Shown here one piece after another: positions 1 to 60,991 of a stretch of 60,991 nucleotides of DNA. Position 1 is the first letter of the stretch. Every line of letters starts with the position of its first letter. The position numbers were made by a program, and so were the translations under genes. The notes below the pieces were generated by a model. That model was given only the letters and a program-made list of their open reading frames with translations. It was not told where the DNA came from and did no database searches. This DNA is from Pseudomonadota bacterium. GTDB taxonomy: Bacteria; Pseudomonadota; Gammaproteobacteria; Burkholderiales; Burkholderiaceae_C. The stretch lies in NCBI GenBank assembly GCA_021847345.1, contig JAJZTW010000018.1, positions 1 to 60,991 of the forward strand, written 5' to 3'.

Positions 1-258
1 ACCAGCTGCTGTGCCTGCGCACAGCAGCGCGCCGGCCGAATCCGAGCAGCCTGCAAGCTGCGAGGTGGAACGGGCTGGGCGCAGCCCGGCCCTGGGGGCG
101 CTTTCAAGCAACCGCTGGGCCGCCCCAAGACTGCTTGCCCCCCCCGGGGGGCTCAGGAGCGGTGCGTCCTGCCCGGCTTGCGCCGACGCGCACGCCAGCC
201 ACAGCCCTGCGGCCAGCAGCCACGCCGCGCAACCCCGCCCCTGCAAGCAAGACTTCAT
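1..258 (-). CDS. Secreted protein of unknown function, N-terminus only (cut by window edge)
   Basis: An open frame starts at an ATG at 258 and runs off the left edge without a stop. A GGAGG-type ribosome binding site lies a few bases upstream. Residues 1-28 look like a Sec signal peptide: one early Lys, a hydrophobic core rich in Leu/Ala/Trp, and a cleavage site near ASAQA. Right after it, about 27 residues are encoded by one copy of the repeat family that also forms the tandem array at 28 kb. A perfect inverted repeat 39 bases upstream of the start could be its operator. The visible mature part matches nothing I recognise. It could be a gene damaged by the repeat, or a real protein that tolerates it. 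Confidence 0.5.
   Translation of the reverse strand, partial: MKSCLQGRGCAAWLLAAGLWLACASAQAGQDAPLLSPPGGASSLGAAQRLLESAPRAGLRPARSTSQLAGCSDSAGALLCAGTAAG
71..152. repeat. Dispersed palindromic repeat, single copy
   Basis: This stretch matches the tandem repeat units at 28011-28257. The first 32 bases (71-102) are identical to the junction of units 2 and 3 there. It contains the same stem, with arms CAAGCA (105-110) and TGCTTG (132-137); the array has CAAGCC and GGCTTG at those places, so both arms changed together. It ends in a C-run/G-run hairpin (138-152). It lies in frame inside the signal-peptide ORF that reads left from 258. Confidence 0.75.
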
Positions 259-296
259 GGCCCCTCCGTTCGCGACCGGCCAGGCACAGGCCGGTC

Positions 297-316
297 ATAT
301 ACTCCTGGTAGTATAT
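297..316. promoter_or_regulatory. Perfect inverted repeat, candidate operator
   Basis: Two 7-base arms, ATATACT and AGTATAT, flank a 6-base spacer. A second small palindrome, AGGG-AAAA-CCCT, follows at 317-328. The site lies 39 bases upstream of the ATG at 258 and downstream of the thioredoxin-like gene, so it sits where a leftward promoter would be; it also includes a TATACT that could serve as a -10 box. Such AT-rich dyads are typical of small metal- or sulfide-sensing repressors (ArsR and CsoR families), but the regulator is not identified. Confidence 0.5.
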
Positions 317-340
317 AGGGAAAACCCTGTGGCTTGCATC

Positions 341-368
341 GATGGCTCGATGGCTCGATGGCTCGATG
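341..368. repeat. 8-bp tandem repeat, 3.5 copies
   Basis: The unit GATGGCTC occurs three times in a row (341-348, 349-356, 357-364) followed by GATG. It lies in the short gap between the stop of the thioredoxin-like gene (396) and the candidate operator at 297-316. It is not inside any gene that I can support. Confidence 0.8.
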
Positions 369-395
369 CACGGGGCCCGGGCGCAGGCGTCAGGC

Positions 396-956
396 TCAGC
401 CGCCGCGCAATCGGGCCCGCGCCTGCTGCATCGACCGATCCACATAGGCCTGGTAGAAATCGGGCTCACCCGCTCCGACCAGGCGCTCGCCCAGTTCCTG
501 CCCACCAGGCCCCAGGAACAGCACGGTGGGGGCCAGGCGCACCCGGTAGCGCTCGGCCAGCGCCTTGCCGTTGGTCGGCCGGCCGTCGAAATCCCGCAGG
601 CGGAAGGAGGGCACCATTTCCAGCTGCTCGACGTCGATGCCGTCCCGCACCATCCAGCGGTAGGTGCTGCGGCGCAACTGCTCGCAGTAGGCGCACCCGG
701 GAAGACTGAACATGAGCACCAGCGGCTGACCCTGGCGTGCCGCCTGGGCGGCGCTCGCGCGCAGGTCGCGCGCAGCGGGCAGCGAAGTGTCGGCATGCGC
801 CGGGGGCAGCCCCCCCAGGAAGGCCGGCACGGCCCCCGCGACCAGCGTGGCGGCGAGCAGCCCGCGCAGGACCAGGCCGCGCCGCGACGCGGCGAAAGGG
901 GTCGAAATGCCGGGCATGGCCATGTGCGAGGCGCGGGCAGGGATAATGTCGACCAT
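396..956 (-). CDS. Exported thioredoxin-fold protein (SoxW-like)
   Basis: This 186-residue protein has an N-terminal hydrophobic export signal (about residues 25-55, starting with Arg-Arg and ending PPAHA) and then a thioredoxin fold. The redox motif C-A-Y-C is at residues 88-91, after the usual strand (PLVLMF), and a later LAPT segment supplies the cis-proline. The protein should therefore act in the periplasm on disulfides. Thioredoxins of this kind include SoxW of sulfur-oxidation clusters, but nothing else in view confirms a sulfur role. The start at 956 has a GGGAGA ribosome binding site. It overlaps the start of the divergent lipoprotein gene; ATGs at 923 and 917 have no such site. Confidence 0.7.
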   Translation of the reverse strand: MVDIIPARASHMAMPGISTPFAASRRGLVLRGLLAATLVAGAVPAFLGGLPPAHADTSLPAARDLRASAAQAARQGQPLVLMFSLPGCAYCEQLRRSTYRWMVRDGIDVEQLEMVPSFRLRDFDGRPTNGKALAERYRVRLAPTVLFLGPGGQELGERLVGAGEPDFYQAYVDRSMQQARARLRGG

Positions 957-1611
957 GCTATCTCCCTTCCCTGCGCAAGAGTGTTGCGCGCGATCAAGCG
1001 CGCGCGGCCCCGCTCGCCACCCGCTGCGCCCGCTGCTGCAACTGCTGGCTGGCGTCGGGCTGGGCGCCGCGCTGCTCGGGTGCTCCCCGGCGCTGGACTG
1101 GCGCCAGGCGGGCCCCGAGCATGTCGACCTGCTGATGGACTTCCCCTGCAAGCCGCAGAACCTGTCCCAGCCCGTGGTGCTGGCCGGCAAGCGCCTGCAG
1201 ATGACCATGACGGGCTGCGAGGCCGCGCACATGACCTTCGCGCTGGCGCACGCCGACGTCGGCGTGCCGGCGCTGGTCGCGCCGGCCCTGGCTGAGCTGC
1301 ACCACGCGGCGCTGGGCAACATCTCCGCACGCGTGCTGGCCCAGCATGCCACCAGCGTGCACCACGCCGACGCCGGACTGGCCGATGCCGTCGAGCTCGA
1401 CCTCGCCGGCCAGGCTCCGCACGGCGCCGGGCTGCGCGAGCATGTGCTGCTGTTCGCCCAGGGCACGCAGGTGTTCCAGGCCACCGTGCTGGCGCGCGAC
1501 AAGGACTACGAGGAGGACGCCGCGCGCACCTTCGCCGGCTCCGTGCAACTCGGCCCGCCCCCGGCGCATGCGCCGCGCGCCGCCTCCGGCGCCGGAGCCT
1601 CCGATGACTGA
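946..1611 (+). CDS. Putative lipoprotein, unknown function
   Basis: The 221-residue product has a long, Arg-rich N-terminus followed by a hydrophobic stretch ending in a lipobox (L-L-G-C, Cys46), so it is probably a lipoprotein. The rest has no motif I recognise; it has two Cys (in FPCKP and TGCEA) and reads like a single globular domain of about 160 residues. The start at 946 has an AGGGA site just upstream; ATG 955 is an alternative. It is divergent from the thioredoxin-like gene, and the two start codons overlap, so each promoter must lie inside the other gene. It precedes the PTS cluster by 71 bases. Confidence 0.6.
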   Translation: MSTMLSPFPAQECCARSSARGPARHPLRPLLQLLAGVGLGAALLGCSPALDWRQAGPEHVDLLMDFPCKPQNLSQPVVLAGKRLQMTMTGCEAAHMTFALAHADVGVPALVAPALAELHHAALGNISARVLAQHATSVHHADAGLADAVELDLAGQAPHGAGLREHVLLFAQGTQVFQATVLARDKDYEEDAARTFAGSVQLGPPPAHAPRAASGAGASDD

Positions 1612-1682
1612 CGGGCCCACCGGCACGCGATTGCTGCATTGCAGCTACCATCGACCGTGTCGTCGTCGCCGCTGATTCCTCC

Positions 1683-2183
1683 GTGCCAGGCATCCTGATC
1701 ATCGCCCATGCTCCGCTGGCAAGCGCACTTTGCGCCTGCGCCGAGCATGTCTATTGTTCGGCGCCGCGCCGGCTCGAGGGGCTCGACGTCGCTGCCGACG
1801 CAGACCCGCAGACGGTGTTGCAGCAAGCGGCGCAGGCCATCGCGCGCCTGGCCGCCGGCGACGGCGAGGTCCTGGTGCTGGCCGATGCCGCGGGGGCCAC
1901 GCCGTGCAATACCGCGCGCCGGCTCGTATTCGACGCGGCGGGCGCGGCCCGCCTGCGCCTGATCGGCGGGGTCAACCTGCCGATGCTGCTGCGCACGCTG
2001 TGCTACCAGCACGAAGGCCTCGACGATCTGGTGTCCCGTGCCGTCGAAGGTGGGCGCCGCGCGATCGCCGAAATCGAACCCGCCGAACCCGCCGGCAACG
2101 ACCCGAGCGGCCTGGCCGGCGCCTCGTCATCCCCATGTGCCTCGTCGGGGGCATCCGTTCCATGCCCAGACTCGACCTGCTGA
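1683..2183 (+). CDS. PTS EIIA component, mannose/fructose family
   Basis: This is a cytoplasmic phosphocarrier of the EIIA-Man type. It accepts phosphate from HPr on His9 (MPGILIIAHAPLA, the family's N-terminal motif). The GTG start gives 166 residues; the domain fills the first 130 and the remaining Pro/Ser/Ala-rich tail is not expected to fold. The gene overlaps the HPr gene by 22 bases, so the two are translationally coupled. No EIIB or EIIC transporter gene is nearby. In betaproteobacteria this EIIA-HPr-EI set is usually regarded as regulatory rather than for sugar uptake. Confidence 0.9.
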   Translation: MPGILIIAHAPLASALCACAEHVYCSAPRRLEGLDVAADADPQTVLQQAAQAIARLAAGDGEVLVLADAAGATPCNTARRLVFDAAGAARLRLIGGVNLPMLLRTLCYQHEGLDDLVSRAVEGGRRAIAEIEPAEPAGNDPSGLAGASSSPCASSGASVPCPDSTC

Positions 2184-2431
2184 TCGGCAACAAGCTCGGG
2201 CTGCACGCACGCGCCTCCGCCAAGCTGACCAAGCTGGCGTCGGAATTCGACAGCGAGGTCTGGCTGAGCAAGGGCTCGCGCAAGGTCAACGCCAAGAGCA
2301 TCATGGGGGTGATGATGCTGGCCGCCGGCCAGGGCACGCGCCTCGTCGTGGAAGCCGACGGCGCCGACGCCGAGCAGGCGCTCGCGGCCATCGAAGCACT
2401 CGTGCGCGACAAGTTCGGCGAAGGCGAATAG
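2162..2431 (+). CDS. ptsH: Phosphocarrier protein HPr
   Basis: HPr passes phosphate from enzyme I to EIIA proteins. At 89 residues it has the standard length. His15 sits in the active-site motif GLHAR, and Ser46 in KSIMGVM matches the regulatory phosphorylation site used by HPr kinase in many proteobacteria. The start lies inside the end of the EIIA gene. A two-component pair separates it from ptsI. Confidence 0.95.
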   Translation: MPRLDLLIGNKLGLHARASAKLTKLASEFDSEVWLSKGSRKVNAKSIMGVMMLAAGQGTRLVVEADGADAEQALAAIEALVRDKFGEGE

Positions 2432-2579
2432 CCCCCGGCCGCCCCGGCTCGCAGGACGAGGCGCGGGCGGCGCTTGCTGCAATACTTCGACATCTGCGCG
2501 AACATGCCGGCAATGCCCGGCGCGCATCATCGGTGGCCTGGGCTCCCAGCCCCGTCGCACAGGTCCGCTCCGAATCGCC

Positions 2580-3338
2580 ATGTCCGAGTCCGTCTGCCCC
2601 ACCAGCTCCCAGGTCGCCACGCCGGCACGCGCACGCGTGCTGCTGATCGAGGACGACGCGCGGCTGGGCCAGATGGTCGAGGACTATCTGCGCGACGCCG
2701 GCTGGAACGTGCGCCGCGCCCTGACCCTGGCGCAATCGATGGCCGAACTCGACGCGGCCCGCCAGGGCCCGGGTTTCGACGCCGTGATCCTGGACCTGAT
2801 GCTGCCCGACGGCGACGGGCTCGACCTGTGTCGCCGTCTTCGCGGCAGCGGCGACGACCTGCCGGTGCTCGTGCTGAGCGCGCGCGGCGACCCGCTGGAC
2901 CGGGTCATCGGACTCGAGCTCGGGGCCGACGACTACCTGCCCAAGCCCTTCGAGCCCCGCGAACTGCTGGCACGCCTGCGCGCCATCGTGCGTCGACGCC
3001 AGGGCCTGCCGGGCGCGGCCCAGCTGCTGCGCTTCGGGCGCCTGGAAATCGACCCGCAATCGCGCCAGGCGCGGGTCGACGGCGAGCCCCGCCCGCTGAC
3101 CGGCTACCAGTTCGACCTGCTGCTGGCGCTGGCGCGGCATCCCGGACGCGTGCTGTCGCGCGACTTCCTGCTCGACGCGGTCAAGAGCAGTGGAGCGCAG
3201 GATGTCTACGACCGCTCCGTGGACGTGCACATCAGCCGCATCCGTGCGGTGATCGAGGACGATCCGCGGCATCCGCGGCGCATCCTGACCCTGCGCGGCG
3301 CCGGCTACGTGTTCGCGCGCAGCCAGGACGCCGCCTGA
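2580..3338 (+). CDS. Response regulator, OmpR/PhoB family
   Basis: This is a 252-residue DNA-binding regulator. After a 17-residue extension comes a receiver domain: acidic pair Asp25-Asp26, phospho-acceptor Asp72 in ILDLMLP, and the conserved Lys in DDYLPKPF. A winged-helix domain follows from about residue 145, ending in the typical RILTLRGAGYVF. It pairs with the kinase gene 14 bases downstream. The pair sits between ptsH and ptsI, which are usually adjacent in related bacteria. A 148-base gap separates it from ptsH, so it may have its own promoter. The signal and targets cannot be read from the sequence. Confidence 0.93.
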   Translation: MSESVCPTSSQVATPARARVLLIEDDARLGQMVEDYLRDAGWNVRRALTLAQSMAELDAARQGPGFDAVILDLMLPDGDGLDLCRRLRGSGDDLPVLVLSARGDPLDRVIGLELGADDYLPKPFEPRELLARLRAIVRRRQGLPGAAQLLRFGRLEIDPQSRQARVDGEPRPLTGYQFDLLLALARHPGRVLSRDFLLDAVKSSGAQDVYDRSVDVHISRIRAVIEDDPRHPRRILTLRGAGYVFARSQDAA

Positions 3339-3352
3339 GCTGCCGGCCCGCC

Positions 3353-4522
3353 ATGCACAACCCGTCGCTACCCGGCTCCGCGGACGGCGCGCCTGCCGCG
3401 CGGGCGGCCGCGCGCCCGGCCGAACCCGCCGCGCCCAGGGCGGCGAGGCCGCGCACTCGCCTGGGCGCGAGCATCGCACTGGCGCTGGTCGCCGCGCTGC
3501 TCGCGCAGGCGCTGGTTTCCGCGCTGGTGCTGCACATGGTGTTCTTCTCCGACCCGCAGCAGGCCGAGTTGCGCAAACAGTTGCTGCAGGCGTTTTTTCA
3601 TCTCTACGGGCTCAAGCCGGCGCCTTGGCGGCACCTGCTGCTGTCGCCGCTGAGCACGACCCTGCTCAGCGCCGTGGTGGTCGGGCTGGTGACCCTGCCG
3701 CTGATGCACCGCCTGACGCGGCGCCTGCAGCGCCTGCAGCGCGGCGTGCAGGCGCTGGGCGACCTCGACCTGGGAGCTCGCGTGCCCGTCGAGGGCCGCG
3801 ACGAGGTGGCCGCGCTGGCCGTGGCCTTCAACCAGGCCGCCGAGCGCGTGGAGGCCCTGGTGCGCAGCCACAAGTCGCTGCTGGCCTACACCTCGCACGA
3901 ACTGCGCACGCCGTTGACCCGGCTGCGCATGACCCTGGAGGTGCTCGAGAGCGAAACCCCCGCGGCGGCGCTGGCGGCGGCACGCGCGCGCAGCCTGGAG
4001 GAGGCCCGGCACGACCTGGCCGAACTCGACCGGCTGATCGGCTCGATCCTGCTGTTCAGCCGCCTCGACGCGGGCGCCACGCACGCGCTGCAGCCCGAGG
4101 AGGTCGACGTGCTCGCGGTGGCGGCCGAGGAGGCGGCGCGCGAGGACATCGAGGCGCACGGCGACTGGGTGCGCATGCGCGCCGACGAACGCCTGCTGCG
4201 CCACGGCATCCGCAACCTGCTGAGCAATGCGCGCAAGCACGCCGCCGGCGACGGCGCGCAGCTCGAGGTGCAGCGCACTGCGCGCGGCGTGCGCGTGCTG
4301 GTTCGCGACCGCGGCCCCGGAGTGCCGCAGTCGCAGGCCGAGCGCATCTTCGAGCCCTTCGTGCGCCTGCGCGGCCCGGTCGAGGGCAGCGGCCTGGGGC
4401 TGGCGCTGGTCAGGCGCATCGCGCGCCTGCACGGCGGTGACGCGCGCTACGAACCCAACCCCGGCGGCGGGGCCTGTTTCGTGTTCGAGCTGGCGGCGCT
4501 GGGTGACATCGCGCAACCATAG
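3353..4522 (+). CDS. Sensor histidine kinase, partner of the upstream regulator
   Basis: This membrane kinase has 389 residues. A Pro/Ala/Arg-rich cytoplasmic N-terminus precedes transmembrane helix 1 (about 37-62). A short periplasmic loop follows, then helix 2 (about 85-110), a HAMP segment, and the phospho-acceptor His182 in YTSHELRTPLTR. The ATP-binding domain has its N box (NLLSNARKHA), G1 (DRGPGVP) and G2 (GSGLGLALV). The small periplasmic loop suggests sensing in or near the membrane rather than a large ligand-binding domain. ptsI starts 68 bases downstream. Confidence 0.92.
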   Translation: MHNPSLPGSADGAPAARAAARPAEPAAPRAARPRTRLGASIALALVAALLAQALVSALVLHMVFFSDPQQAELRKQLLQAFFHLYGLKPAPWRHLLLSPLSTTLLSAVVVGLVTLPLMHRLTRRLQRLQRGVQALGDLDLGARVPVEGRDEVAALAVAFNQAAERVEALVRSHKSLLAYTSHELRTPLTRLRMTLEVLESETPAAALAAARARSLEEARHDLAELDRLIGSILLFSRLDAGATHALQPEEVDVLAVAAEEAAREDIEAHGDWVRMRADERLLRHGIRNLLSNARKHAAGDGAQLEVQRTARGVRVLVRDRGPGVPQSQAERIFEPFVRLRGPVEGSGLGLALVRRIARLHGGDARYEPNPGGGACFVFELAALGDIAQP

Positions 4523-4590
4523 GAGCCCGGGAGCCTGGGTCGTGTCCCGTGGTCGGCCGCAGGCAGGCTCGCACTCGTACCATTGACCCC

Positions 4591-6348
4591 ATGGCTCTGC
4601 AGATGTTCGGTATTCCCGTTTCCCGCGGCGTGGCGGTCGGACGCGCCGTGCTGCTGTCGTCCGCTCGCCTGGACGTGGCCCACTATTTCGTCGACCCCGG
4701 GCAGGAAGAGGCGGAAATCGATCGCCTGCGCGCCGCGCGCGCGGCCGTGCGCAGCGAGCTGCAGACCCTGCAGGCCGAACTTCCGGCGGACGCCCCGGCG
4801 GAAATGGCCGCGTTCATCGACGTGCACAAGATGCTGCTGGACGACCCGCACATCGGACGCGACACGGCCGGCTGGATCCGACGCCGGCGCTACAACGCCG
4901 AATGGGCGCTGACCGCGCAGCTCGACGTCATCGCCCGCAGCTTCGACGAGATGGACGACGCCTACCTGCGCGAACGCAAGGCCGATGTCGAGCAGGTGGT
5001 CGAGCGCCTGCTGCGCGCGCTGCGAGGAACCCAGGGGCTGCCCGGAGTCGCGCGTGGCGACGACGACCTCGTGCTGGTGGCGCACGACATCTCCCCCGCC
5101 GACATGATGCAGTTCAAGCAGGGGGTGTTCCGCGGCTTCATCACCGACATCGGCGGCAAGACCTCGCACACCGCGATCGTCGCGCGCAGCCTGGACATCC
5201 CGGCGGTGGTCGGCGCACGCGAGGCCAGCCGCCTGATCCGCCAGGACGACTGGGTGATCATCGACGGCGACAACGGGCTGCTGATCGTCGATCCGTCGCC
5301 CGCCATCGTCGACGACTACCGCGTGCGCAAGCAGGAATCGGAGCTGGCGCGCCAGCGCCTGCAGCGCCTGCGCAACACCCCGGCACGCACTCTCGACGGC
5401 CAGAGCATCGAGTTGCTGGCCAACATCGAGCTGCCCGAGGACTGCGAAGCGGCGCTGCAGGCCGGCGCGACCGGTATCGGACTGTTCCGTACCGAGTTCC
5501 TGTTCATGAACCGCAACGGCAGGCTGCCGGGCGAGAACGAGCAGTTCGAGGCCTACCGGCGCGTGGTGCAGGCGATGGGCGGACGCCCGGTGACCATCCG
5601 CACCATCGACATCGGCGCCGACAAGCCGCTGGACGGCGACGGCGATCACCGCGACGGCGAGTTCACGCACCTCAATCCCGCACTCGGACTGCGGGCGATT
5701 CGCTACAGCCTGTCGGATCCGGCGATGTTTCGCGTGCAACTGCGCGCGCTGCTGCGTGCGGCCTGCTTCGGCCCGCTGCGCATCCTGGTGCCGATGCTGG
5801 CACACGCGCGCGAGCTGCACCAGACCATCGAACAGCTCGATCTCGCGCGCGCCGAGCTGCGCGCCGCCGGCGTCGAGCCGGGCAAGGTCGAGCTGGGCGC
5901 GATGATCGAGGTACCCGGCGCGGTGCTGATGCTGCCGCTGTTCCTGCGGCATTTCGATTTCATCTCGGTCGGCACCAACGATCTCGTGCAATACACGCTG
6001 GCGATCGACCGCGCCGACGAAAGCGTCGCCGAGCTCTACGACCCGCTGCACCCCGCGGTGCTGCAGCTGCTGGCGCAGACCATCGCGCAGGCGCATGCCG
6101 CGCACGGCATCAGGGGCCGCCCGGTGCACGTCAGCGTGTGCGGCGAAATGGCCGGCGATCCACAGCTCACGCGCCTGCTGCTCGGGCTGGGACTGCGCAG
6201 CTTTTCCATGCACCCGGCGCAATTGCTCAGCGTCAAGCATGAAATCCTTCGCTCCGATTGCTCGCGATTGGCGCCTCTGGCGCAAGCCGTTCTCGGCGAA
6301 TTCGAACCCGAGGAACAGCGACGCGCGCTGGCCGCGCTCGACGCCTGA
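4591..6348 (+). CDS. ptsI: PTS enzyme I (phosphoenolpyruvate-protein phosphotransferase)
   Basis: Enzyme I takes phosphate from phosphoenolpyruvate and gives it to HPr. The 585-residue product has full length. It shows the N-terminal motif (FGIPVSRGVAVG), the phosphohistidine loop GGKTSHTAIVAR with His193, and the PEP-binding TIM barrel motifs DIGADKP, SVGTNDLVQY and VCGEMAGDP. The start at 4591 was chosen because the protein then begins like known family members; no strong ribosome binding site is visible. A longer frame from 4549 adds residues that do not fit the family. Confidence 0.95.
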   Translation: MALQMFGIPVSRGVAVGRAVLLSSARLDVAHYFVDPGQEEAEIDRLRAARAAVRSELQTLQAELPADAPAEMAAFIDVHKMLLDDPHIGRDTAGWIRRRRYNAEWALTAQLDVIARSFDEMDDAYLRERKADVEQVVERLLRALRGTQGLPGVARGDDDLVLVAHDISPADMMQFKQGVFRGFITDIGGKTSHTAIVARSLDIPAVVGAREASRLIRQDDWVIIDGDNGLLIVDPSPAIVDDYRVRKQESELARQRLQRLRNTPARTLDGQSIELLANIELPEDCEAALQAGATGIGLFRTEFLFMNRNGRLPGENEQFEAYRRVVQAMGGRPVTIRTIDIGADKPLDGDGDHRDGEFTHLNPALGLRAIRYSLSDPAMFRVQLRALLRAACFGPLRILVPMLAHARELHQTIEQLDLARAELRAAGVEPGKVELGAMIEVPGAVLMLPLFLRHFDFISVGTNDLVQYTLAIDRADESVAELYDPLHPAVLQLLAQTIAQAHAAHGIRGRPVHVSVCGEMAGDPQLTRLLLGLGLRSFSMHPAQLLSVKHEILRSDCSRLAPLAQAVLGEFEPEEQRRALAALDA

Positions 6349-6378
6349 GCGCATGGCCGCCACAGCCCTCGCCCCCGC

Positions 6379-7977
6379 ATGAAATCCGCGCCGAGCCACC
6401 CCGACCCCGCTGCCGCCTGCGCCGCGCGGACCCCGCATGCCGCGCGCAGGCGGGTGTTGCTGGGATGCCTGGGCTGCGCCGGCCTTGGGCTGTTCCCCGC
6501 GCTGGCGCAAGCCGGCGTGGGCGACGAGTCGATCACGCGCCTGCCGGCGCTCGGCGACGCCGGCCAGGGCGTGCTCAGCCCGGTGCTCGAGCAGCGCCTG
6601 GGCCAGCTGATCATGGGGCAGCTCCGCCAGGATCCGCACTACCTGCGCGACGTGCTGCTGCGCAGCTACCTGCAATACATCGTCGACCGCCTGCGCAAGG
6701 CCGCGGTGGCCACCGCCGAACCCGAGGCGCCGCGTGAATTCCGCGTGTTCCTGCTGCGCGACCCCACCTTCAACGCCTTCGCGCTGCCCGGCGGTCACAT
6801 CGGCGTGCATACCGGCCTGGTGGTCGACGCGCTGGCCGAGGCCCAGCTCGCGGCGGTGTTCGCGCACGAGATGTCGCACATCACGCAGCGCCATGTCGAG
6901 CAGCGCCTGGCGCGCTCCGGCGGCGACACGGCCCTGTCGGTGGGCTCGCTGGTGCTGGCGGTGCTCGCCGGCCTGGCCGGCGCCGGCGGCCAGGCCGCCG
7001 AGGGCCTGGCGCTGGGAGGACAGGCCGCCGTGGCGTCGCGCCAGCTGCGCTTCTCGCGCAGCAACGAGCGCGACGCCGACCGCGTGGGAATCGGCGTGCT
7101 GCGCGCCAGCGGCTACCCGCCCCAGGCCATGGCCAGCATGCTCGAACGCCTGCAAAGCCTGTCGCGCCTGGACGACGCGGTGGTGTTCGCCTTCCTGCAG
7201 GACCATCCGCTGACCGGGGAACGAATCGCCTACGCGCAGGAGCTGGGAGGCGACAAGCCGCTGCCGCCGGACACCTCGCTGCGCTTCTGGCTGATGAACG
7301 CACGCGCGCGCGCGCTGCAGCCCACGCACAGCGACGACCTGCGCCAGCTGGCGCTGAGCATGCAGGCCAGCCAGCCCGGGCGCCCGGACGGCCTGCCCGC
7401 GCAGCGCGCCGCCTGGGCCTATTGCGAGGCCGTGGCATGGCTGCGTGCCGAGGAACTCGCGCGCGCCGACGCGGCACTGCGCAAGGCGCAACAGCTCGGC
7501 GCCGGCTTCGACCCCGTGCAGCGCCTGCCGCTGGACCTGCTGCGCGGGGACTGGCTGCTGGCGAGCTCGCGGCCCGAGCAGGCCCTCGAACTCGCCCGGC
7601 GCCTGCGCGGCATCGCGTCCGACGACGAAGCCGTGCTGCACCTGCAGGCGCGCGCGCTGCTGGCGCAGCCGGCCGGCAAGATCGCGGCTCGCGACTTCCT
7701 GCGCGAGCAGACCGTGCTGCACCCCGACGACGAACAGCTGTGGACGTGGCTGGCGCAAGCCTATGCCGCGTGCGGGCAGGCGGCGGCCCAGCACCGTGCC
7801 ACCGCCGAGGCCTACGCGCTGCAGGGCAACCTGGAAGGAGCGCTGCTGCAACTGCACATCGCCAAGCGAACCCCCGGCGCCGATTATTTCGAGGCCTCGA
7901 TCATCGATTCGCGCTTGCGCGCCATGCAGCAACGCGTGGCGCGCGACAAGGCCCTGGACAAGATGCTGCCGCAATGA
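6379..7977 (+). CDS. bepA: M48-family zinc metalloprotease, BepA/YfgC-like
   Basis: This is a 532-residue periplasmic protease-chaperone. An N-terminal export signal (about residues 20-45, with Arg-Arg-Arg before the hydrophobic core and ending ALAQA) is followed by the M48 domain. Zinc ligands are His163 and His167 in HEMSH and Glu230 in NERDADRVG. The C-terminal half (from about 300) is helical and repeat-like, as in the TPR domain of BepA, which handles outer-membrane proteins such as LptD. The stop overlaps the ATG of the next gene, so the two are coupled. Confidence 0.88.
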   Translation: MKSAPSHPDPAAACAARTPHAARRRVLLGCLGCAGLGLFPALAQAGVGDESITRLPALGDAGQGVLSPVLEQRLGQLIMGQLRQDPHYLRDVLLRSYLQYIVDRLRKAAVATAEPEAPREFRVFLLRDPTFNAFALPGGHIGVHTGLVVDALAEAQLAAVFAHEMSHITQRHVEQRLARSGGDTALSVGSLVLAVLAGLAGAGGQAAEGLALGGQAAVASRQLRFSRSNERDADRVGIGVLRASGYPPQAMASMLERLQSLSRLDDAVVFAFLQDHPLTGERIAYAQELGGDKPLPPDTSLRFWLMNARARALQPTHSDDLRQLALSMQASQPGRPDGLPAQRAAWAYCEAVAWLRAEELARADAALRKAQQLGAGFDPVQRLPLDLLRGDWLLASSRPEQALELARRLRGIASDDEAVLHLQARALLAQPAGKIAARDFLREQTVLHPDDEQLWTWLAQAYAACGQAAAQHRATAEAYALQGNLEGALLQLHIAKRTPGADYFEASIIDSRLRAMQQRVARDKALDKMLPQ

Positions 7978-9821
7978 ACCTCCGTCCCGACGCCGACGCC
8001 CCGCCCTCCCCGCCGGCCTGGGCCGCGGCGCTGCTCATCGTCGCGCTGGGCCTGGGGCTCGTCTGGCCCTGGGATCCGGGCCCGACGTCGAAAATCGGCT
8101 CGATGTTCGTGTCGGCCTGGTCGTGGGCCCTGCTGCTGGCGGGCGCGGCGTGGCTGGGCGTGCTGCCGCGCCGCACCTGGTCCGCGCTGGGATTCGCGCT
8201 GCTGGCCGCGGTGATCGCGGTGCAGGGCGCCAGCGGCCTGCTCGCCTACCCCGGGCAGGGCTGGCTGGCGGTCGTGCTGCTGCTCGGCGCGGCCGCGGTG
8301 GCGGGCCTGGGGCGCAGCATGGCCTCGCGCCCGCGCTGGATCGAGCTGGCGGCGTGGGCCCTGCTGCTCCAGGCGCTGTTGCAGGTGGTCATCGGCGTGG
8401 CCCAGTTCGCGATGTGGCAGTCCCCGGACGGCAGCCGCTGGCTGTCGGCGCACGCGCCTTGGGTCTATGCACTGATCAACTACCCGGGAAGCGGGCGCGT
8501 GTACGGCAACCTGCGCCAGCCGAACCACTACGCCACCGCGGTCGCCCTGGGCTATGTCGGCCTGGCGCTGCTGGCGCCACGCTGGCGTGCCTGGCGCTCC
8601 TGGCTTGCCAGCGCCGCGCTCACCTGGGCGCTCGTGGTGTGCGGCTCGCGCACCGGCTCCGTGCACGTCGTGCTGGTCGCCGGGCTGGTGCTGCTGGCCT
8701 GCCGACGCCCCTGGCGCGACGCGCGCATGGGCGCGCTGCTCGCGGCGCCGCTGCTGTACGCGGCCTGGTGGGGCCTGCTGCACGTGGCCGACCACCTGGG
8801 CTGGATCAGCTATCTCGACGCGCTGTCGCGCCAGCTCGACCAGCCGGTGAATGCCCGCGCGATCATCTGGCGCAACGCCTGGCAGGTGTTCAACATGCAC
8901 CCGCTGCGTGGCTGGGGCTGGGGGCAGATCGGCTGGGGCCTGGAGCAGACCACCGTGGCTGGCCGCCTGCACCCGCTGCCGCTGGAGAACATCGACAACG
9001 CGCACGACCTGATCCTGGAACTGCTGGCCGAGACCGGGCTGGTCGGCACGCTGCTTTGCCTGGCCCCCGTCGTGCCCTGGCTGTGGCGCGCGAGCACGCC
9101 GTGGCGCCGCGGCGCCGCCGGGCAGCCGGCGCGCCAGGCCGTACTCGCGCCGCTGCTTGGATGCGCCTTCCTCGCGCTGCACAGCCTGGTCGAATACCCG
9201 CTTTGGTACGTTTACTTCCTGCTGGATTTCGCGTTCCTGCTGGGCTGGGTCGAGGCCGCCGCGCTCGGCGCGCGCGAGCCGGCCGACGCGCAGGGCACGA
9301 GCGAGCCGGGCTGGCAGCGCCCGGCGGCGCTCGTCGCGGGGCTGCTGGCGCTGGCCATGTGCGCCAAGACGCAGCTCGATTACATGCGCACGTCATTGAT
9401 CTTCTCGGTCGACGAAAGCGCCAGCCAGCGCGTGCGCGAGCAGGCGCTGCGCGACGACTGGTTTTTCCGGCCGCTGGCGCAGTTCCCGCAGGCAGCCGCG
9501 GTGCTGCCGGCGCCCGACGCCGACCGCGCGCAACTGCTCGCCGACCTCGCGCTGCTGCAGCGCTCGTCGCATGTCTGGGGTGACCCGAACCTGCTGACCA
9601 AGCGCATGATCGTGCTGCTGCGCCTGGGCCGTCGCACCGAGGCGCTGGACCTGGCACGCTACACCGCGCATGCCTTCTGGCGCTACGCGCCGCGGACCGC
9701 GCAGGATTTCGCGCCACTGGCCGACGCCGCGGGGCTTGCCGGCGATCCCGACGTCGCGCGCATCGTGGCGATCCTGCGAGCGGCGCCGGTGCTACGGCGC
9801 ATCGAGGTGCCGCGCCAGTAA
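7974..9821 (+). CDS. O-antigen ligase / PglL-type O-oligosaccharyltransferase
   Basis: This is a multi-pass inner-membrane protein of 615 residues with about a dozen hydrophobic helices. It has the Wzy_C-type signature motifs: YGNLRQPNHYA near residue 180 and, after a periplasmic loop, NAHDLILELLAETGLVG. This arrangement and the soluble C-terminal region (from about 480) fit PglL proteins, which transfer lipid-linked glycans to Ser residues of pilins and periplasmic proteins. WaaL ligase is the alternative. No glycan-synthesis genes or pilin are nearby to decide. The start overlaps the protease gene as ATGA. Confidence 0.8.
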   Translation: MNLRPDADAPPSPPAWAAALLIVALGLGLVWPWDPGPTSKIGSMFVSAWSWALLLAGAAWLGVLPRRTWSALGFALLAAVIAVQGASGLLAYPGQGWLAVVLLLGAAAVAGLGRSMASRPRWIELAAWALLLQALLQVVIGVAQFAMWQSPDGSRWLSAHAPWVYALINYPGSGRVYGNLRQPNHYATAVALGYVGLALLAPRWRAWRSWLASAALTWALVVCGSRTGSVHVVLVAGLVLLACRRPWRDARMGALLAAPLLYAAWWGLLHVADHLGWISYLDALSRQLDQPVNARAIIWRNAWQVFNMHPLRGWGWGQIGWGLEQTTVAGRLHPLPLENIDNAHDLILELLAETGLVGTLLCLAPVVPWLWRASTPWRRGAAGQPARQAVLAPLLGCAFLALHSLVEYPLWYVYFLLDFAFLLGWVEAAALGAREPADAQGTSEPGWQRPAALVAGLLALAMCAKTQLDYMRTSLIFSVDESASQRVREQALRDDWFFRPLAQFPQAAAVLPAPDADRAQLLADLALLQRSSHVWGDPNLLTKRMIVLLRLGRRTEALDLARYTAHAFWRYAPRTAQDFAPLADAAGLAGDPDVARIVAILRAAPVLRRIEVPRQ

Positions 9822-9891
9822 CGTCGTTCGCGCGGACGGCGCGCCGGCACTGCGCGGCATCAAGGCGCGAACGGGTCGCCGCCAGGGGTCA

Positions 9892-9919
9892 TTGCGCGTA
9901 CATGCGATGCTCCTACACT
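9892..9919 (+). promoter_or_regulatory. Probable promoter of pyruvate kinase gene
   Basis: TTGCGC (9892-9897) and TACACT (9914-9919) are separated by 16 bases and lie 45 bases upstream of the pyk start. They match the sigma-70 boxes at 4 and 4 of 6 positions. This is a sequence match only. Confidence 0.4.
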
Positions 9920-9963
9920 CCATCGCTATCCGGGGCCCAGCCTCGCCACCCTGTCCACACGCC

Positions 9964-11394
9964 ATGTCCCGCGCCACCAAGATCGTCGCCACCATCGGTC
10001 CCGCCAGCTCCTCGCCGGAAGTTCTCGAACGCATGATCCGCGCCGGCGTCGACGTCGTGCGCCTGAATTTTTCCCATGGCAAGGCGCAGGATCACATCGA
10101 CCGGGCGGCGCTGGTGCGTGAGACGGCGGCACGCTGCGGGCGTGAGGTGGCGATCATGGCCGACCTGCAGGGCCCGAAGATCCGCGTCGGGCGCTTCGAG
10201 AACGACCGCATCACGCTGCACGACGGGCAGCGCTTCGCGCTCGACGCCACCTGCGAACTGGGCAACCAGGACTGCGCCGGCCTGGACTACAAGGACCTTC
10301 CGCGCGACGTGCGCCCGGGAGACCGGCTGCTGCTCAACGACGGGCTGATCGTGCTGGCGGTAGAGGCCGTGCGCGGCGCGCGCATCGACACCAAGGTGGT
10401 GGTCGGCGGAGAGTTGTCGAACAACAAGGGAATCAACAAGCAGGGCGGCGGCCTGTCGGCCCCGGCGCTGACCGCCAAGGACATGGACGACATCCGCACC
10501 GCGATGTCCTTCCAGGCCGATTACCTGGCGGTGTCGTTTCCGAAAAGCGCCACCGACATGGAAATGGCGCGCCAGCTCGCCAACGTGGCCGGCGAGCCGT
10601 ACGGGCACAAGCCGGGGCTGATCGCCAAGATCGAGCGCGCCGAGGCGATCCCGCACCTGGACGACATCCTGCGCGCGTCCGACGGCATCATGGTGGCCCG
10701 CGGCGACCTCGCGGTCGAGGTCGGCAACGCGGCGGTTCCCGCGCTGCAAAAACGCATGATCCGGCGCGCGCGAGACCTCGATCGCCTGGTCATCACCGCC
10801 ACGCAGATGATGGAGTCGATGATCTCCAACGCCGTACCCACCCGCGCCGAGGTGTCGGACGTGGCCAACGCGGTGCTCGACGGCACCGACGCGGTCATGC
10901 TGTCGGCCGAGACCGCGGCCGGGCGCTATCCGGTGGAAACGGTCGAGGCCATGGCCAGCATCTGCGTCGAGGCCGAGAGCTTCGAGGAGCTCAAGCTCGA
11001 GTCCGACTTCATCGACAAGACCTTCACCCGCATCGACCAGTCGATCGCCATGGCCGCGCTGTTCACTGCGCATCACCTGGGATGCAATGCCATCGCGGCG
11101 CTGACCGAGTCCGGTTCGACGGCGCTGTGGATGAGCCGCCACCGCGTGCGCATGCCGATCTACGCGCTGTCGCCGCGCCAATCCTCGGTTCGCCGCATGG
11201 CGCTGTACCGCAATGTCCGCGCCTTGCACATGCTGTTCTCGAGCGAGCGCGATGAGGCCCTGCGGCAGGCCGAACAGCGCCTGCGCGAAATCGGCGCGCT
11301 GGGCGCCGGAGACAGCTACGCGATCACCTGCGGCGAGCCGATCGGCGCGCCGGGGGGAACCAACATGCTCAAGCTCATGCGCGTGGGCGTCTGA
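9964..11394 (+). CDS. pyk: Pyruvate kinase
   Basis: It converts phosphoenolpyruvate and ADP to pyruvate and ATP, the last step of glycolysis. The 476-residue length is normal. Signature segments are TKIVATIGPASS at the N-terminus, VRLNFSHG, DLQGPKIR, the active-site helix LIAKIERAEAI with its catalytic Lys, and MVARGDLAVEVG; the C-terminal allosteric domain is present. The start at 9964 gives the usual N-terminus. The nearby PTS uses the same substrate, phosphoenolpyruvate. Confidence 0.96.
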   Translation: MSRATKIVATIGPASSSPEVLERMIRAGVDVVRLNFSHGKAQDHIDRAALVRETAARCGREVAIMADLQGPKIRVGRFENDRITLHDGQRFALDATCELGNQDCAGLDYKDLPRDVRPGDRLLLNDGLIVLAVEAVRGARIDTKVVVGGELSNNKGINKQGGGLSAPALTAKDMDDIRTAMSFQADYLAVSFPKSATDMEMARQLANVAGEPYGHKPGLIAKIERAEAIPHLDDILRASDGIMVARGDLAVEVGNAAVPALQKRMIRRARDLDRLVITATQMMESMISNAVPTRAEVSDVANAVLDGTDAVMLSAETAAGRYPVETVEAMASICVEAESFEELKLESDFIDKTFTRIDQSIAMAALFTAHHLGCNAIAALTESGSTALWMSRHRVRMPIYALSPRQSSVRRMALYRNVRALHMLFSSERDEALRQAEQRLREIGALGAGDSYAITCGEPIGAPGGTNMLKLMRVGV

Positions 11395-11401
11395 TGTCCA
11401 C

Positions 11402-11423
11402 GCCGGCGCCTTGCGGCGCCGGC
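11402..11423. terminator. Hairpin between convergent genes
   Basis: GCCGGCGCC and GGCGCCGGC form a perfect 9-bp stem with loop TTGC, between the end of pyk and the end of the FHA gene. There is no T-run on either side, so termination here is only suggested. Confidence 0.4.
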
Positions 11424-11436
11424 CGGCCCAGGCTGC

Positions 11437-12147
11437 TCAGGCGGCCAGCAGCTGCAAGCGGGTGCCGCCGCTCATCTCGATCACGTCGCCGGCGCTGAGC
11501 ACCACCGGCACGACGCCCAGCGCGTTGCCGTTGACGCGCACGCGCTCGTCACCCTCGATCTGCGACAGCTCGTAGCCGCGAGGATTGCGCTGGATCGCGA
11601 CCACCATGACCCCGCGCTGCCCGAAGGTCGTGCGGGACTTGTCGAGCGCGAGCTCGGCTCCGGCCGATGCGCCGTTGACCACGCGCAGCTTCAGCGCGGG
11701 CAGGCCCTGCTCGACATGCTGGGTGGCGCGAAAACCCGACTCAGCAGCCTGCGTTCCGGTCGCCGTGGGGGGGCCCGAACGGGGCCCGCCGGTGGTCGAG
11801 AAGCCCGAGCCGGCGTAGCCCGAAGGGGCGAAACGCGAACCGGCGAAGGCCGACGCGCGCGCGTCCGACAGCAGGCGCAGCGTGTACTTGCCGATGTCCA
11901 GGCTGTCGCCCTCGCGAAACGGCGCGCGCTTGATCGGCTTGCCGTTGATGTAGGAGCCGTTGGTGCTGCCCAGGTCCTGCACCACGTAGCCGTCGGCCTC
12001 GCGCAGCAGCACCGCGTGCTCTCCGCTGACCGCCAGGTTGTCGATCACCACGTCGTTGTGAGGGCGCCGCCCCAAGGTCACGCGATCCTTGTTCAGGGCC
12101 ACTTCCTTGAGCACCTTGTCATCGAGAAAAATGACCAGCTTGGCCAT
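11437..12147 (-). CDS. FHA-domain protein
   Basis: This 236-residue cytoplasmic protein binds phosphothreonine peptides through an N-terminal FHA domain (about 20-95), with GRRPHNDVVI, the SGEHA turn and DLGSTNGSYING. A Gly/Ser/Thr-rich linker (about 96-145) leads to a second FHA-like fold (about 148-235). That fold has lost the binding residues but keeps the beta-rich pattern and an RVNGNAL turn. The gene follows the PP2C phosphatase gene on the same strand. FHA proteins usually act with Ser/Thr kinases, but none is encoded nearby. Confidence 0.9.
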   Translation of the reverse strand: MAKLVIFLDDKVLKEVALNKDRVTLGRRPHNDVVIDNLAVSGEHAVLLREADGYVVQDLGSTNGSYINGKPIKRAPFREGDSLDIGKYTLRLLSDARASAFAGSRFAPSGYAGSGFSTTGGPRSGPPTATGTQAAESGFRATQHVEQGLPALKLRVVNGASAGAELALDKSRTTFGQRGVMVVAIQRNPRGYELSQIEGDERVRVNGNALGVVPVVLSAGDVIEMSGGTRLQLLAA

Positions 12148-12188
12148 GGCGGACTACCTCGTGAGCGAAAAAGCCGGATGGGCGGGCA

Positions 12189-12983
12189 TCAGCAGCTGCC
12201 GCGCGGAGTTTGCTCCAGGCGCAGCCCGACCAGGATGACCGAGATATTATCGCGTCCCCCGGCGGCATTGGCCTGTTCGACCAGTTCCTGCGCTGCCCGC
12301 TCCGCATCATCGTCGTGCGCTTGCAGCAATTGCTCGATCTGCGCGTCGCCGAGCATGTCGTTGAGCCCGTCCGAGCAAAGCAGCACGCGGTCGCCGTCTC
12401 GCATGGCGTGCACGCCGATCTCGGGCTCGAGCAGGGGATCCACGCCGAGGGCGCGGGTGATGAGGTTGCGCACCGCCTGCCCGGCCGGGTCCTCGGGCTG
12501 GATCAGGCCCAGGTCGATGCGCTCCTGCAGCAGCGAATGGTCCTTGGTCATGCGCCGCAGGCGGGAATCGCGGAACAGGTAGGCGCGCGAGTCGCCGGCA
12601 TGCGCGATCACCGCCACCTGGCCGGTGAATGCCGCGGCCACCAGGGTCGTGCCCATGCCGGTGTAGCGCGGATCCTTGTGCGCGACCCGGTAGATCTGCG
12701 TGTTCACGCGACGAATGGCGTCGCGCATGGCCTGCATCAGGTCGGCCGGGCTGAGCCGGGGATATTCGGCCTTCAGGCGCGCCAGCTCGGACGCCACCTG
12801 CGACGCCGCGGCACCACTGGCGACCTCGCCCGCCGCATAGCCACCCATGCCGTCGGCGAGTACCGCGACCCCGGCGACGGCGTCGCAGGCCAGCGCATCC
12901 TCGTTGTGCTCGCGCAGGCGTCCGCGATCGGTGCGGCTGGTCATCTCCAGCGTGAACATGGGGCCGTCGGCAAGGGAAGACAT
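12189..12983 (-). CDS. PP2C-family serine/threonine phosphatase
   Basis: This 264-residue metal-dependent phosphatase has all the conserved motifs: REHNEDAL, LADGMGGYAAGE, HAGDSRAYL, LCSDGLNDML and GRDNISVIL. It should remove phosphate from Ser/Thr residues in the cytoplasm. The start at 12983 has a GAGG site and lies 14 bases after the terC-like stop, so the order is terC-PP2C-FHA in one transcription unit. Its partner kinase is not in the window. Confidence 0.93.
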   Translation of the reverse strand: MSSLADGPMFTLEMTSRTDRGRLREHNEDALACDAVAGVAVLADGMGGYAAGEVASGAAASQVASELARLKAEYPRLSPADLMQAMRDAIRRVNTQIYRVAHKDPRYTGMGTTLVAAAFTGQVAVIAHAGDSRAYLFRDSRLRRMTKDHSLLQERIDLGLIQPEDPAGQAVRNLITRALGVDPLLEPEIGVHAMRDGDRVLLCSDGLNDMLGDAQIEQLLQAHDDDAERAAQELVEQANAAGGRDNISVILVGLRLEQTPRGSC

Positions 12984-12997
12984 CCAGGTACCTCGGT

Positions 12998-13714
12998 TCA
13001 ATGGCCGCGCGAGCGCGCGACATGTCGCCGGCGCAGCCAGCGCCCGCCGACCCATACCAGCAGCAGGCCCAGCGCGCCGCCGAGCACATGCGCAGCCTGG
13101 CCCCAGGACCGGGCCTGCAGCCACGGGTGCACGGCCGGGTCGACGGCGGCCAGTCCGCCGGCGATCCATCCCAGCAGCATCGCGCCCAGCTCGACGATCA
13201 CCGGAAAGCGCGAGATCAAGCCGATCACCAGCGCGCTGCCCCAGACGATGATGGGCACGCTGAGCACCAGGCCGAAGGCGACCAGGGCCCACTCGTGCCC
13301 GGTCGCCGCGTTGCGCGCCGCGGCGGCGATCGCCACGACGTTGTCCAGGCTCATGATCAGGTCCGCGGTGATCACCGTGCGTACCGCAACCCACAGTCGG
13401 TCGGCGGCACGCACGTCGGCATGCTGGTCCTCGGGCAGCATCAGGCGCATGCCGATCCACGCCAGCAGCACCGCGCCGACCAGCTTGAGCCAGGGCAGCT
13501 CGAGCAGGCTGACGGCGAACAGGGTCAGCACCACCCGCAGGCCGACCGCGCCCACGGTTCCCCAGACGATCGCGCGCCGGCGCTGCGGCAGCGGCAGGCT
13601 GCGGCTGGCCAGCGCGATGACCACCGCGTTGTCGCCGCCGAGCAGCAGGTCGATCAACACGATCTGTGCCGCGGCGCTCCAGAAGGCAGCCGTGGCGAGG
13701 GTGTCCAGGGGCAA
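12998..13714 (-). CDS. TerC-family integral membrane protein (YjbE type)
   Basis: This inner-membrane protein has about seven helices and the family's acidic membrane motifs LLLGGDNAVVIAL and MSLDNVVAIAA, thought to bind or move metal ions such as Mn2+. I chose the TTG at 13714 because GGAG stands 8 bases before it and the product (238 residues) then begins like other members. An ATG at 13777 would add 21 Arg/Ala-rich residues and has no ribosome binding site. It is followed closely by the phosphatase gene. Downstream of sucCD is its usual place in Burkholderiales. Confidence 0.85.
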   Translation of the reverse strand: MPLDTLATAAFWSAAAQIVLIDLLLGGDNAVVIALASRSLPLPQRRRAIVWGTVGAVGLRVVLTLFAVSLLELPWLKLVGAVLLAWIGMRLMLPEDQHADVRAADRLWVAVRTVITADLIMSLDNVVAIAAAARNAATGHEWALVAFGLVLSVPIIVWGSALVIGLISRFPVIVELGAMLLGWIAGGLAAVDPAVHPWLQARSWGQAAHVLGGALGLLLVWVGGRWLRRRHVARSRGH

Positions 13715-13809
13715 GATTCGAACTCCGGCAACACAAGCCCGGCGCGCTGCCGGGGTCACTGCGTGCACACGAAGCATAACGGCACACCCGAAGCGCGCCG
13801 CACAAGAAA

Positions 13810-13835
13810 ATGCGCCGGACAGGTGTCCGGCGCAT
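13810..13835 (-). terminator. Intrinsic terminator of the sucCD unit
   Basis: ATGCGCCGGAC and GTCCGGCGCAT form a perfect 11-bp stem with a 4-base loop. On the leftward strand it is followed by TTTTCTT. It lies 85 bases after the sucD stop. Confidence 0.85.
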
Positions 13836-13920
13836 GGTCGTCGCGCTTTCGGGGCCCGGCGCGCAAGGCGAGGCGTCGCCCAGCCGGGAGTGCGGGCCCC
13901 GCGCCCGAAGGCGCCGGAAC

Positions 13921-14817
13921 TCAGCCCAGGGCCTTGCGGATCAGCTGCCCCATCTCGGACGGGTTGCGCGTGACCGTGAAGCCGCAGGCCTCCATGACCT
14001 GAAGCTTCGCGTCGGCGGTGTCGGCGCCGCCGGAGATCAGCGCGCCGGCGTGGCCCATGCGCTTGCCGGCAGGCGCGGTGACGCCGGCGATGAAGCCGAC
14101 GATGGGCTTTTTCATGTGTTCCTTGGCCCAGCGCGCCGCCTCGGCCTCGTCGGGGCCGCCGATCTCGCCGATCATGATCACGGCCTCGGTGTCCGGGTCG
14201 TCGTTGAACAGCCTGAGCACGTCGATGTGCTTGAGCCCGTTGATCGGGTCGCCGCCGATGCCCACCGCGCTGCTCTGGCCCATTCCCAGTTCGGTGACCT
14301 GCGCCACCGCTTCGTAGGTCAGCGTGCCCGAGCGCGACACCACGCCGATGCGGCCCTTGCGGTGGATATGCCCCGGCATGATGCCGATCTTGATCTCGTC
14401 GGGGGTGATCAGCCCGGGGCAGTTCGGCCCCAGCAGCAGGGTCTTCTTGCCGCCCGCGGCTTCCTTGGCACGCATGCGCGCACGCACTTCCATCATGTCG
14501 CGTACCGGGATGCCCTCGGTGATGCAGATGGCCAGGTCGAGGTCGGCCTCCACGGCCTCCCAGATGGCCGCGGCGGCGCCCGCCGGCGGCACGTAGATCA
14601 CCGACACCGTGGCGCCCGTGGCGGCCTTGGCCTCGGCGACGGTGGCATGGATGGGAATGCCCTCGAAGTCCTCGCCGGCCTTCTTGGGATTGACCCCGGC
14701 GACGAAGCAGGCCTTGCCATTGGCGTATTCGCGACACATGCGCGTGTGGAACTGGCCGGTCTTGCCGGTGATGCCTTGGGTGATGACCTTGGTGTTCTTG
14801 TCGATCAGGATGGACAT
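13921..14817 (-). CDS. sucD: Succinyl-CoA synthetase (ADP-forming), alpha subunit
   Basis: With SucC it converts succinyl-CoA to succinate while making ATP in the citric acid cycle. The 298-residue product has the CoA-binding Rossmann start ([17 protein letters not shown]), the GPNCPG turn and [10 protein letters not shown]. The phosphohistidine loop [10 protein letters not shown], near residue 246, carries the transient phosphate. A GC-rich 104-base gap separates it from sucC upstream, and a clear terminator follows. Confidence 0.97.
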
Positions 14818-14921
14818 GGAAGATTCCTTGGCTGGGCCTGGGCCCCGGGCGCGGCGGCGACCCCTCGCGGGGCCGGCGGCGACGCGCCCGCGGCGCCGGC
14901 GCAACGAATGTGGGACGGAGT

Positions 14922-16082
14922 TCAGGCGGCTGCGGAAACGACCTTCTGCGCGGCCTCGGCCAGGGTCTCGGCGCTGAGGATGGGCAGGCCCGAGTCGGCC
15001 AGCATGCGCTTGCCCAGGTCCTCGTTGGTTCCCTTCATGCGCACCACCAGCGGCACCTTCAGCGCGACGGCGCGGCTGGCCGCGATCAGGCCCTCGGCGA
15101 TCACGTCGCAGCGCATGATCCCGCCGAAGATGTTGACCAGAATTGCCTTGACCTGCGGGTTGTGCAGCATGATCTTGAACGCCGCAGTGACCTTCTCGGC
15201 CGTGGCGCCTCCGCCGACGTCGAGGAAGTTGGCCGGCTCGCCGCCGAACAGCTTGATCGTGTCCATGGTCGCCATGGCCAGGCCCGCGCCGTTGACCAGG
15301 CAGGCGATGTTGCCGTCGAGCTGGATGTAGGACAGGCCGTACTTCGACGCCTCGATCTCCGCCGGATCCTCCTCGTCGAGGTCGCGCATGGCGACGATTT
15401 CCTCGTGACGGAACAGCGCGTTGTCGTCGAAATTGAACTTGGCGTCGAGCGCCACGACCGAGCCGTCGCCCTGCAGGATCAGCGGGTTGATCTCGGCCAG
15501 CGACGCGTCCTTGTCCCAGAACGCGCGGTACAGCGCCTGCAAGGCCTGCGCGCCCTGCTTGCGGCTGCCCTCGGGCAGTCCGATCTTCTCGCACAGCGCC
15601 AGCGCATCGGCCTCGAGCAGGCCCTGCGTGGGCTCGACCCACACCTTGTGGATCTTCTCGGGCGTGCTGGCGGCCACTTCCTCGACGTCCATTCCGCCTT
15701 CGCTGGAGGCCATCACCACCACCTTCTGCGCAGCGCGGTCGATCACCAGGCCGGCGTAGTACTCCTTGCGGATGTCGGCGCCGTCCTCGACCAGCAGGCG
15801 ACGCACGGTCTGGCCCTCCGGGCCGGTCTGGTGGGTCACCAGCTGCATGCCCAGCATCTGCCCGGCGAGCTGGCGCACCTCGTCGACGGAACGGGCGAGC
15901 TTGACCCCGCCGCCCTTGCCGCGGCCGCCGGCATGGATCTGTGCCTTGACCACCCACACCGGGCCTCCGAGCTGCTCGGCCGCACGCACCGCCTCGTCGA
16001 CCGTGAAGGCCGGGATGCCGCGCGGCACCGGCACGCCGAACTCGCGCAGGATCTGCTTGCCCTGGTACTCGTGGATTTTCAT
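14922..16082 (-). CDS. sucC: Succinyl-CoA synthetase (ADP-forming), beta subunit
   Basis: This 386-residue subunit has an ATP-grasp domain ([12 protein letters not shown] at the start; [16 protein letters not shown] for nucleotide binding) and a C-terminal CoA-ligase domain with the [10 protein letters not shown] motif. The start at 16082 has a GGAG site 7 bases upstream. It sits downstream of recX, as is usual in Burkholderiales. Confidence 0.97.
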
Positions 16083-16382
16083 TGGCTGTTCTCCAAAGGA
16101 TTTCGCAATGGCCCGGACCCGCCCGGACCCCGGGCCCCCTGCCCGCCGGCCGGCGCCGACGCCAGGACCGCCCGCGCCTGCGGACGACCCTTGCGGCACG
16201 ACGCACGTGTGCCGTTGCGCAGATCCCCACCGCGCGCCCGAGGGGCGCGGCAGAGGGAAGCTGCGCAACAGCACATGGATGACATGGGAATTTGACGGCG
16301 CGCAAATGATGCAGCGCAAAAGGCAAGTCTAGCAGCGCCGCAGGTGCCCGCGACGCAAAATGCGCCACCCCGCGGGGCCGCA
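16083..16382. other. Non-coding gap between recX and sucC
   Basis: These 300 bases contain no convincing gene in either direction. The right part (16270-16360) is relatively AT-rich and must hold the leftward sucC promoter, but I see no well-spaced pair of sigma-70 boxes. No clear terminator for recX is visible. Confidence 0.6.
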
Positions 16383-16961
16383 TCAGTCACATGGTGTGTC
16401 GTCTTCCGGCACATCGGCGCCGGCGCCGTGCATGCGCAAGGCGTGGCGCACGGCGTCCGCGCCAAAACCCCGGCGCTGCAGGAAACGCATCTGGCGCGCG
16501 CGCTGGGCCATGTCTTCCGGCGGCGTCGGGTGGTGCCGGCGCAGCAACGCCAGGGCCCGCTGCGCCTCGGGCTCGAGCTCGGCCTGCGCTTCGCGCAGCG
16601 CCTGCTGCGCCATCTGCTCGTCGAGCCCGTGCTGGCGCAGCTCTCCGAGCACGCGCGCGCTGCCATGCCCGCGGGCCACGCGTCGCGCCAGGGATTGCGC
16701 GAATCGTTGTTCGTCGAGCAGCCCCTGGGACTGCAGTTCGTCGAGCACGCCGGCCAGCATGTCGGGCTGCGGTGCCTGCTGCCCATTGCGCGGCCGGCCC
16801 AGCTTGCGCTCGAGCTCGGCGCGGCTGTGCTCGCGCTGGGCCAGCAGGCGCAGAGCCCGCGCGCGCAGCGTCGCGCGCGACTCGCGCGGCGCCTGGCTGC
16901 CCGGAGGGTCGCTGCGGGGCATGCCGTCACGGCCGCGCGCGGCGCGGCCGGTCGGGTTCAT
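16383..16961 (-). CDS. recX: Regulatory protein RecX
   Basis: RecX binds RecA filaments and limits their activity. The 192-residue product has a Pro/Arg-rich N-terminus and then three-helix repeats typical of the family ([55 protein letters not shown]). Its ATG overlaps the recA stop as ATGA, so it should be made together with RecA under SOS control. Confidence 0.9.
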
Positions 16962-18022
16962 TCCTCCTGGGCAGCCTCGGCGCGGGCCGCGGCGCCCTGG
17001 TCGGGCAGTGCGCGCACTCCCAGCTCGGCGCGTACGGCGTTCTCGATCTCCCGAGCCAGCTCGGGGTTCTCCTTCAGGAATTCCCGTGCGTTGTCCTTGC
17101 CCTGGCCGATCTTCTCGCCCTTGTACGCATACCAGGCACCGGATTTGTCGACGATCTTGGCCGCCACGCCCAGGTCGATGATCTCTCCTTCGCGCGAAAT
17201 GCCCTCGCCGTACAGGATGTCGAATTCGGCCTGCTTGAACGGCGGCGCGACCTTGTTCTTCACCACCTTGACCTTGGTCTCCGACCCGATCACCTCGTCG
17301 CCCTTCTTGATCGAGCCGATGCGGCGGATGTCCAGGCGCACCGACGAGTAGAACTTCAGCGCGTTGCCCCCGGTGGTGGTTTCCGGGTTGCCGAACATGA
17401 CGCCGATCTTCATTCGGATCTGGTTGATGAAAATCACCAGACAGTTGGTGCGCTTGATGGTTCCGGTGAGCTTGCGAAGCGCCTGGCTCATCAGGCGGGC
17501 CTGCAGGCCCGGCAGCGAATCACCCATCTCCCCCTCGATCTCGGCCTTCGGGGTCAGCGCCGCCACCGAGTCGATGACGATCAGGTCCACCGAGCCCGAG
17601 CGCACCAGCGCATCGGCGATTTCCAGCGCCTGTTCACCGGTGTCGGGTTGCGAAATCAGCAGGTCCTGCAAGTCCACGCCGAGCTTTTGCGCGTACTGCG
17701 AATCCAGCGCGTGCTCGGCGTCGATGAAGGCGCAGACCCCGCCGAGCTTCTGCATTTGCGCAATGACCTGCAAGGTCAGCGTGGTCTTGCCCGACGACTC
17801 CGGGCCGTAGATCTCGACCACCCGCCCGCGCGGCAGACCGCCGACGCCCAGCGCGATGTCCAGGCCCAGCGAGCCGGTGGACACGACCTGCAGGTCCTCC
17901 GCCACCTCGCCCTCGCCCAGGCGCATGATCGAGCCCTTGCCGAACTGCTTTTCGATCTGCGCCAGCGCCGCAGCCAGCGCCTTGGCCTTTTCCGCGTTCA
18001 CCATGGTTTTGCCTTGTTCCAT
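16958..18022 (-). CDS. recA: Recombinase RecA
   Basis: RecA drives strand exchange and triggers LexA self-cleavage. The 354-residue protein has Walker A (GPESSGKT, about residues 73-80), Walker B ([11 protein letters not shown]), the L1/L2 DNA-binding loops ([26 protein letters not shown]) and an acidic C-terminal tail. Another start, 6 codons in (MVNAEKAK), is possible. A perfect LexA box lies 75 bases upstream. Confidence 0.98.
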
Positions 18023-18096
18023 TGCTGTGGATGCTCCTGCCGTCGGCCCTTGCCTGCACGGGCCGAGCCCGCCGTGGCGGCCAATGTAGCACAGGA

Positions 18097-18112
18097 CTGT
18101 ATGAAAATACAG
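18097..18112 (-). promoter_or_regulatory. LexA binding site (SOS box) of recA
   Basis: The 16-base site is CTGTATTTTCATACAG on the leftward strand, a perfect CTGT-N8-ACAG match with a symmetrical CTGTAT/ATACAG core. Its position 75 bases upstream of the recA start fits repression of recA and the coupled recX. Confidence 0.93.
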
Positions 18113-18230
18113 GCGTCAGGCGCCGCGCGACGCGGCCGCCTGAAGCGGCAAGAGTGCTCCGCGCACTGTATCGCAAGCACGCGGCCAGCCCGGCGCAAGG
18201 GTGGCCCGCGCCGATGCGCGGTTCGCCGGC

Positions 18231-19271
18231 TCAGCCTGCGCCGCAGGCACGCCGAAGGCGGTCGCGCACGGCGTCCCACGGCGGCTGCTCGGGCACGGCC
18301 TCGACCCAGATCTCGCGCAATCCCAGCGCGTCGAGCTCGCGCAGCGCCGCGTACAAGCCCTGCGCGTAAGCCTCGGGAGCGCCCGGCAATCGGCGCCAGT
18401 TCGCATGCTGCGCGCCGGCTGGCGCGGCGCGCGGCGCCAGCACCCCGACCTGTCGCGACTGCGACGGCCACTGCGCATCGATCTGCGCCGCACTGCGCCG
18501 ATGCAACGGCGTGCGCGGCGCGTAATGGGAGGCCAGCGCGCCGGGCACGCGCGGCGCGCCGGGCGCCGCGGCTGCGCGCAGCTCGTCCGGCGCCACGCCG
18601 AGCACCCGCGCCAGCTCGGCCGCCGACAAGCCGCCGGGCCGCAGGATGCGCGGATTCGCGCAGCTGCAATCGACGATGGTGCTCTCGATGCCCACCGCGC
18701 ATTCCCCACCGTCGAGCACCATCGCCACCGCCGCGCCGAGTTCGGCGCGCACATGCTCGGCACGCGTCGGGCTGATGCGCCCGAAGCGGTTGGCCGACGG
18801 CGCCGCCAGGCCTCCCTGGCCGCCGTGCAGCAGCGCCAGCACGGCCTGCGCCACCGCATGGTCGGGGCAGCGCAGCGCGATGGTGTCCTGCCCCGCCGCG
18901 CAGACCCCGGCCACTCCTTCGCGACGCGGCAGCACCAGGGTCAGCGGCCCGGGCCAGAAGGCATCGATCAGGCGCTGCGCCGCCGGCGTGACGCGGGAAG
19001 CCCAGCGCAGCGGATCGGCATCGCGATGCAGGTGCACGATCACCGGATGGTCGGCCGGGCGGCCCTTGGCCGCGTAGATCGCGCGCACCGCGGAGTCGTT
19101 GGCGGCATCGGCCGCCAGCCCGTACACGGTCTCGGTGGGCAGTCCGACGAGTTCGCCGGCCTCCAGGCGGCGCACCGCCTGCTGGATGTCCGGCGCGGAC
19201 ACGACGGGCGCGGCCGGTGCGGCGCACGCGTCGGCGCCGGCCGTCGGGTTGCCTGCCTCGGGATTCGTCAC
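18231..19271 (-). CDS. tsaC: L-threonylcarbamoyladenylate synthase (Sua5/TsaC, long form)
   Basis: It makes threonylcarbamoyl-AMP from threonine, bicarbonate and ATP, the first step of the t6A modification of tRNAs reading ANN codons. The 346-residue product has the YrdC domain (GLPTETVYGLAADA, AKGRP, LAAPSANRFGRISPT) and, from about residue 210, the extra Sua5 domain. The GTG start overlaps the purK stop as GTGA. TsaB, needed for the next step, is encoded at 29.7-30.4 kb. Confidence 0.92.
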   Translation of the reverse strand: MTNPEAGNPTAGADACAAPAAPVVSAPDIQQAVRRLEAGELVGLPTETVYGLAADAANDSAVRAIYAAKGRPADHPVIVHLHRDADPLRWASRVTPAAQRLIDAFWPGPLTLVLPRREGVAGVCAAGQDTIALRCPDHAVAQAVLALLHGGQGGLAAPSANRFGRISPTRAEHVRAELGAAVAMVLDGGECAVGIESTIVDCSCANPRILRPGGLSAAELARVLGVAPDELRAAAAPGAPRVPGALASHYAPRTPLHRRSAAQIDAQWPSQSRQVGVLAPRAAPAGAQHANWRRLPGAPEAYAQGLYAALRELDALGLREIWVEAVPEQPPWDAVRDRLRRACGAG

Positions 19272-20443
19272 GGCGCCAGGCCCAGCAGCTCGCAGGCGCG
19301 TCGCTGCGCCTGCCGGACCTCGTCCAGGGTCGGCGCCGTGAAGGTCAGGTGCCCCATCTTGCGCGCTCGCCGCGGCTGATGCTTGCCGTACAGGTGCAGG
19401 TGCGCCCCGGGCAGCGCCAGCACCGCGGCCCAGTCGGGCTCGCGCTCGGCGCCGTGGGAGTCGAACCACAGGTCGCCCAGCAGGTTGAGCATCAGCGCGG
19501 CACTGTGGCGTCGCGGCTGCGGCAGCGGCGCGCCGACCAGGCAGCGCCACTGCAGCTCGAACTGCGACACGTCGCAGGAGTCGATCGTGTGGTGTCCGGA
19601 GTTGTGGGGCCGGGGAGCCATCTCGTTGGCCACCAGCGCGCCGTCGCGCGTGACGAAGAATTCCACGCACAGCACGCCGACATAGCCGAGTCCCTCGGCC
19701 ACGCCGCGCGCGGCGCGGACCGCGCGCTCGGCCAGCGCGTGGTCGATCACGCCATCGCCCACGGTGCTCGAGAACAGGATGCCGTCGCGATGCACGTTGC
19801 GCTGCGGCGGGAAATGCACCATGGCGCCGTCGGCGCCGCGCGCCAGCACCACCGACAACTCGAAATCCAGGTCCAGCCGGCGCTCCAGCACGCAGTCCAC
19901 GCCGCCGAGCTGGCGCCAGGCCGCGCCCAGCTCGCCGGCAGTGCGCACGCCGATCTGGCCCTTGCCGTCGTAGCCCATGCGCGCGGTCTTCAGGATCGCC
20001 GGGTACAGGTCCTGCGACTGCGCGGCACGACATTGCTCGTCGTTGCCGACCAGCGCGTGCGGCGCGCAAGCCACGCCCAGGCGCGTGAACAGGGCCTTCT
20101 CCTGCGCGCGGTCCTGGCACACCGCGACCGCCGGCGCATGGGGCGCCAGGCGCACGTGCGCGTCCAGCCAGCGCAGCGCGGCGGCCGGGACGTTCTCGAA
20201 CTCGATGGTCACGGCGCGCGCCTGGCGCGCCACTTCGTGCAGGCCGTCGGTATCGTCGTAGGCGCTGGCGACATGCCGCGTGGTGACCAGCGCGGCCGGC
20301 GAGCCTGCCTGGGGCTCGAGCACCACCACCTCGTAGCCGGCGGCCTGCGCCGACTGCGCGAACATGCGCCCGAGCTGGCCGCCGCCGAGCACCCCGAGCA
20401 CGGCCCCCGGGGCGATGAAGTCGCGCGCCGCCGCCTCGCTCAC
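19268..20443 (-). CDS. purK: N5-carboxyaminoimidazole ribonucleotide synthase
   Basis: It carboxylates aminoimidazole ribonucleotide using ATP in purine synthesis. The 391-residue ATP-grasp enzyme has the N-terminal LGGGQLGRM loop, the ATP-binding segment [14 protein letters not shown] and the catalytic [13 protein letters not shown] motif. Its start overlaps the purE stop as ATGA and its stop overlaps the sua5 start, making a tightly coupled purE-purK-sua5 unit. Confidence 0.96.
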
Positions 20444-20937
20444 AGCGACACCCTCATGGCCGCGGCCTGCGCGGTCTGCTCGGCGCGGAACACCTCCAGG
20501 CGCTGCAGCAACGCGGCATCCGAGGCGGCCAGCATGGCGGCGGCGAACAACGCCGCGTTGGCCGCGCCGGCCTCGCCGATGGCGAAGGTGGCGACCGGCA
20601 CGCCCTTGGGCATCTGCACGATGGACAACAGCGAATCACGCCCCTGCAGGTAGCGCCCCGGCACCGGCACGCCCAGCACGGGCACCGTGGTCTTCGCCGC
20701 CAGCATGCCCGGCAGGTGGGCGGCGCCGCCGGCGCCGGCGATGATCGCCGACACCCCGCGGCTGCGCGCGGTGGCCGCGTACTCGAACATCGCGTCGGGC
20801 ATGCGATGCGCCGAGACCACCTGTGCCTCGAAGGGGATCTGCAGTCGCTGCAGCATCTGCGCCGCGTGCTGCATGACGTCCCAATCGGAACTCGACCCCA
20901 TGACCACGCCGACCAAGGCCATTTGCATCCCCTGCAT
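20440..20937 (-). CDS. purE: N5-carboxyaminoimidazole ribonucleotide mutase
   Basis: It moves the carboxyl group of N5-CAIR to C4, the step after PurK. The 165-residue protein has the substrate-loop motif [12 protein letters not shown], the catalytic SAHRMPD segment and AGGAAHLPG. Starts at 20937, 20928 and 20922 are all in frame; 20937 follows a GGTGGG run and 20922 follows AGGGG, so the exact start is open. Confidence 0.95.
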
Positions 20938-21060
20938 GAAAACCCACCATTCTACCGGGGCCGGTATGCTTGCTGTTCGGCAGCTCGCTGCCTCCGCCGC
21001 GGGCCTGGAATATGGAGCTACAGCCCCCACATACTCGCGGACACTGGAGAAAAACTCACC

Positions 21061-21948
21061 ATGATCGAAGCAACCCTAGCGAATTTCGAGACCGAGGTGG
21101 TGGACGCCTCGCGCACCCTGCCGGTACTGGTCGACCTGTGGGCGCCGTGGTGCGGACCCTGCCGCACCCTCGGCCCGGTGCTGGAGAAGCTCGAAGGCGC
21201 CTACGAGGGGCGCTTCAAGCTGGTGAAAATCAACACCGAGGACGAACAGGACCTGGCGGCGGCCTTCGGCGTGCGCAGCATCCCGATGGTCGTGCTGCTC
21301 AAGGACGGCCAGCCGGTGGACGGTTTCGTCGGCGCTTTGCCCGAGGGCCAGATCCGCCAGTTCCTCGACCGTCACGTGCCGCCCGCCGAGCAGGCCGCGC
21401 CCGAAGCGCAGGCGGACGCCGCGGCGAGCCCGCAGGACCCGGCGGACGAGCTCCAGGGCCTGCAGCAGTCGCTGCAGGCCAACCCGGCCGATGACGCGCT
21501 GCGCGTCGACGTCGTGCACCGCCTCATGCTGCTCGATCGCCTCGACGAGGCGCGCGAGGTGTTCGAACCCCTGCTGGGCAAGCTGGCCACCGACCAGCAC
21601 GCCACCGCGCTGAAGGAATGGATGGACGCCATCGACGCCAGCGCGCAGGCAGCGCCCGACGAGCAGCTCGCCGCGCGCATCGCCGCCGACCGGCGCGACT
21701 TCGACGCGCGCTTCACGCTGGCGCGCCGGCGCATGGCGCAGCGCCAGTGGACCGCGGCGATGGACGAGTTGCTGGAGATCCTGATGCGCGACAAGAACTG
21801 GAACGACCAGGCCGCGCGCAAGGCCTACGTGGCGGTGCTCGAGCTCATGGCGCCGGCGCCGCAGAAGACCACCGACGGCCAGCCGCCGGCCTCCGATCCC
21901 ACGGTGGACAGCTACCGCCGGCGCCTGAGCATGACGGTGCTCAGCTGA
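21061..21948 (+). CDS. Thioredoxin-TPR co-chaperone (YbbN/CnoX type)
   Basis: This 295-residue cytoplasmic protein joins a thioredoxin domain (1-107) to a helical TPR region (about 130-290). Unlike E. coli CnoX, which has lost the classical active site, this one keeps Trp-Cys-Gly-Pro-Cys (Cys31 and Cys34), so it could be both a thioredoxin and a holdase. A GGAG site precedes the start. It is divergent from purE and convergent with purC. Confidence 0.9.
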
Positions 21949-21984
21949 CGCGGGCCGCGCGGGGGCCTGAGCAGCCGCGCCGCG

Positions 21985-22884
21985 TCAGGCGGCCTGCGGC
22001 CCGGTCAGGCGCTGCAAGGCCTCGCGGTAGCGGGCCGAAGTCGCCTCCACCACCTCGGCGGGCAGCGCGGGCGCCGGGGCCCGCTTGTTCCAGCCCGGCA
22101 CCTGCTCCAGCCAGTCGCGCAGGTACTGCTTGTCGAAACTCGGCGGAGAGATGCCCTCGCGCCACTGATCGGCCGGCCAGAAGCGCGACGAATCGGGGGT
22201 GAGTGCCTCGTCCATCCAGACCAGGCGGTCCTGCGTGTCGAGCCCGAACTCGAACTTGGTGTCGGCCAGGATGATGCCACGCGACTGCGCGTGCGCTGCG
22301 GCACGGCCGTAGATCTCCAGGCTGACGTCGCGGATCTGCGACGCGACCTCGACGCCGACCATGCGCACCATGTGGCCGAAGTCGATGTTCTCGTCGTGCT
22401 CGCCCATTTCCGCCTTCGTCGCCGGAGTGAAGATGGGATGCGGCAGGCGCGCCGCCTGCTGCAGGCCCTTGGGAAGCGCGATGTCGCACACCTTGCCGTC
22501 GGCCTGGTAGTCCTTCCATCCCGAGCCGGCCAGGTAGCCGCGGACCACGGCCTCGATGGGCAGCGCGCGCAGGCGCCGCACCACGAGGGCGCGTCCGCGG
22601 ACCTGGTCGCGCTCGGCGGGCGCCACCACCGACTCGGGGTCGATGCTGGTGAGATGATTGGGAATCACGTCCTCGAGCAGGCCGAACCAGAAACGGGAGA
22701 TCTCGGTGAGGGTGCGCCCCTTGCCGGGAATGCCCTGGTCCATGATCACGTCGAAGGCGGAGATGCGATCGGTGGCGACCATCAGCAGCAGGTCGTCGCC
22801 GACGGCGTAGTTGTCGCGCACCTTGCCGCGGCCGACCAGCGGCAGGGATTGGATCGAGGTGCTGAGCAGGGGCGTTTCGGTCAT
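21985..22884 (-). CDS. purC: SAICAR synthase (phosphoribosylaminoimidazole-succinocarboxamide synthase)
   Basis: It joins CAIR with aspartate using ATP, the purine step after PurE. The 299-residue product is the longer, yeast-like form. Motifs include [13 protein letters not shown] (ATP binding), [25 protein letters not shown] and [15 protein letters not shown] -10-like box lies at 22984-22989, about 100 bases upstream, without a clear -35. The PurE, PurK and PurC genes are split here by the thioredoxin gene. Confidence 0.96.
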
Positions 22885-23004
22885 GCGCGGAACAGGCGTT
22901 GGGCCAGGCGCATCGGCGACGCGCGCCCGGAAAAAAGAATCGCCCGCAGCGCCGACCGGCGGCACGACGGGCCCACGACGTCTATTGTAGGCAGCGCGCG
23001 GGAA

Positions 23005-24159
23005 TCACCGCGCCGAGGCTCGCCGCGCGCGCACCGCGTCGGCCAGTTCGGTGACGAGTCGAATCGAGTCGTCCCAGCCCAGGCAGGCGTCGGTGATGCT
23101 CTGGCCGTAGGTCAGGCTGGCCGGGTCGTGCTGCCCGGGGTTGAATTTCTGCGCCGCGCCGACCAGGTGGCTCTCGGCCATGACCCCGAAGATGCGACGC
23201 TCGCCGGCGCGCAACTGCGCCGCCAGGTCGGCGGCCACGACCAGCTGGCGCTCGTGCTGCTTGAGGCTGTTGGCGTGCGAGCAGTCGATCATCAGGCGGC
23301 AGGGCAGCGACGCGGCCTGCAGCTGCTCGCAGGCGGCGCGCACGCTGGCCGCGTCGTAATTGGGCTGGCTTCCCCCGCGCAGGATCACGTGCGTGTCCTG
23401 GTTGCCGCGGGTCTGCACGATGGATACCTGCCCGCTCTTGTGCACCGACAGGAAGGAATGCGCACGCCGCGCGGCCTGGATGGCGTCGATGGCGATGCGC
23501 AGGTTGCCGTCGGTGCCGTTCTTGAACCCGATGGGCGCCGACAGGCCCGAGGCCAGTTCGCGGTGTACCTGGCTTTCGGTGGTGCGCGCTCCGATGGCGC
23601 CCCAGGAGATCAGGTCGCCGATGTATTGCGGGGAAATCACGTCCAGGAATTCACTTCCCGCGGGCACGCCGAGACGGTTGATGTCGATCAGCAGCTCACG
23701 CGCGATGCGCAGGCCGTCGTCGATGCGATAGCTCTGGTCGAGGTACGGGTCGTTGATCAGGCCCTTCCACCCCACGGTGGTGCGCGGCTTCTCGAAATAC
23801 ACCCGCATGACGATTTCCAGCGCATCCGCGTGGCGCCGGCGCAACTCGAGCAAACGCTCGGCGTACTCGAGCGCGGCACGCGGATCGTGGATCGAGCACG
23901 GTCCGATGACCAGCAGCAGGCGGTCGTCCTGCCCCTGCACGATCCTGTGCACGGCGCGCCGCGTGTCGCCGACCAGGGTTTCCACCGCCGTGCCGGCGAT
24001 GGGCAGGCGGCGGATGAGCTGCTCGGGCGTCGGCAGCGGGCGCACATCCTCGACGCGTTCGTCGTCGGTCGAGGACGTGCGCTCGGGAGTCTGCATGCCG
24101 GGCCTGTCGGCGGCCTGGCGGGGTGCGAAATCGGGACTGGCGGGGTCGAGCATGGACAT
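23005..24159 (-). CDS. aroG: 3-deoxy-7-phosphoheptulonate synthase, class I (DAHP synthase)
   Basis: It condenses phosphoenolpyruvate with erythrose 4-phosphate, the first step to Phe, Tyr and Trp. The 384-residue class I enzyme shows LLLVIGPCSIHDP, MRVYFEKPRTTVGWKG, SWGAIGARTTESQ, GFKNGTDGN and MIDCSHANS. Two ATGs (24159, 24153) are served by AGGAG sites. Upstream is an aromatic-rich leader peptide and a terminator, so transcription is probably controlled by attenuation rather than only by enzyme feedback. Which of the three aromatic amino acids inhibits the enzyme cannot be told. Confidence 0.95.
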   Translation of the reverse strand: MSMLDPASPDFAPRQAADRPGMQTPERTSSTDDERVEDVRPLPTPEQLIRRLPIAGTAVETLVGDTRRAVHRIVQGQDDRLLLVIGPCSIHDPRAALEYAERLLELRRRHADALEIVMRVYFEKPRTTVGWKGLINDPYLDQSYRIDDGLRIARELLIDINRLGVPAGSEFLDVISPQYIGDLISWGAIGARTTESQVHRELASGLSAPIGFKNGTDGNLRIAIDAIQAARRAHSFLSVHKSGQVSIVQTRGNQDTHVILRGGSQPNYDAASVRAACEQLQAASLPCRLMIDCSHANSLKQHERQLVVAADLAAQLRAGERRIFGVMAESHLVGAAQKFNPGQHDPASLTYGQSITDACLGWDDSIRLVTELADAVRARRASAR

Positions 24160-24200
24160 CTCCTGGTGCTCCTGGTTCGGAAACCGGCAGGGCCCCGGCG

Positions 24201-24232
24201 AAAAAAAACCGCCGGGCTCGGCCGGCGGTTTT
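24201..24232 (-). terminator. Attenuator (intrinsic terminator) of the DAHP synthase gene
   Basis: On the leftward strand AAAACCGCCGG and CCGGCGGTTTT form a perfect 11-bp stem with a 6-base loop, followed by four more Ts (eight in a row). It lies between the leader peptide stop (24250) and the aroG start (24159), so it must be bypassed to express aroG. Its 5' arm CCGCCGGC is complementary to GCCGGCGG inside the leader peptide gene (24275-24282), which gives a competing antiterminator stem. Confidence 0.85.
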
Positions 24233-24249
24233 CGAGGAATTCTTGGGGT

Positions 24250-24333
24250 TCAGCTCAAACTCTTCCCTCTCCCTCCGCCGGCGCGGTGCGAGAACCAAAA
24301 AAAGCCGTAAAACCAAAAGCGCGGGGAAGTCAT
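24250..24333 (-). CDS. Aromatic-rich leader peptide of the DAHP synthase gene
   Basis: This small gene encodes 27 residues with the run F-W-F-Y-G-F-F-W-F at positions 6-14: five Phe, two Trp and one Tyr. The codons are TTT, TGG, TTT, TAC, GGC, TTT, TTT, TGG, TTC. The stop is 17 bases before the attenuator stem. A ribosome stalled on these codons for lack of charged aromatic tRNAs would leave GCCGGCGG (24275-24282) free to pair with the terminator's 5' arm, letting RNA polymerase read into aroG. A further pairing, CTTCCC (24324-24329) with GGGAAG (24262-24267), could compete when translation is absent. No strong ribosome binding site is visible. Confidence 0.82.
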   Translation of the reverse strand: MTSPRFWFYGFFWFSHRAGGGRGKSLS

Positions 24334-24356
24334 GGCAGGTCGAGTCTGGAAGGCCC

Positions 24357-24362
24357 AGTATA
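24357..24362 (-). promoter_or_regulatory. Candidate -10 box for the leader-aroG transcript
   Basis: TATACT (5 of 6 consensus bases) on the leftward strand lies about 24 bases before the leader peptide ATG. Initiation about 7 bases downstream would give a leader RNA of about 190 nt before aroG. No good -35 box stands at the right distance. Confidence 0.45.
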
Positions 24363-24427
24363 GCCAGGAGTGCCACGTCGCGCCAGCGCCGCGGCGCGAC
24401 GGCAACACAGCCCGCCGGGCGGGCAGC

Positions 24428-24964
24428 TCAGCGCCGCCGCGGCCACATGCGGTGCATCGTGTCGTCACGCAGCACGACGGCGTGGTAGAGCGCGCCCGCC
24501 ACGTGCAGCCCGATGGCGCCGAGCAGAACGTAGGCCACGAACTGATGCACGTCGCCGAGCTCGTGGGCCCACGCGGCGCCCGCGGGCGCCAGCGCCGGCA
24601 GGCTCAGCACGCCCGCCAGGTGGACCGTCCACGCACGCGACGAGGCATTCGCCCAGCCCAGCAGCGGCAGCACGAGGAACCCGGCATACAACACCCCGTG
24701 CACCAGTTTGGCCAGGTGTTCCTGCCAGACCGGTCCGGCCAGCAGCGCGGGAGCTCCGGCCGCCGCGCGCCACACCAGGCGAAGCACCATCAGCGCCAGG
24801 ATGCTGGTGCCCACGCCGATGTGCCAGGCGATCAGCCCGACGGGCTGGGTGTCGCGGCGAACGTCTGGCATCAGCCACGCCAGCACGAACTCCACCGCGA
24901 TGAGAAGCACGATGGCCCAGTGCATGGCTCGGGCGACGGGGTTGTAGACGGACGTTTCGGACAT
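24428..24964 (-). CDS. Cytochrome b561-family membrane protein
   Basis: This 178-residue inner-membrane protein has four hydrophobic helices and the His residues expected for two b-type hemes: RAMHWAIV (about 15), LIAWHIGVG (about 48) and, in the last helix pair, DVHQFVAYVLLGAIGLHVAGALYH. Relatives pass electrons from quinol or accept them from superoxide. A small G/C-rich palindrome follows the stop, then the aroG leader region. The substrate is not predictable. Confidence 0.88.
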   Translation of the reverse strand: MSETSVYNPVARAMHWAIVLLIAVEFVLAWLMPDVRRDTQPVGLIAWHIGVGTSILALMVLRLVWRAAAGAPALLAGPVWQEHLAKLVHGVLYAGFLVLPLLGWANASSRAWTVHLAGVLSLPALAPAGAAWAHELGDVHQFVAYVLLGAIGLHVAGALYHAVVLRDDTMHRMWPRRR

Positions 24965-25062
24965 GGCTGGCTCCCGGTGGTAACCCCTACATTCAACCAG
25001 GAATTACTGAGCCCGGACTTAGCTTGGCGCACGGCTGGCGCACAGCCCGCGCCCGCGTCGGC

Positions 25063-26526
25063 TCAGCCGGTCCCGCCGACCGTGACGCGGTCGATGCGCA
25101 AGGTCGGCTGGCCCACCCCCACCGGCACGCTCTGGCCTTCCTTGCCGCAGGTTCCCACGCCCGGGTCGAGTTGCATGTCGTTGCCGATCATGCTCACGCG
25201 GGTCAGCACGTCGGGGCCGTTGCCGATCAGCGTGGCGCCCTTGACCGGGTATTGCATGCGCCCGTTCTCGACCCACCACGCCTCGCTGGCGGAGAACACG
25301 AACTTGCCGCTGGTGATGTCGACCTGGCCGCCGCCGAAATTCACCGCGTACAGACCGCGATCCAGGCTGGCGACGATTTCCCGCGGATCCTTGTCCCCGG
25401 CCAGCATGTAGGTGTTGGTCATGCGGGGCATCGGCACGCTCGCATAGCTCTCGCGCCGGGCGTTTCCGGTGGGCTTGCGCTTCATCAGGCGCGCATTGAG
25501 CGAATCCTGCATGTAGTCGACCAGCACGCCATCCTCGATCAGCACCGTGCGCTCGGTCGGGTGGCCCTCGTCGTCGATGTTGAGCGAACCGCGGCGTCCG
25601 GGCAGCGTGCCGTCGTCCAGCACCGTCACTCCGGGCGCCGCCACGCGCTGGCCGATGCGTCCGGCGAAGGCGCTCGAGCCCTTGCGATTGAAGTCGCCCT
25701 CGAGCCCGTGCCCGATCGCTTCGTGCAACAGCACGCCGGGCCAGCCCGGCCCCAGCACCACGCTCATCTCGCCGGCCGGCGCGGGGCGCGAATCCAGGTT
25801 CAGCACGGCCTGGCGCACGGCCTCCTCGACATGCTCGCGCAGCGTGGCCTCGTCGAAACGGCTGAGCGCGTAGCGACCGCCACCGCCCGACGAACCGGTC
25901 TCGCGCCGCCCGCCCTGCTCGACGATCACGCTGACGCTCAGGCGCACCAGCGGGCGCACGTCGGCGGCCAGCAGGCCGTTGGCGCGCATGACCAGCACGA
26001 CGTCGTATTCGCCGGCCAGCCCGGCCATGACCTGGACCACGCGAGGGTCGACGTCGCGCGCCATCTCGTCGGCGCGCGCCAGCAGCGCCACCTTGGCCGC
26101 CGAGTCCAGCGCCGGCAGCGGATCCAGCGCTTCGTACAGCTGGTGCCCACCCGTCAGCTGCGACACCGGCCCCAGGCGCACGCGCCCGCGGCCCTGGCGC
26201 GCGATGGCGCGAACCGTGCCCGCGGCCTGCATCAGGCGTTCGGCGGAAATGTCGTCGGAGTAGGCGAAGGCCGTCTTGTCGCCGTCGATGGCGCGGATGC
26301 CGAAACCCTGCTCGATACCGAAACTGCCGCTCTTGACCAGTCCCTCCTCGAGACTCCAGCTTTCCGAGCGCGTGTACTGCAGGTACACGTCGGCATCGTC
26401 CAGGCGATGCTCGAACGCGCTGGCCAGCGCGCGCTGCAGGGTGGACTCGTCGATGCCGTAGGGCTCGAGCAACAGTCTGCGCGCCTCGTTCAGGCGCAGC
26501 AAGGCGGGTTCGGTGGCGGTATTCAT
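25063..26526 (-). CDS. tldD: Metalloprotease TldD
   Basis: TldD works with TldE (PmbA) to cleave unfolded peptides, including microcin B17 precursor and CcdA in E. coli. The 487-residue protein has the zinc motif HEAIGHGLEGD (His268, Glu269, His273), and the conserved C-terminal cysteine region DPGVGTCGKEGQ. Its partner gene is not in the window. It follows moaC by 57 bases on the same strand. Confidence 0.95.
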   Translation of the reverse strand: MNTATEPALLRLNEARRLLLEPYGIDESTLQRALASAFEHRLDDADVYLQYTRSESWSLEEGLVKSGSFGIEQGFGIRAIDGDKTAFAYSDDISAERLMQAAGTVRAIARQGRGRVRLGPVSQLTGGHQLYEALDPLPALDSAAKVALLARADEMARDVDPRVVQVMAGLAGEYDVVLVMRANGLLAADVRPLVRLSVSVIVEQGGRRETGSSGGGGRYALSRFDEATLREHVEEAVRQAVLNLDSRPAPAGEMSVVLGPGWPGVLLHEAIGHGLEGDFNRKGSSAFAGRIGQRVAAPGVTVLDDGTLPGRRGSLNIDDEGHPTERTVLIEDGVLVDYMQDSLNARLMKRKPTGNARRESYASVPMPRMTNTYMLAGDKDPREIVASLDRGLYAVNFGGGQVDITSGKFVFSASEAWWVENGRMQYPVKGATLIGNGPDVLTRVSMIGNDMQLDPGVGTCGKEGQSVPVGVGQPTLRIDRVTVGGTG

Positions 26527-26583
26527 GGCCCGATTGTAGAAGCCGCGCCGCCCACCTGCCGGCGGTGCCTGTGCCCGGTAGCC

Positions 26584-27099
26584 TCAGGCGCTCGTCTCGG
26601 ACCCTGCCACCCAGTCCCCCGACTTGCCGCCGTGCTTTTCCAGCAGGCGCACGTCGGTGATGGTCATGCCGCGATCGACGGCCTTGCACATGTCGTAGAC
26701 GGTGAGCAGGCCGACCTGCACGGCGGTCAGGGCTTCCATTTCCACGCCCGTGCGCCCGTGGGTCTCGGCACGCGCGGTACAGCGCACGGCGCAGGTCTCG
26801 CGCTCGATGCTCAGGTCCACGCTGACGCGGGTCAGCGCGATCGGATGACACAGCGGGATCAGGTCGGCGGTTCGCTTGGCACCCATGATGGCCGCCAGGC
26901 GCGCCACGCCCAGCACGTCGCCCTTGCGCGCCGTGCCGGATTCGATCAGCGCGAGGGTCTGTGGCAGCATGCGGATGACGCCGCTGGCCACCGCCACGCG
27001 GGCCGTCTCGGCCTTGGCGCCGACGTCGACCATGTGGGCCTGGCCGGCGGCGTCGAAATGGGTCAGCGGCGAACCGGCCGGGGATTCAGAGGAGGACAT
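26584..27099 (-). CDS. moaC: Cyclic pyranopterin monophosphate synthase
   Basis: With MoaA it makes cyclic pyranopterin, the first intermediate of molybdenum cofactor. The 171-residue product has the family start ([23 protein letters not shown]), [11 protein letters not shown], and [20 protein letters not shown] with the catalytic Lys in MCKAVD. A GTG at 27135, overlapping the pyrF stop as GTGA, would add 12 residues; the ATG at 27099 gives the usual length. A molybdopterin enzyme is encoded at 41.8-43.9 kb. Confidence 0.94.
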
Positions 27100-27131
27100 G
27101 GCGTGGGCTGCGTCGGGTTGCGCGCGAACGC

Positions 27132-27959
27132 TCACAGCGGCGCCAGCGCCGCCATCGCGTCGCGCAGGCGCGTGGCCTCGGCACGAGCCGCTGCGGCGTA
27201 GTCGCGCCCGGCCGACGCGTACAGCACGCTGCGCGACGCGTTGATCAGGAAATGGTCGCCGGCGGCACGCACCGTGGCCTCGAGTTCACCACCCTGGGCG
27301 CCCACCCCCGGGATGAGCAGCGGCAGGCTCGGTGCGATGGCGCGCACGGCCTCGATGTCGTGCGGGCGCGTGGCGCCGGTGACCAGCCCGAGCTGGCCGG
27401 TACGGTTCCAGTCGCCGGCCACCAGGCGGGCCACGCGCTCGAACACGCGCTCGGCCGGCGCGTCCGCGGCGCCGCTCAGGCCCAGCGCCTGCAGGTCGTC
27501 GCTGCCGGGGTTGGAGGTGCGGCAGAGCACGAACAGGCCGCGATCGGGGTGCGCGTCCATGTAGGGGTCCAGCGAGTCGCGGCCCATGAAGGGCGACACG
27601 GTCAACGCGTCGGCCCCGTAGCGCTCGAAGGCCTCGCGTGCGTAATGCCGCGCGGTGGAGCCGATGTCGCCCCGCTTGGCGTCCAGGATCACCGGGACCC
27701 CCGGCGCGGTGTCGTGGATATGGCGGATCAGGCGCTCGAGCTGGGCCTCCCCGGCGACCGCGGCGAAATGCGCGATCTGCGGCTTGTAGGCGCACACCAG
27801 GTCGGCCGTGGCGTCGACCATCGCCGCGCAGAAGTCGTACAGGCGGGTCGTGTCGCGAGTCCACGGCGCCGGCAGGCGCTCGGGTTCGGGATCCAGGCCC
27901 AGGCACAGGCGGCTGGAATTGCGGCGGCAGGCGCCGCGCCATTGATCGACGAAGGACAT
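27132..27959 (-). CDS. pyrF: Orotidine 5'-phosphate decarboxylase, type 2
   Basis: It converts OMP to UMP, the last step of pyrimidine synthesis. The 275-residue length and the N-terminus ([23 protein letters not shown]) fit the longer type 2 form. The catalytic motif [11 protein letters not shown] and the phosphate-binding loop [10 protein letters not shown] are present. ATGs at 27959 and 27968 are both possible. The tandem repeat array lies just upstream. Confidence 0.95.
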
Positions 27960-28010
27960 GGCGCGCATTCTAGAAGCGTGGAAGCGCGCGCGGGGCGCGA
28001 CGCGGACAGG

Positions 28011-28257
28011 CTCTCAAGCCATCGCCGGGCCGCCCCAAGATGGCTTGACCCCCACGGGGGGCGGGCTGGGCCCCAGGCCCGGCCCTGGGGGCACTCTCAA
28101 GCCATCGCCGGGCCGCCCCAAGATGGCTTGACCCCCTCGGGGAGCGGGCTGGGCGCAGCCCGGCCCTGGGGGCGCTCTCAAGCCATCGCCGGGCCGCCCC
28201 AAGATGGCTTGACCCCCACGGGGGGCGGGCTGGGCCCCAGGCCCGGCCCTGGGGGCG
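28011..28257. repeat. Tandem array of three palindromic repeat units
   Basis: Three head-to-tail units occupy 28011-28093, 28094-28174 and 28175-28257 (83, 81 and 83 bases). Units 1 and 3 differ only at the last base; unit 2 differs in two small hairpins. Each unit has a perfect 9-bp stem CAAGCCATC/GATGGCTTG around GCCGGGCCGCCCCAA, then a C5/G5 hairpin, then a GGGCTGGG/GCCC-type hairpin. The array fills the gap between the UDG stop, only one base from unit 3, and pyrF. A related copy is at 71-152. No target-site duplication or transposase is seen, so it behaves like a REP-type element. Confidence 0.9.
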
Positions 28258-28258
28258 C

Positions 28259-29143
28259 TCACAGCATGTCGAGCAGGTCCTGCGCGCGGCACAGGTCGGC
28301 CCACGCCTTGGCCTTGTCCTGCGGCGTGCGCAGCAGGTAGGCCGGGTGGTAGCTCACCACCACCGGGGTGCCCTGCCAGTCCCATGCCCGCTGGCGCAGG
28401 CGTCCGATGGGCTCGCTGCTGCCGGTCAGCGCCTGCGCCGCGAAGCGCCCCAGCGCCAGCAGCAGGCGCGGCCGCACGAGTTCGATCTGGCGCCGCAGGA
28501 TGGGCAGGCATTGGGCGATCTCGTCGGGCTCGGGATTGCGGTTGCCCGGCGGCCGGCACTTGATCACGTTGGCGATGTAGACGGTGCTGCGCGGGTCGTC
28601 ACCGCGGCGCTGCAGGCCGCAGGCACGCAGCATGTTGTCCAGCAGCTTGCCGGCGGCGCCGACGAAGGGCTCGCCCAGGCGGTCCTCCTCGGCCCCTGGG
28701 GCCTCGCCGACCACCATCACGCGCGCCTGCGCATGCCCGACGCCGAACACCGCCTGGTGACGCATGCCGCCGAGCTTGCAGGCACGACATGCCTCGGTGA
28801 AGGCCTGCAACGGCTCCCAGGCCAGCGCGCGCACATGCTCCAGACGCTGCGCGGCCACCGCGGGCTGCTCCGCACGAGGCGCAGCGGCGGCAGCGGCTTG
28901 GTCCGCAGGCGCTGGCACGCCGGCTGCCGGGCGCACCACCGGCTCGGCGCGGGCCGCTGGCGCATCGGCGCGCGCCACGGCGGCCGGCTGCCGGCGCCCG
29001 GCAGCCGGCGCGGCGGGGCCGACATGGGGCATCAAAGCGGCAAGCTCGGTCTCGTCGAGCGCGTCGCGCGGCACCCACGCCTGCTGCACGCCGAGTGCGT
29101 TCAGCGCGGCCAGGCGGCGCGGATCGAGCAGGGGATGGGGCAT
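28259..29143 (-). CDS. Uracil-DNA glycosylase, family 4 (iron-sulfur)
   Basis: It removes uracil from DNA. The 294-residue protein has a low-complexity Ala/Pro/Arg-rich segment (about 42-95) before the catalytic domain. That domain has the iron-sulfur Cys pair in ACRACKLGG, the active-site motif [19 protein letters not shown], a third Cys in [12 protein letters not shown], and SYHPAYLLR near the end. The stop abuts the repeat array. It is downstream of rimI in a tsaB-rimI-UDG unit. Confidence 0.92.
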
Positions 29144-29168
29144 GATCGTCAGGCCGCGCGCAGGCTCT

Positions 29169-29666
29169 TCAGTCCATGCCGCGGCTACGGCGCAGCGTCT
29201 CGACCGGCGACGACATGACGATGGCGTCCTCGCGCCCCGCGCGTCCGTCGACCATCGCCGGGTAGTACGCGCGGCGCCGCGCCACCGCGTGCAGGCCGTA
29301 GCGTTCGTACAGGCGCAGCGCGCGCTGGTTGCTCGGCCGCACTTCCAGCCACAGCAGCGCGGCCCCGTGCAGCGTGGCGCTGAGCAGCACCCCGTCGAGC
29401 AGCTGCAGCCCCAGCCCGCGCCGCTGCAGGCGCGGCTCGACGCTGATGTTCAGCAGGTGCATTTCCTCGACGCCGGCCATCGCGACGAAATAGCCCTGCA
29501 CCGCGTCCTGCTCGTCGCACAGCACCTGGGCGACGTAGCCGGCCGCCAGCGAGTCGACGAAGTTGCCCCGGCTCCACGCGAACTCGTAGGCACGGCGCTC
29601 GATGTCCATGACGGCGTCGAGATCACTGACACGCATCTCGCGCAGCCCGGCGTTCACGACCTGCAT
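29169..29666 (-). CDS. rimI: Ribosomal protein S18 alanine N-acetyltransferase
   Basis: This GNAT acetyltransferase of 165 residues has the expected fold: the acetyl-CoA loop PRLQRRGLGLQLLDG and LEVRPSNQRALRLYERYGL. RimI acetylates the N-terminal Ala of S18. It begins at the tsaB stop (TGATG, or a GTG one codon earlier), and the tsaB-rimI pairing is common in proteobacteria and supports the name. Confidence 0.9.
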   Translation of the reverse strand: MQVVNAGLREMRVSDLDAVMDIERRAYEFAWSRGNFVDSLAAGYVAQVLCDEQDAVQGYFVAMAGVEEMHLLNISVEPRLQRRGLGLQLLDGVLLSATLHGAALLWLEVRPSNQRALRLYERYGLHAVARRRAYYPAMVDGRAGREDAIVMSSPVETLRRSRGMD

Positions 29667-30445
29667 CACCCGTGCCCTCCGGCAGCGGGCGCGTGGGCCC
29701 GCTCGGCCCGCTCGGCACTGGTCAGCGCGACCTTGTCGCGCACGTACAGCGGGCGCGCCAGCGCCGCCGCAACGCTCTCGCCGCGGGCATGCGCGGCGCG
29801 GGCCAGGCGCGCCACGGCACCCGCGCCTGGCGCGACGACACGCGCGGCGCGCAGCGCCGCCTCCCAGCCGGGCCCCAGCGCCTCGCGCAACGCCGGGGCA
29901 TGCTCGGCCCAGGCATTGCCGCACAAACAAAGATCGGACACCGGCTCCGCGCCGAACTGCGCCAGCCAGCCCGCGGCAGCTTCGCGCGGCGACTGCACGC
30001 GGGCCGGCTCGGCCAGCTTCCAGCTCGCCGCCTGCGCGCCCTGCGCGTCGACCACGGCCCAGTACAGCTCACCCATGCGCGCGTCGTTGGCGACCAGGAC
30101 GCGCGGCGCGTGCGCCGCAGGCTCGGCTGCCACTGCCACCGCCAGCAGCGTGGGCACCGCCACCACCGGGCGCTCCAGCCCGCGGCCCAGGCCCTGCGCC
30201 GCGGCGCAGGCCGCGCGCAGGCCGGTGAAGGCCCCGGGACCGGCGCCGAAGCCGATCAGCCCGACGTCGCGCAGCTCCAACCCGGCATCGCTCAGCAGCT
30301 CGGCCACCAGCGGCAGCAGTCGCTGCGAGGCGCGCGCGCCTCCCGGCTCGGTTCGCTCGAAGACCCGCGCGTCGCCCAGGTCCAGGGCGACCGAGAGCCA
30401 CTCGGTGCTGGAATCGAACGCGAGAACAACAGCGGAGTCAGACAC
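29666..30445 (-). CDS. tsaB: tRNA threonylcarbamoyladenosine biosynthesis protein TsaB
   Basis: TsaB partners TsaD and TsaE in transferring the threonylcarbamoyl group to A37 of tRNA. The 259-residue product has the ASKHA-fold start VVLAFDSSTEWLSVAL, the GFGAGPGAFTGLRAACAAAQGL helix and a C-terminal PLYVRDKVA. The GTG start at 30445 gives the usual N-terminus; an ATG at 30514 adds 23 residues unlike the family. The Sua5 enzyme of the same pathway is at 18-19 kb. Confidence 0.9.
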   Translation of the reverse strand: MSDSAVVLAFDSSTEWLSVALDLGDARVFERTEPGGARASQRLLPLVAELLSDAGLELRDVGLIGFGAGPGAFTGLRAACAAAQGLGRGLERPVVAVPTLLAVAVAAEPAAHAPRVLVANDARMGELYWAVVDAQGAQAASWKLAEPARVQSPREAAAGWLAQFGAEPVSDLCLCGNAWAEHAPALREALGPGWEAALRAARVVAPGAGAVARLARAAHARGESVAAALARPLYVRDKVALTSAERAERAHAPAAGGHG

Positions 30446-30656
30446 GGAAAACGTCGGTGGAAGGCGTTGCGCAACGGGGCGTGGACCAGCGGAAACAGGC
30501 GCCAGCGGCGGCACCCGGACGTGGCGCGGGCGCCGCCGGCGCGAAAGCGCTGCGCGACCCCGACCACACCCGCCTTGCGCAGTTTAGCCGTGGCGTCCGC
30601 GTGGCGCCGCATGGCGCATTAGCATGGCCGGACCCTTTTCGAGACGCTCACCGACC

Positions 30657-32126
30657 ATGCTCCTGCCCGCCGCCGACGCCCCCGACCTCACGCGCCGGAA
30701 GGCGCTTCGCATCGGCGCCGGCGCGCTGGGAGGGCTCGCACTGGGCGGGCTCGCCTGCGCCCCGGCGCAGGCCCTGCCAGCGGCGCTGGCGCTGCCGCGT
30801 CGGGTGCGCCTGGCGCTGCACGAGGCAGGCATCGAGCCGGCCAACTGCAGCCTGGTCGTGCGCGACCTGCGGCTGGGCACGCCCCTGGTCGACTGGCTGC
30901 CCGATCGGCCGCGCAGCCCGGCTTCGGTGCTCAAGCTGGTGACCATGTACACGGCGCTGAACCTGCTCGGTCCCACGTACTGCTGGCGCACTCCGGTGCT
31001 GGCCGTCGGGCCGCTCGACGCCGGGGTGCTCGCCGGCGACCTGGCCTTCATCGGCAGCGGCGACCCGCACCTGATGGCGCAGGACCTGTGGCAACTCGCA
31101 CTGCGCCTGCGCGGACTGGGCCTGCGGCGAATCGCCGGCAACGTGCTGATCGACCGCAGCGCGTTCGCGCTGCCGCCGCACGACCCGGGCGCCTTCGACG
31201 GCGATGCGCTGGCGCCCTACAACGTCGGCCCCGATGCCTTCCTGGTGAATTTCGGCAGCCTGCAGTGGCACCTGCAACCGCAGGGCGACAAGGTCGGCGT
31301 ATGGGTGGAGCCCCCGGTCGAAGGCCTGGCACCCACTCCGCCGCGCCTGGCCGCCGGGCCCTGCGGGGACTGGCACCAGCGCCTGCAACCCGACTTCAGC
31401 CAGCCGCTGGCGCCGCGCTTCGACGGCAGCTTCGCCGCCGAATGCGGCGAACGCAGCTGGAACATCGCCGCGCTGATGCCCGCGGATGCCTTCGTGCAGG
31501 CGGTGCTCGCAGCGGTGTTCGCCCAGGTCGGCATCGAATGGAGCGGTCGCGTCGTCTCCGGGCGGGTGCCGCCCCAGGCGCAATTGCTGACCACCTGGGA
31601 CAGCCAGCCGCTGGCCGTGCTGATGCGCGACATCGACAAGTACAGCAACAACGTGATGACCCAGCAGGTGTTCCTGACCCTGGCGCTGCAGGCCGGGCAG
31701 GCACCGGCCGACTTCGCGCGCGCTGCCGCGGTCACCCGCCAATGGCTGGACACGCATGGCCTGCCGATGCCCGACCTGGTGCTCGACAACGGCTGCGGGC
31801 TGTCGCGGCGTGCACGCCTGAGCGCCGGCGACATCGAACGCCTGCTGCGCACTGCCTGGCGGGGCCCGCTGATGCCCGAGTTCATCGCGTCGCTGCCGCT
31901 GGCGGGCGAGGACGGCACGCTGCGCGAGCGCCTGCGGGTCGACGGCCTGCGCGGCATGCTGCACGCGAAGACCGGCACCCTCGATGGAGTGTTCGCGCTG
32001 GCGGGCTACCTGCAGGCCGGCGACGGCAGGCGGCGCACCCTGGCAGCGCTGATCAACGACCCTCGCGCCGACCGCGCCTGGCCGGTCATGCAGGCGCTGC
32101 TCGAGCACGCGGCCGGACTTTCCTGA
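30657..32126 (+). CDS. dacB: D-alanyl-D-alanine carboxypeptidase/endopeptidase (PBP4, S13 family)
   Basis: This periplasmic enzyme trims or cleaves peptidoglycan cross-links. In the 489-residue product an export signal with T-R-R-K-A-L (a possible Tat motif) is followed by the S13 domain. The nucleophile is Ser90 in SVLK, then KYSNNVM, and HAKTGTL near the C-terminus. The inserted domain between the first and second motifs is of normal S13 size. ATG 30624 would add 11 residues. The gene begins a rightward unit with an MscS channel and a two-component pair. Confidence 0.93.
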   Translation: MLLPAADAPDLTRRKALRIGAGALGGLALGGLACAPAQALPAALALPRRVRLALHEAGIEPANCSLVVRDLRLGTPLVDWLPDRPRSPASVLKLVTMYTALNLLGPTYCWRTPVLAVGPLDAGVLAGDLAFIGSGDPHLMAQDLWQLALRLRGLGLRRIAGNVLIDRSAFALPPHDPGAFDGDALAPYNVGPDAFLVNFGSLQWHLQPQGDKVGVWVEPPVEGLAPTPPRLAAGPCGDWHQRLQPDFSQPLAPRFDGSFAAECGERSWNIAALMPADAFVQAVLAAVFAQVGIEWSGRVVSGRVPPQAQLLTTWDSQPLAVLMRDIDKYSNNVMTQQVFLTLALQAGQAPADFARAAAVTRQWLDTHGLPMPDLVLDNGCGLSRRARLSAGDIERLLRTAWRGPLMPEFIASLPLAGEDGTLRERLRVDGLRGMLHAKTGTLDGVFALAGYLQAGDGRRRTLAALINDPRADRAWPVMQALLEHAAGLS

Positions 32127-32159
32127 ACCCTGCGCGCGGCACCCCCCGCAGCGCCCGAC

Positions 32160-33242
32160 ATGCCACAGGACATCACCTGGATCGACTGGCTGCTGGCGGC
32201 AGCCGGCGTGTTCGTCGCGCCGCTGGCCCTGCGCGCGTTCAAGCCCTGGCTGCTGCAGCACCTGCGCGCCTGGCAGCGCGCGCAGGGCTTCGGCTCGGCG
32301 ATGCTGCGGCGGCGCCAGCAAGCCGTGCTCGACACCGTCGCCGCCACCCGGGTGAGCCTGCTCGCCATCCTGGCGGTCGCGCTGGCGCTGCGCGGGCTGC
32401 AACCGCCGCCGCCTTGGGGCAGGCTGTGCGACGGCGCGGCCACGGTGGCGCTGTTCGTGCAGATCGGCCTGTGGAGCGCGGCCTTCCTCGACCGCTGGAT
32501 CAATGCGTCGCGCGACCGCGCGTTGCGCGCCGATCCGGAAGCGGCCACCGGCCTGGCCGCCGCGAGTTTCCTGCTGCGCCTGCTGAGCTGGTCGCTGCTG
32601 TCGCTGATGCTGCTGGACAACCTGGGGGTCAACGTCACCGCCGTGCTGGCCGGGCTGGGCGTCGGCGGCGTGGCGGTCGGACTGGCGCTGCAGAGCATCC
32701 TGAAGGATCTGTTCGCCAGCCTGTCGATCGTGCTGGACAAGCCTTTCCAGATCGGGCATTTCATCGTCGTCGACGGACTGCCCGGAACGGTGGAGAACAT
32801 CGGGCTCAAGACCACGCGCCTGCGCGCGCTGGACGGCGAGCAGTACGTGTTCTCGAATGCCGACCTGACCATGGCGCGGGTGCGCAATTTCCGCACCATG
32901 GAACAGCGGCGCATCGAGCAGCGCTTCGTGCTGCGCCTGGACACCGACCCGCGAGCGCTGGAGCAGCTTCCCGACTGGCTGCGCGAAATCGTGCAGGCGC
33001 TGCCCGACGTGCGCTTCGACCGCGCGCACCTCAAGGACATCGAGCCCGACGGGCTGCGCTTCGAGATGGTGTACTGGATCGAGCAGGCCGACTACCTCGT
33101 CTACATGAACACCCGTCACGCGATCAACCTGGCGTTGCTGCGAGGCTTGCGCGCTCGCGGCATCGAGCTCGCGCAACCGGTGCGCCACGTCATGCTGCAT
33201 CGCAGCAACGACATGCAGCCGAACGCAGCGGCCTCCTCCTAG
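32160..33242 (+). CDS. Mechanosensitive ion channel, MscS family
   Basis: This 360-residue inner-membrane channel has four predicted helices. The last is the pore helix, in the Gly/Ala-rich stretch VTAVLAGLGVGGVAVGLALQSILKDLFAS, followed by the beta domain with KPFQIGHFIVVDGLPGTVENIGLKTTRLR. It opens under membrane tension to relieve osmotic pressure. It lies 33 bases after dacB and 50 before the regulator gene, probably in one unit. Confidence 0.93.
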   Translation: MPQDITWIDWLLAAAGVFVAPLALRAFKPWLLQHLRAWQRAQGFGSAMLRRRQQAVLDTVAATRVSLLAILAVALALRGLQPPPPWGRLCDGAATVALFVQIGLWSAAFLDRWINASRDRALRADPEAATGLAAASFLLRLLSWSLLSLMLLDNLGVNVTAVLAGLGVGGVAVGLALQSILKDLFASLSIVLDKPFQIGHFIVVDGLPGTVENIGLKTTRLRALDGEQYVFSNADLTMARVRNFRTMEQRRIEQRFVLRLDTDPRALEQLPDWLREIVQALPDVRFDRAHLKDIEPDGLRFEMVYWIEQADYLVYMNTRHAINLALLRGLRARGIELAQPVRHVMLHRSNDMQPNAAASS

Positions 33243-33292
33243 AATCGGCTGCACAAGCCGCGCACCGCGGCAACCGAGAGGAGGAGACCGCC

Positions 33293-34030
33293 ATGCGCAT
33301 CCTGATCGCCGAGGACGACCAGGTCCTGGCCGACGGCCTGACCCGTTCGCTGCGCGCGAGCCATTACGCAGTCGACCAGGTGGGCGACGGCATCAGCGCC
33401 GACAACGCCCTGCACGGCTGCAGCTTCGACCTGCTGATCCTCGACCTGGGCCTGCCGCGCCTGTCGGGCTTCGACGTGCTCAAGCGCCTGCGCAGCCGCG
33501 GCGACACGCTGCCGGTGCTGATCCTCACCGCCGCCGACAACCTCGACGACAAGGTGCGCGGCCTGGACCTCGGCGCCGACGACTACATGGCCAAGCCCTT
33601 CGAACTGGCCGAACTCGAGGCCCGCGTGCGCGCGCTGACACGCCGCGGCATGGGAGCGACCAGCTCGGTGATCCGCCACGGCCCGCTCAGCGTGGACCTG
33701 TCGGGGCGCGTGGTCATGCTCGACGAGCGCGTGGTCGACCTGTCGGCGCGCGAACTGGCCTTGCTGGAAGTGCTGCTGCAACGCGCCGGACGCCTGGTCA
33801 GCAAGGACCAGCTGGTCGATCACCTTTGCGTGTGGGGCGAGGAAGTCAGCACCAACGCCATCGAGGTCTACATTCACCGCCTGCGCAAGAAGATCGAATG
33901 CGGGCCGATTCGCATCGCCACCGTGCGCGGCCTCGGGTACTGCCTGGAGCGAATCGCCGGCACGCCGGCGGCGGCCCCGGCGGCCGGCGCCGACGCGTCG
34001 CCCGGCGCCGGCGCGGCGCAGGCGGCCTGA
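33293..34030 (+). CDS. Response regulator, OmpR family (TctD/QseB-like)
   Basis: The 245-residue regulator has a receiver domain (Asp8-Asp9, phospho-acceptor Asp51 in LILDLGLPRLSG, Lys in YMAKPF) and a winged helix ending TVRGLGYCLERI. A final Ala/Pro/Gly-rich tail of about 25 residues is unusual for the family. A strong GAGGAGGAG run precedes the start. The kinase gene starts three bases after its stop. Confidence 0.93.
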   Translation: MRILIAEDDQVLADGLTRSLRASHYAVDQVGDGISADNALHGCSFDLLILDLGLPRLSGFDVLKRLRSRGDTLPVLILTAADNLDDKVRGLDLGADDYMAKPFELAELEARVRALTRRGMGATSSVIRHGPLSVDLSGRVVMLDERVVDLSARELALLEVLLQRAGRLVSKDQLVDHLCVWGEEVSTNAIEVYIHRLRKKIECGPIRIATVRGLGYCLERIAGTPAAAPAAGADASPGAGAAQAA

Positions 34031-34033
34031 GCC

Positions 34034-35521
34034 ATGTCGGCCGGCGCAAGCACGGCGCTCGCGACACAGGAGCAAGCCGCAGGCGAAAAGGCGGCGCCGG
34101 GCAAGCGTCAACGCTCGCTGTTCGGCGAGATCCTGGACTGGATGCTGGTGCCGCTGCTGCTGGTGTGGCCGGTGGCCATCGGCATCACCTTCCTGGTCGC
34201 GCAGGCGATCGCCACGCAGCCTTTCGATCAGGGTCTGCAAAGGCGCCTCGGGGTGATCGCGCAGTGGGTCGCCAGCTCGGGCGTGTCGTTGCCGGGGGCC
34301 CACGCGGCCGGCGCCGCGCCGGGCTCGTCGCCGGACCTGCTGATGCAGCTGCGCGCCGCCGACGGCCGCGTGCTGGCGGGCAACGCGCAACTGCCGGCGC
34401 CGCCCGACAACGCCTGGCCTCGCGACGGCGCCGCGCACCTGCGCGACGCCAGCATCGGTGAGCGCAGCATGCGCATCGCGTGGCGCTGGGTGCAGCCGCC
34501 GCGAGGCCCCGAGGTGCTGGTGCAAGTGGCCGAGGGCCTGCGGCAGCGCTCGGAGCTGGCGCGCAACATCGTGCGCGGGGTGATCCTTCCGCAGTTCGTC
34601 ATCGTGCCCATCTCGATCCTGCTCGTGTGGTTCGGGCTGGGCCAGGGCATCATCCCGCTCGACGAGTTGCAGGCACGCATCCGCCGACGCCGGCCGGACG
34701 ATCTCAGCCCCATCGACCAGCGCGAGGCTCCCGAGGAAATCGCGCCTTTGGTGGATTCGATCAACGGCCTGCTCGGTCGCCTGGAGCAGTCCATCCACAC
34801 CCGCAAGCGCTTCATCGCCGACGCCGCGCACCAGCTCAAGACACCGCTGGCCGGGCTGCGCATGCAGGCCGAGCTGGCGCAGCGCCAGACCGACCCGGAG
34901 GAACTGCGTACCAGCCTGCGCCAGATCGAGATCTCGGTGGTCCGCACCACGCGCCTGGTCAACCAGCTGCTGGCGCTGGCGCGAGCCGAGAACCACGGCG
35001 CGCTGGCGCAGCGCGGCGCCGTGCTGCTCGACCTGAGCCGGCCGGTGCGCGAGGCGGTGCAGGAGCTTGCGCCGCTGGCGCTGGCCAGGTCCCAGGAACT
35101 CGAGTTCGACGCGCCCGAGCAGGCGCTGTGGGTGCGCGGCAACGCGGTGATGCTGCAGGAACTGGCCAAGAACCTGCTCGACAACGCGATCGCCTACACG
35201 CCTGCGCACGGGCGCATCGTCGTGCGCCTGCGCCAGCTCGACGAACATGTGCTGCTGGCCGTCGAGGACACCGGGCTGGGCATCGCGCCCCAGGAGCGGG
35301 AAATGGTGTTCCGGCCCTTCTACCGCGTGCTCGGCACGGGGCAGGACGGCAGCGGCCTGGGCCTGTGCATCGTGCAGGAAATCGCTCGCCAGCACGGCGC
35401 GGCGCTGAGCCTGGACGACAACCCGCATTGCACCGATCCGGCGCACCCCGGGCTGGTGGTGTGCCTGCAGATCCCCGGTGCGCCGTCGCCCGACGGCGCA
35501 CCCGCAGCCAGCGCGCCTTGA
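34034..35521 (+). CDS. Sensor histidine kinase (TctE-like)
   Basis: This 495-residue membrane kinase has helix 1 (about 37-60), a periplasmic region of the two-component-sensor N-terminal type (about 60-180), helix 2 (about 185-208), and a linker. The phospho-acceptor is His266 in ADAAHQLKTPLAGLR, and the ATP-binding boxes are NLLDNAIAYT, VEDTGLGI and GSGLGLCIV. TctE proteins often respond to carboxylates, but here the neighbours dacB and mscS hint at an envelope signal. That is inference. Confidence 0.92.
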   Translation: MSAGASTALATQEQAAGEKAAPGKRQRSLFGEILDWMLVPLLLVWPVAIGITFLVAQAIATQPFDQGLQRRLGVIAQWVASSGVSLPGAHAAGAAPGSSPDLLMQLRAADGRVLAGNAQLPAPPDNAWPRDGAAHLRDASIGERSMRIAWRWVQPPRGPEVLVQVAEGLRQRSELARNIVRGVILPQFVIVPISILLVWFGLGQGIIPLDELQARIRRRRPDDLSPIDQREAPEEIAPLVDSINGLLGRLEQSIHTRKRFIADAAHQLKTPLAGLRMQAELAQRQTDPEELRTSLRQIEISVVRTTRLVNQLLALARAENHGALAQRGAVLLDLSRPVREAVQELAPLALARSQELEFDAPEQALWVRGNAVMLQELAKNLLDNAIAYTPAHGRIVVRLRQLDEHVLLAVEDTGLGIAPQEREMVFRPFYRVLGTGQDGSGLGLCIVQEIARQHGAALSLDDNPHCTDPAHPGLVVCLQIPGAPSPDGAPAASAP

Positions 35522-35555
35522 GGTCGGCGCCGGCCGCGGCGATGCGCCGCGCCGG

Positions 35556-38147
35556 TCAGCCGCGGGTCTTGCGCGCGGCCGGGGCGGCCCTGGCGCCGGC
35601 GGCCTTGCCGGTGGCCGCCGCGGCGCTCTTGGAGCCCGTGGTCTTGCGCGCGGCGCCGCCCTTGGCGGGTGCCGCCCCGGCACGCGGCGCGAACTCGAAT
35701 CCCACCTTGCCGTCGGCCTGGCGCACCAGGTAGGCCTTGAACTTGCGCCGCGTGCGCGCGGACACGAAACCGTCGAGCAGGTCGGTACGGCCGTCGGCCA
35801 GCAGCTTGCGCATCTGCGCCGGGTCGACCGGCTGCTGCAGGATGATCTTGCCGCTGCGGAAATCGCAACTCGGCGAGGGGCCGACGCTGCGTTCGCAGAC
35901 ATAGGAATTGCCCGCGTCGAATACGTGCGAGCCGCATTTCGGACAGGCGCCCATCGGCTCCTGCCCGCTGAAGTCCGGCGCCTCGCCCGACTCGCCTGGA
36001 CTGGCCTGGCCGAAATCGAACTCCAGCTTGTACTGCCCGTTGCCGCCCTCGCGCGCCAGGCGCAGTTCGGCGGCGAAGGGACGCCCCATCTTGCTGCGAA
36101 AACCCGTCAACGGGCCCAGGTGCTTGTCGGCCAGCAGGGTCTCCACCTCGGACAGCTCGAAGCTGCGTCCGCCGGGGTGCTTGCCGATCGAGAAATCGCA
36201 CGCGGTGCAGGCGAAGCGGTGATAGTTCTCGCGCACCACGCCGCCGCAGTTCGGACACGGCGTGCGCAGCGTGGCGTAATCCCCGGGCACGCTGTCGCGG
36301 TCGAACTCCTTGGCGCGGCGAACGATGGTCTCGGTCATCGCCGCGATTTCCTGCATGAAGGCATCGCGCCGGATCTGACCGCGCTCCATCTGCGCCAGCT
36401 TGTGCTCCCATTCCCCGGTCAGCTCGGGCTTGGTCAGTTCCTCCACGCCCAGGCCCCGCAGCAGGGTCATGAGCTGGAAGGCCTTGGCCGTCGGCACCAG
36501 CTCGCGTCCCTCGCGCAGCATGTACTGCTCGGCCAGCAGCCCCTCGATGATCGACGAACGCGTGGCCGGCGTGCCCAGGCCCTTGCCGGCCATGGCCTCG
36601 GCGTATTCCTCGTCGCCGACCATCTTGCCGGCATTTTCCATCGCGCTGAGCAGCGTGGCCTCGGTGTAGCGCGCCGGCGGCCGGGTCTTGAGCTCGAGCA
36701 ACTCGACGCTGTCGGCCAGCGGCTTCTCGTCGGCGCCCAGCGCCGGCAGGTCGGCGTCCTCGCCCTGCTGGGTGCGGCCATGGATCTCCAGCCAGCCCGG
36801 CACCACCAGGATGCGGCCCTCGGTGCGGAAGCGATGCTCGCCCACGGTGCTGATTCGCGTGGTCACCAGGAACTCGGCGGCGGGATAGAACACCGACAGG
36901 AAGCGCCGCGCCACCATGTCGTACAGCTTGGCCTCGGCTTCCGACAGCGAGCGCGGCTGCTGGTTGGTGGGAATGATGGCGAAGTGGTCCGACACCTTGC
37001 TGTTGTCGAATACGCGTTTGGTCGGCTTGACGTAGCCCTGGTCCAGCGCACGGCGCGCGAAGCCGCTGAGCGCGCCGCCTTCGTCGGCCATCGCCCCCAG
37101 CGTGTCGCGCGCCACGCTGACGTAGTCCTCCGGCAGGTGCCGCGAATCGGTACGCGGGTAGGTCAACACCTTGTGCTTCTCGTACAGTGCCTGCGCCAGC
37201 GCCAGGGTCATCTTGGCCGAGAAGCCGAAGCGCGAATTGGCCTCGCGCTGCAAGGTGGTCAGGTCGAACAGCGCCGGCGAGATCTGGGTCGCCGGCTTGG
37301 ATTCGTCGCGCACCACGGCCGGCTGCCCGGCACAGGCCTGGACCACGGCCTGCGCGCGCTCGCGGTCCCACAACCGATCGGCGCGGCGATCGGGGTCGTC
37401 GTCCTTCCTGAACTCGGGATCGAACCACTTGCCCTTGTATTCGCCGGCGGCCGCCGCGAAGTGCGCCTGCACCTCGAAATACGGCCGGGCCACGTGGCGC
37501 CGGATCTGCTCCTCGCGCGCCACCACCACGGACAGCGTGGGGGTCTGCACGCGCCCCACCGGAGTCAGGAAAAAGCCCCCGTCGCGCGAGTTGAACGCGG
37601 TCATCGCGCGCGTGCCGTTGATGCCCACCAGCCAATCGGCCTCGCTGCGGCAGCGCGCCGCGTCGGCCAGCGGCTGCATGTCGGAATCGCTGCGCAGGTG
37701 CTCGAACCCGTCGCGGATGGCCTGCGGGGTCATGGATTGCAGCCACAGCCGTCGCACCGGCTGGCGCGCCGACGCGTATTGCTGGATGAGACGAAAAATC
37801 AGTTCCCCCTCGCGCCCGGCATCGCAGGCGTTGACCACGCCGGTGATCTCCTTGCGCTTGAGCAGCTTGACGATGGCCGACAAGCGCGAGCGGGTCTTCT
37901 CGATCGGCTTGAGGTCGAAGTGCGGCGGCACCACCGGCAGATGGGCGAAGCTCCATTTGCCGCGCTTGACCTCGTAGGCATCGGGCGCGCCGATCTCGAC
38001 CAGATGGCCGACGGCCGACGTGACGATGTACGACTCGTTCTCGAAGTACTCGTCGTGCTTGTCGAACTTGCCGGCAACCGGAGTGAGAGCTCGCACGATG
38101 TCTTGTGCGACGCTGGGTTTTTCGGCGATGACCAGGGTTTTGCTCAT
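35556..38147 (-). CDS. topB: DNA topoisomerase III
   Basis: This type IA topoisomerase of 863 residues unlinks DNA molecules. The Toprim domain (KTLVIAEKPSVAQDI; NACDAGREGELIF) is followed by the catalytic region with Tyr330 in TYPRTDSRHLP. C-terminal zinc-finger-like repeats have Cys pairs (CPNCGG...CTACDF; CPKCGS...C). The last 40 residues are an Ala/Lys/Arg/Gly-rich tail like histone H1, with two A-A-R-K-T motifs (Lys835 and Lys860). Chromosomal rather than plasmid context is clear. The divergent neighbour encodes a SET-domain protein. Confidence 0.96.
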   Translation of the reverse strand: MSKTLVIAEKPSVAQDIVRALTPVAGKFDKHDEYFENESYIVTSAVGHLVEIGAPDAYEVKRGKWSFAHLPVVPPHFDLKPIEKTRSRLSAIVKLLKRKEITGVVNACDAGREGELIFRLIQQYASARQPVRRLWLQSMTPQAIRDGFEHLRSDSDMQPLADAARCRSEADWLVGINGTRAMTAFNSRDGGFFLTPVGRVQTPTLSVVVAREEQIRRHVARPYFEVQAHFAAAAGEYKGKWFDPEFRKDDDPDRRADRLWDRERAQAVVQACAGQPAVVRDESKPATQISPALFDLTTLQREANSRFGFSAKMTLALAQALYEKHKVLTYPRTDSRHLPEDYVSVARDTLGAMADEGGALSGFARRALDQGYVKPTKRVFDNSKVSDHFAIIPTNQQPRSLSEAEAKLYDMVARRFLSVFYPAAEFLVTTRISTVGEHRFRTEGRILVVPGWLEIHGRTQQGEDADLPALGADEKPLADSVELLELKTRPPARYTEATLLSAMENAGKMVGDEEYAEAMAGKGLGTPATRSSIIEGLLAEQYMLREGRELVPTAKAFQLMTLLRGLGVEELTKPELTGEWEHKLAQMERGQIRRDAFMQEIAAMTETIVRRAKEFDRDSVPGDYATLRTPCPNCGGVVRENYHRFACTACDFSIGKHPGGRSFELSEVETLLADKHLGPLTGFRSKMGRPFAAELRLAREGGNGQYKLEFDFGQASPGESGEAPDFSGQEPMGACPKCGSHVFDAGNSYVCERSVGPSPSCDFRSGKIILQQPVDPAQMRKLLADGRTDLLDGFVSARTRRKFKAYLVRQADGKVGFEFAPRAGAAPAKGGAARKTTGSKSAAAATGKAAGARAAPAARKTRG

Positions 38148-38342
38148 GGTGGGGTTTCGACAAGGACAGACAGGAACGCGTCGGGCGGCGCCGGCATGAC
38201 CTTGGTCACGCCGGACTCATGCCGGCATCGCATCCTTACAATGGCGCGCGCCGGGCTTCGCCGCGGGCCGATGCCCTGCGACGGCGCCGCGTGGATCGGC
38301 CGGCAATGCCGGTCCCTCTCCTTTTCTACTTTAACCAGTTTC

Positions 38343-38852
38343 GTGCCCGCGTTGCAGACCAGCCCCCGGCGCCCAGGCGCCCCCACCCGCCCCGCAGACG
38401 CGCCGCGCGGGCCCCGCACCGAAGTGCGCGAGTCGCCGGTGCACGGCAAGGGAGTGTTCGCGCGCCGCGCCATCGCCGCCGGCACGCGCATCCTGGAATA
38501 CCGCGGCCAGCGCATTTCCTGGAAGGAAGCGCTGCGCCGCCACCCGCACGATCCGCAACAGCCCAACCACACCTTTTATTTCTCGCTCGAGCAAGGCGGC
38601 GTGATCGACGCCAACGTCGACGGCAACAGCGCTCGCTGGATCAACCATTCCTGCGAACCGAATTGCGAAGCGCGCGAGGTCGACGGCCAGGTGTTCATCC
38701 ACGCCCTGCGCGACCTGCAGGCCGGCGAGGAACTGTTCTACGACTACCACCTCAGCCTCGACGAGCGCCATACGCCACGGCTCAAGCGCGAATACGCCTG
38801 CCACTGCGGCGCAGCGGCGTGCCGCGGCACGATGCTGACACGCAAGCGCTGA
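38343..38852 (+). CDS. SET-domain protein-lysine methyltransferase
   Basis: This 169-residue protein is a compact SET domain with SAM-binding KGVFARRAIAAGTRILEY, the knot motifs RWINHSCEPNCEA and ELFYDYH, and a post-SET Cys cluster (CHCGAAACRG) that can hold zinc. It should methylate lysines, but the substrate in bacteria is unknown. The GTG start at 38343 is a guess based on family length; ATG 38241 is also in frame and neither has a good ribosome binding site. It is divergent from topB and followed closely by birA. Confidence 0.85.
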   Translation: MPALQTSPRRPGAPTRPADAPRGPRTEVRESPVHGKGVFARRAIAAGTRILEYRGQRISWKEALRRHPHDPQQPNHTFYFSLEQGGVIDANVDGNSARWINHSCEPNCEAREVDGQVFIHALRDLQAGEELFYDYHLSLDERHTPRLKREYACHCGAAACRGTMLTRKR

Positions 38853-38855
38853 GCC

Positions 38856-39650
38856 ATGCCCGGCTCCCCCCGCGGCGACGACCAGGCGCGCGCGCTGGCG
38901 CTGCAGCAGGCGCTGCACGCCGCGGGCCAGGCCTGCGAACTGAGCTGGGTGGCCGAGACCGGCTCGACCAACTCGGACCTGCTGGCGAGCGTGCGCGCGG
39001 GATGCGTCGGCGTGCATTGTCGGGTCGCCGGGCACCAGAGCGCCGGGCGCGGCCGCCGCTCGCGAACCTGGCAGGACGATGGGCACGGCGCCTTGCTGTG
39101 CTCGCTGGCCTGGCCGCTGCCCCACGATGCCGGCGTCGCCGGGCTCAGCCTGGCGATCGGCGTGTGGCTGCTGCAGGCGCTGGGCGACCTGGGGGTGGCT
39201 GGCGCCGCGCTGAAATGGCCGAACGACGTGCTGCTGTCGTCGCGCAAGCTCGCCGGCGTGCTGGTCGAAGTCGCCGACACGCCGCGCTCGCGCTGGGTGG
39301 TGCTGGGCATCGGGCTGAACCTGGCCTCGCCCCCCGACCTGCCACAGGCCATCGGCCTGCGCGAGCAGGGCCTGCAGGTCGACCGCTGGCAGGTCCTGCA
39401 GGCCCTGCTGCCTCGCCTGCTGGCGGGCCTGGGCGAGTTCGCACGGGTCGGCTTCGCTCCCTGGGCCGACGCCTGGAACCATGCCCACGCGTGGAGCGGG
39501 CGCAGGGTGCAGGTGCTGGCCGACGGCGTGCCGAGCCAGCAGGGCGTCGCGCTCGGGGTCGACACGCAGGGCTACCTGTGGCTGGCCACTCCCGGCGGGC
39601 GCGAGCGCGTGGCCAGCGGCGACGTCTCGCTGCGTGCAGAATCCGACTGA
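38856..39650 (+). CDS. birA: Biotin-[acetyl-CoA-carboxylase] ligase
   Basis: It attaches biotin to the carrier protein of acetyl-CoA carboxylase. The 264-residue product has the catalytic motifs ETGSTNSDLL, SAGRGRRSRTW and LKWPNDVLL, and a C-terminal SH3-like domain. It lacks the N-terminal DNA-binding domain of E. coli BirA, so it is an enzyme only. It begins three bases after the SET gene stop. The pantothenate kinase gene coaX, often next in related bacteria, is absent. Confidence 0.93.
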   Translation: MPGSPRGDDQARALALQQALHAAGQACELSWVAETGSTNSDLLASVRAGCVGVHCRVAGHQSAGRGRRSRTWQDDGHGALLCSLAWPLPHDAGVAGLSLAIGVWLLQALGDLGVAGAALKWPNDVLLSSRKLAGVLVEVADTPRSRWVVLGIGLNLASPPDLPQAIGLREQGLQVDRWQVLQALLPRLLAGLGEFARVGFAPWADAWNHAHAWSGRRVQVLADGVPSQQGVALGVDTQGYLWLATPGGRERVASGDVSLRAESD

Positions 39651-39673
39651 GCTCCCCCGCGGAAGGAATGCCC

Positions 39674-40498
39674 ATGTTGCGAAAGCTGGTGCTGGCCCTG
39701 ATTCTCGGCAACCTGGTGCTGTGGGCCTGGTCCCACGACGTGTTCGGCCCGCTGGGCTGGGCCCCTGCCCGGGTCGACGAACCGCAACGCCTGCGCCAGC
39801 AGGTGCACCCCGACGCACTGACCCTGCTGGACCCGCAAGGCCGGCCGCTGGCCTCCACCGCGCCGGTGGCGAGCGCCGCGGCGGCGGCGTCGACGCCTTC
39901 CGCGGCAACGGGCTCGGCGCCCGCCGAGGCCAGCTCGGCTCCCGCCGCGCCGCCTGCATCGGGCCCCGCCAGCGCCCCGGCCCGCGCGGCCTCGACCTCG
40001 GCCGCCGCGACCGGGACCGTCGCCGCCGCGGCGAGCTGCCTGCGCATCGGGCCGTACACCGGCGCGCCCGATGCGGCGCTGGGCTCGGCGCTGCATGCCG
40101 CCGGGCTCGACGCGCAGGCGCGCGAGCAGGACCTGCCGGCCCAGTGGATGGTCATGATGGGCCCCTACGCCGACACCACCGCGCTGCACCGCAAGCTCGG
40201 CGAGCTGCGCCAGCTGTCCCTGCCGCCGGACAGCTTCGTCGCGGTCAGCGCGCGCCCGCGTTACATGCCGGGCATTTCGCTGGGAGTGTTCGACAAGCGC
40301 GAGCAGGCGCAGGCCCAGCTCCAGCAGCTGCAGGCGCACGGCGTGCAGACCGCGCATATCGTGCAGCGCAATCTCGGCATGCGTGCGCAGTACTGGGTGC
40401 TGCCTTCGCTTTCGCCGGCCCAGGTCCGGCAACTGCGTGCGCTGCCCGCGCTTCGTGCGGCCAACGTGCGCGCACAGGACTGCCCGGCGTCGTCCTGA
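39674..40498 (+). CDS. SPOR-domain membrane-anchored protein
   Basis: The 274-residue protein has a single N-terminal membrane helix (about 5-23), an Ala/Ser/Pro-rich periplasmic linker (about 60-120) and a C-terminal SPOR-like domain (about 125-265) that may bind peptidoglycan lacking stem peptides. ATG 39674 has GGAAGG seven bases upstream; ATG 39668 is also possible. It follows birA as in many Burkholderiales. Confidence in SPOR rests on the overall pattern, not a strict motif. Confidence 0.7.
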   Translation: MLRKLVLALILGNLVLWAWSHDVFGPLGWAPARVDEPQRLRQQVHPDALTLLDPQGRPLASTAPVASAAAAASTPSAATGSAPAEASSAPAAPPASGPASAPARAASTSAAATGTVAAAASCLRIGPYTGAPDAALGSALHAAGLDAQAREQDLPAQWMVMMGPYADTTALHRKLGELRQLSLPPDSFVAVSARPRYMPGISLGVFDKREQAQAQLQQLQAHGVQTAHIVQRNLGMRAQYWVLPSLSPAQVRQLRALPALRAANVRAQDCPASS

Positions 40499-40532
40499 GC
40501 CGGGGCCTGCGACGCCGCCTCGCGGAGGGCCG

Positions 40533-41732
40533 TCAGCCGGCCTGTTGCGCCAGCCAGCGTTGCACCAGGTGCACCCAGAAGCTGGCGCCCAGCGGCAGGA
40601 TCTCGTCGTTGAAGTCGTAGCTGGCGTTGTGCAGCGTGCAGGGCCCCGCGCCATGACCGGGCTCGCGGTGCTCGCCGCCGCCGTTGCCGATGATCACATA
40701 GGCGCCGGGGCGCTGCTGCAGCATGTAGGAGAAGTCCTCGGCGCCCATCGAAGGCTCGAAGGGCTGCACGCCGTCCTCGCCCACCAGGTCGACCAGCACG
40801 CGGCGCGCGAACTCGGTTTGCGCGGGGTGGTTCACGGTCGGCGGATAGTTGCGCCGGAACTCGAACTCGCAAGTCATTCCGAAGGCCTGCACGGTGTGCG
40901 TGGCGATGCGCTGCATGTTGGCCTCGATCAGGTCCAGCAACGAGGTGCTGAAGGTCCGCACCGTGCCCTGCAGGGTCACGCTGTCCGGGATCACGTTGGT
41001 GGCCTCGCCGGCCTGCAGCATGGTCACCGACAACACGCCGGCCTCCTGCGGATTGCGGTTGCGGCTGATCACGCCTTGCAGCGCCAGCACGAGCTGGCAG
41101 GCCACCGGAACCGGATCGAGCCCGAGATGCGGCATCGCCGCGTGCGCTCCCTTGCCGCGCACGACGATGCGGAATTCATTGCTCGACGCCATCACCGGGC
41201 CCGTGCTGAGCGCGAAGCTGCCGGCGGGGATGCCGGGCCAGTTGTGCATGGCGAACACTGCGTCGACGGGAAAGCGCTCGAACAGCCCGTCGCGAAGCAT
41301 TTCACGGGCGCCGCCACCGCCCTCCTCGGCGGGCTGGAAAATGCACACCACGCGACCGGCGAAATCGCGCTCGCGGCTCAGGTGGCGCGCCGCCGCCAGC
41401 AGCATCGCGGTATGGCCGTCGTGTCCGCAGGCATGCATGCGCCCGGGGTGCCGGCTGGCATGCTCGAAGGTGTTCTTCTCGGTCACAGGCAGCGCATCGA
41501 TGTCGGCGCGCAGGCCGATGCTGCCCGTGCCGGGCTTGTGCCCGTCGATCACCCCGACCACGCCGGTGCGCCCGAGCCCGCGGTGCACGTCGATTCCCCA
41601 CTTCGTCAGTTGTTCGGCGATCGCGTCCGACGTGCGGTTTTCCTCGAAACACAGCTCCGGATGGGCGTGGATATCCCTACGGATCTGACGAAATGTGGCC
41701 GCTTCTGCGACGATGGAATCGATGAGCTGCAT
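40533..41732 (-). CDS. M20-family amidohydrolase (hippurate hydrolase-like)
   Basis: This 399-residue metal-dependent enzyme removes an acyl group from an amino acid or a similar amide. Metal ligands are in MHACGHDGHTAML (His and Asp) and IFQPAEEGGGGAREML (Glu-Glu); the dimer-domain loop GKGAHAAMPHLGLDPV and the end motif SMGAEDFSYMLQ are typical. The substrate cannot be told from sequence. The start at 41732 matches the family; ATG 41792 has extra residues. It is divergent from the oxidoreductase gene. Confidence 0.92.
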   Translation of the reverse strand: MQLIDSIVAEAATFRQIRRDIHAHPELCFEENRTSDAIAEQLTKWGIDVHRGLGRTGVVGVIDGHKPGTGSIGLRADIDALPVTEKNTFEHASRHPGRMHACGHDGHTAMLLAAARHLSRERDFAGRVVCIFQPAEEGGGGAREMLRDGLFERFPVDAVFAMHNWPGIPAGSFALSTGPVMASSNEFRIVVRGKGAHAAMPHLGLDPVPVACQLVLALQGVISRNRNPQEAGVLSVTMLQAGEATNVIPDSVTLQGTVRTFSTSLLDLIEANMQRIATHTVQAFGMTCEFEFRRNYPPTVNHPAQTEFARRVLVDLVGEDGVQPFEPSMGAEDFSYMLQQRPGAYVIIGNGGGEHREPGHGAGPCTLHNASYDFNDEILPLGASFWVHLVQRWLAQQAG

Positions 41733-41833
41733 GATCGGTCGGTTTCCAGACTCCGGGCCGCGGCGGCCCGGGCTTGTTGCATTGTCGCGCAAGCGGGCCC
41801 GGACCGTCGCGGTACGCGTAGACTGCAGGCGCC

Positions 41834-43933
41834 ATGCTGAACGAGCCCCAGACCCACGACGCCGACCCCGCGCTGCGCACCGTGCGCGCGGCGTGTCCGC
41901 ACGACTGCCCCGATACCTGCGCCATGCTGGTGGGCGTGCGTGACGGCGTGGCCGTGCAGTTGCGGGGCGACCCCTCGCACCCGACCACCGGCGGCGCGCT
42001 GTGTACCAAGGTCTCGCGCTATCTCGAGCGCACCTACCACGCCGGGCGGGTGCTGCAGCCGCTGCGCCGCGCGGGCCCGAAGGGAAGCGGGCGCTTCGAA
42101 CCCGTCTCCTGGGAACAGGCGCTGGGCGACATCGCCGGCCGGCTGCGCGCGCTGGCCGAGGTCGACGCGCAGTCGATCCTTCCCTACAGCTATTGCGGCA
42201 CGATGGGCCTGGTCCAGGGCGAATCGATGGCCGCGCGGTTCTTTCATCGCCTGGGCGCCAGCCGGCTCGATCGAACCATCTGTTCGAGCGCCGGGGCCGA
42301 GGGCCTGCGCCAGGTGCTGGGCGGCCTGGTCGGCATGGACGTGGAACAGTTCGCGAACAGCCGACTGATCGTGATCTGGGGCAGCAACAGCATCACCAGC
42401 AACCTGCACTTCTGGTCGCTGGCGCAGCAGGCCAAGCGCCAGGGTGCCACGCTGGTGTGCATCGACCCGTGGCGCAACGACACCGCGCGGCGCTGCCACA
42501 TGCACCTGCAGCTGCGCCCCGGCACCGATTCCGCGCTGGCTTGGGCGCTGATGGGCGAGCTGGTGCGCAACGACTGGCTGGACCACGACTACATCGAGCG
42601 CCACACGCTGGGTTTCGAGCTGCTGCGGGAACGCGCGCTGCAATGGAGCCCCGAGCGTGCGGGCGCGCTATGCGGGCTGCCACCCGACTCGATCCGCGAG
42701 CTGGCCCGCCTGCTGGGCACGACGCGCGCCGCCGCCATCCGCCTGAACTACGGACTGCAGCGCGTACGCGGCGGCGGCAACACGGTGCGCGCCATCGCCT
42801 GCCTGCCGGCGCTCACCGGGGCCTGGCGCGAGCCGGCCGGCGGCCTGCTGCTGTCGAGTTCCGGGCACTTCGCGGTGGACACGGCGGCGCTGGAGCGCCC
42901 CGATCTGCTCGGCGACCGAATCGTGCGCACCATCAACATGTCGGCCATCGGCGACGCCTTGCTGCATCCGGGCGGCGACGGCTTCGGCCCGCGCATCGAC
43001 GCCCTCGTGGTCTACAACAGCAACCCGGCGGCGGTGGCGCCGGATTCCGGACGCGTGCTGGCCGGGCTGCGCCGCGAGGACCTGTTCACCGTGGTGCTGG
43101 AACACTTCCGCACCGACACCGCCGACCTGGCCGACTACATCCTGCCGGCGACGACGCAGCTCGAGCACATCGACGTGCACAAGTCCTACGGACATCGCTA
43201 CTGGGTGGCCAACGAACAGGCCATCGAGCCGCTCGGACAGGCTCGCGCGAACACGCAGATCTTTCGCGACCTCGCCAGGCACATGGGATTCACCGAGCCC
43301 TGCTTCGGCGACAGCGACGAACAGATCGCGGCCCAGGCGCTGGCCGACGACCCGCGAAACGCCGGGCTGGATTTCGCCACGCTGCGCAAGCAGGGCTGGG
43401 CCAAGGTGGCCGGGTGCGAGGCCCCTTTCGCCGACGGCGGCTTTCCCACGCCGAGCGGACGCTGCCAACTGGCCTGGCCGGCCGACCTGGAAGCCGGCCG
43501 CGATCCGCTGCCGCAGGTCATCCTGCCGTACGAGTGTGCCGAGACGGCACCGGAACTGGCGCGACGCTACCCGCTGGCGATGATCTCGCCGCCGGCGCGC
43601 AACTTTCTCAACTCCAGTTTCGTCAACGTGGACTCGCTGCGCCGCACCGAGGGCGAGCCGGCGCTGCTGCTGCACCCGCTCGACGCGGCCGAGCGCGGCA
43701 TCGCCGACGGGCAGCGCGTGCGCTGCTTCAACGACCGCGGCGAGGCGCTCGCGCGCTGCCACGTCAGCGACGACACCCGCCAGGGGCTGGTGGTGGTGTT
43801 CGGGGTCTGGTGGCGCAAGCTGTCGCCCGACGGACGCAATGTCAACGAACTGACCCACCAGGGCCTGACCGACCTGGGCGGCGGAGCCTGCTTCTACGAC
43901 TGCCTGGTGCAGGTCGCCGCGGCGCCGGCCTGA
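41834..43933 (+). CDS. Molybdopterin oxidoreductase with [4Fe-4S] cluster
   Basis: This 699-residue enzyme belongs to the DMSO reductase family. The N-terminal Cys set CPHDCPDTCAM...ALCTK holds an iron-sulfur cluster, and the molybdopterin domains follow (VIWGSNSITSN, IDPWRNDTA, VYNSNPAAVAPD), ending with the molydopterin-dinucleotide binding domain (SPPARNFLNSSF; FGVWW). There is no signal peptide, so it is probably cytoplasmic. No partner subunits or chaperone are encoded next to it. The substrate is unknown; formate dehydrogenase-like and biotin sulfoxide reductase-like enzymes are both possible. Confidence 0.9.
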   Translation: MLNEPQTHDADPALRTVRAACPHDCPDTCAMLVGVRDGVAVQLRGDPSHPTTGGALCTKVSRYLERTYHAGRVLQPLRRAGPKGSGRFEPVSWEQALGDIAGRLRALAEVDAQSILPYSYCGTMGLVQGESMAARFFHRLGASRLDRTICSSAGAEGLRQVLGGLVGMDVEQFANSRLIVIWGSNSITSNLHFWSLAQQAKRQGATLVCIDPWRNDTARRCHMHLQLRPGTDSALAWALMGELVRNDWLDHDYIERHTLGFELLRERALQWSPERAGALCGLPPDSIRELARLLGTTRAAAIRLNYGLQRVRGGGNTVRAIACLPALTGAWREPAGGLLLSSSGHFAVDTAALERPDLLGDRIVRTINMSAIGDALLHPGGDGFGPRIDALVVYNSNPAAVAPDSGRVLAGLRREDLFTVVLEHFRTDTADLADYILPATTQLEHIDVHKSYGHRYWVANEQAIEPLGQARANTQIFRDLARHMGFTEPCFGDSDEQIAAQALADDPRNAGLDFATLRKQGWAKVAGCEAPFADGGFPTPSGRCQLAWPADLEAGRDPLPQVILPYECAETAPELARRYPLAMISPPARNFLNSSFVNVDSLRRTEGEPALLLHPLDAAERGIADGQRVRCFNDRGEALARCHVSDDTRQGLVVVFGVWWRKLSPDGRNVNELTHQGLTDLGGGACFYDCLVQVAAAPA

Positions 43934-43957
43934 GGCGGCCTCGCGCCACGGCCGGAT

Positions 43958-46006
43958 TCAGGCCCCCAGGCGCTGCAGCGACGCCAGGAAGTCTCGGGCG
44001 TCCTGCTCGCCGACCACGCGCCCGATCTCGCGCCCGTCGCGAAAGAAGATGATCCCGGGCGGCCCGAACAGCTGGAAGCGCTTGAGCAGCGCCTGGTCGG
44101 CCGCGGTGTTGGCGGTGACGTCGGCCCGCAGCAGTGCCAGGTCGCGCAGGCGCGAGTGCACGCGCGGATCGGAGAAGGTGAAGCGATCCATTTCCTTGCA
44201 CGACACGCACCAGTCGGCCCAGAAGTCGAGCATCACGGTGCCTCGCGTGTCGGCCAGCGTGCGGTCGAGCTGGGCCACCGACGCGATCGGCGCGAAACGC
44301 AGCGGCTGCTCGGCCTGCGCCACGGCGCTGCCTCCCAGGCCCTGCAGCGGCTGCAGCATGTTTCGGCTGCCGGAGGCCACGCCGATCACCAGCACGGCGC
44401 CGGCCAGCGCCAGCAGCACGCCGAGTCCCTTCCACAGGCGCAGCCAGCCCGACGCGTCGTCGGGCAGGCGATCGAACACATGCAGGAAACTGGCGCTGAC
44501 CACGAGCAGCGCGGCCCACGCGAGCATGAGCAGCCACGCCGGCAGCACACCCGCCAGCATGTACAGCGCGGTGGCCAGCAGCAGCACGCCGAAAAACGCC
44601 TTCACCGCGTCCATCCAGCGCCCGGCGCGCGGCAGCAGCGCCGACGCGCCGAAGCCGACGACCAGCAGCGGCAGGCTCATCCCGGTGGCCAGCGAGAACA
44701 GCGCCACGCCACCGATCACGGCGTTGCCGGTCTGGCTGATGTAGAGCAGCGCGCCCGCCAGCGGCGCGGCCACGCAGGGGCCGACGATCAGCGCCGAGAT
44801 GCCTCCCATCAGGAACACCCCCAGCAGCTTGCCGCCGGGCAGTGCGCTGGAGCCGCGGCTGAGTCGGCTCTGGATCGCCGACGGCATCTGCAGCTCGTAG
44901 AAACCGAACATCGACAACGACAGCAGCACCAGCAGCAACGCGAAGCCCGACAGCACCCAGGGGTTCTGCAAGGCCGCTGCCAGGCCGTGGCCGAGCAGGC
45001 CGGCGGCCACGCCGAACGCTGTGTAGACAAGGGCCATGCCCAGCGAGTAGGCCAGCGCCAGCACCAGACCGCGCCAGCGGGAAATGCGCCCGTCGCCGCT
45101 GCTCTGCCCGACGATGATGCTGGACAGGATCGGCACCATCGGCAGCACGCAGGGCGTGAAGGCCAGCAGCAGGCCGAACAGCACGAACATCGGGATGATT
45201 CGCAGCAGGCTGCCGCCGGCCAGGGCCGCGCCGATGCTGGAGCCTGCGTCGTCGGCGCCGGCAGCGGCTGGCGCCGTGGATGCGCCTGCCGCCGGGGCGG
45301 ATCCGGAAGAGGCCGCCGCTGCCGAGCGCGACGCAGACGAGGCGGCGGTGGTTTCCGGGGAACTCGCCGATGCAGCCTGGCTCGACGCGGCGGCGGCCGG
45401 CGGGGCCTGGGTCGGCGCGGCGCCGCCGGTCAGCCCGCCGAGCAGTGAGCCGAGAACCGAGCGCTGCGGCGCCTGTCCGTCGACGACCGCGCTGCCGTCA
45501 CCTCCGAAGGCCTTCAGGCTGACCTGCACCACCTTGTCGATCGGCGGATAGCACAGGCCCTGGTCCGAGCAGCCCTGGTAGGTCACCTTCAGCGCGAAAT
45601 GCGCCGGAGCTGCGAGCACGCGCAGCGGAACGATCACCTGGTTGCGGTAATGCGCGACTTCGTGACCGAGGTTGGGGTCGAACTTGCGATGCGCCGGCGG
45701 GAAGTCCGGAGGGCCCAGGCGCACGCCAGGCGTCTGCGCGACAAAGTGGAAACGCTCCTGGTACAGGTAGTAACCCTTGGCGATGTCGAAGCGCAGTTGC
45801 ACGGTGTCGGCCGACGCCACCGATGGCGCCAGCCGGAACGCGTCGTCCGGCTGCAGGAAATCGCCCTGCTGGGCGCGAGCCGGCGAGCTGGCCAGCAGCA
45901 GCGCCAGGGTCGCCAGCAGCAGCCAGGCTGCGCGCTGCAGCCCCTGGCCGCGCACGCGCAGCGACCAGCGCAATGTCTCGGCGGGAAAGACTCGGAACAG
46001 ACGCAT
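43958..46006 (-). CDS. dsbD: Thiol:disulfide interchange protein DsbD
   Basis: DsbD carries electrons from cytoplasmic thioredoxin to the periplasm. The 682-residue protein has a signal peptide, the alpha domain with its Cys pair (YQGCSDQGLCYPP), about eight membrane helices with the redox Cys in TPCVLPMVP and GPCVAAPLA, and the gamma thioredoxin domain with WCVSC. Between alpha and membrane parts is a 70-residue linker made almost only of Ala, Ser, Thr, Pro and Gly, longer than in E. coli. cutA, often between rplQ and dsbD in relatives, is absent. Confidence 0.95.
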   Translation of the reverse strand: MRLFRVFPAETLRWSLRVRGQGLQRAAWLLLATLALLLASSPARAQQGDFLQPDDAFRLAPSVASADTVQLRFDIAKGYYLYQERFHFVAQTPGVRLGPPDFPPAHRKFDPNLGHEVAHYRNQVIVPLRVLAAPAHFALKVTYQGCSDQGLCYPPIDKVVQVSLKAFGGDGSAVVDGQAPQRSVLGSLLGGLTGGAAPTQAPPAAAASSQAASASSPETTAASSASRSAAAASSGSAPAAGASTAPAAAGADDAGSSIGAALAGGSLLRIIPMFVLFGLLLAFTPCVLPMVPILSSIIVGQSSGDGRISRWRGLVLALAYSLGMALVYTAFGVAAGLLGHGLAAALQNPWVLSGFALLLVLLSLSMFGFYELQMPSAIQSRLSRGSSALPGGKLLGVFLMGGISALIVGPCVAAPLAGALLYISQTGNAVIGGVALFSLATGMSLPLLVVGFGASALLPRAGRWMDAVKAFFGVLLLATALYMLAGVLPAWLLMLAWAALLVVSASFLHVFDRLPDDASGWLRLWKGLGVLLALAGAVLVIGVASGSRNMLQPLQGLGGSAVAQAEQPLRFAPIASVAQLDRTLADTRGTVMLDFWADWCVSCKEMDRFTFSDPRVHSRLRDLALLRADVTANTAADQALLKRFQLFGPPGIIFFRDGREIGRVVGEQDARDFLASLQRLGA

Positions 46007-46111
46007 CGCGGGCAGCCCTATATCAGTCAGACTGGATATTGTGACACCAAGCAGCGGACTTCGCGCAAGCCCGCACTCCCGCCCCTGGGACACGGATGGG
46101 ACGCACCAGCG

Positions 46112-46159
46112 AAAACGGCGCGCCTACCCCCGCGGGAACCCGGGGATGCGGCGCGCCGT
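46112..46159 (-). terminator. Intrinsic terminator of the ribosomal protein/rpoA unit
   Basis: ACGGCGCGCC and GGCGCGCCGT (46150-46159 and 46115-46124) form a perfect 10-bp outer stem. Inside it CCCCGGG and CGCGGGGG form a second stem. On the leftward strand TTTT follows. It lies 23 bases after the rplQ stop. Confidence 0.85.
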
Positions 46160-46181
46160 GGCCAGGCCGGCCGAGGCAGGC

Positions 46182-46577
46182 TTACTCGGCGGACTTGTCT
46201 TCCACCGCGGCCGTCGGCTCGGGACGGTCCACCAGCTCCACCAGCGCCATCGGGGCATTGTCGCCGACACGCCAGCCGAACTTCAGGATGCGCGTGTAGC
46301 CGCCCGGACGGTTGCGGTAGCGCTCGCCCAGCTCGCCGAACAGCTTGACCACCGAGTTGCGGTCGCGCAGGCGATCGAAGGCCAGGCGACGGTTCGCCAG
46401 GCTGGGCTTCTTGCCCAGCGTGATCAGCGGCTCGACCACCCGGCGCAGTTCCTTGGCCTTGGGCAGCGTGGTCTTGATCGCCTCGTGCTCGATCAGGGAA
46501 TTGGCCATGTTGCGCAGCATCGCCAGGCGGTGGCTCGAAGTGCGGTTGAGTTTGCGCAGACCGTGTCCGTGACGCAT
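46182..46577 (-). CDS. rplQ: Ribosomal protein L17
   Basis: This 131-residue large-subunit protein lies near the peptide exit tunnel. The start [20 protein letters not shown] and the middle [17 protein letters not shown] are conserved. A short acidic C-terminus (AAVEDKSAE) extends it. It is the last gene of the rpsM-rpsK-rpsD-rpoA-rplQ group and is followed by a strong terminator. Confidence 0.97.
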
Positions 46578-46702
46578 GATGAATGTCCTTCCTTCAGGGG
46601 TTGCTTGTCAGGCCGGCCGTACCAGGTACCGGCCCCTTTTTGCGGCCCGCGCCGACAGCGCGCAGCCGTGGGGTGCGCCGCGGCCATGCCGCGGCAGCTT
46701 GC

Positions 46703-47695
46703 TCAGGCGTTGCGGCCGTCGAGCTCGGCCGGCGGCCAGCTCTCGAGCTTCATGCCCAGGGTCAGGCCGCGAGCGGCCAGCACTTCCTTGATCTCGTTCA
46801 GGGACTTGCGCCCCAGGTTCGGCGTCTTCAGCAGCTCGGTCTCGCTGCGCTGGATGAGGTCGCCGATGTAATAGATGTTCTCGGCCTTCAGGCAGTTGGC
46901 CGAACGCACCGTCAGCTCCAGGTCGTCCACCGGGCGCAGCAGGATCGGGTCGAACTGCTGGGCACTCGCGGCACCGGCGGCTTCCAGGGCCTTTTCCGCA
47001 CCTTCCAGGCTGGCGAACACCGACAACTGCTCCACCAGGATGCGAGCGGAGGTACGGATCGCCTCCTCGGCGCTGATCGAGCCATTGGTCTCGATCTCCA
47101 TGACCAGCTTGTCCAGGTCGGTGCGCTGCTCGACGCGGGCATTCTCCACGGCGTAGCTGACGCGGCGCACCGGCGAGAACGACGCGTCGAGCACGATGCG
47201 GCCGATGGTCTTGCCGCCCTCGTCCGCATAGCGGCGCAGGTTGCCCGGCACGTAGCCGCGGCCCTTCTCGACCTTGATCTGCATGTCGAGCTTGCCCTGC
47301 TGCGACAGATGGGCGATCACGTGCTCGGGGTTGACGATCTCGACATCGTGCGGGGTCTGGATGTCTGCCGCGGTGACCACGCCTTCGCCTTCCTTGCGCA
47401 GCGACAGCGTGACCTCGTCGCGGTTGTGCAGCTTGAACACCACGCCCTTGAGGTTCAGCAGCACGGCGATCACGTCCTCCTGCAGGCCGTCGACCACCGA
47501 GTACTCGTGCAGCACGCCGTTGATGCTGACCTCGGTCGGGGCATAGCCCACCAGCGAGGACAGCAGCACACGGCGCAGCGCGTTGCCGAGGGTGTGGCCG
47601 TAGCCGCGCTCGAAAGGCTCGAGGGTGACCTTCGCGCGCAGCGCGCCGAGGCTTTCGACCTGGATGGACTTGGGACGCAGGAGTGCGGTTTGCAT
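46703..47695 (-). CDS. rpoA: RNA polymerase alpha subunit
   Basis: The 330-residue subunit starts polymerase assembly. The N-terminal dimer domain (about 1-235; [30 protein letters not shown]) is joined to the C-terminal domain (about 250-325; [31 protein letters not shown]), which binds UP elements and activators. It lies between rpsD and rplQ, as in other proteobacteria. Confidence 0.98.
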
Positions 47696-47796
47696 GACGA
47701 TTCCTTCAATACCCTCCGCTCGTTACGCGGATAAGGCTGAATGGCGGGCCTCGGCCCGCGGGCTTCGCCCCGGCGCGTGCGCGCCGGGTGCGGGGA

Positions 47797-48420
47797 TCAA
47801 CGCGAATACAGTTCGATGATCAGCGACTCGTTGATGTCGCTGCCGAACTCGTCGCGGTCGGGGGTCTTCTTGAACACGGCTTCCATCTTCGACGGGTCGA
47901 CCTGCATCCACGCCGGGAATCCGTTGCCCTCGGCCAGCTTCAGCGCATCGGCGATGCGCAGCTGCTTCTTCGCCTTGTCGCGCACGGCGACGACCTGGCC
48001 CGGGTTGACGCGCGCCGACGGAATGTCGGTGACCTGGCCGTCCAGCGTGATCGCGCGATGGCTCACCAGCTGGCGGGCTTCGGCGCGGGTCGACGCGAAG
48101 CCGGCACGGTAGACCACGTTGTCGAGGCGCTGCTCGAGCAGGGTCATCAGCTGCACCCCGGTGTTGCCGCGCAGGCTCTGCGCCTTCTCGTAGGTGCGGC
48201 GGAACTGCTTTTCCAGCACGCCGTACATGCGCTTGACCTTCTGCTTCTCGCGCAGCTGGGTCGCGTAGTCGGACTGGCGGGCCCCCGAGGTGCGGCCGTG
48301 CTGGCCAGGCTTGGTGTCGAACTTCGCCTTGGACTCGATGCCGCGACGCGCGCTCTTGAGGAACAGGTCTGCGCCTTCGCGACGGGACAGCTTGGCCTTC
48401 GGGCCGAGATAACGTGCCAC
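47797..48420 (-). CDS. rpsD: Ribosomal protein S4
   Basis: The 207-residue protein starts 16S rRNA assembly and forms part of the mRNA entry site. It begins [15 protein letters not shown], has the S4 RNA-binding domain ([22 protein letters not shown]) and lacks the zinc Cys set. In E. coli S4 represses the alpha operon; nothing here confirms or excludes that. Confidence 0.97.
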
Positions 48421-48569
48421 TTGAGAGATCCTTCGATGTTGCTGCCGCGGCCTCGAATCGCCGCGGGAGCCTGCGCCCTGTGGGCCCAGGCAGTGGGCTT
48501 GCCGCTTTCACGGCAGGAAACAAGGGCCGCGATGCGCCTGTTCGGCGCCGCGACCCCTGGCTGAACCGA

Positions 48570-48974
48570 TCAGATGCGACGACGCTTGGGCGGGCGGCAG
48601 CCGTTGTGCGGCACCGGCGTGACGTCGGCGATCTGCATCACCTTGATGCCCAGCGCGTTGAGCGCGCGCACCGCGGACTCACGGCCGGGGCCCGGGCCCT
48701 TGATGCGCACCTCGAGCTGCTTGATGCCGCACTCGATCGCCAGACGCCCGGCGTTCTCGGCAGCCACCTGGGCCGCGAACGGGGTCGACTTGCGCGAGCC
48801 CTTGAAGCCCTGGCCGCCCGACGAAGCCCACGACAGCGCGTTGCCCTGGCGATCGGTGATGGTGATGATGGTGTTGTTGAACGACGCGTGCACGTGCGCG
48901 ATGCCGTCCGCGACGTTCTTGCGGACCTTCTTGCGCGCGCGTTGCGCCGAACCGGAGGTGGAGCCTTTTGCCAT
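48570..48974 (-). CDS. rpsK: Ribosomal protein S11
   Basis: This 134-residue small-subunit platform protein contacts mRNA in the exit channel. It has the conserved [21 protein letters not shown] and [14 protein letters not shown] segments and the C-terminus [18 protein letters not shown]. It starts 18 bases after rpsM. Confidence 0.98.
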
Positions 48975-48992
48975 GACGTGATCCTTGAAAGC

Positions 48993-49358
48993 TTATTTCT
49001 TCAGCGCAGCGGCGCCCTTGCGCGGGCCCTTGCGGGTACGCGCATTGGTGCGGGTACGCTGACCGTGCACCGGCAGGCCGCGACGATGGCGCATGCCACG
49101 ATAGCAGCCCAGGTCCATCAGGCGCTTGATGTTGATCGAGACTTCGCGACGCAGGTCGCCTTCGATCACGTATTGACCCACCTGCTCGCGAATTCGCTCG
49201 AGCTCGGCGTCGGTGATGTCCTTCACCTTGGTCGTGCAGGCCACGCCAGCCGCGTCGCAGATCCTGCGCGCGGTCGACCGGCCGATGCCATAAATCGCAG
49301 TCAGACCGATTTCTGCGTGCTGATGCGGCGGAATGTTGATACCAGCGATACGGGCCAT
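48993..49358 (-). CDS. rpsM: Ribosomal protein S13
   Basis: The 121-residue protein sits in the small-subunit head and bridges to the large subunit. It begins [18 protein letters not shown] and ends in a basic tail ([17 protein letters not shown]) reaching the tRNAs. It lies 27 bases after rpmJ, so the alpha group is joined to the spc group. Confidence 0.98.
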
Positions 49359-49385
49359 GGAAATCCTCGATTCAAAAAAGGCCGC

Positions 49386-49499
49386 TCAACCCTGACGCTG
49401 CTTGTGGCGCGGGTCGGCGCAGATCACGCGCACCACCCCCTTGCGGCGGATGATCTTGCAGTTTCTGCACATTTTCTTGATGGACGCACTGACTTTCAT
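49386..49499 (-). CDS. rpmJ: Ribosomal protein L36
   Basis: This 37-residue protein has the zinc-binding form, with Cys11, Cys14, Cys27 and His32 (KKMCRNCK...VICADPRHK). It lies between infA and rpsM, 12 bases after infA. It is too short to be found by most length cut-offs but its position and motif are clear. Confidence 0.96.
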
Positions 49500-49511
49500 C
49501 ATTTACCTCTT

Positions 49512-49730
49512 TTATTTGGCGCGGAATACGATCCGCGCACGCGTCAAATCGTAGGGCGTCAGCTCAACCGTGACCTTATCGCCCGGCAAAATACGGATGT
49601 AGTGCATGCGCATCTTTCCCGAAATGTGCCCAAGTACCACATGCCCGTTTTCCAGCTTCACGCGAAACGTCGCATTGGGCAGGTTCTCCAGAACCTCCCC
49701 CTGCATCTGAATCGCATCGTCCTTGGACAT
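49512..49730 (-). CDS. infA: Translation initiation factor IF-1
   Basis: The 72-residue factor blocks the A site during initiation. It is a single OB fold: [35 protein letters not shown] and YDLTRARI. It lies between secY and rpmJ, the usual betaproteobacterial arrangement. Confidence 0.97.
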
Positions 49731-49757
49731 GGGAGTGTCGAACGTGGGCGTGAGGCT

Positions 49758-51074
49758 TCAGCGCAAGGTCATGCCACCCTTGAAGTTGGAACGCTTGAGC
49801 AGGGCGTCGTACTGGTGCGACATCGCGTACGCCTGGACCTGCGCCATGAAATCCATGGTCACCACCACGATGATCAGCAACGAGGTGCCGCCGAAATTGA
49901 ACGGGACATTGTATTTGAGCACCAGGAACTCGGGCAGCAGGCACACCAGCGTGATGTACAGCGCCCCGATCAGCGTCAGGCGCATCAGGATCTTGTCGAT
50001 GTAGCGCGCGGTCTGCTCCCCCGGGCGGATACCCGGGATGAAAGCGCCGCTCTTCTTCAGGTTGTCCGCAGTCTCGCGGCTGTTGAACACCAGCGCGGTA
50101 TAGAAGAACGTGAAGAAGATGATCGCGCCGGCGTACAACGCCACGTAGATGGGCTGGCCCGGCGACAGCAGCGCGGCGAGGCTCTTGAGCCAGCTCATCT
50201 GCGCGCCCGCACCGAACCAGTTGGCCACCGTCGCAGGCAGCAGAATGATCGACGATGCGAAGATCGGCGGAATCACTCCCGACATGTTCAGCTTGAGCGG
50301 CAGGTGCGACGACTGCCCGCCGTACACGCGGTTGCCGACCTGGCGACGCGCGTAGTTGACCAGGATCTTGCGCTGGCCGCGCTCGACGAACACGACGAAA
50401 TAGGTCACCGCGACGACGATGGCGAGCACGAACAGCGCCACCAGGATGCTCATCGCACCGGTACGCACGAGTTCGAGCAGCCCGCCCAGCGCGGTCGGCA
50501 GGCCGCTGGCGATGCCGGCGAAGATGATGATCGAGATGCCGTTGCCCAGGCCGCGCTCGGTGATCTGCTCGCCCAGCCACATCAGGAACATCGTGCCGGC
50601 GGTCAGGCTGACCACCGCGGTGAGCCGGAAGCCGATCCCCGGGTCCAGCACCAGGCCCTGGGTCGAGCTGAGCGCAACCGAGATTCCCAGCGACTGGAAC
50701 ACCGCCAGGAACAGCGTGAGGTAGCGCGTGTACTGGGTGATCTTGCGTTGGCCCGACTGGCCTTCCTTCTTCAGCGCCTCCATCGACGGCAGCACGTAGG
50801 TCATCAACTGCATGATGATCGACGCCGAGATGTAGGGCATGATGCCCAGCGCGAACACCGTGAAGCGCGAAAGCGCTCCGCCGGAGAACATGTTGAACAG
50901 GCCGAGGATGCCGCTGGAGTTGCTTTGAAACAACTTCTGCAGTTCCTGCGGGTTGATGCCGGGAACGGGGATATGCGCCCCGATCCGGTAAACCACCAGC
51001 GCCCCCAGCAGGAAAAACAGGCGCTTACTCAAGTCGCCGTACTTCCCGCCGATAGCATTCGGTGCCTGTGCCAT
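49758..51074 (-). CDS. secY: Protein translocase subunit SecY
   Basis: The 438-residue protein forms the Sec channel. Ten hydrophobic helices are visible, with the conserved [10 protein letters not shown] near helix 1, the plug segment after it, [17 protein letters not shown] helix 2, and the cytoplasmic loop [18 protein letters not shown]. It lies between rplO and infA. Confidence 0.98.
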
Positions 51075-51092
51075 GCCTTACGCTCCAGCCGC

Positions 51093-51542
51093 TCAGGCTT
51101 GCGCCTGCGCTTCGACAATGCGCCCGCCGGCGGCCTCGATGGCCGCCTTCGCGCCACGGGTCACCGAAACGCCGTCGATGGTGAACGCCCGCTCGACCTT
51201 GCCGGAGGCGAAGATCTTGACCTGACGCGCCTGCTGGGACACCAGACCGGCGGCCTTCAGGCTCAGCAGATCGACCTGGTCGCCCTGCACCTTGGCCAGT
51301 TCCGAAAGCCGCACCTCGGCCTTCAGGTCCGCCGTCGGCGACTTGAAGCCGCGCTTGGGCAGGCGGCGCTGCAGGGGCATCTGACCGCCCTCGAAGCCCA
51401 CCTTGTGGTAGCCGCCGGAACGCGACTTCTGGCCCTTGTGGCCGCGCCCGGCGGTCTTGCCGAGGCCGCTGCCGATGCCGCGGCCGACGCGCTTGTTGCG
51501 GTGCTTGGAGCCTTCCGCCGGGGAAATGGAATTCAGTTCCAT
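51093..51542 (-). CDS. rplO: Ribosomal protein L15
   Basis: This 149-residue large-subunit protein has the long basic Gly-rich N-terminus ([21 protein letters not shown]) that enters 23S rRNA and a C-terminal globular part ending [15 protein letters not shown]. It starts 15 bases after rpmD. Confidence 0.97.
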
Positions 51543-51557
51543 GATGCGTATCCGAAT

Positions 51558-51743
51558 TTAGGCGATCACGCGGACCAGGTAGTCGACCTTGCGGATCATG
51601 CCACGCACGGCCGGCGTATCTTCCAGCACGCGCTCGTCGTTGAGCCGGCGCAGGCCGAGCCCGCGCACGGTCGCGCGATGGTCCTCACGGGTGCCGATGA
51701 CGCTGCGCACCAGCTTGACCTTGATTTGCGGTTTGTTTTCCAT
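51558..51743 (-). CDS. rpmD: Ribosomal protein L30
   Basis: The 61-residue product is the short bacterial form: [35 protein letters not shown] and VDYLVRV. It lies between rpsE and rplO. Confidence 0.96.
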
Positions 51744-51757
51744 GATGTGCGCCCGGC

Positions 51758-52276
51758 TCAACCGGTGATGTCCTCGACGCTCTTGCCACGCTTCATCGCG
51801 ACCTCGGCCGCGGTGCGAACCTGGGCCAGGCCGTCCAGCGTGGCACGAACCATGTTGTAGGGGTTGGTCGAGCCGTGGCTCTTGGCCACCACGTCGGTGA
51901 TGCCCACGACCTCGAAGATCGCGCGCATCGGGCCGCCGGCGATGATCCCGGTACCCGCCGGAGCCGGCGACATCCACACGTCGGACGACGCGTGGCTGCC
52001 CTGCACCTCGTGGTGCAGCGTGCCGTTGCGCAGCTTGACGTTGATCATGTTGCGGCGCGCCTGGTCCATGGCCTTCTGCACGGCTACCGGCACCTCGCGT
52101 GCCTTGCCCTTGCCCATGCCGACCTTGCCATCGCCGTCACCGACCACGGCCAGCGCGGCAAAACCGAGGATGCGGCCGCCCTTGACCACCTTGGTCACGC
52201 GGTTCACCGCGATCATCTTTTCCCGCAGACCGTCGTCGCGGCCTTCGGGGCTCATCTTCGCTTGGATCTTGGCCAT
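51758..52276 (-). CDS. rpsE: Ribosomal protein S5
   Basis: This 172-residue small-subunit protein affects decoding accuracy. The double-stranded RNA-binding part ([32 protein letters not shown]) and the C-terminal part ([26 protein letters not shown]) are both complete. Confidence 0.97.
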
Positions 52277-52283
52277 TGCAACC

Positions 52284-52643
52284 TCAGAATTTCAGACCGG
52301 CCTCGCGGGCCGCTTCGGCCAGGGCCTTGATGCGACCGTGGTACTGGAAACCCGAGCGGTCGAACGCAACCTGCTCGATGCCCGCGGCACGCGCCTTCTC
52401 GGCGATGCGACGGCCCACCAACTCCGCCGCGGCGACATTCGCGCCGCCGGTCGACAACTGCTCGCGAACCTCGCGCTCCAGCGTCGACGCGCTGGCCAGC
52501 ACGCGGCCACCGTCGCCGGAGATGATGCTGGCGTAGATGTGCGTGTTGGAACGATGCACGGCCAGTCGCGTCGCGTTCAAGCGTGCGATGCGCGCACGCG
52601 TCGCCTTCGAGCGACGCAGACGGGCTTCTTTCTTGTTCAGCAT
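52284..52643 (-). CDS. rplR: Ribosomal protein L18
   Basis: The 119-residue protein binds 5S rRNA. It has the basic N-terminus [15 protein letters not shown], the [13 protein letters not shown] strand and the C-terminal [21 protein letters not shown]. It lies between rplF and rpsE. Confidence 0.97.
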
Positions 52644-52654
52644 TTCGCGACCCC

Positions 52655-53188
52655 TTACTTCTTCTTGGTTTCCTTGATCACCACGACCTCATCGGCGTAG
52701 CGAACACCCTTGCCCTTGTAAGGCTCGGGAGGACGAATGGCGCGGATGTCGGCCGCGATCTGCCCCACCAGCTGCTTGTCGCAGCCCTTGAGCACCAGCT
52801 CGGTGGGGGTCGGGGTCTCGGCCTTGATTCCGGCGGGCAGCTCGCGCACCACGGGGTGCGAGAAGCCCAGCGTCAGGTTGAGCTTGGCGCCCTGCACCTG
52901 CGCGCGGTAGCCCACGCCGACCAGGTTGAGCTTCTTCTCGAAGCCCTTGTTCACGCCGGTGACCATGCCGGCGACCAGCGCGCGGTAGGTTCCCGACAGC
53001 GCATGCGCCTCGCGGGACTCGTCGGCCGGCGCGAAGGTGATCGCGCCATCCTTGAACTCGATCTTCACCCGCGGGTTCAGCTCGCGCTGCAGAGCGCCCA
53101 GCGAGCCCTTGACGGCGATCTGCTCGGCGCCCAGCGTGACTTCGACGCCCTTGGGCACCAGAACGGGGTTTTTGGCAACTCGTGACAT
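52655..53188 (-). CDS. rplF: Ribosomal protein L6
   Basis: This 177-residue large-subunit protein lies near the factor-binding site. It begins [16 protein letters not shown] and has the two repeated folds, with [25 protein letters not shown] and the signature [12 protein letters not shown] near the end. The start at 53188 excludes seven unlikely residues upstream. Confidence 0.97.
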
Positions 53189-53201
53189 GGCCCGTCCTCG
53201 A

Positions 53202-53597
53202 TTAGGCAACGTAGCAAAGAACTTCGCCGCCGACGCCCACCTGGCGCGCCTTGCGGTCGGTCATCACGCCCTTGGGCGTGGACACGATGGCCACGCCGAG
53301 GCCGTTCATGACCTGCGGAATCGCGCTGCGGCCGCGGTAGATGCGCAGGCCCGGGCGGCTGACCCGCTCGATGTGCTCGATCACCGGGCGCCCGGCGTAG
53401 TACTTCAGCGAGATCTGCAGGTCTGCCTTGGTGCCGTCGCGCAGCACCTCGAAACCGTCGATGTAGCCTTCGTCGACCAGCACCTGCGCGATGGCCGCCT
53501 TCAGCTTGGACGCCGGCATGCGCACCGTGGTCTTCTCGACCATCTGGGCGTTGCGGATGCGGGTCAACATGTCGGCGATGGGATCACTCATGCTCAT
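53202..53597 (-). CDS. rpsH: Ribosomal protein S8
   Basis: The 131-residue protein binds the central domain of 16S rRNA and, in E. coli, represses the spc operon by binding the rplE message. It has [14 protein letters not shown] at the start and [23 protein letters not shown] near the end. ATG 53591 is a second possible start. Confidence 0.97.
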
Positions 53598-53630
53598 GGG
53601 AATATTCTCCGGTGCGTTCCGACAGACGCC

Positions 53631-53936
53631 TTACCAGCTGGACTTGGTAACGCCCGGGATCTCCCCGCGGAAAGCCAGTTCGCGAATCTTGTTGCGAGCC
53701 AGACCGAACTTGCGGAACGTGCCGCGAGGGCGGCCCGTCAACGCGCAGCGGTTGCGCAGGCGCGTCGGGCTGGAGTTGCGCGGCAGCTGCTGCAGCTCCA
53801 GGCGCGCGGCCATCTGCTCGTCGTGCGACTTGCTCGAGTCGGAGATGACCGCCTCGAGCGCAGCGCGCTTCGACGCGTACTTCTGCACGAGCTTCTCGCG
53901 CTTCTTCTCGCGGTTGATCAGGGAAAGCTTGGCCAT
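53631..53936 (-). CDS. rpsN: Ribosomal protein S14 (zinc-free form)
   Basis: The 101-residue product is the long form without the CxxC zinc motifs. It begins [19 protein letters not shown] and ends with the conserved [25 protein letters not shown] region. It lies between rplE and rpsH. Confidence 0.97.
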
Positions 53937-53943
53937 GGCAACC

Positions 53944-54483
53944 TCAGTTCTTGAAAGGAAAGCGGAAGGCGGCAAGCAGAGCCTTGCACTCGTCGTCGGT
54001 TTTCGCCGTGGTCGTGATGCTGATGTTCAGACCGCGCAGCGCATCGACCTTGTCGTATTCGACTTCCGGGAAAATGATCTGTTCCTTCACGCCGATGTTG
54101 TAGTTGCCACGGCCGTCGAAGGCGCGCGACGAAACACCGCGGAAGTCACGTACGCGGGGCAGCGCGACGGTGATCAGGCGATCCAGGAATTCGTACATGC
54201 GGCGTCCGCGCAGGGTCACCGAGCAGCCGATGGGCATGCCCTCGCGCACCTTGAACGCGGCGATGGCCTTGCGGGCCTTGGTGACCACCGGCTTCTGGCC
54301 GGCGATCTTGGTCAGGTCGTCGACCGCATGCTCGATGACCTTCTTGTCCGCGACCGCCTCGCTCACGCCCATGTTGAGCGTGATCTTGGTGATGCGGGGC
54401 ACTTCCATGACCGACTGGTACCCGAAGCCCTTGAGCAGCTCGGGTACGACCTGGCCCTTGTACAACTCTTGCAAGCGCGACAT
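53944..54483 (-). CDS. rplE: Ribosomal protein L5
   Basis: This 179-residue protein holds 5S rRNA and contacts P-site tRNA. It has [38 protein letters not shown] and [17 protein letters not shown]. It starts 10 bases after rplX. Confidence 0.98.
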
Positions 54484-54493
54484 ATCGCCCCCG

Positions 54494-54811
54494 TTAGACC
54501 TTGATCTGTTCACCGCTGGAGCGGAACACACGCGTCTTGCTGCCATCGTCGGCAACGCGCACCGTGACCCGGTCGGCCTTGCCGGTGGCCGGGTTCAGGA
54601 TCGCGACATTGCTCTGGTGGATGGGCATTTCCTTCGACACGATGCCGCCGGTCTCGTTGCGCATCGGGTTCGGGCGCGTGTGGCGCTTGACCAGATTCAC
54701 ACCCTCGACGACCAGATGCTCGGCTCCATGACGGGCCAGCACCTTCGCGCGGCGCCCCTTGTCGGCACCGGTGATGACGATGACCTCGTCACCCTTTTGG
54801 ATCTTGTTCAT
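54494..54811 (-). CDS. rplX: Ribosomal protein L24
   Basis: The 105-residue assembly-initiator protein has the KOW motif [19 protein letters not shown] and the conserved [22 protein letters not shown]. The start at 54811 gives the standard N-terminus [10 protein letters not shown]. Confidence 0.97.
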
Positions 54812-54821
54812 GCTCGACCTC

Positions 54822-55190
54822 TTACAGCACTTCGGGTGCCAGCGAAACAATTTTCATGAAACGCTCGGTGCGCAGCTCGCGGGTCACCGGGCCGAAGATG
54901 CGGGTACCGATCGGCTCGAGCTTGGCGTTGAGCAGCACGGCGGCGTTGCCGTCGAACTTGATCAGCGAGCCGTCGGCACGGCGCACGCCCTTGGCGGTAC
55001 GCACCACCACGGCGTTGAACACCTCGCCCTTCTTCACACGACCACGCGGCGCGGCTTCCTTGACGCTGACCTTGATGATGTCGCCAATACCGGCATAACG
55101 GCGCTTGGACCCGCCCAGCACCTTGATGCACATGACGGTTTTGGCGCCCGTGTTGTCGGCCACGTCAAGCCTCGATTGCATCTGAATCAT
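54822..55190 (-). CDS. rplN: Ribosomal protein L14
   Basis: This 122-residue protein lies at the subunit interface. It begins [17 protein letters not shown] and has the signature [25 protein letters not shown] segment. It is the first gene of the spc unit, about 155 bases after the promoter at 55352-55380. Confidence 0.98.
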
Positions 55191-55351
55191 GTCGAATCCT
55201 GGAGTGTTTTCCCCAACTTGCCGGTGCAGCCTGCGCGGCGCGGTGTCTGTCACCGTCGCCGCCGGCATCGGGCACCGGCAGTCTTGGGCCCGTGGAGCGG
55301 GTAATGCTTTTTTGGCGCCGCACCGCTATTCAGCCGGTGGGCGAACCGTGA

Positions 55352-55380
55352 ATTCTGTACGCAAAAGCCCCGTCTGTCAA
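55352..55380 (-). promoter_or_regulatory. spc-operon promoter
   Basis: On the leftward strand a perfect TTGACA (55380-55375) and CAGAAT (55357-55352; 4 of 6) are 17 bases apart. They are upstream of rplN with a 5' leader of about 155 bases. The -35 box is made by the loop and the 3' arm of the S10-unit terminator, so the two signals overlap. Confidence 0.7.
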
Positions 55381-55390
55381 GACGGGGCTT
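55362..55390 (-). terminator. Terminator of the S10 unit
   Basis: AAGCCCCGTCT and AGACGGGGCTT form a perfect 11-bp stem with a 4-base loop, followed by TTTTGC on the leftward strand (the T-run is shared with the stem end). It lies 15 bases after the rpsQ stop, between the S10 and spc groups. Confidence 0.88.
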
Positions 55391-55405
55391 CGAATCCGCG
55401 AGGCG

Positions 55406-55672
55406 TCAGACCAGGCGGGACTTTTCCAGCAGGCGGGTCACGACCCACGACTTGGTCTTGGACATCGGGCGGGTTTCCGCGATCTCCACCAGGTCGCCGA
55501 CGTGGTACTCGCCCTGCTCGTCGTGCGCGCTGTACTTCTTCGAGCGCACGATGTACTTGCCGTACAGCTCGTGCTGCACGCGACGCTCGACCAGCACCGT
55601 GACCGTCTTGGTGCGCTTGTCGCTGACCACGCGGCCCGACAGCGTACGGGTCAATCCTTGGCTTTCCGACAT
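55406..55672 (-). CDS. rpsQ: Ribosomal protein S17
   Basis: This 88-residue small-subunit protein has [21 protein letters not shown] and [23 protein letters not shown] 55672 is preceded by AGGAG at five bases; a GTG at 55678 overlapping the rpmC stop is the less likely start. It is the last gene of the S10 unit. Confidence 0.97.
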
Positions 55673-55674
55673 GT

Positions 55675-55869
55675 TCACTCCTGCGTGGTCTTCTGCTGGA
55701 TCAGCGTGCGCACGCGAGCGATGTCGCGACGCACAAGGCCCAGCTGCGCCGTGTTGTTGAGTTGCTGCGTGGCCTTCTGCATGCGCAGGCCCATGTGGGC
55801 CTTGAGCAGCGAGTCCAGTTCCTTTTGCAGACCCGACGCGTCGAGCTTGCGAAGTTCTTCCAGATTCAT
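55675..55869 (-). CDS. rpmC: Ribosomal protein L29
   Basis: The 64-residue protein sits at the exit tunnel and helps bind trigger factor. It is two helices: [20 protein letters not shown] and [18 protein letters not shown]. Its stop is three bases before the rpsQ start. Confidence 0.96.
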
Positions 55870-55879
55870 GTTATGTACC

Positions 55880-56296
55880 TCACAGGCCGAAGCGGCGGCC
55901 GACGAAGGTGGTACGGAACGGCAACTTGGCCGCCGCCAGCTCGAAAGCCTCGCGAGCCAGTTGCTCCGGCACGCCGTCGATCTCGTAGAGCACCTTGCCG
56001 GGGGTGATCTCCGACACGTAGTACTCGGGGTTGCCCTTGCCGTTGCCCATGCGAACCTCGGCGGGCTTGGTCGAGATCGGCTTGTCCGGGAATACGCGAA
56101 TCCAGATGCGACCGCCACGCTTGACGTGACGCGAGATCGCACGGCGCGCGGCCTCGATCTGGCGCGCCGTCAGGCGCCCGCGGGTGGTGGCCTTCAGGCC
56201 GTATTCGCCGAAGGCGACCGTGGCCCCACGCGTGGCCACGCCCTTGTTGCGACCCTTTTGTTCCTTGCGGTACTTGCGCCGCGCGGGTTGCATCAT
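55880..56296 (-). CDS. rplP: Ribosomal protein L16
   Basis: This 138-residue protein lies near the peptidyl-transferase centre and A-site tRNA. It begins [17 protein letters not shown] and has [23 protein letters not shown]. Two adjacent ATGs (56296, 56293) are possible; the first overlaps the rpsC stop as ATGA. Confidence 0.97.
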
Positions 56297-57120
56297 GACG
56301 ATTCTCCTTGCTTGGCAGGCGCGCTGGCGCCTTCCGGTTTGCTCACTTTGCGCACGCGACGGTCGGCAGGGGCGCCCGCACCACCACCCTCACCGCGACG
56401 CGGACCACGACGCGCACCCGGACGCTCGTCGCGGCGCGGACGACGCTCGGGCTCGGCGGCGGCCTCGGCGGCCTTTTGCGCAAGCGCACCGCGACCCAGG
56501 GTGTCGCCCTTGTAGACCCACACCTTCACGCCGATCACGCCGTAGGTGGTCTTGGCCTCGGAGAAGCCGTAGTCGATGTCGGCACGCAGGGTCTGCAGCG
56601 GCACGCGGCCCTCACGGTACCACTCGGTACGCGCGATCTCGATGCCGTTGAGACGCCCCGACGACATGATCTTGATGCCCTGGGCCCCGAGGCGCATCGC
56701 GTTCTGCATCGCGCGCTTCATCGCGCGGCGGAACATGATGCGCTTCTCGAGCTGCTGGGTGATCGAGTCGGCGATCAGCTTGGCATCGATCTCGGGCTTG
56801 CGCACTTCCTCGATGTCCACCGCCACCGGCACGCCCAGACGCTTGGTCAGCTCGGCCTTCAGCGCCTCGATGTCCTCGCCCTTCTTGCCGATCACGACGC
56901 CCGGACGGGCGCTGTAAATGGTGATGCGGGCATTCTTCGCCGGGCGCTCGATGACGATGCGCGAGACCGAGGCGGACTTGAGCTTCTTCGCCAGGTATTC
57001 ACGCACCGCGATGTCTTCGTTGAGCATCTTGGCGAACTGGGCGCCGCCGGCGTACCAGCGCGAGGACCAGTCGTGAGTCACCGCAAGCCGGAAACCGGTC
57101 GGGTTGATTTTCTGTCCCAT
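56293..57120 (-). CDS. rpsC: Ribosomal protein S3
   Basis: The 275-residue protein lies at the mRNA entry channel and has helicase activity. It has the KH domain ([26 protein letters not shown]) and the C-terminal S3 domain. The last 60 residues are an Arg/Gly/Glu-rich tail, longer than in E. coli but usual for betaproteobacteria. Confidence 0.97.
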
Positions 57121-57129
57121 CTCGAGTCC

Positions 57130-57459
57130 TCAGTTACCGACGGTGATGTAGATATGGCACGTCGGCTTGCTGATGCGGTTGCCGCGGCCCTTGGCGCGCG
57201 CGGAGAAACGCTTCAGCGTGGCGCCTTGCTCGACCATGATCGTCTTCACGCGCAGCTCGTCGATGTCCGCGCCATCGTTGTGCTCGGCGTTGGCGATCGC
57301 CGACTCGAGCACCTTGCGGATGATCAGCGCCGCCTTCTTGGGCGTGTAGGCCAGGATGTTCAGGGCGTGGTCGACCTTCTTGCCGCGAATCAGGTCGGCG
57401 ACCAGCCGGCCCTTCTGCTCGGACAGGCGAACGCCGCGTAGTGTGGCTCGTGTTTCCAT
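57130..57459 (-). CDS. rplV: Ribosomal protein L22
   Basis: The 109-residue protein lines the exit tunnel with its long loop ([35 protein letters not shown] region). It begins [21 protein letters not shown] and is adjacent to rpsC, as usual. Confidence 0.97.
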
Positions 57460-57464
57460 GGTCT

Positions 57465-57740
57465 TTACTTCTTCGCTTTCTTGTCCGCGGGGTGACCCTT
57501 GAACGTGCGCGTCAGCGCGAACTCACCGAGCTTGTGGCCGACCATCTGGTCGGTGACGTACACCGGCACATGCTGGCGGCCGTTGTGCACGGCGATCGTC
57601 GCACCGATGAACTCGGGCAACACGGTGGAACGACGCGACCAGGTCTTGATCGGCTTCTTGTCCTTCGTGGCCAGCGCGTGCTCGACCTTGCGCAGCAGAT
57701 GCGCGTCGACGAACGGGCCCTTTTTCAGAGAACGTGTCAT
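57465..57740 (-). CDS. rpsS: Ribosomal protein S19
   Basis: This 91-residue head protein begins [19 protein letters not shown] and has the signature [21 protein letters not shown]. It lies between rplB and rplV. Confidence 0.97.
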
Positions 57741-57749
57741 GGCTGTGCC

Positions 57750-58574
57750 TTACTTTTTCCGGCGCGAGACGATCATCGCCTGCGTACGCTTGTTCGAGCG
57801 GGTGCGATAGCCCTTGGTCGGGGTACCCCACGGGCTGACCGGGGTGCGGCCCTCGCCGGTGCGGCCTTCGCCGCCGCCGTGCGGGTGGTCGATCGGGTTC
57901 ATGGCAACGCCACGCACCGTCGGGCGGATGCCCTTCCAGCGCTTGGCGCCAGCCTTGCCGTACTGGCGCAGGCTGTTTTCCTCGTTGCTGACCTCGCCGA
58001 TGGTGGCGCGGCACTCGACGTGCACCTTGCGAACCTCGCCGGAACGCAGGCGAACCTGGGCGTAGACGCCTTCGCGGGCCATCAGCACGGCAGAGGCACC
58101 CGCCGAGCGGATCATCTGCGCACCCTTGCCTGCGATGAGCTCGACGCAATGGATGGTGGAACCCACCGGGATGCTGCGGATCGGCAGGCAGTTGCCGGCA
58201 CGGATCGGAGCTTCCGAGCCGCTGATCAGCTGCGCGCCCACCTCGACGCCGCGCGGCGCGATGATGTAGCGACGCTCACCATCGGCATAGCACAGCAGCG
58301 CGATGTGGGCGGTGCGGTTCGGGTCGTACTCGATGCGCTCGACGCGCGCCGGCACCCCGTCCTTGTTGCGACGGAAATCGATCACACGGTAATGGTGCTT
58401 GGCACCACCACCGCGGTGACGCACGGTGATGTGACCGTTGTTGTTGCGCCCGGCGTTCTGCTTCTGCGGCTCGAGCAGGCTCTTCTCGGGAGCGCCCTTG
58501 TGCAGGTGCTTGTGCACCACCTTGACCACGGCACGACGACCGGCCGAGGTCGGCTTGACCTTGACGACTGCCAT
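57750..58574 (-). CDS. rplB: Ribosomal protein L2
   Basis: The 274-residue protein is needed for subunit joining and peptide transfer. It begins [18 protein letters not shown], and its C-terminal segment has [19 protein letters not shown] with the functionally important His. GGAGG stands before the start at 58574. Confidence 0.98.
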
Positions 58575-58575
58575 T

Positions 58576-58890
58576 TCAGACACCCTCCTGGGCGAAATTC
58601 AGCTCCTGACCGGCAGCCAGGCTCACGTAGGCCTTGCGCACGTTGGAGCGCCTGCCGGTGCCGCGCGCGTTGCGCTTGACCTTGCCGGCCTGGTTGAGCA
58701 CCTGCACGCCCGTGACCTGGACCTTGAAGAAGGCCTCGACCGCGGCCTTGATCTCGTCCTTGGTGGCGTCGGGCAGCACGCGGAAGGCGACCTGGTTGGT
58801 CTTGTCGGCCAGCATCGTGGCCTTTTCCGAGATGATCGGAGCGACCAGCACCTGCATCAGGCGTTGTTCTTGGGTCTGTTGCCGGCTCAT
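58576..58890 (-). CDS. rplW: Ribosomal protein L23
   Basis: This 104-residue protein at the exit tunnel docks trigger factor and SRP. It has [20 protein letters not shown] and [20 protein letters not shown]. Its ATG overlaps the rplD stop as ATGA. Confidence 0.97.
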
Positions 58891-59510
58891 GACAGCATCT
58901 CCTGCAGCTTGCTGACCGCACCCTTGGAAATCAGCACGTTCTTGTAATAGATCAGCGACAGCGGATCCATGTAGCGCGGCTCCACCAGCAGCACGTTCGG
59001 CAGATTGCGCGCGGCCAGCATCAGCTTCTCGTCGATGGTCTCGGTGATGTAGAGCACCGACTCCAGGCCCATGGCCTTGAGCTTGGCCGCCAGCAGCTTG
59101 GTCTTCGGCGCCTCGAGCGACAGCTCCTCGACCACCTTGACGCGGCCTTCGCGGGCGAGCTGCGACAGGATCGATCGCATGCCGGCGCGATACATCTTCT
59201 TGTTGATCTTCTGCGTGAAGTTCTCGTCCGGGCTGTTCGGGAAGATGCGACCGCCCCCACGCCACAGCGGGGAGCTGGTCATGCCGGCGCGAGCACGCCC
59301 GGTGCCCTTCTGGCGCCACGGCTTGCGCGTCGAATGGCGCACTTCCGCGCGATCCATCTGGGCGCGGGTGCCCATGCGCGCGTTGGCCTGGTAGGCCACC
59401 ACGATCTGGTGAATCAGCGCCTCGTTGTACTCGCGCCCGAAAATCGTGTCGGGCGCGTCGAACGCGGCCCCTTGGGCGCCGTCGGCGGCGATGGTTTGCA
59501 GTTGGGTCAT
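58887..59510 (-). CDS. rplD: Ribosomal protein L4
   Basis: The 207-residue protein has a long tunnel loop ([21 protein letters not shown]). In E. coli L4 represses the S10 operon. Its ATG overlaps the rplC stop as ATGA. The start at 59510 gives the family N-terminus. Confidence 0.97.
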
Positions 59511-60169
59511 GCCTGGACTCCCGCCTTCTTCACCGCCGGGCGCAGGGTCACGCAACCGGAGTCGGCGCCAGGCACGGCGCCCTTGACCATGATCAGCTCG
59601 CGCGCTTCGTCGACACGCACGACCTCGAGGTTCTGCACGGTGACGTTGACGCCACCGAGACGACCCGACATGCGCTTGCCGGGGAACACACGGCCGGGGT
59701 CCTGCGCCATGCCGATCGAACCCGGCGCACGGGTCGTCACCGAGTTGCCGTGCGATGCGCGGTTGGACGAGAAGTTGTGGCGCTTGATGGCACCGGCATA
59801 ACCCTTGCCGATGCTCACACCGCGCACGTCGACATGCTGGCCGGGGGCGAACAGGCTGGCCGGCAGCTTCGCGCCGGGCTGGTAGTTCGCGGCCACATCG
59901 GCGGGCACGCGGAACTCGCACAGCACCTTGGCCGGCTCGACGGCGGCCTTGGCCAGGTGGCCGGCTTCGGCCTTGTTCATGCGGGAGGGTTTGGCGGCGC
60001 CGAAGGCGACCTGGATGGCGCTGTAGCCGTCCTTGTCGGCCTGACGCACCTGCGCCACGGCGTTGCGGGAGACGTCCAGGACGGTCACGGGGATCGACAC
60101 CCCGTCGTCGTTGAACACCCGCATCATGCCGACCTTGCGCGCGACAAGGCCGAGTGCTTGCGTACTCAT
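59507..60169 (-). CDS. rplC: Ribosomal protein L3
   Basis: This 220-residue protein begins [13 protein letters not shown] and carries the long internal loop with [39 protein letters not shown], which contains the Gln methylated by PrmB in E. coli. It is separated from rpsJ by 236 bases, which hold a hairpin and a promoter-like box. Confidence 0.97.
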
Positions 60170-60302
60170 TGTTAGGCTCCATGCCGGCTGCGATTGGCCG
60201 GCTGACGTTGTTGCAGCCCCGCCGCCGAGGCGGATCGGGACACGCATTGCTTGGGATTGCGAAGGCTCGGGGCCTGTTCGCGAACCCGGCAAGTACAAAC
60301 GC

Positions 60303-60358
60303 CGCCTGGCGCACGCCACATCGGGCGAACGCCAGGCGCCGAAAAGTCGCTAAGTATA
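60303..60358 (-). promoter_or_regulatory. Promoter-like box and hairpin in the rpsJ-rplC gap
   Basis: On the leftward strand TATACT (60358-60353) could start a transcript with a leader of about 178 nt before rplC. Soon after it CGCCTGGCG and CGCCAGGCG (60303-60311, 60330-60338) form a 9-bp stem. Just upstream of TATACT is another perfect 8-bp hairpin (60359-60380). No matching -35 box is seen. The region may hold a second S10 promoter, a control site, or both. Confidence 0.4.
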
Positions 60359-60405
60359 GCGCAGGCCCGCGAGCCTGCGCCAGAGCTTGCGCGAGGGAAC
60401 TGCTG

Positions 60406-60717
60406 TTACTGCAGCTTGATTTCCACGTCCACGCCGGCCGGCAGGTCCAGCTTCATCAGCGCGTCGACCGTCTTGTCGGTCGGATCGACGATGTCCATCA
60501 GGCGCTGGTGGGTGCGGATCTCGAACTGGTCGCGCGAGCTCTTGTTCACGTGCGGCGAGCGCAGGATGTCGAAGCGCTGCAGACGCGTGGGCAGAGGCAC
60601 CGGACCCTTGACGATCGCGCCGGTGCGCTTGGCGGTGTCGACGATCTCCAGCGCGGACTGGTCGATCAGACGATAGTCGAACGCCTTCAGGCGGATACGG
60701 ATTTTCTGGTTTTGCAT
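60406..60717 (-). CDS. rpsJ: Ribosomal protein S10 (NusE)
   Basis: The 103-residue protein is part of the small-subunit head and, as NusE, binds NusB and NusG. It begins [18 protein letters not shown] and has the [24 protein letters not shown] loop. It is 50 bases after the tuf stop. Confidence 0.98.
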
Positions 60718-60737
60718 GATGGTTCCAAAGAGCGGGT

Positions 60738-60757
60738 GGGCCGGGTGGTCCCGGCCC
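60738..60757 (-). terminator. Hairpin between tuf and rpsJ
   Basis: GGGCCGGG and CCCGGCCC form a perfect 8-bp stem with a 4-base loop in the 50-base gap between tuf and rpsJ. There is no T-run after it, so it may only slow or partly stop transcription. Confidence 0.35.
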
Positions 60758-60767
60758 GGGGAGGGAA

Positions 60768-60991
<224 letters not shown>

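What the first reader, a model, noticed from the sequence alone, without database searches (positions are those of the whole stretch)
24153..24362. Leader-peptide attenuator in front of the DAHP synthase gene
A 27-residue open frame has eight aromatic residues in a nine-residue run (five Phe, two Trp, one Tyr), in GC-rich DNA where TTT codons are rare. Its stop is followed by a perfect 11-bp intrinsic terminator with eight Ts, then aroG. An 8-base segment inside the leader (GCCGGCGG, 24275-24282) can pair with the terminator's 5' arm, placed so that stalling on the aromatic codons would free it. The mixed Phe/Trp/Tyr content suggests one switch sensing all three end products of the pathway. 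Leader attenuation is well known for pheA and trp operons; I do not know it as an established control of betaproteobacterial DAHP synthase genes.
Basis: partly seen in the sequence, partly recalled or inferred. Interest (0 to 1): 0.78.

Follow-up and report, generated by a model that had tools for sequence, protein, structure and literature searches.

The report
Aromatic leader-peptide attenuator before aroG
Just ahead of the gene for the first enzyme of aromatic amino acid synthesis lies a tiny gene packed with Phe, Trp and Tyr codons and followed by a transcription terminator; the arrangement recurs across many Burkholderiales and some Xanthomonas relatives, and it likely lets the enzyme's gene be read only when those amino acids run short.

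Summary
The leader ORF is 24333-24250 (-), MTSPRFWFYGFFWFSHRAGGGRGKSLS; of 542 short ORFs in the window it alone has 6 or more aromatic residues in ten. A perfect 11-bp terminator with eight Ts follows. Of 72 covariance-model hits at E<=1.1e-5 in 300 genomes of the order, 71 lie directly ahead of an aroG-type gene, in 14 families; the other is chance. Xanthomonas and Dyella have it too. Four classical segments recur: 1:2 protector, 2:3 antiterminator, 3:4 terminator. The antiterminator motif GGCGG sits in all three reading frames (28/7/43 of 78 distinct leaders), so RNA rather than peptide is conserved. Aromatic codons lie 11 to 4 codons before GGCGG. In 41 of 78 leaders a -10-like box ends 6-10 nt before the AUG, predicting leaderless leader mRNAs; the window's copy has 23 nt between box and AUG. 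The gene served is the predicted Phe-type isozyme. A leader attenuator on a DAHP synthase gene is known from Corynebacterium (aroR), so this is a new, order-wide member of a known kind. The response to amino acids is untested.

The parts
24357..24362 (-). -10-like box TATACT; possible -35-like CTGGCG at 24386-24381 (TTGGCG in some relatives)
   Evidence: Read; a similar box recurs at about this place in the genus. Not reported by the strict scanner. Promoter function inferred.
24250..24333 (-). leader ORF, 27 codons, no Shine-Dalgarno-like motif seen
24292..24318 (-). control codons: F W F Y G F F W F
   Evidence: in the family the aromatic block lies 11 to 4 codons before GGCGG
24283..24294 (-). 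segment 1, TTCTCGCACCGC, starts at the last Phe codon
   Evidence: folds with segment 2, -15.0 kcal/mol; P 0.95 for its inner pairs in RNA that ends before segment 3; pairs counted
24267..24282 (-). segment 2, GCCGGCGGAGGGAGAG; 24282-24275 is the antiterminator arm
   Evidence: complement of segment 3; pair counts
24221..24232 (-). segment 3, AAAACCGCCGGC: terminator 5' arm and partner of segment 2
24201..24215 (-). segment 4 and T-run: CCGGCGGTTTTTTTT
   Evidence: 3:4 hairpin -17.8 kcal/mol
23005..24159 (-). aroG, DAHP synthase (3-deoxy-7-phosphoheptulonate synthase), predicted Phe-type (Ser238)
   Evidence: TIGR00034 523.1 bits; Ser column

Best explanation
The sequence ahead of aroG encodes a 27-residue peptide packed with Phe, Trp and Tyr codons followed by a perfect terminator hairpin, and is predicted to work as a ribosome-mediated transcription attenuator. 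When charged aromatic tRNAs are plentiful the ribosome would pass the aromatic codons, segments 1 and 2 would re-pair behind it, and the 3:4 terminator would stop transcription before aroG. When they are scarce the ribosome would stall in the aromatic block; on its last codons it would cover segment 1, and segment 2 would pair with segment 3 before segment 4 is made, so RNA polymerase would read on into aroG. Shown by sequence and calls: the ORF, the terminator, the alternative pairings, their recurrence and their placement. Inferred: transcription start, translation, stalling, termination and the response to amino acids. Phe is likely the main signal, with Tyr and Trp contributing.
For: Recurrence: 34 of 34 aroG loci fetched from the genus, family and two near families have the leader (L001-L034). 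In 300 genomes of the order, 71 of 72 model hits at E<=1.1e-5 lie directly ahead of an aroG-type gene, 14 families. Of 80 named aroG loci, 61 pass the ORF rule. Structure: next to GGCGG, 2:3 covaries, C-G 37 and U-A 20 of 78 distinct leaders. 1:2 and 3:4 helices on A1: 7 cells with two-sided changes, reached by 0 of 500 shuffles. 1:2 segments more stable than shuffles, mean z -1.09, and core paired upstream in 59 of 78 against 43.7 expected. GGCGG is kept in all three frames. Placement: aromatic fraction 0.64-0.96 at codons -11 to -4 before GGCGG and at most 0.13 at the codons after that, as far as 8 past GGCGG. Window RNA up to segment 3: P(2:3) 0.01 free and 0.97-0.98 with a ribosome on any of the eight aromatic codons; free, the best 1:2 fold beats the best 2:3 fold by 4.4 kcal/mol. 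TTT is 68% of leader Phe codons against 20% in aroG. No TrpR or TyrR-type match in the 93%-complete genome.
Against: At full length and equilibrium the terminator wins with or without a stalled ribosome (P 0.96 free, 0.93 and 0.96 stalled), so the switch must be kinetic. The folding is not specific to aromatic codons: in the window a stall on the preceding Pro or Arg already gives P(2:3) 0.77-0.79. A stall at the first Phe frees 2:3 only by removing a longer 5' stem, by 2.3 kcal/mol, with segment 1 uncovered; before segment 3 is made, segment 2 stays paired upstream (mean P 0.64-0.72 over 78) until the A site reaches codon -6 (0.48), -5 (0.16) and -4 (0.00). Over 78 leaders the free RNA up to segment 3 does not favour upstream pairing (P 0.39) over 2:3 (0.46). 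On A1 the two-sided changes of 2:3 are few (3 cells, reached by 26 of 500 shuffles), and the inner 1:2 helix is paired in 83.7% of cells with none. The pair next to the core is broken in 19 of 78. 11 of 78 1:2 segments have z above 0. The z-score of the whole window leader is modest (-1.59). Aromatic-poor versions exist (L118, L149, L172). No expression data were available.
Confidence: 0.9

Rival explanations
1. Phe-only switch: the attenuator is real but only Phe starvation moves it; the Tyr and Trp codons are passengers.
For: F in 78 of 78 leaders, F:Y:W 294:138:48; the isozyme served is the predicted Phe type; Corynebacterium aroR responds to Phe and not to Tyr (passages of PMC11802643).
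Against: Y in 75 of 78 and W in 46 of 78; the most aromatic columns are -7 (F 0.46, Y 0.45, W 0.05) and -6 (F 0.62, W 0.18, Y 0.14), and codons -6 to -4 are where stalls should open 1:2 most directly.
Confidence: 0.35
2. The hairpin is only a terminator for upstream transcription (the cytochrome b561-like gene or tldD), and the short ORF is chance.
For: The genes upstream run in the same direction.
Against: ORF composition far outside background; ORF, antiterminator and terminator recur together ahead of aroG in 14 families with compensatory change; a -10-like box sits between the upstream gene and the ORF.
Confidence: 0.04
3. The product acts in trans: the terminated RNA or the peptide has its own targets, as reported for S. 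meliloti trpL.
For: S. meliloti rnTrpL/peTrpL precedent (passages of PMC7298713); many family members are predicted to start at the AUG.
Against: The peptide tail differs between families and the RNA motif is kept in different reading frames, so peptide function is unlikely as the conserved role. A trans role of the RNA was not tested.
Confidence: 0.1

Closest known systems
Corynebacterium glutamicum aroR leader ahead of aroF (Neshat et al. 2014; seen only as retold in passages of PMC11802643)
   Same: Aromatic leader peptide ahead of a DAHP synthase gene; ribosome stalling raises transcription of the operon
   Different: Different phylum, Phe-Tyr-Phe residues, operon context; homology of the leaders not tested, original paper not held
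E. coli pheL-pheA and pheST attenuators (as retold in PMC11802643; structural details recalled)
   Same: Phe-responsive leader, alternative hairpins, terminator
   Different: They serve the Phe branch or the tRNA synthetase, not the common first step; in E. coli, TyrR and TrpR control genes of the aromatic pathway (passages of PMC5343134)
Sinorhizobium meliloti trpL (rnTrpL; passages of PMC7298713)
   Same: Leader RNA that starts at the AUG of the leader ORF, as predicted for about half of the distinct leaders here
   Different: Trp leader of trpE(G); the window's own copy is not predicted to be leaderless
Predicted attenuators ahead of DAHP synthase-tyrA operons in Vibrio (table from Merino's site, passages of PMC1173090) and ahead of Shewanella aroF (table in passages of PMC2659441)
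   Same: Attenuation proposed at a DAHP synthase gene
   Different: Tyr-type genes in other lineages; leader content not described in the passages seen

Membership tests
Ribosome-mediated (leader-peptide) transcription attenuators | Short ORF rich in codons for the pathway's end products | tested here: met
   8 of 9 residues aromatic; 1 of 542 short ORFs
Ribosome-mediated (leader-peptide) transcription attenuators | Intrinsic terminator between leader and gene | tested here: met
   11-bp stem, eight Ts
Ribosome-mediated (leader-peptide) transcription attenuators | Antiterminator exclusive with the terminator, freed by a stall on the control codons | tested here: met
   By prediction only: P(2:3) 0.01 free against 0.97-0.98 with a ribosome on any of the aromatic codons, in RNA that ends before segment 4; covariation. 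Stalls on two preceding codons give 0.77-0.79, and at full-length equilibrium the terminator wins
Ribosome-mediated (leader-peptide) transcription attenuators | Protector hairpin 1:2 | tested here: met
   -15.0 kcal/mol in the window, P 0.95 before segment 3 is made; mean z -1.09 over 78
Ribosome-mediated (leader-peptide) transcription attenuators | Measured change of read-through with the amino acid | not testable with these tools
   Needs expression data
Rfam leader families (Phe, Trp leaders and others) and T-box | Covariance-model match at gathering score | tested here: not met
   0 in the window; 0 in 20 named aroG loci; in 8 loci only an SRP RNA
Corynebacterium aroR-type leader | Common descent of leader or structure | not tested
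   Paper not held

The most novel reading that the evidence does not exclude
An order-wide general aromatic sensor governs entry into the shikimate pathway in Burkholderiales and Xanthomonadales, and in Burkholderiales it stands in for TrpR and TyrR, whose matches are rare there. In about half of its lineages transcription starts at the leader AUG itself, so that a ribosome must load on the bare 5' end of the nascent RNA: a leaderless attenuator whose RNA switch is independent of the peptide tail and of reading frame.
Probability: 0.4. Interest if true: 0.7.

Novelty: new member of a known kind. Interest (0 to 1): 0.52.

Why it matters
It offers a testable answer to how Burkholderiales could control the first step of aromatic synthesis: TrpR matches pass the family cut-off in 4 of 150 genomes of the order and TyrR-type matches in 1 of 150 (other regulators were not searched). 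It covers well-studied genera (Burkholderia, Paraburkholderia, Variovorax, Comamonas, Massilia, Xanthomonas) and matters for engineering aromatic production in them. The predicted leaderless start raises the question of how ribosome and polymerase are synchronised without a Shine-Dalgarno site.

Tried and rejected
Rfam: no family covers it; RF02917 (Burkholderiales-2) scored 21.9 bits against a cut-off of 67.9 at the terminator, and its four hits in 200 genomes of the order lie elsewhere than aroG, so rejected. NCBIfam gave no match to seven leader peptides and Pfam one sub-threshold match.

Model hits away from aroG (L110, L113-L117) were inspected and look like plain terminators. RNAalifold on A1 proposed only the terminator, not 1:2; 1:2 was named by me and then counted, so its counts lean towards it.

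The idea that the conserved tail SHRxGGGRG is a functional peptide was dropped: outside the genus the tail differs and the RNA motif shifts frame. The leader as a property of one aroG clade only: a FastTree of 192 proteins needs at least 18 changes of leader state, so losses or transfers are common; not pursued.

Literature: no paper on a Betaproteobacterial or Xanthomonad DAHP synthase leader in searches (listings; passages read). Two further searches served other points (leaderless leaders, another the feedback residue). The comparative paper of Vitreschak 2004 was not held under the DOI I tried and Panina 2001 was not looked up, so an earlier prediction cannot be excluded. That Ser against Gly at this position tells Phe- from Tyr-type enzymes is recalled (Cross et al. 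2013, not held).

Full report
Observation. The minus strand carries the ORF 24333-24250, encoding MTSPRFWFYGFFWFSHRAGGGRGKSLS, then a perfect 11-bp terminator (24232-24205) with eight Ts ending at 24201, then aroG at 24159. aroG matches TIGR00034 at 523.1 bits. Among 542 short ORFs of the window this is the only one with more than five aromatic residues in ten.

Relatives. The window's genome has three aroG-type genes; only this one has the leader. All 34 aroG loci fetched from the genus, family and two near families carry it (L001-L034); partial or other-paralog matches of three genus genomes (G015, G024, G025) were not fetched. Of the 16 further order-level loci (L035-L050), 11 lack it, and so do all 20 loci, which are mostly other paralogs or more distant genes, judged by the rule of 5 or more aromatics in ten. 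A covariance model built on 34 leaders was run on 300 genomes of the order. It gave 72 hits at E<=1.1e-5: 61 were matched to a listed downstream aroG by position (which matched 63 of the 83 hits entered, two of them weaker), 10 more by reading the DNA, and one, G048:C1, looks like a plain terminator. The 71 belong to 71 genomes and 14 families by the handles; 224 of the 300 genomes have an aroG-type gene at E<=1e-60, so the leader is far from universal at this threshold. In 274 genomes of the class, two hits outside the order (L246, L247) also precede aroG; the other five weaker ones (L248-L252) gave no aroG match. Of 80 named aroG loci, 61 pass the ORF rule. Of these, L223 has no terminator, and in L232 the rule picked a wrong ORF although a leader is there. 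L172, counted as negative, has a degenerate leader, and L198 could not be judged, with 52 nt of upstream sequence. Named bearers include Burkholderia, Paraburkholderia, Caballeronia, one Cupriavidus, Massilia, Janthinobacterium, Variovorax, Comamonas, Acidovorax, Xanthomonas and Dyella; the Polynucleobacter and Methylotenera loci and two Cupriavidus loci lack it, though another paralog in the same genome may have it.

Structure. Segment 1 (24294-24283) pairs with segment 2, segment 2 (24282-24275) with segment 3, and segment 3 with segment 4. On alignment A1 the 1:2 and 3:4 helices have 93.6% of cells paired and 7 cells with two-sided changes against a shuffled mean of 1.0; the inner 1:2 helix alone is at 83.7% with none. 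The 2:3 helix has 96.2% paired, but only 3 cells with two-sided changes, which 26 of 500 shuffles reach. On 78 distinct leaders the base before GGCGG and the base after CCGCC go C-G 37, U-A 20, U-G 1, A-U 1, and 19 unpaired. Related sequences are not independent, so such counts overstate significance. GGCGG exactly is present in 70 of 78 and CCGCC in 77 of 78. GGCGG falls in frame 0, 1 and 2 of the leader in 28, 7 and 43 leaders, so different amino acids are encoded over the same RNA motif.

Switch geometry. With codons counted back from GGCGG, aromatic residues fill positions -11 to -4 (0.64 to 0.96) and almost vanish after -3, whereas the stop codon wanders from 2 to 11 codons after GGCGG. 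In the window RNA up to segment 3, segment 2 is paired upstream with P 0.79 when free, as a 1:2 hairpin set on a longer 5' stem that beats the best 2:3 fold by 4.4 kcal/mol. With a ribosome on any of the eight aromatic codons 2:3 reaches P 0.97-0.98, but stalls on the preceding Pro and Arg also give 0.77-0.79. In RNA that ends before segment 3, segment 2 stays paired upstream over 78 leaders (mean P 0.64-0.72) until the A site is at -6 (0.48), -5 (0.16) and -4 (0.00). Stalls on the last aromatic codons therefore act by covering segment 1; earlier stalls would need segment 3 to displace 1:2. At full length the terminator dominates in each state tried (0.93-0.96), so the decision must be made during transcription. 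That is the usual assumption for attenuators, but it is not shown here.

Start of the leader. In 41 of 78 distinct leaders the best -10-like box (TAnnnT) ends 6 to 10 nt before the AUG. Of these, 34 are strong (score 5 or more), against a mean of 1.15 and a maximum of 4 in base shuffles. SD-like motifs are depleted (4 of 78 against 11.3 expected). 51 of 78 aroG genes have an in-frame ATG with one, a looser test. Many family members are therefore predicted to be leaderless; in the window 23 nt separate the -10-like box from the AUG.

Sensed amino acids. In the -11 to -4 block F is in 78, Y in 75, W in 46 and all three in 45 of 78 leaders; TTT is 68% of leader Phe codons and 20% of those in aroG. 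The gene served has Ser at the position held to mark Phe-type enzymes in 161 of 165 leader-bearing proteins, and Ala in 4 (L220, Xanthomonas, two Dyella); none has Gly, which 24 of 63 leaderless ones have. The meaning of that residue is recalled, not taken from a held paper. An E. coli AroG chain labelled Phe-sensitive has Ser there.

Known or not. The same kind of control on a DAHP synthase gene is on record for Corynebacterium (aroR). I found no report for this group in the searches named in Tried and rejected.

Noticed in passing
window 25063-26526 and 24428-24964 (-): tldD and a cytochrome b561-like gene lie upstream of the leader; in several leaderless relatives (L037, L156, L237, and by its look L159) the sequence just ahead of aroG resembles the end of tldD, suggesting the leader was gained or lost inside an old tldD-aroG pair.
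   Followed up: partly
L118, L149, L172: Aromatic-poor leaders that keep the terminator: possible decay or a change of signal.
   Followed up: partly
G000:C89 (L051) and G000:C31 (L052): Two further aroG-type genes without leader; L051 has Gly at the Phe/Tyr position (predicted Tyr type).
   Followed up: partly
L210, L220, L223, L225: Records titled Gemmataceae, Devosia, Anaerolineae and Melainabacteria hold an aroG 60-63% identical to the window's, and L220 has the leader too: possibly mis-binned metagenome contigs.
   Followed up: no
plasmid collection: Several 'plasmid' records are chromosome-sized (for example 2.2 Mb Neisseria gonorrhoeae and 4.9 Mb E. coli records), so they may be mis-filed chromosomes.
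   Followed up: no
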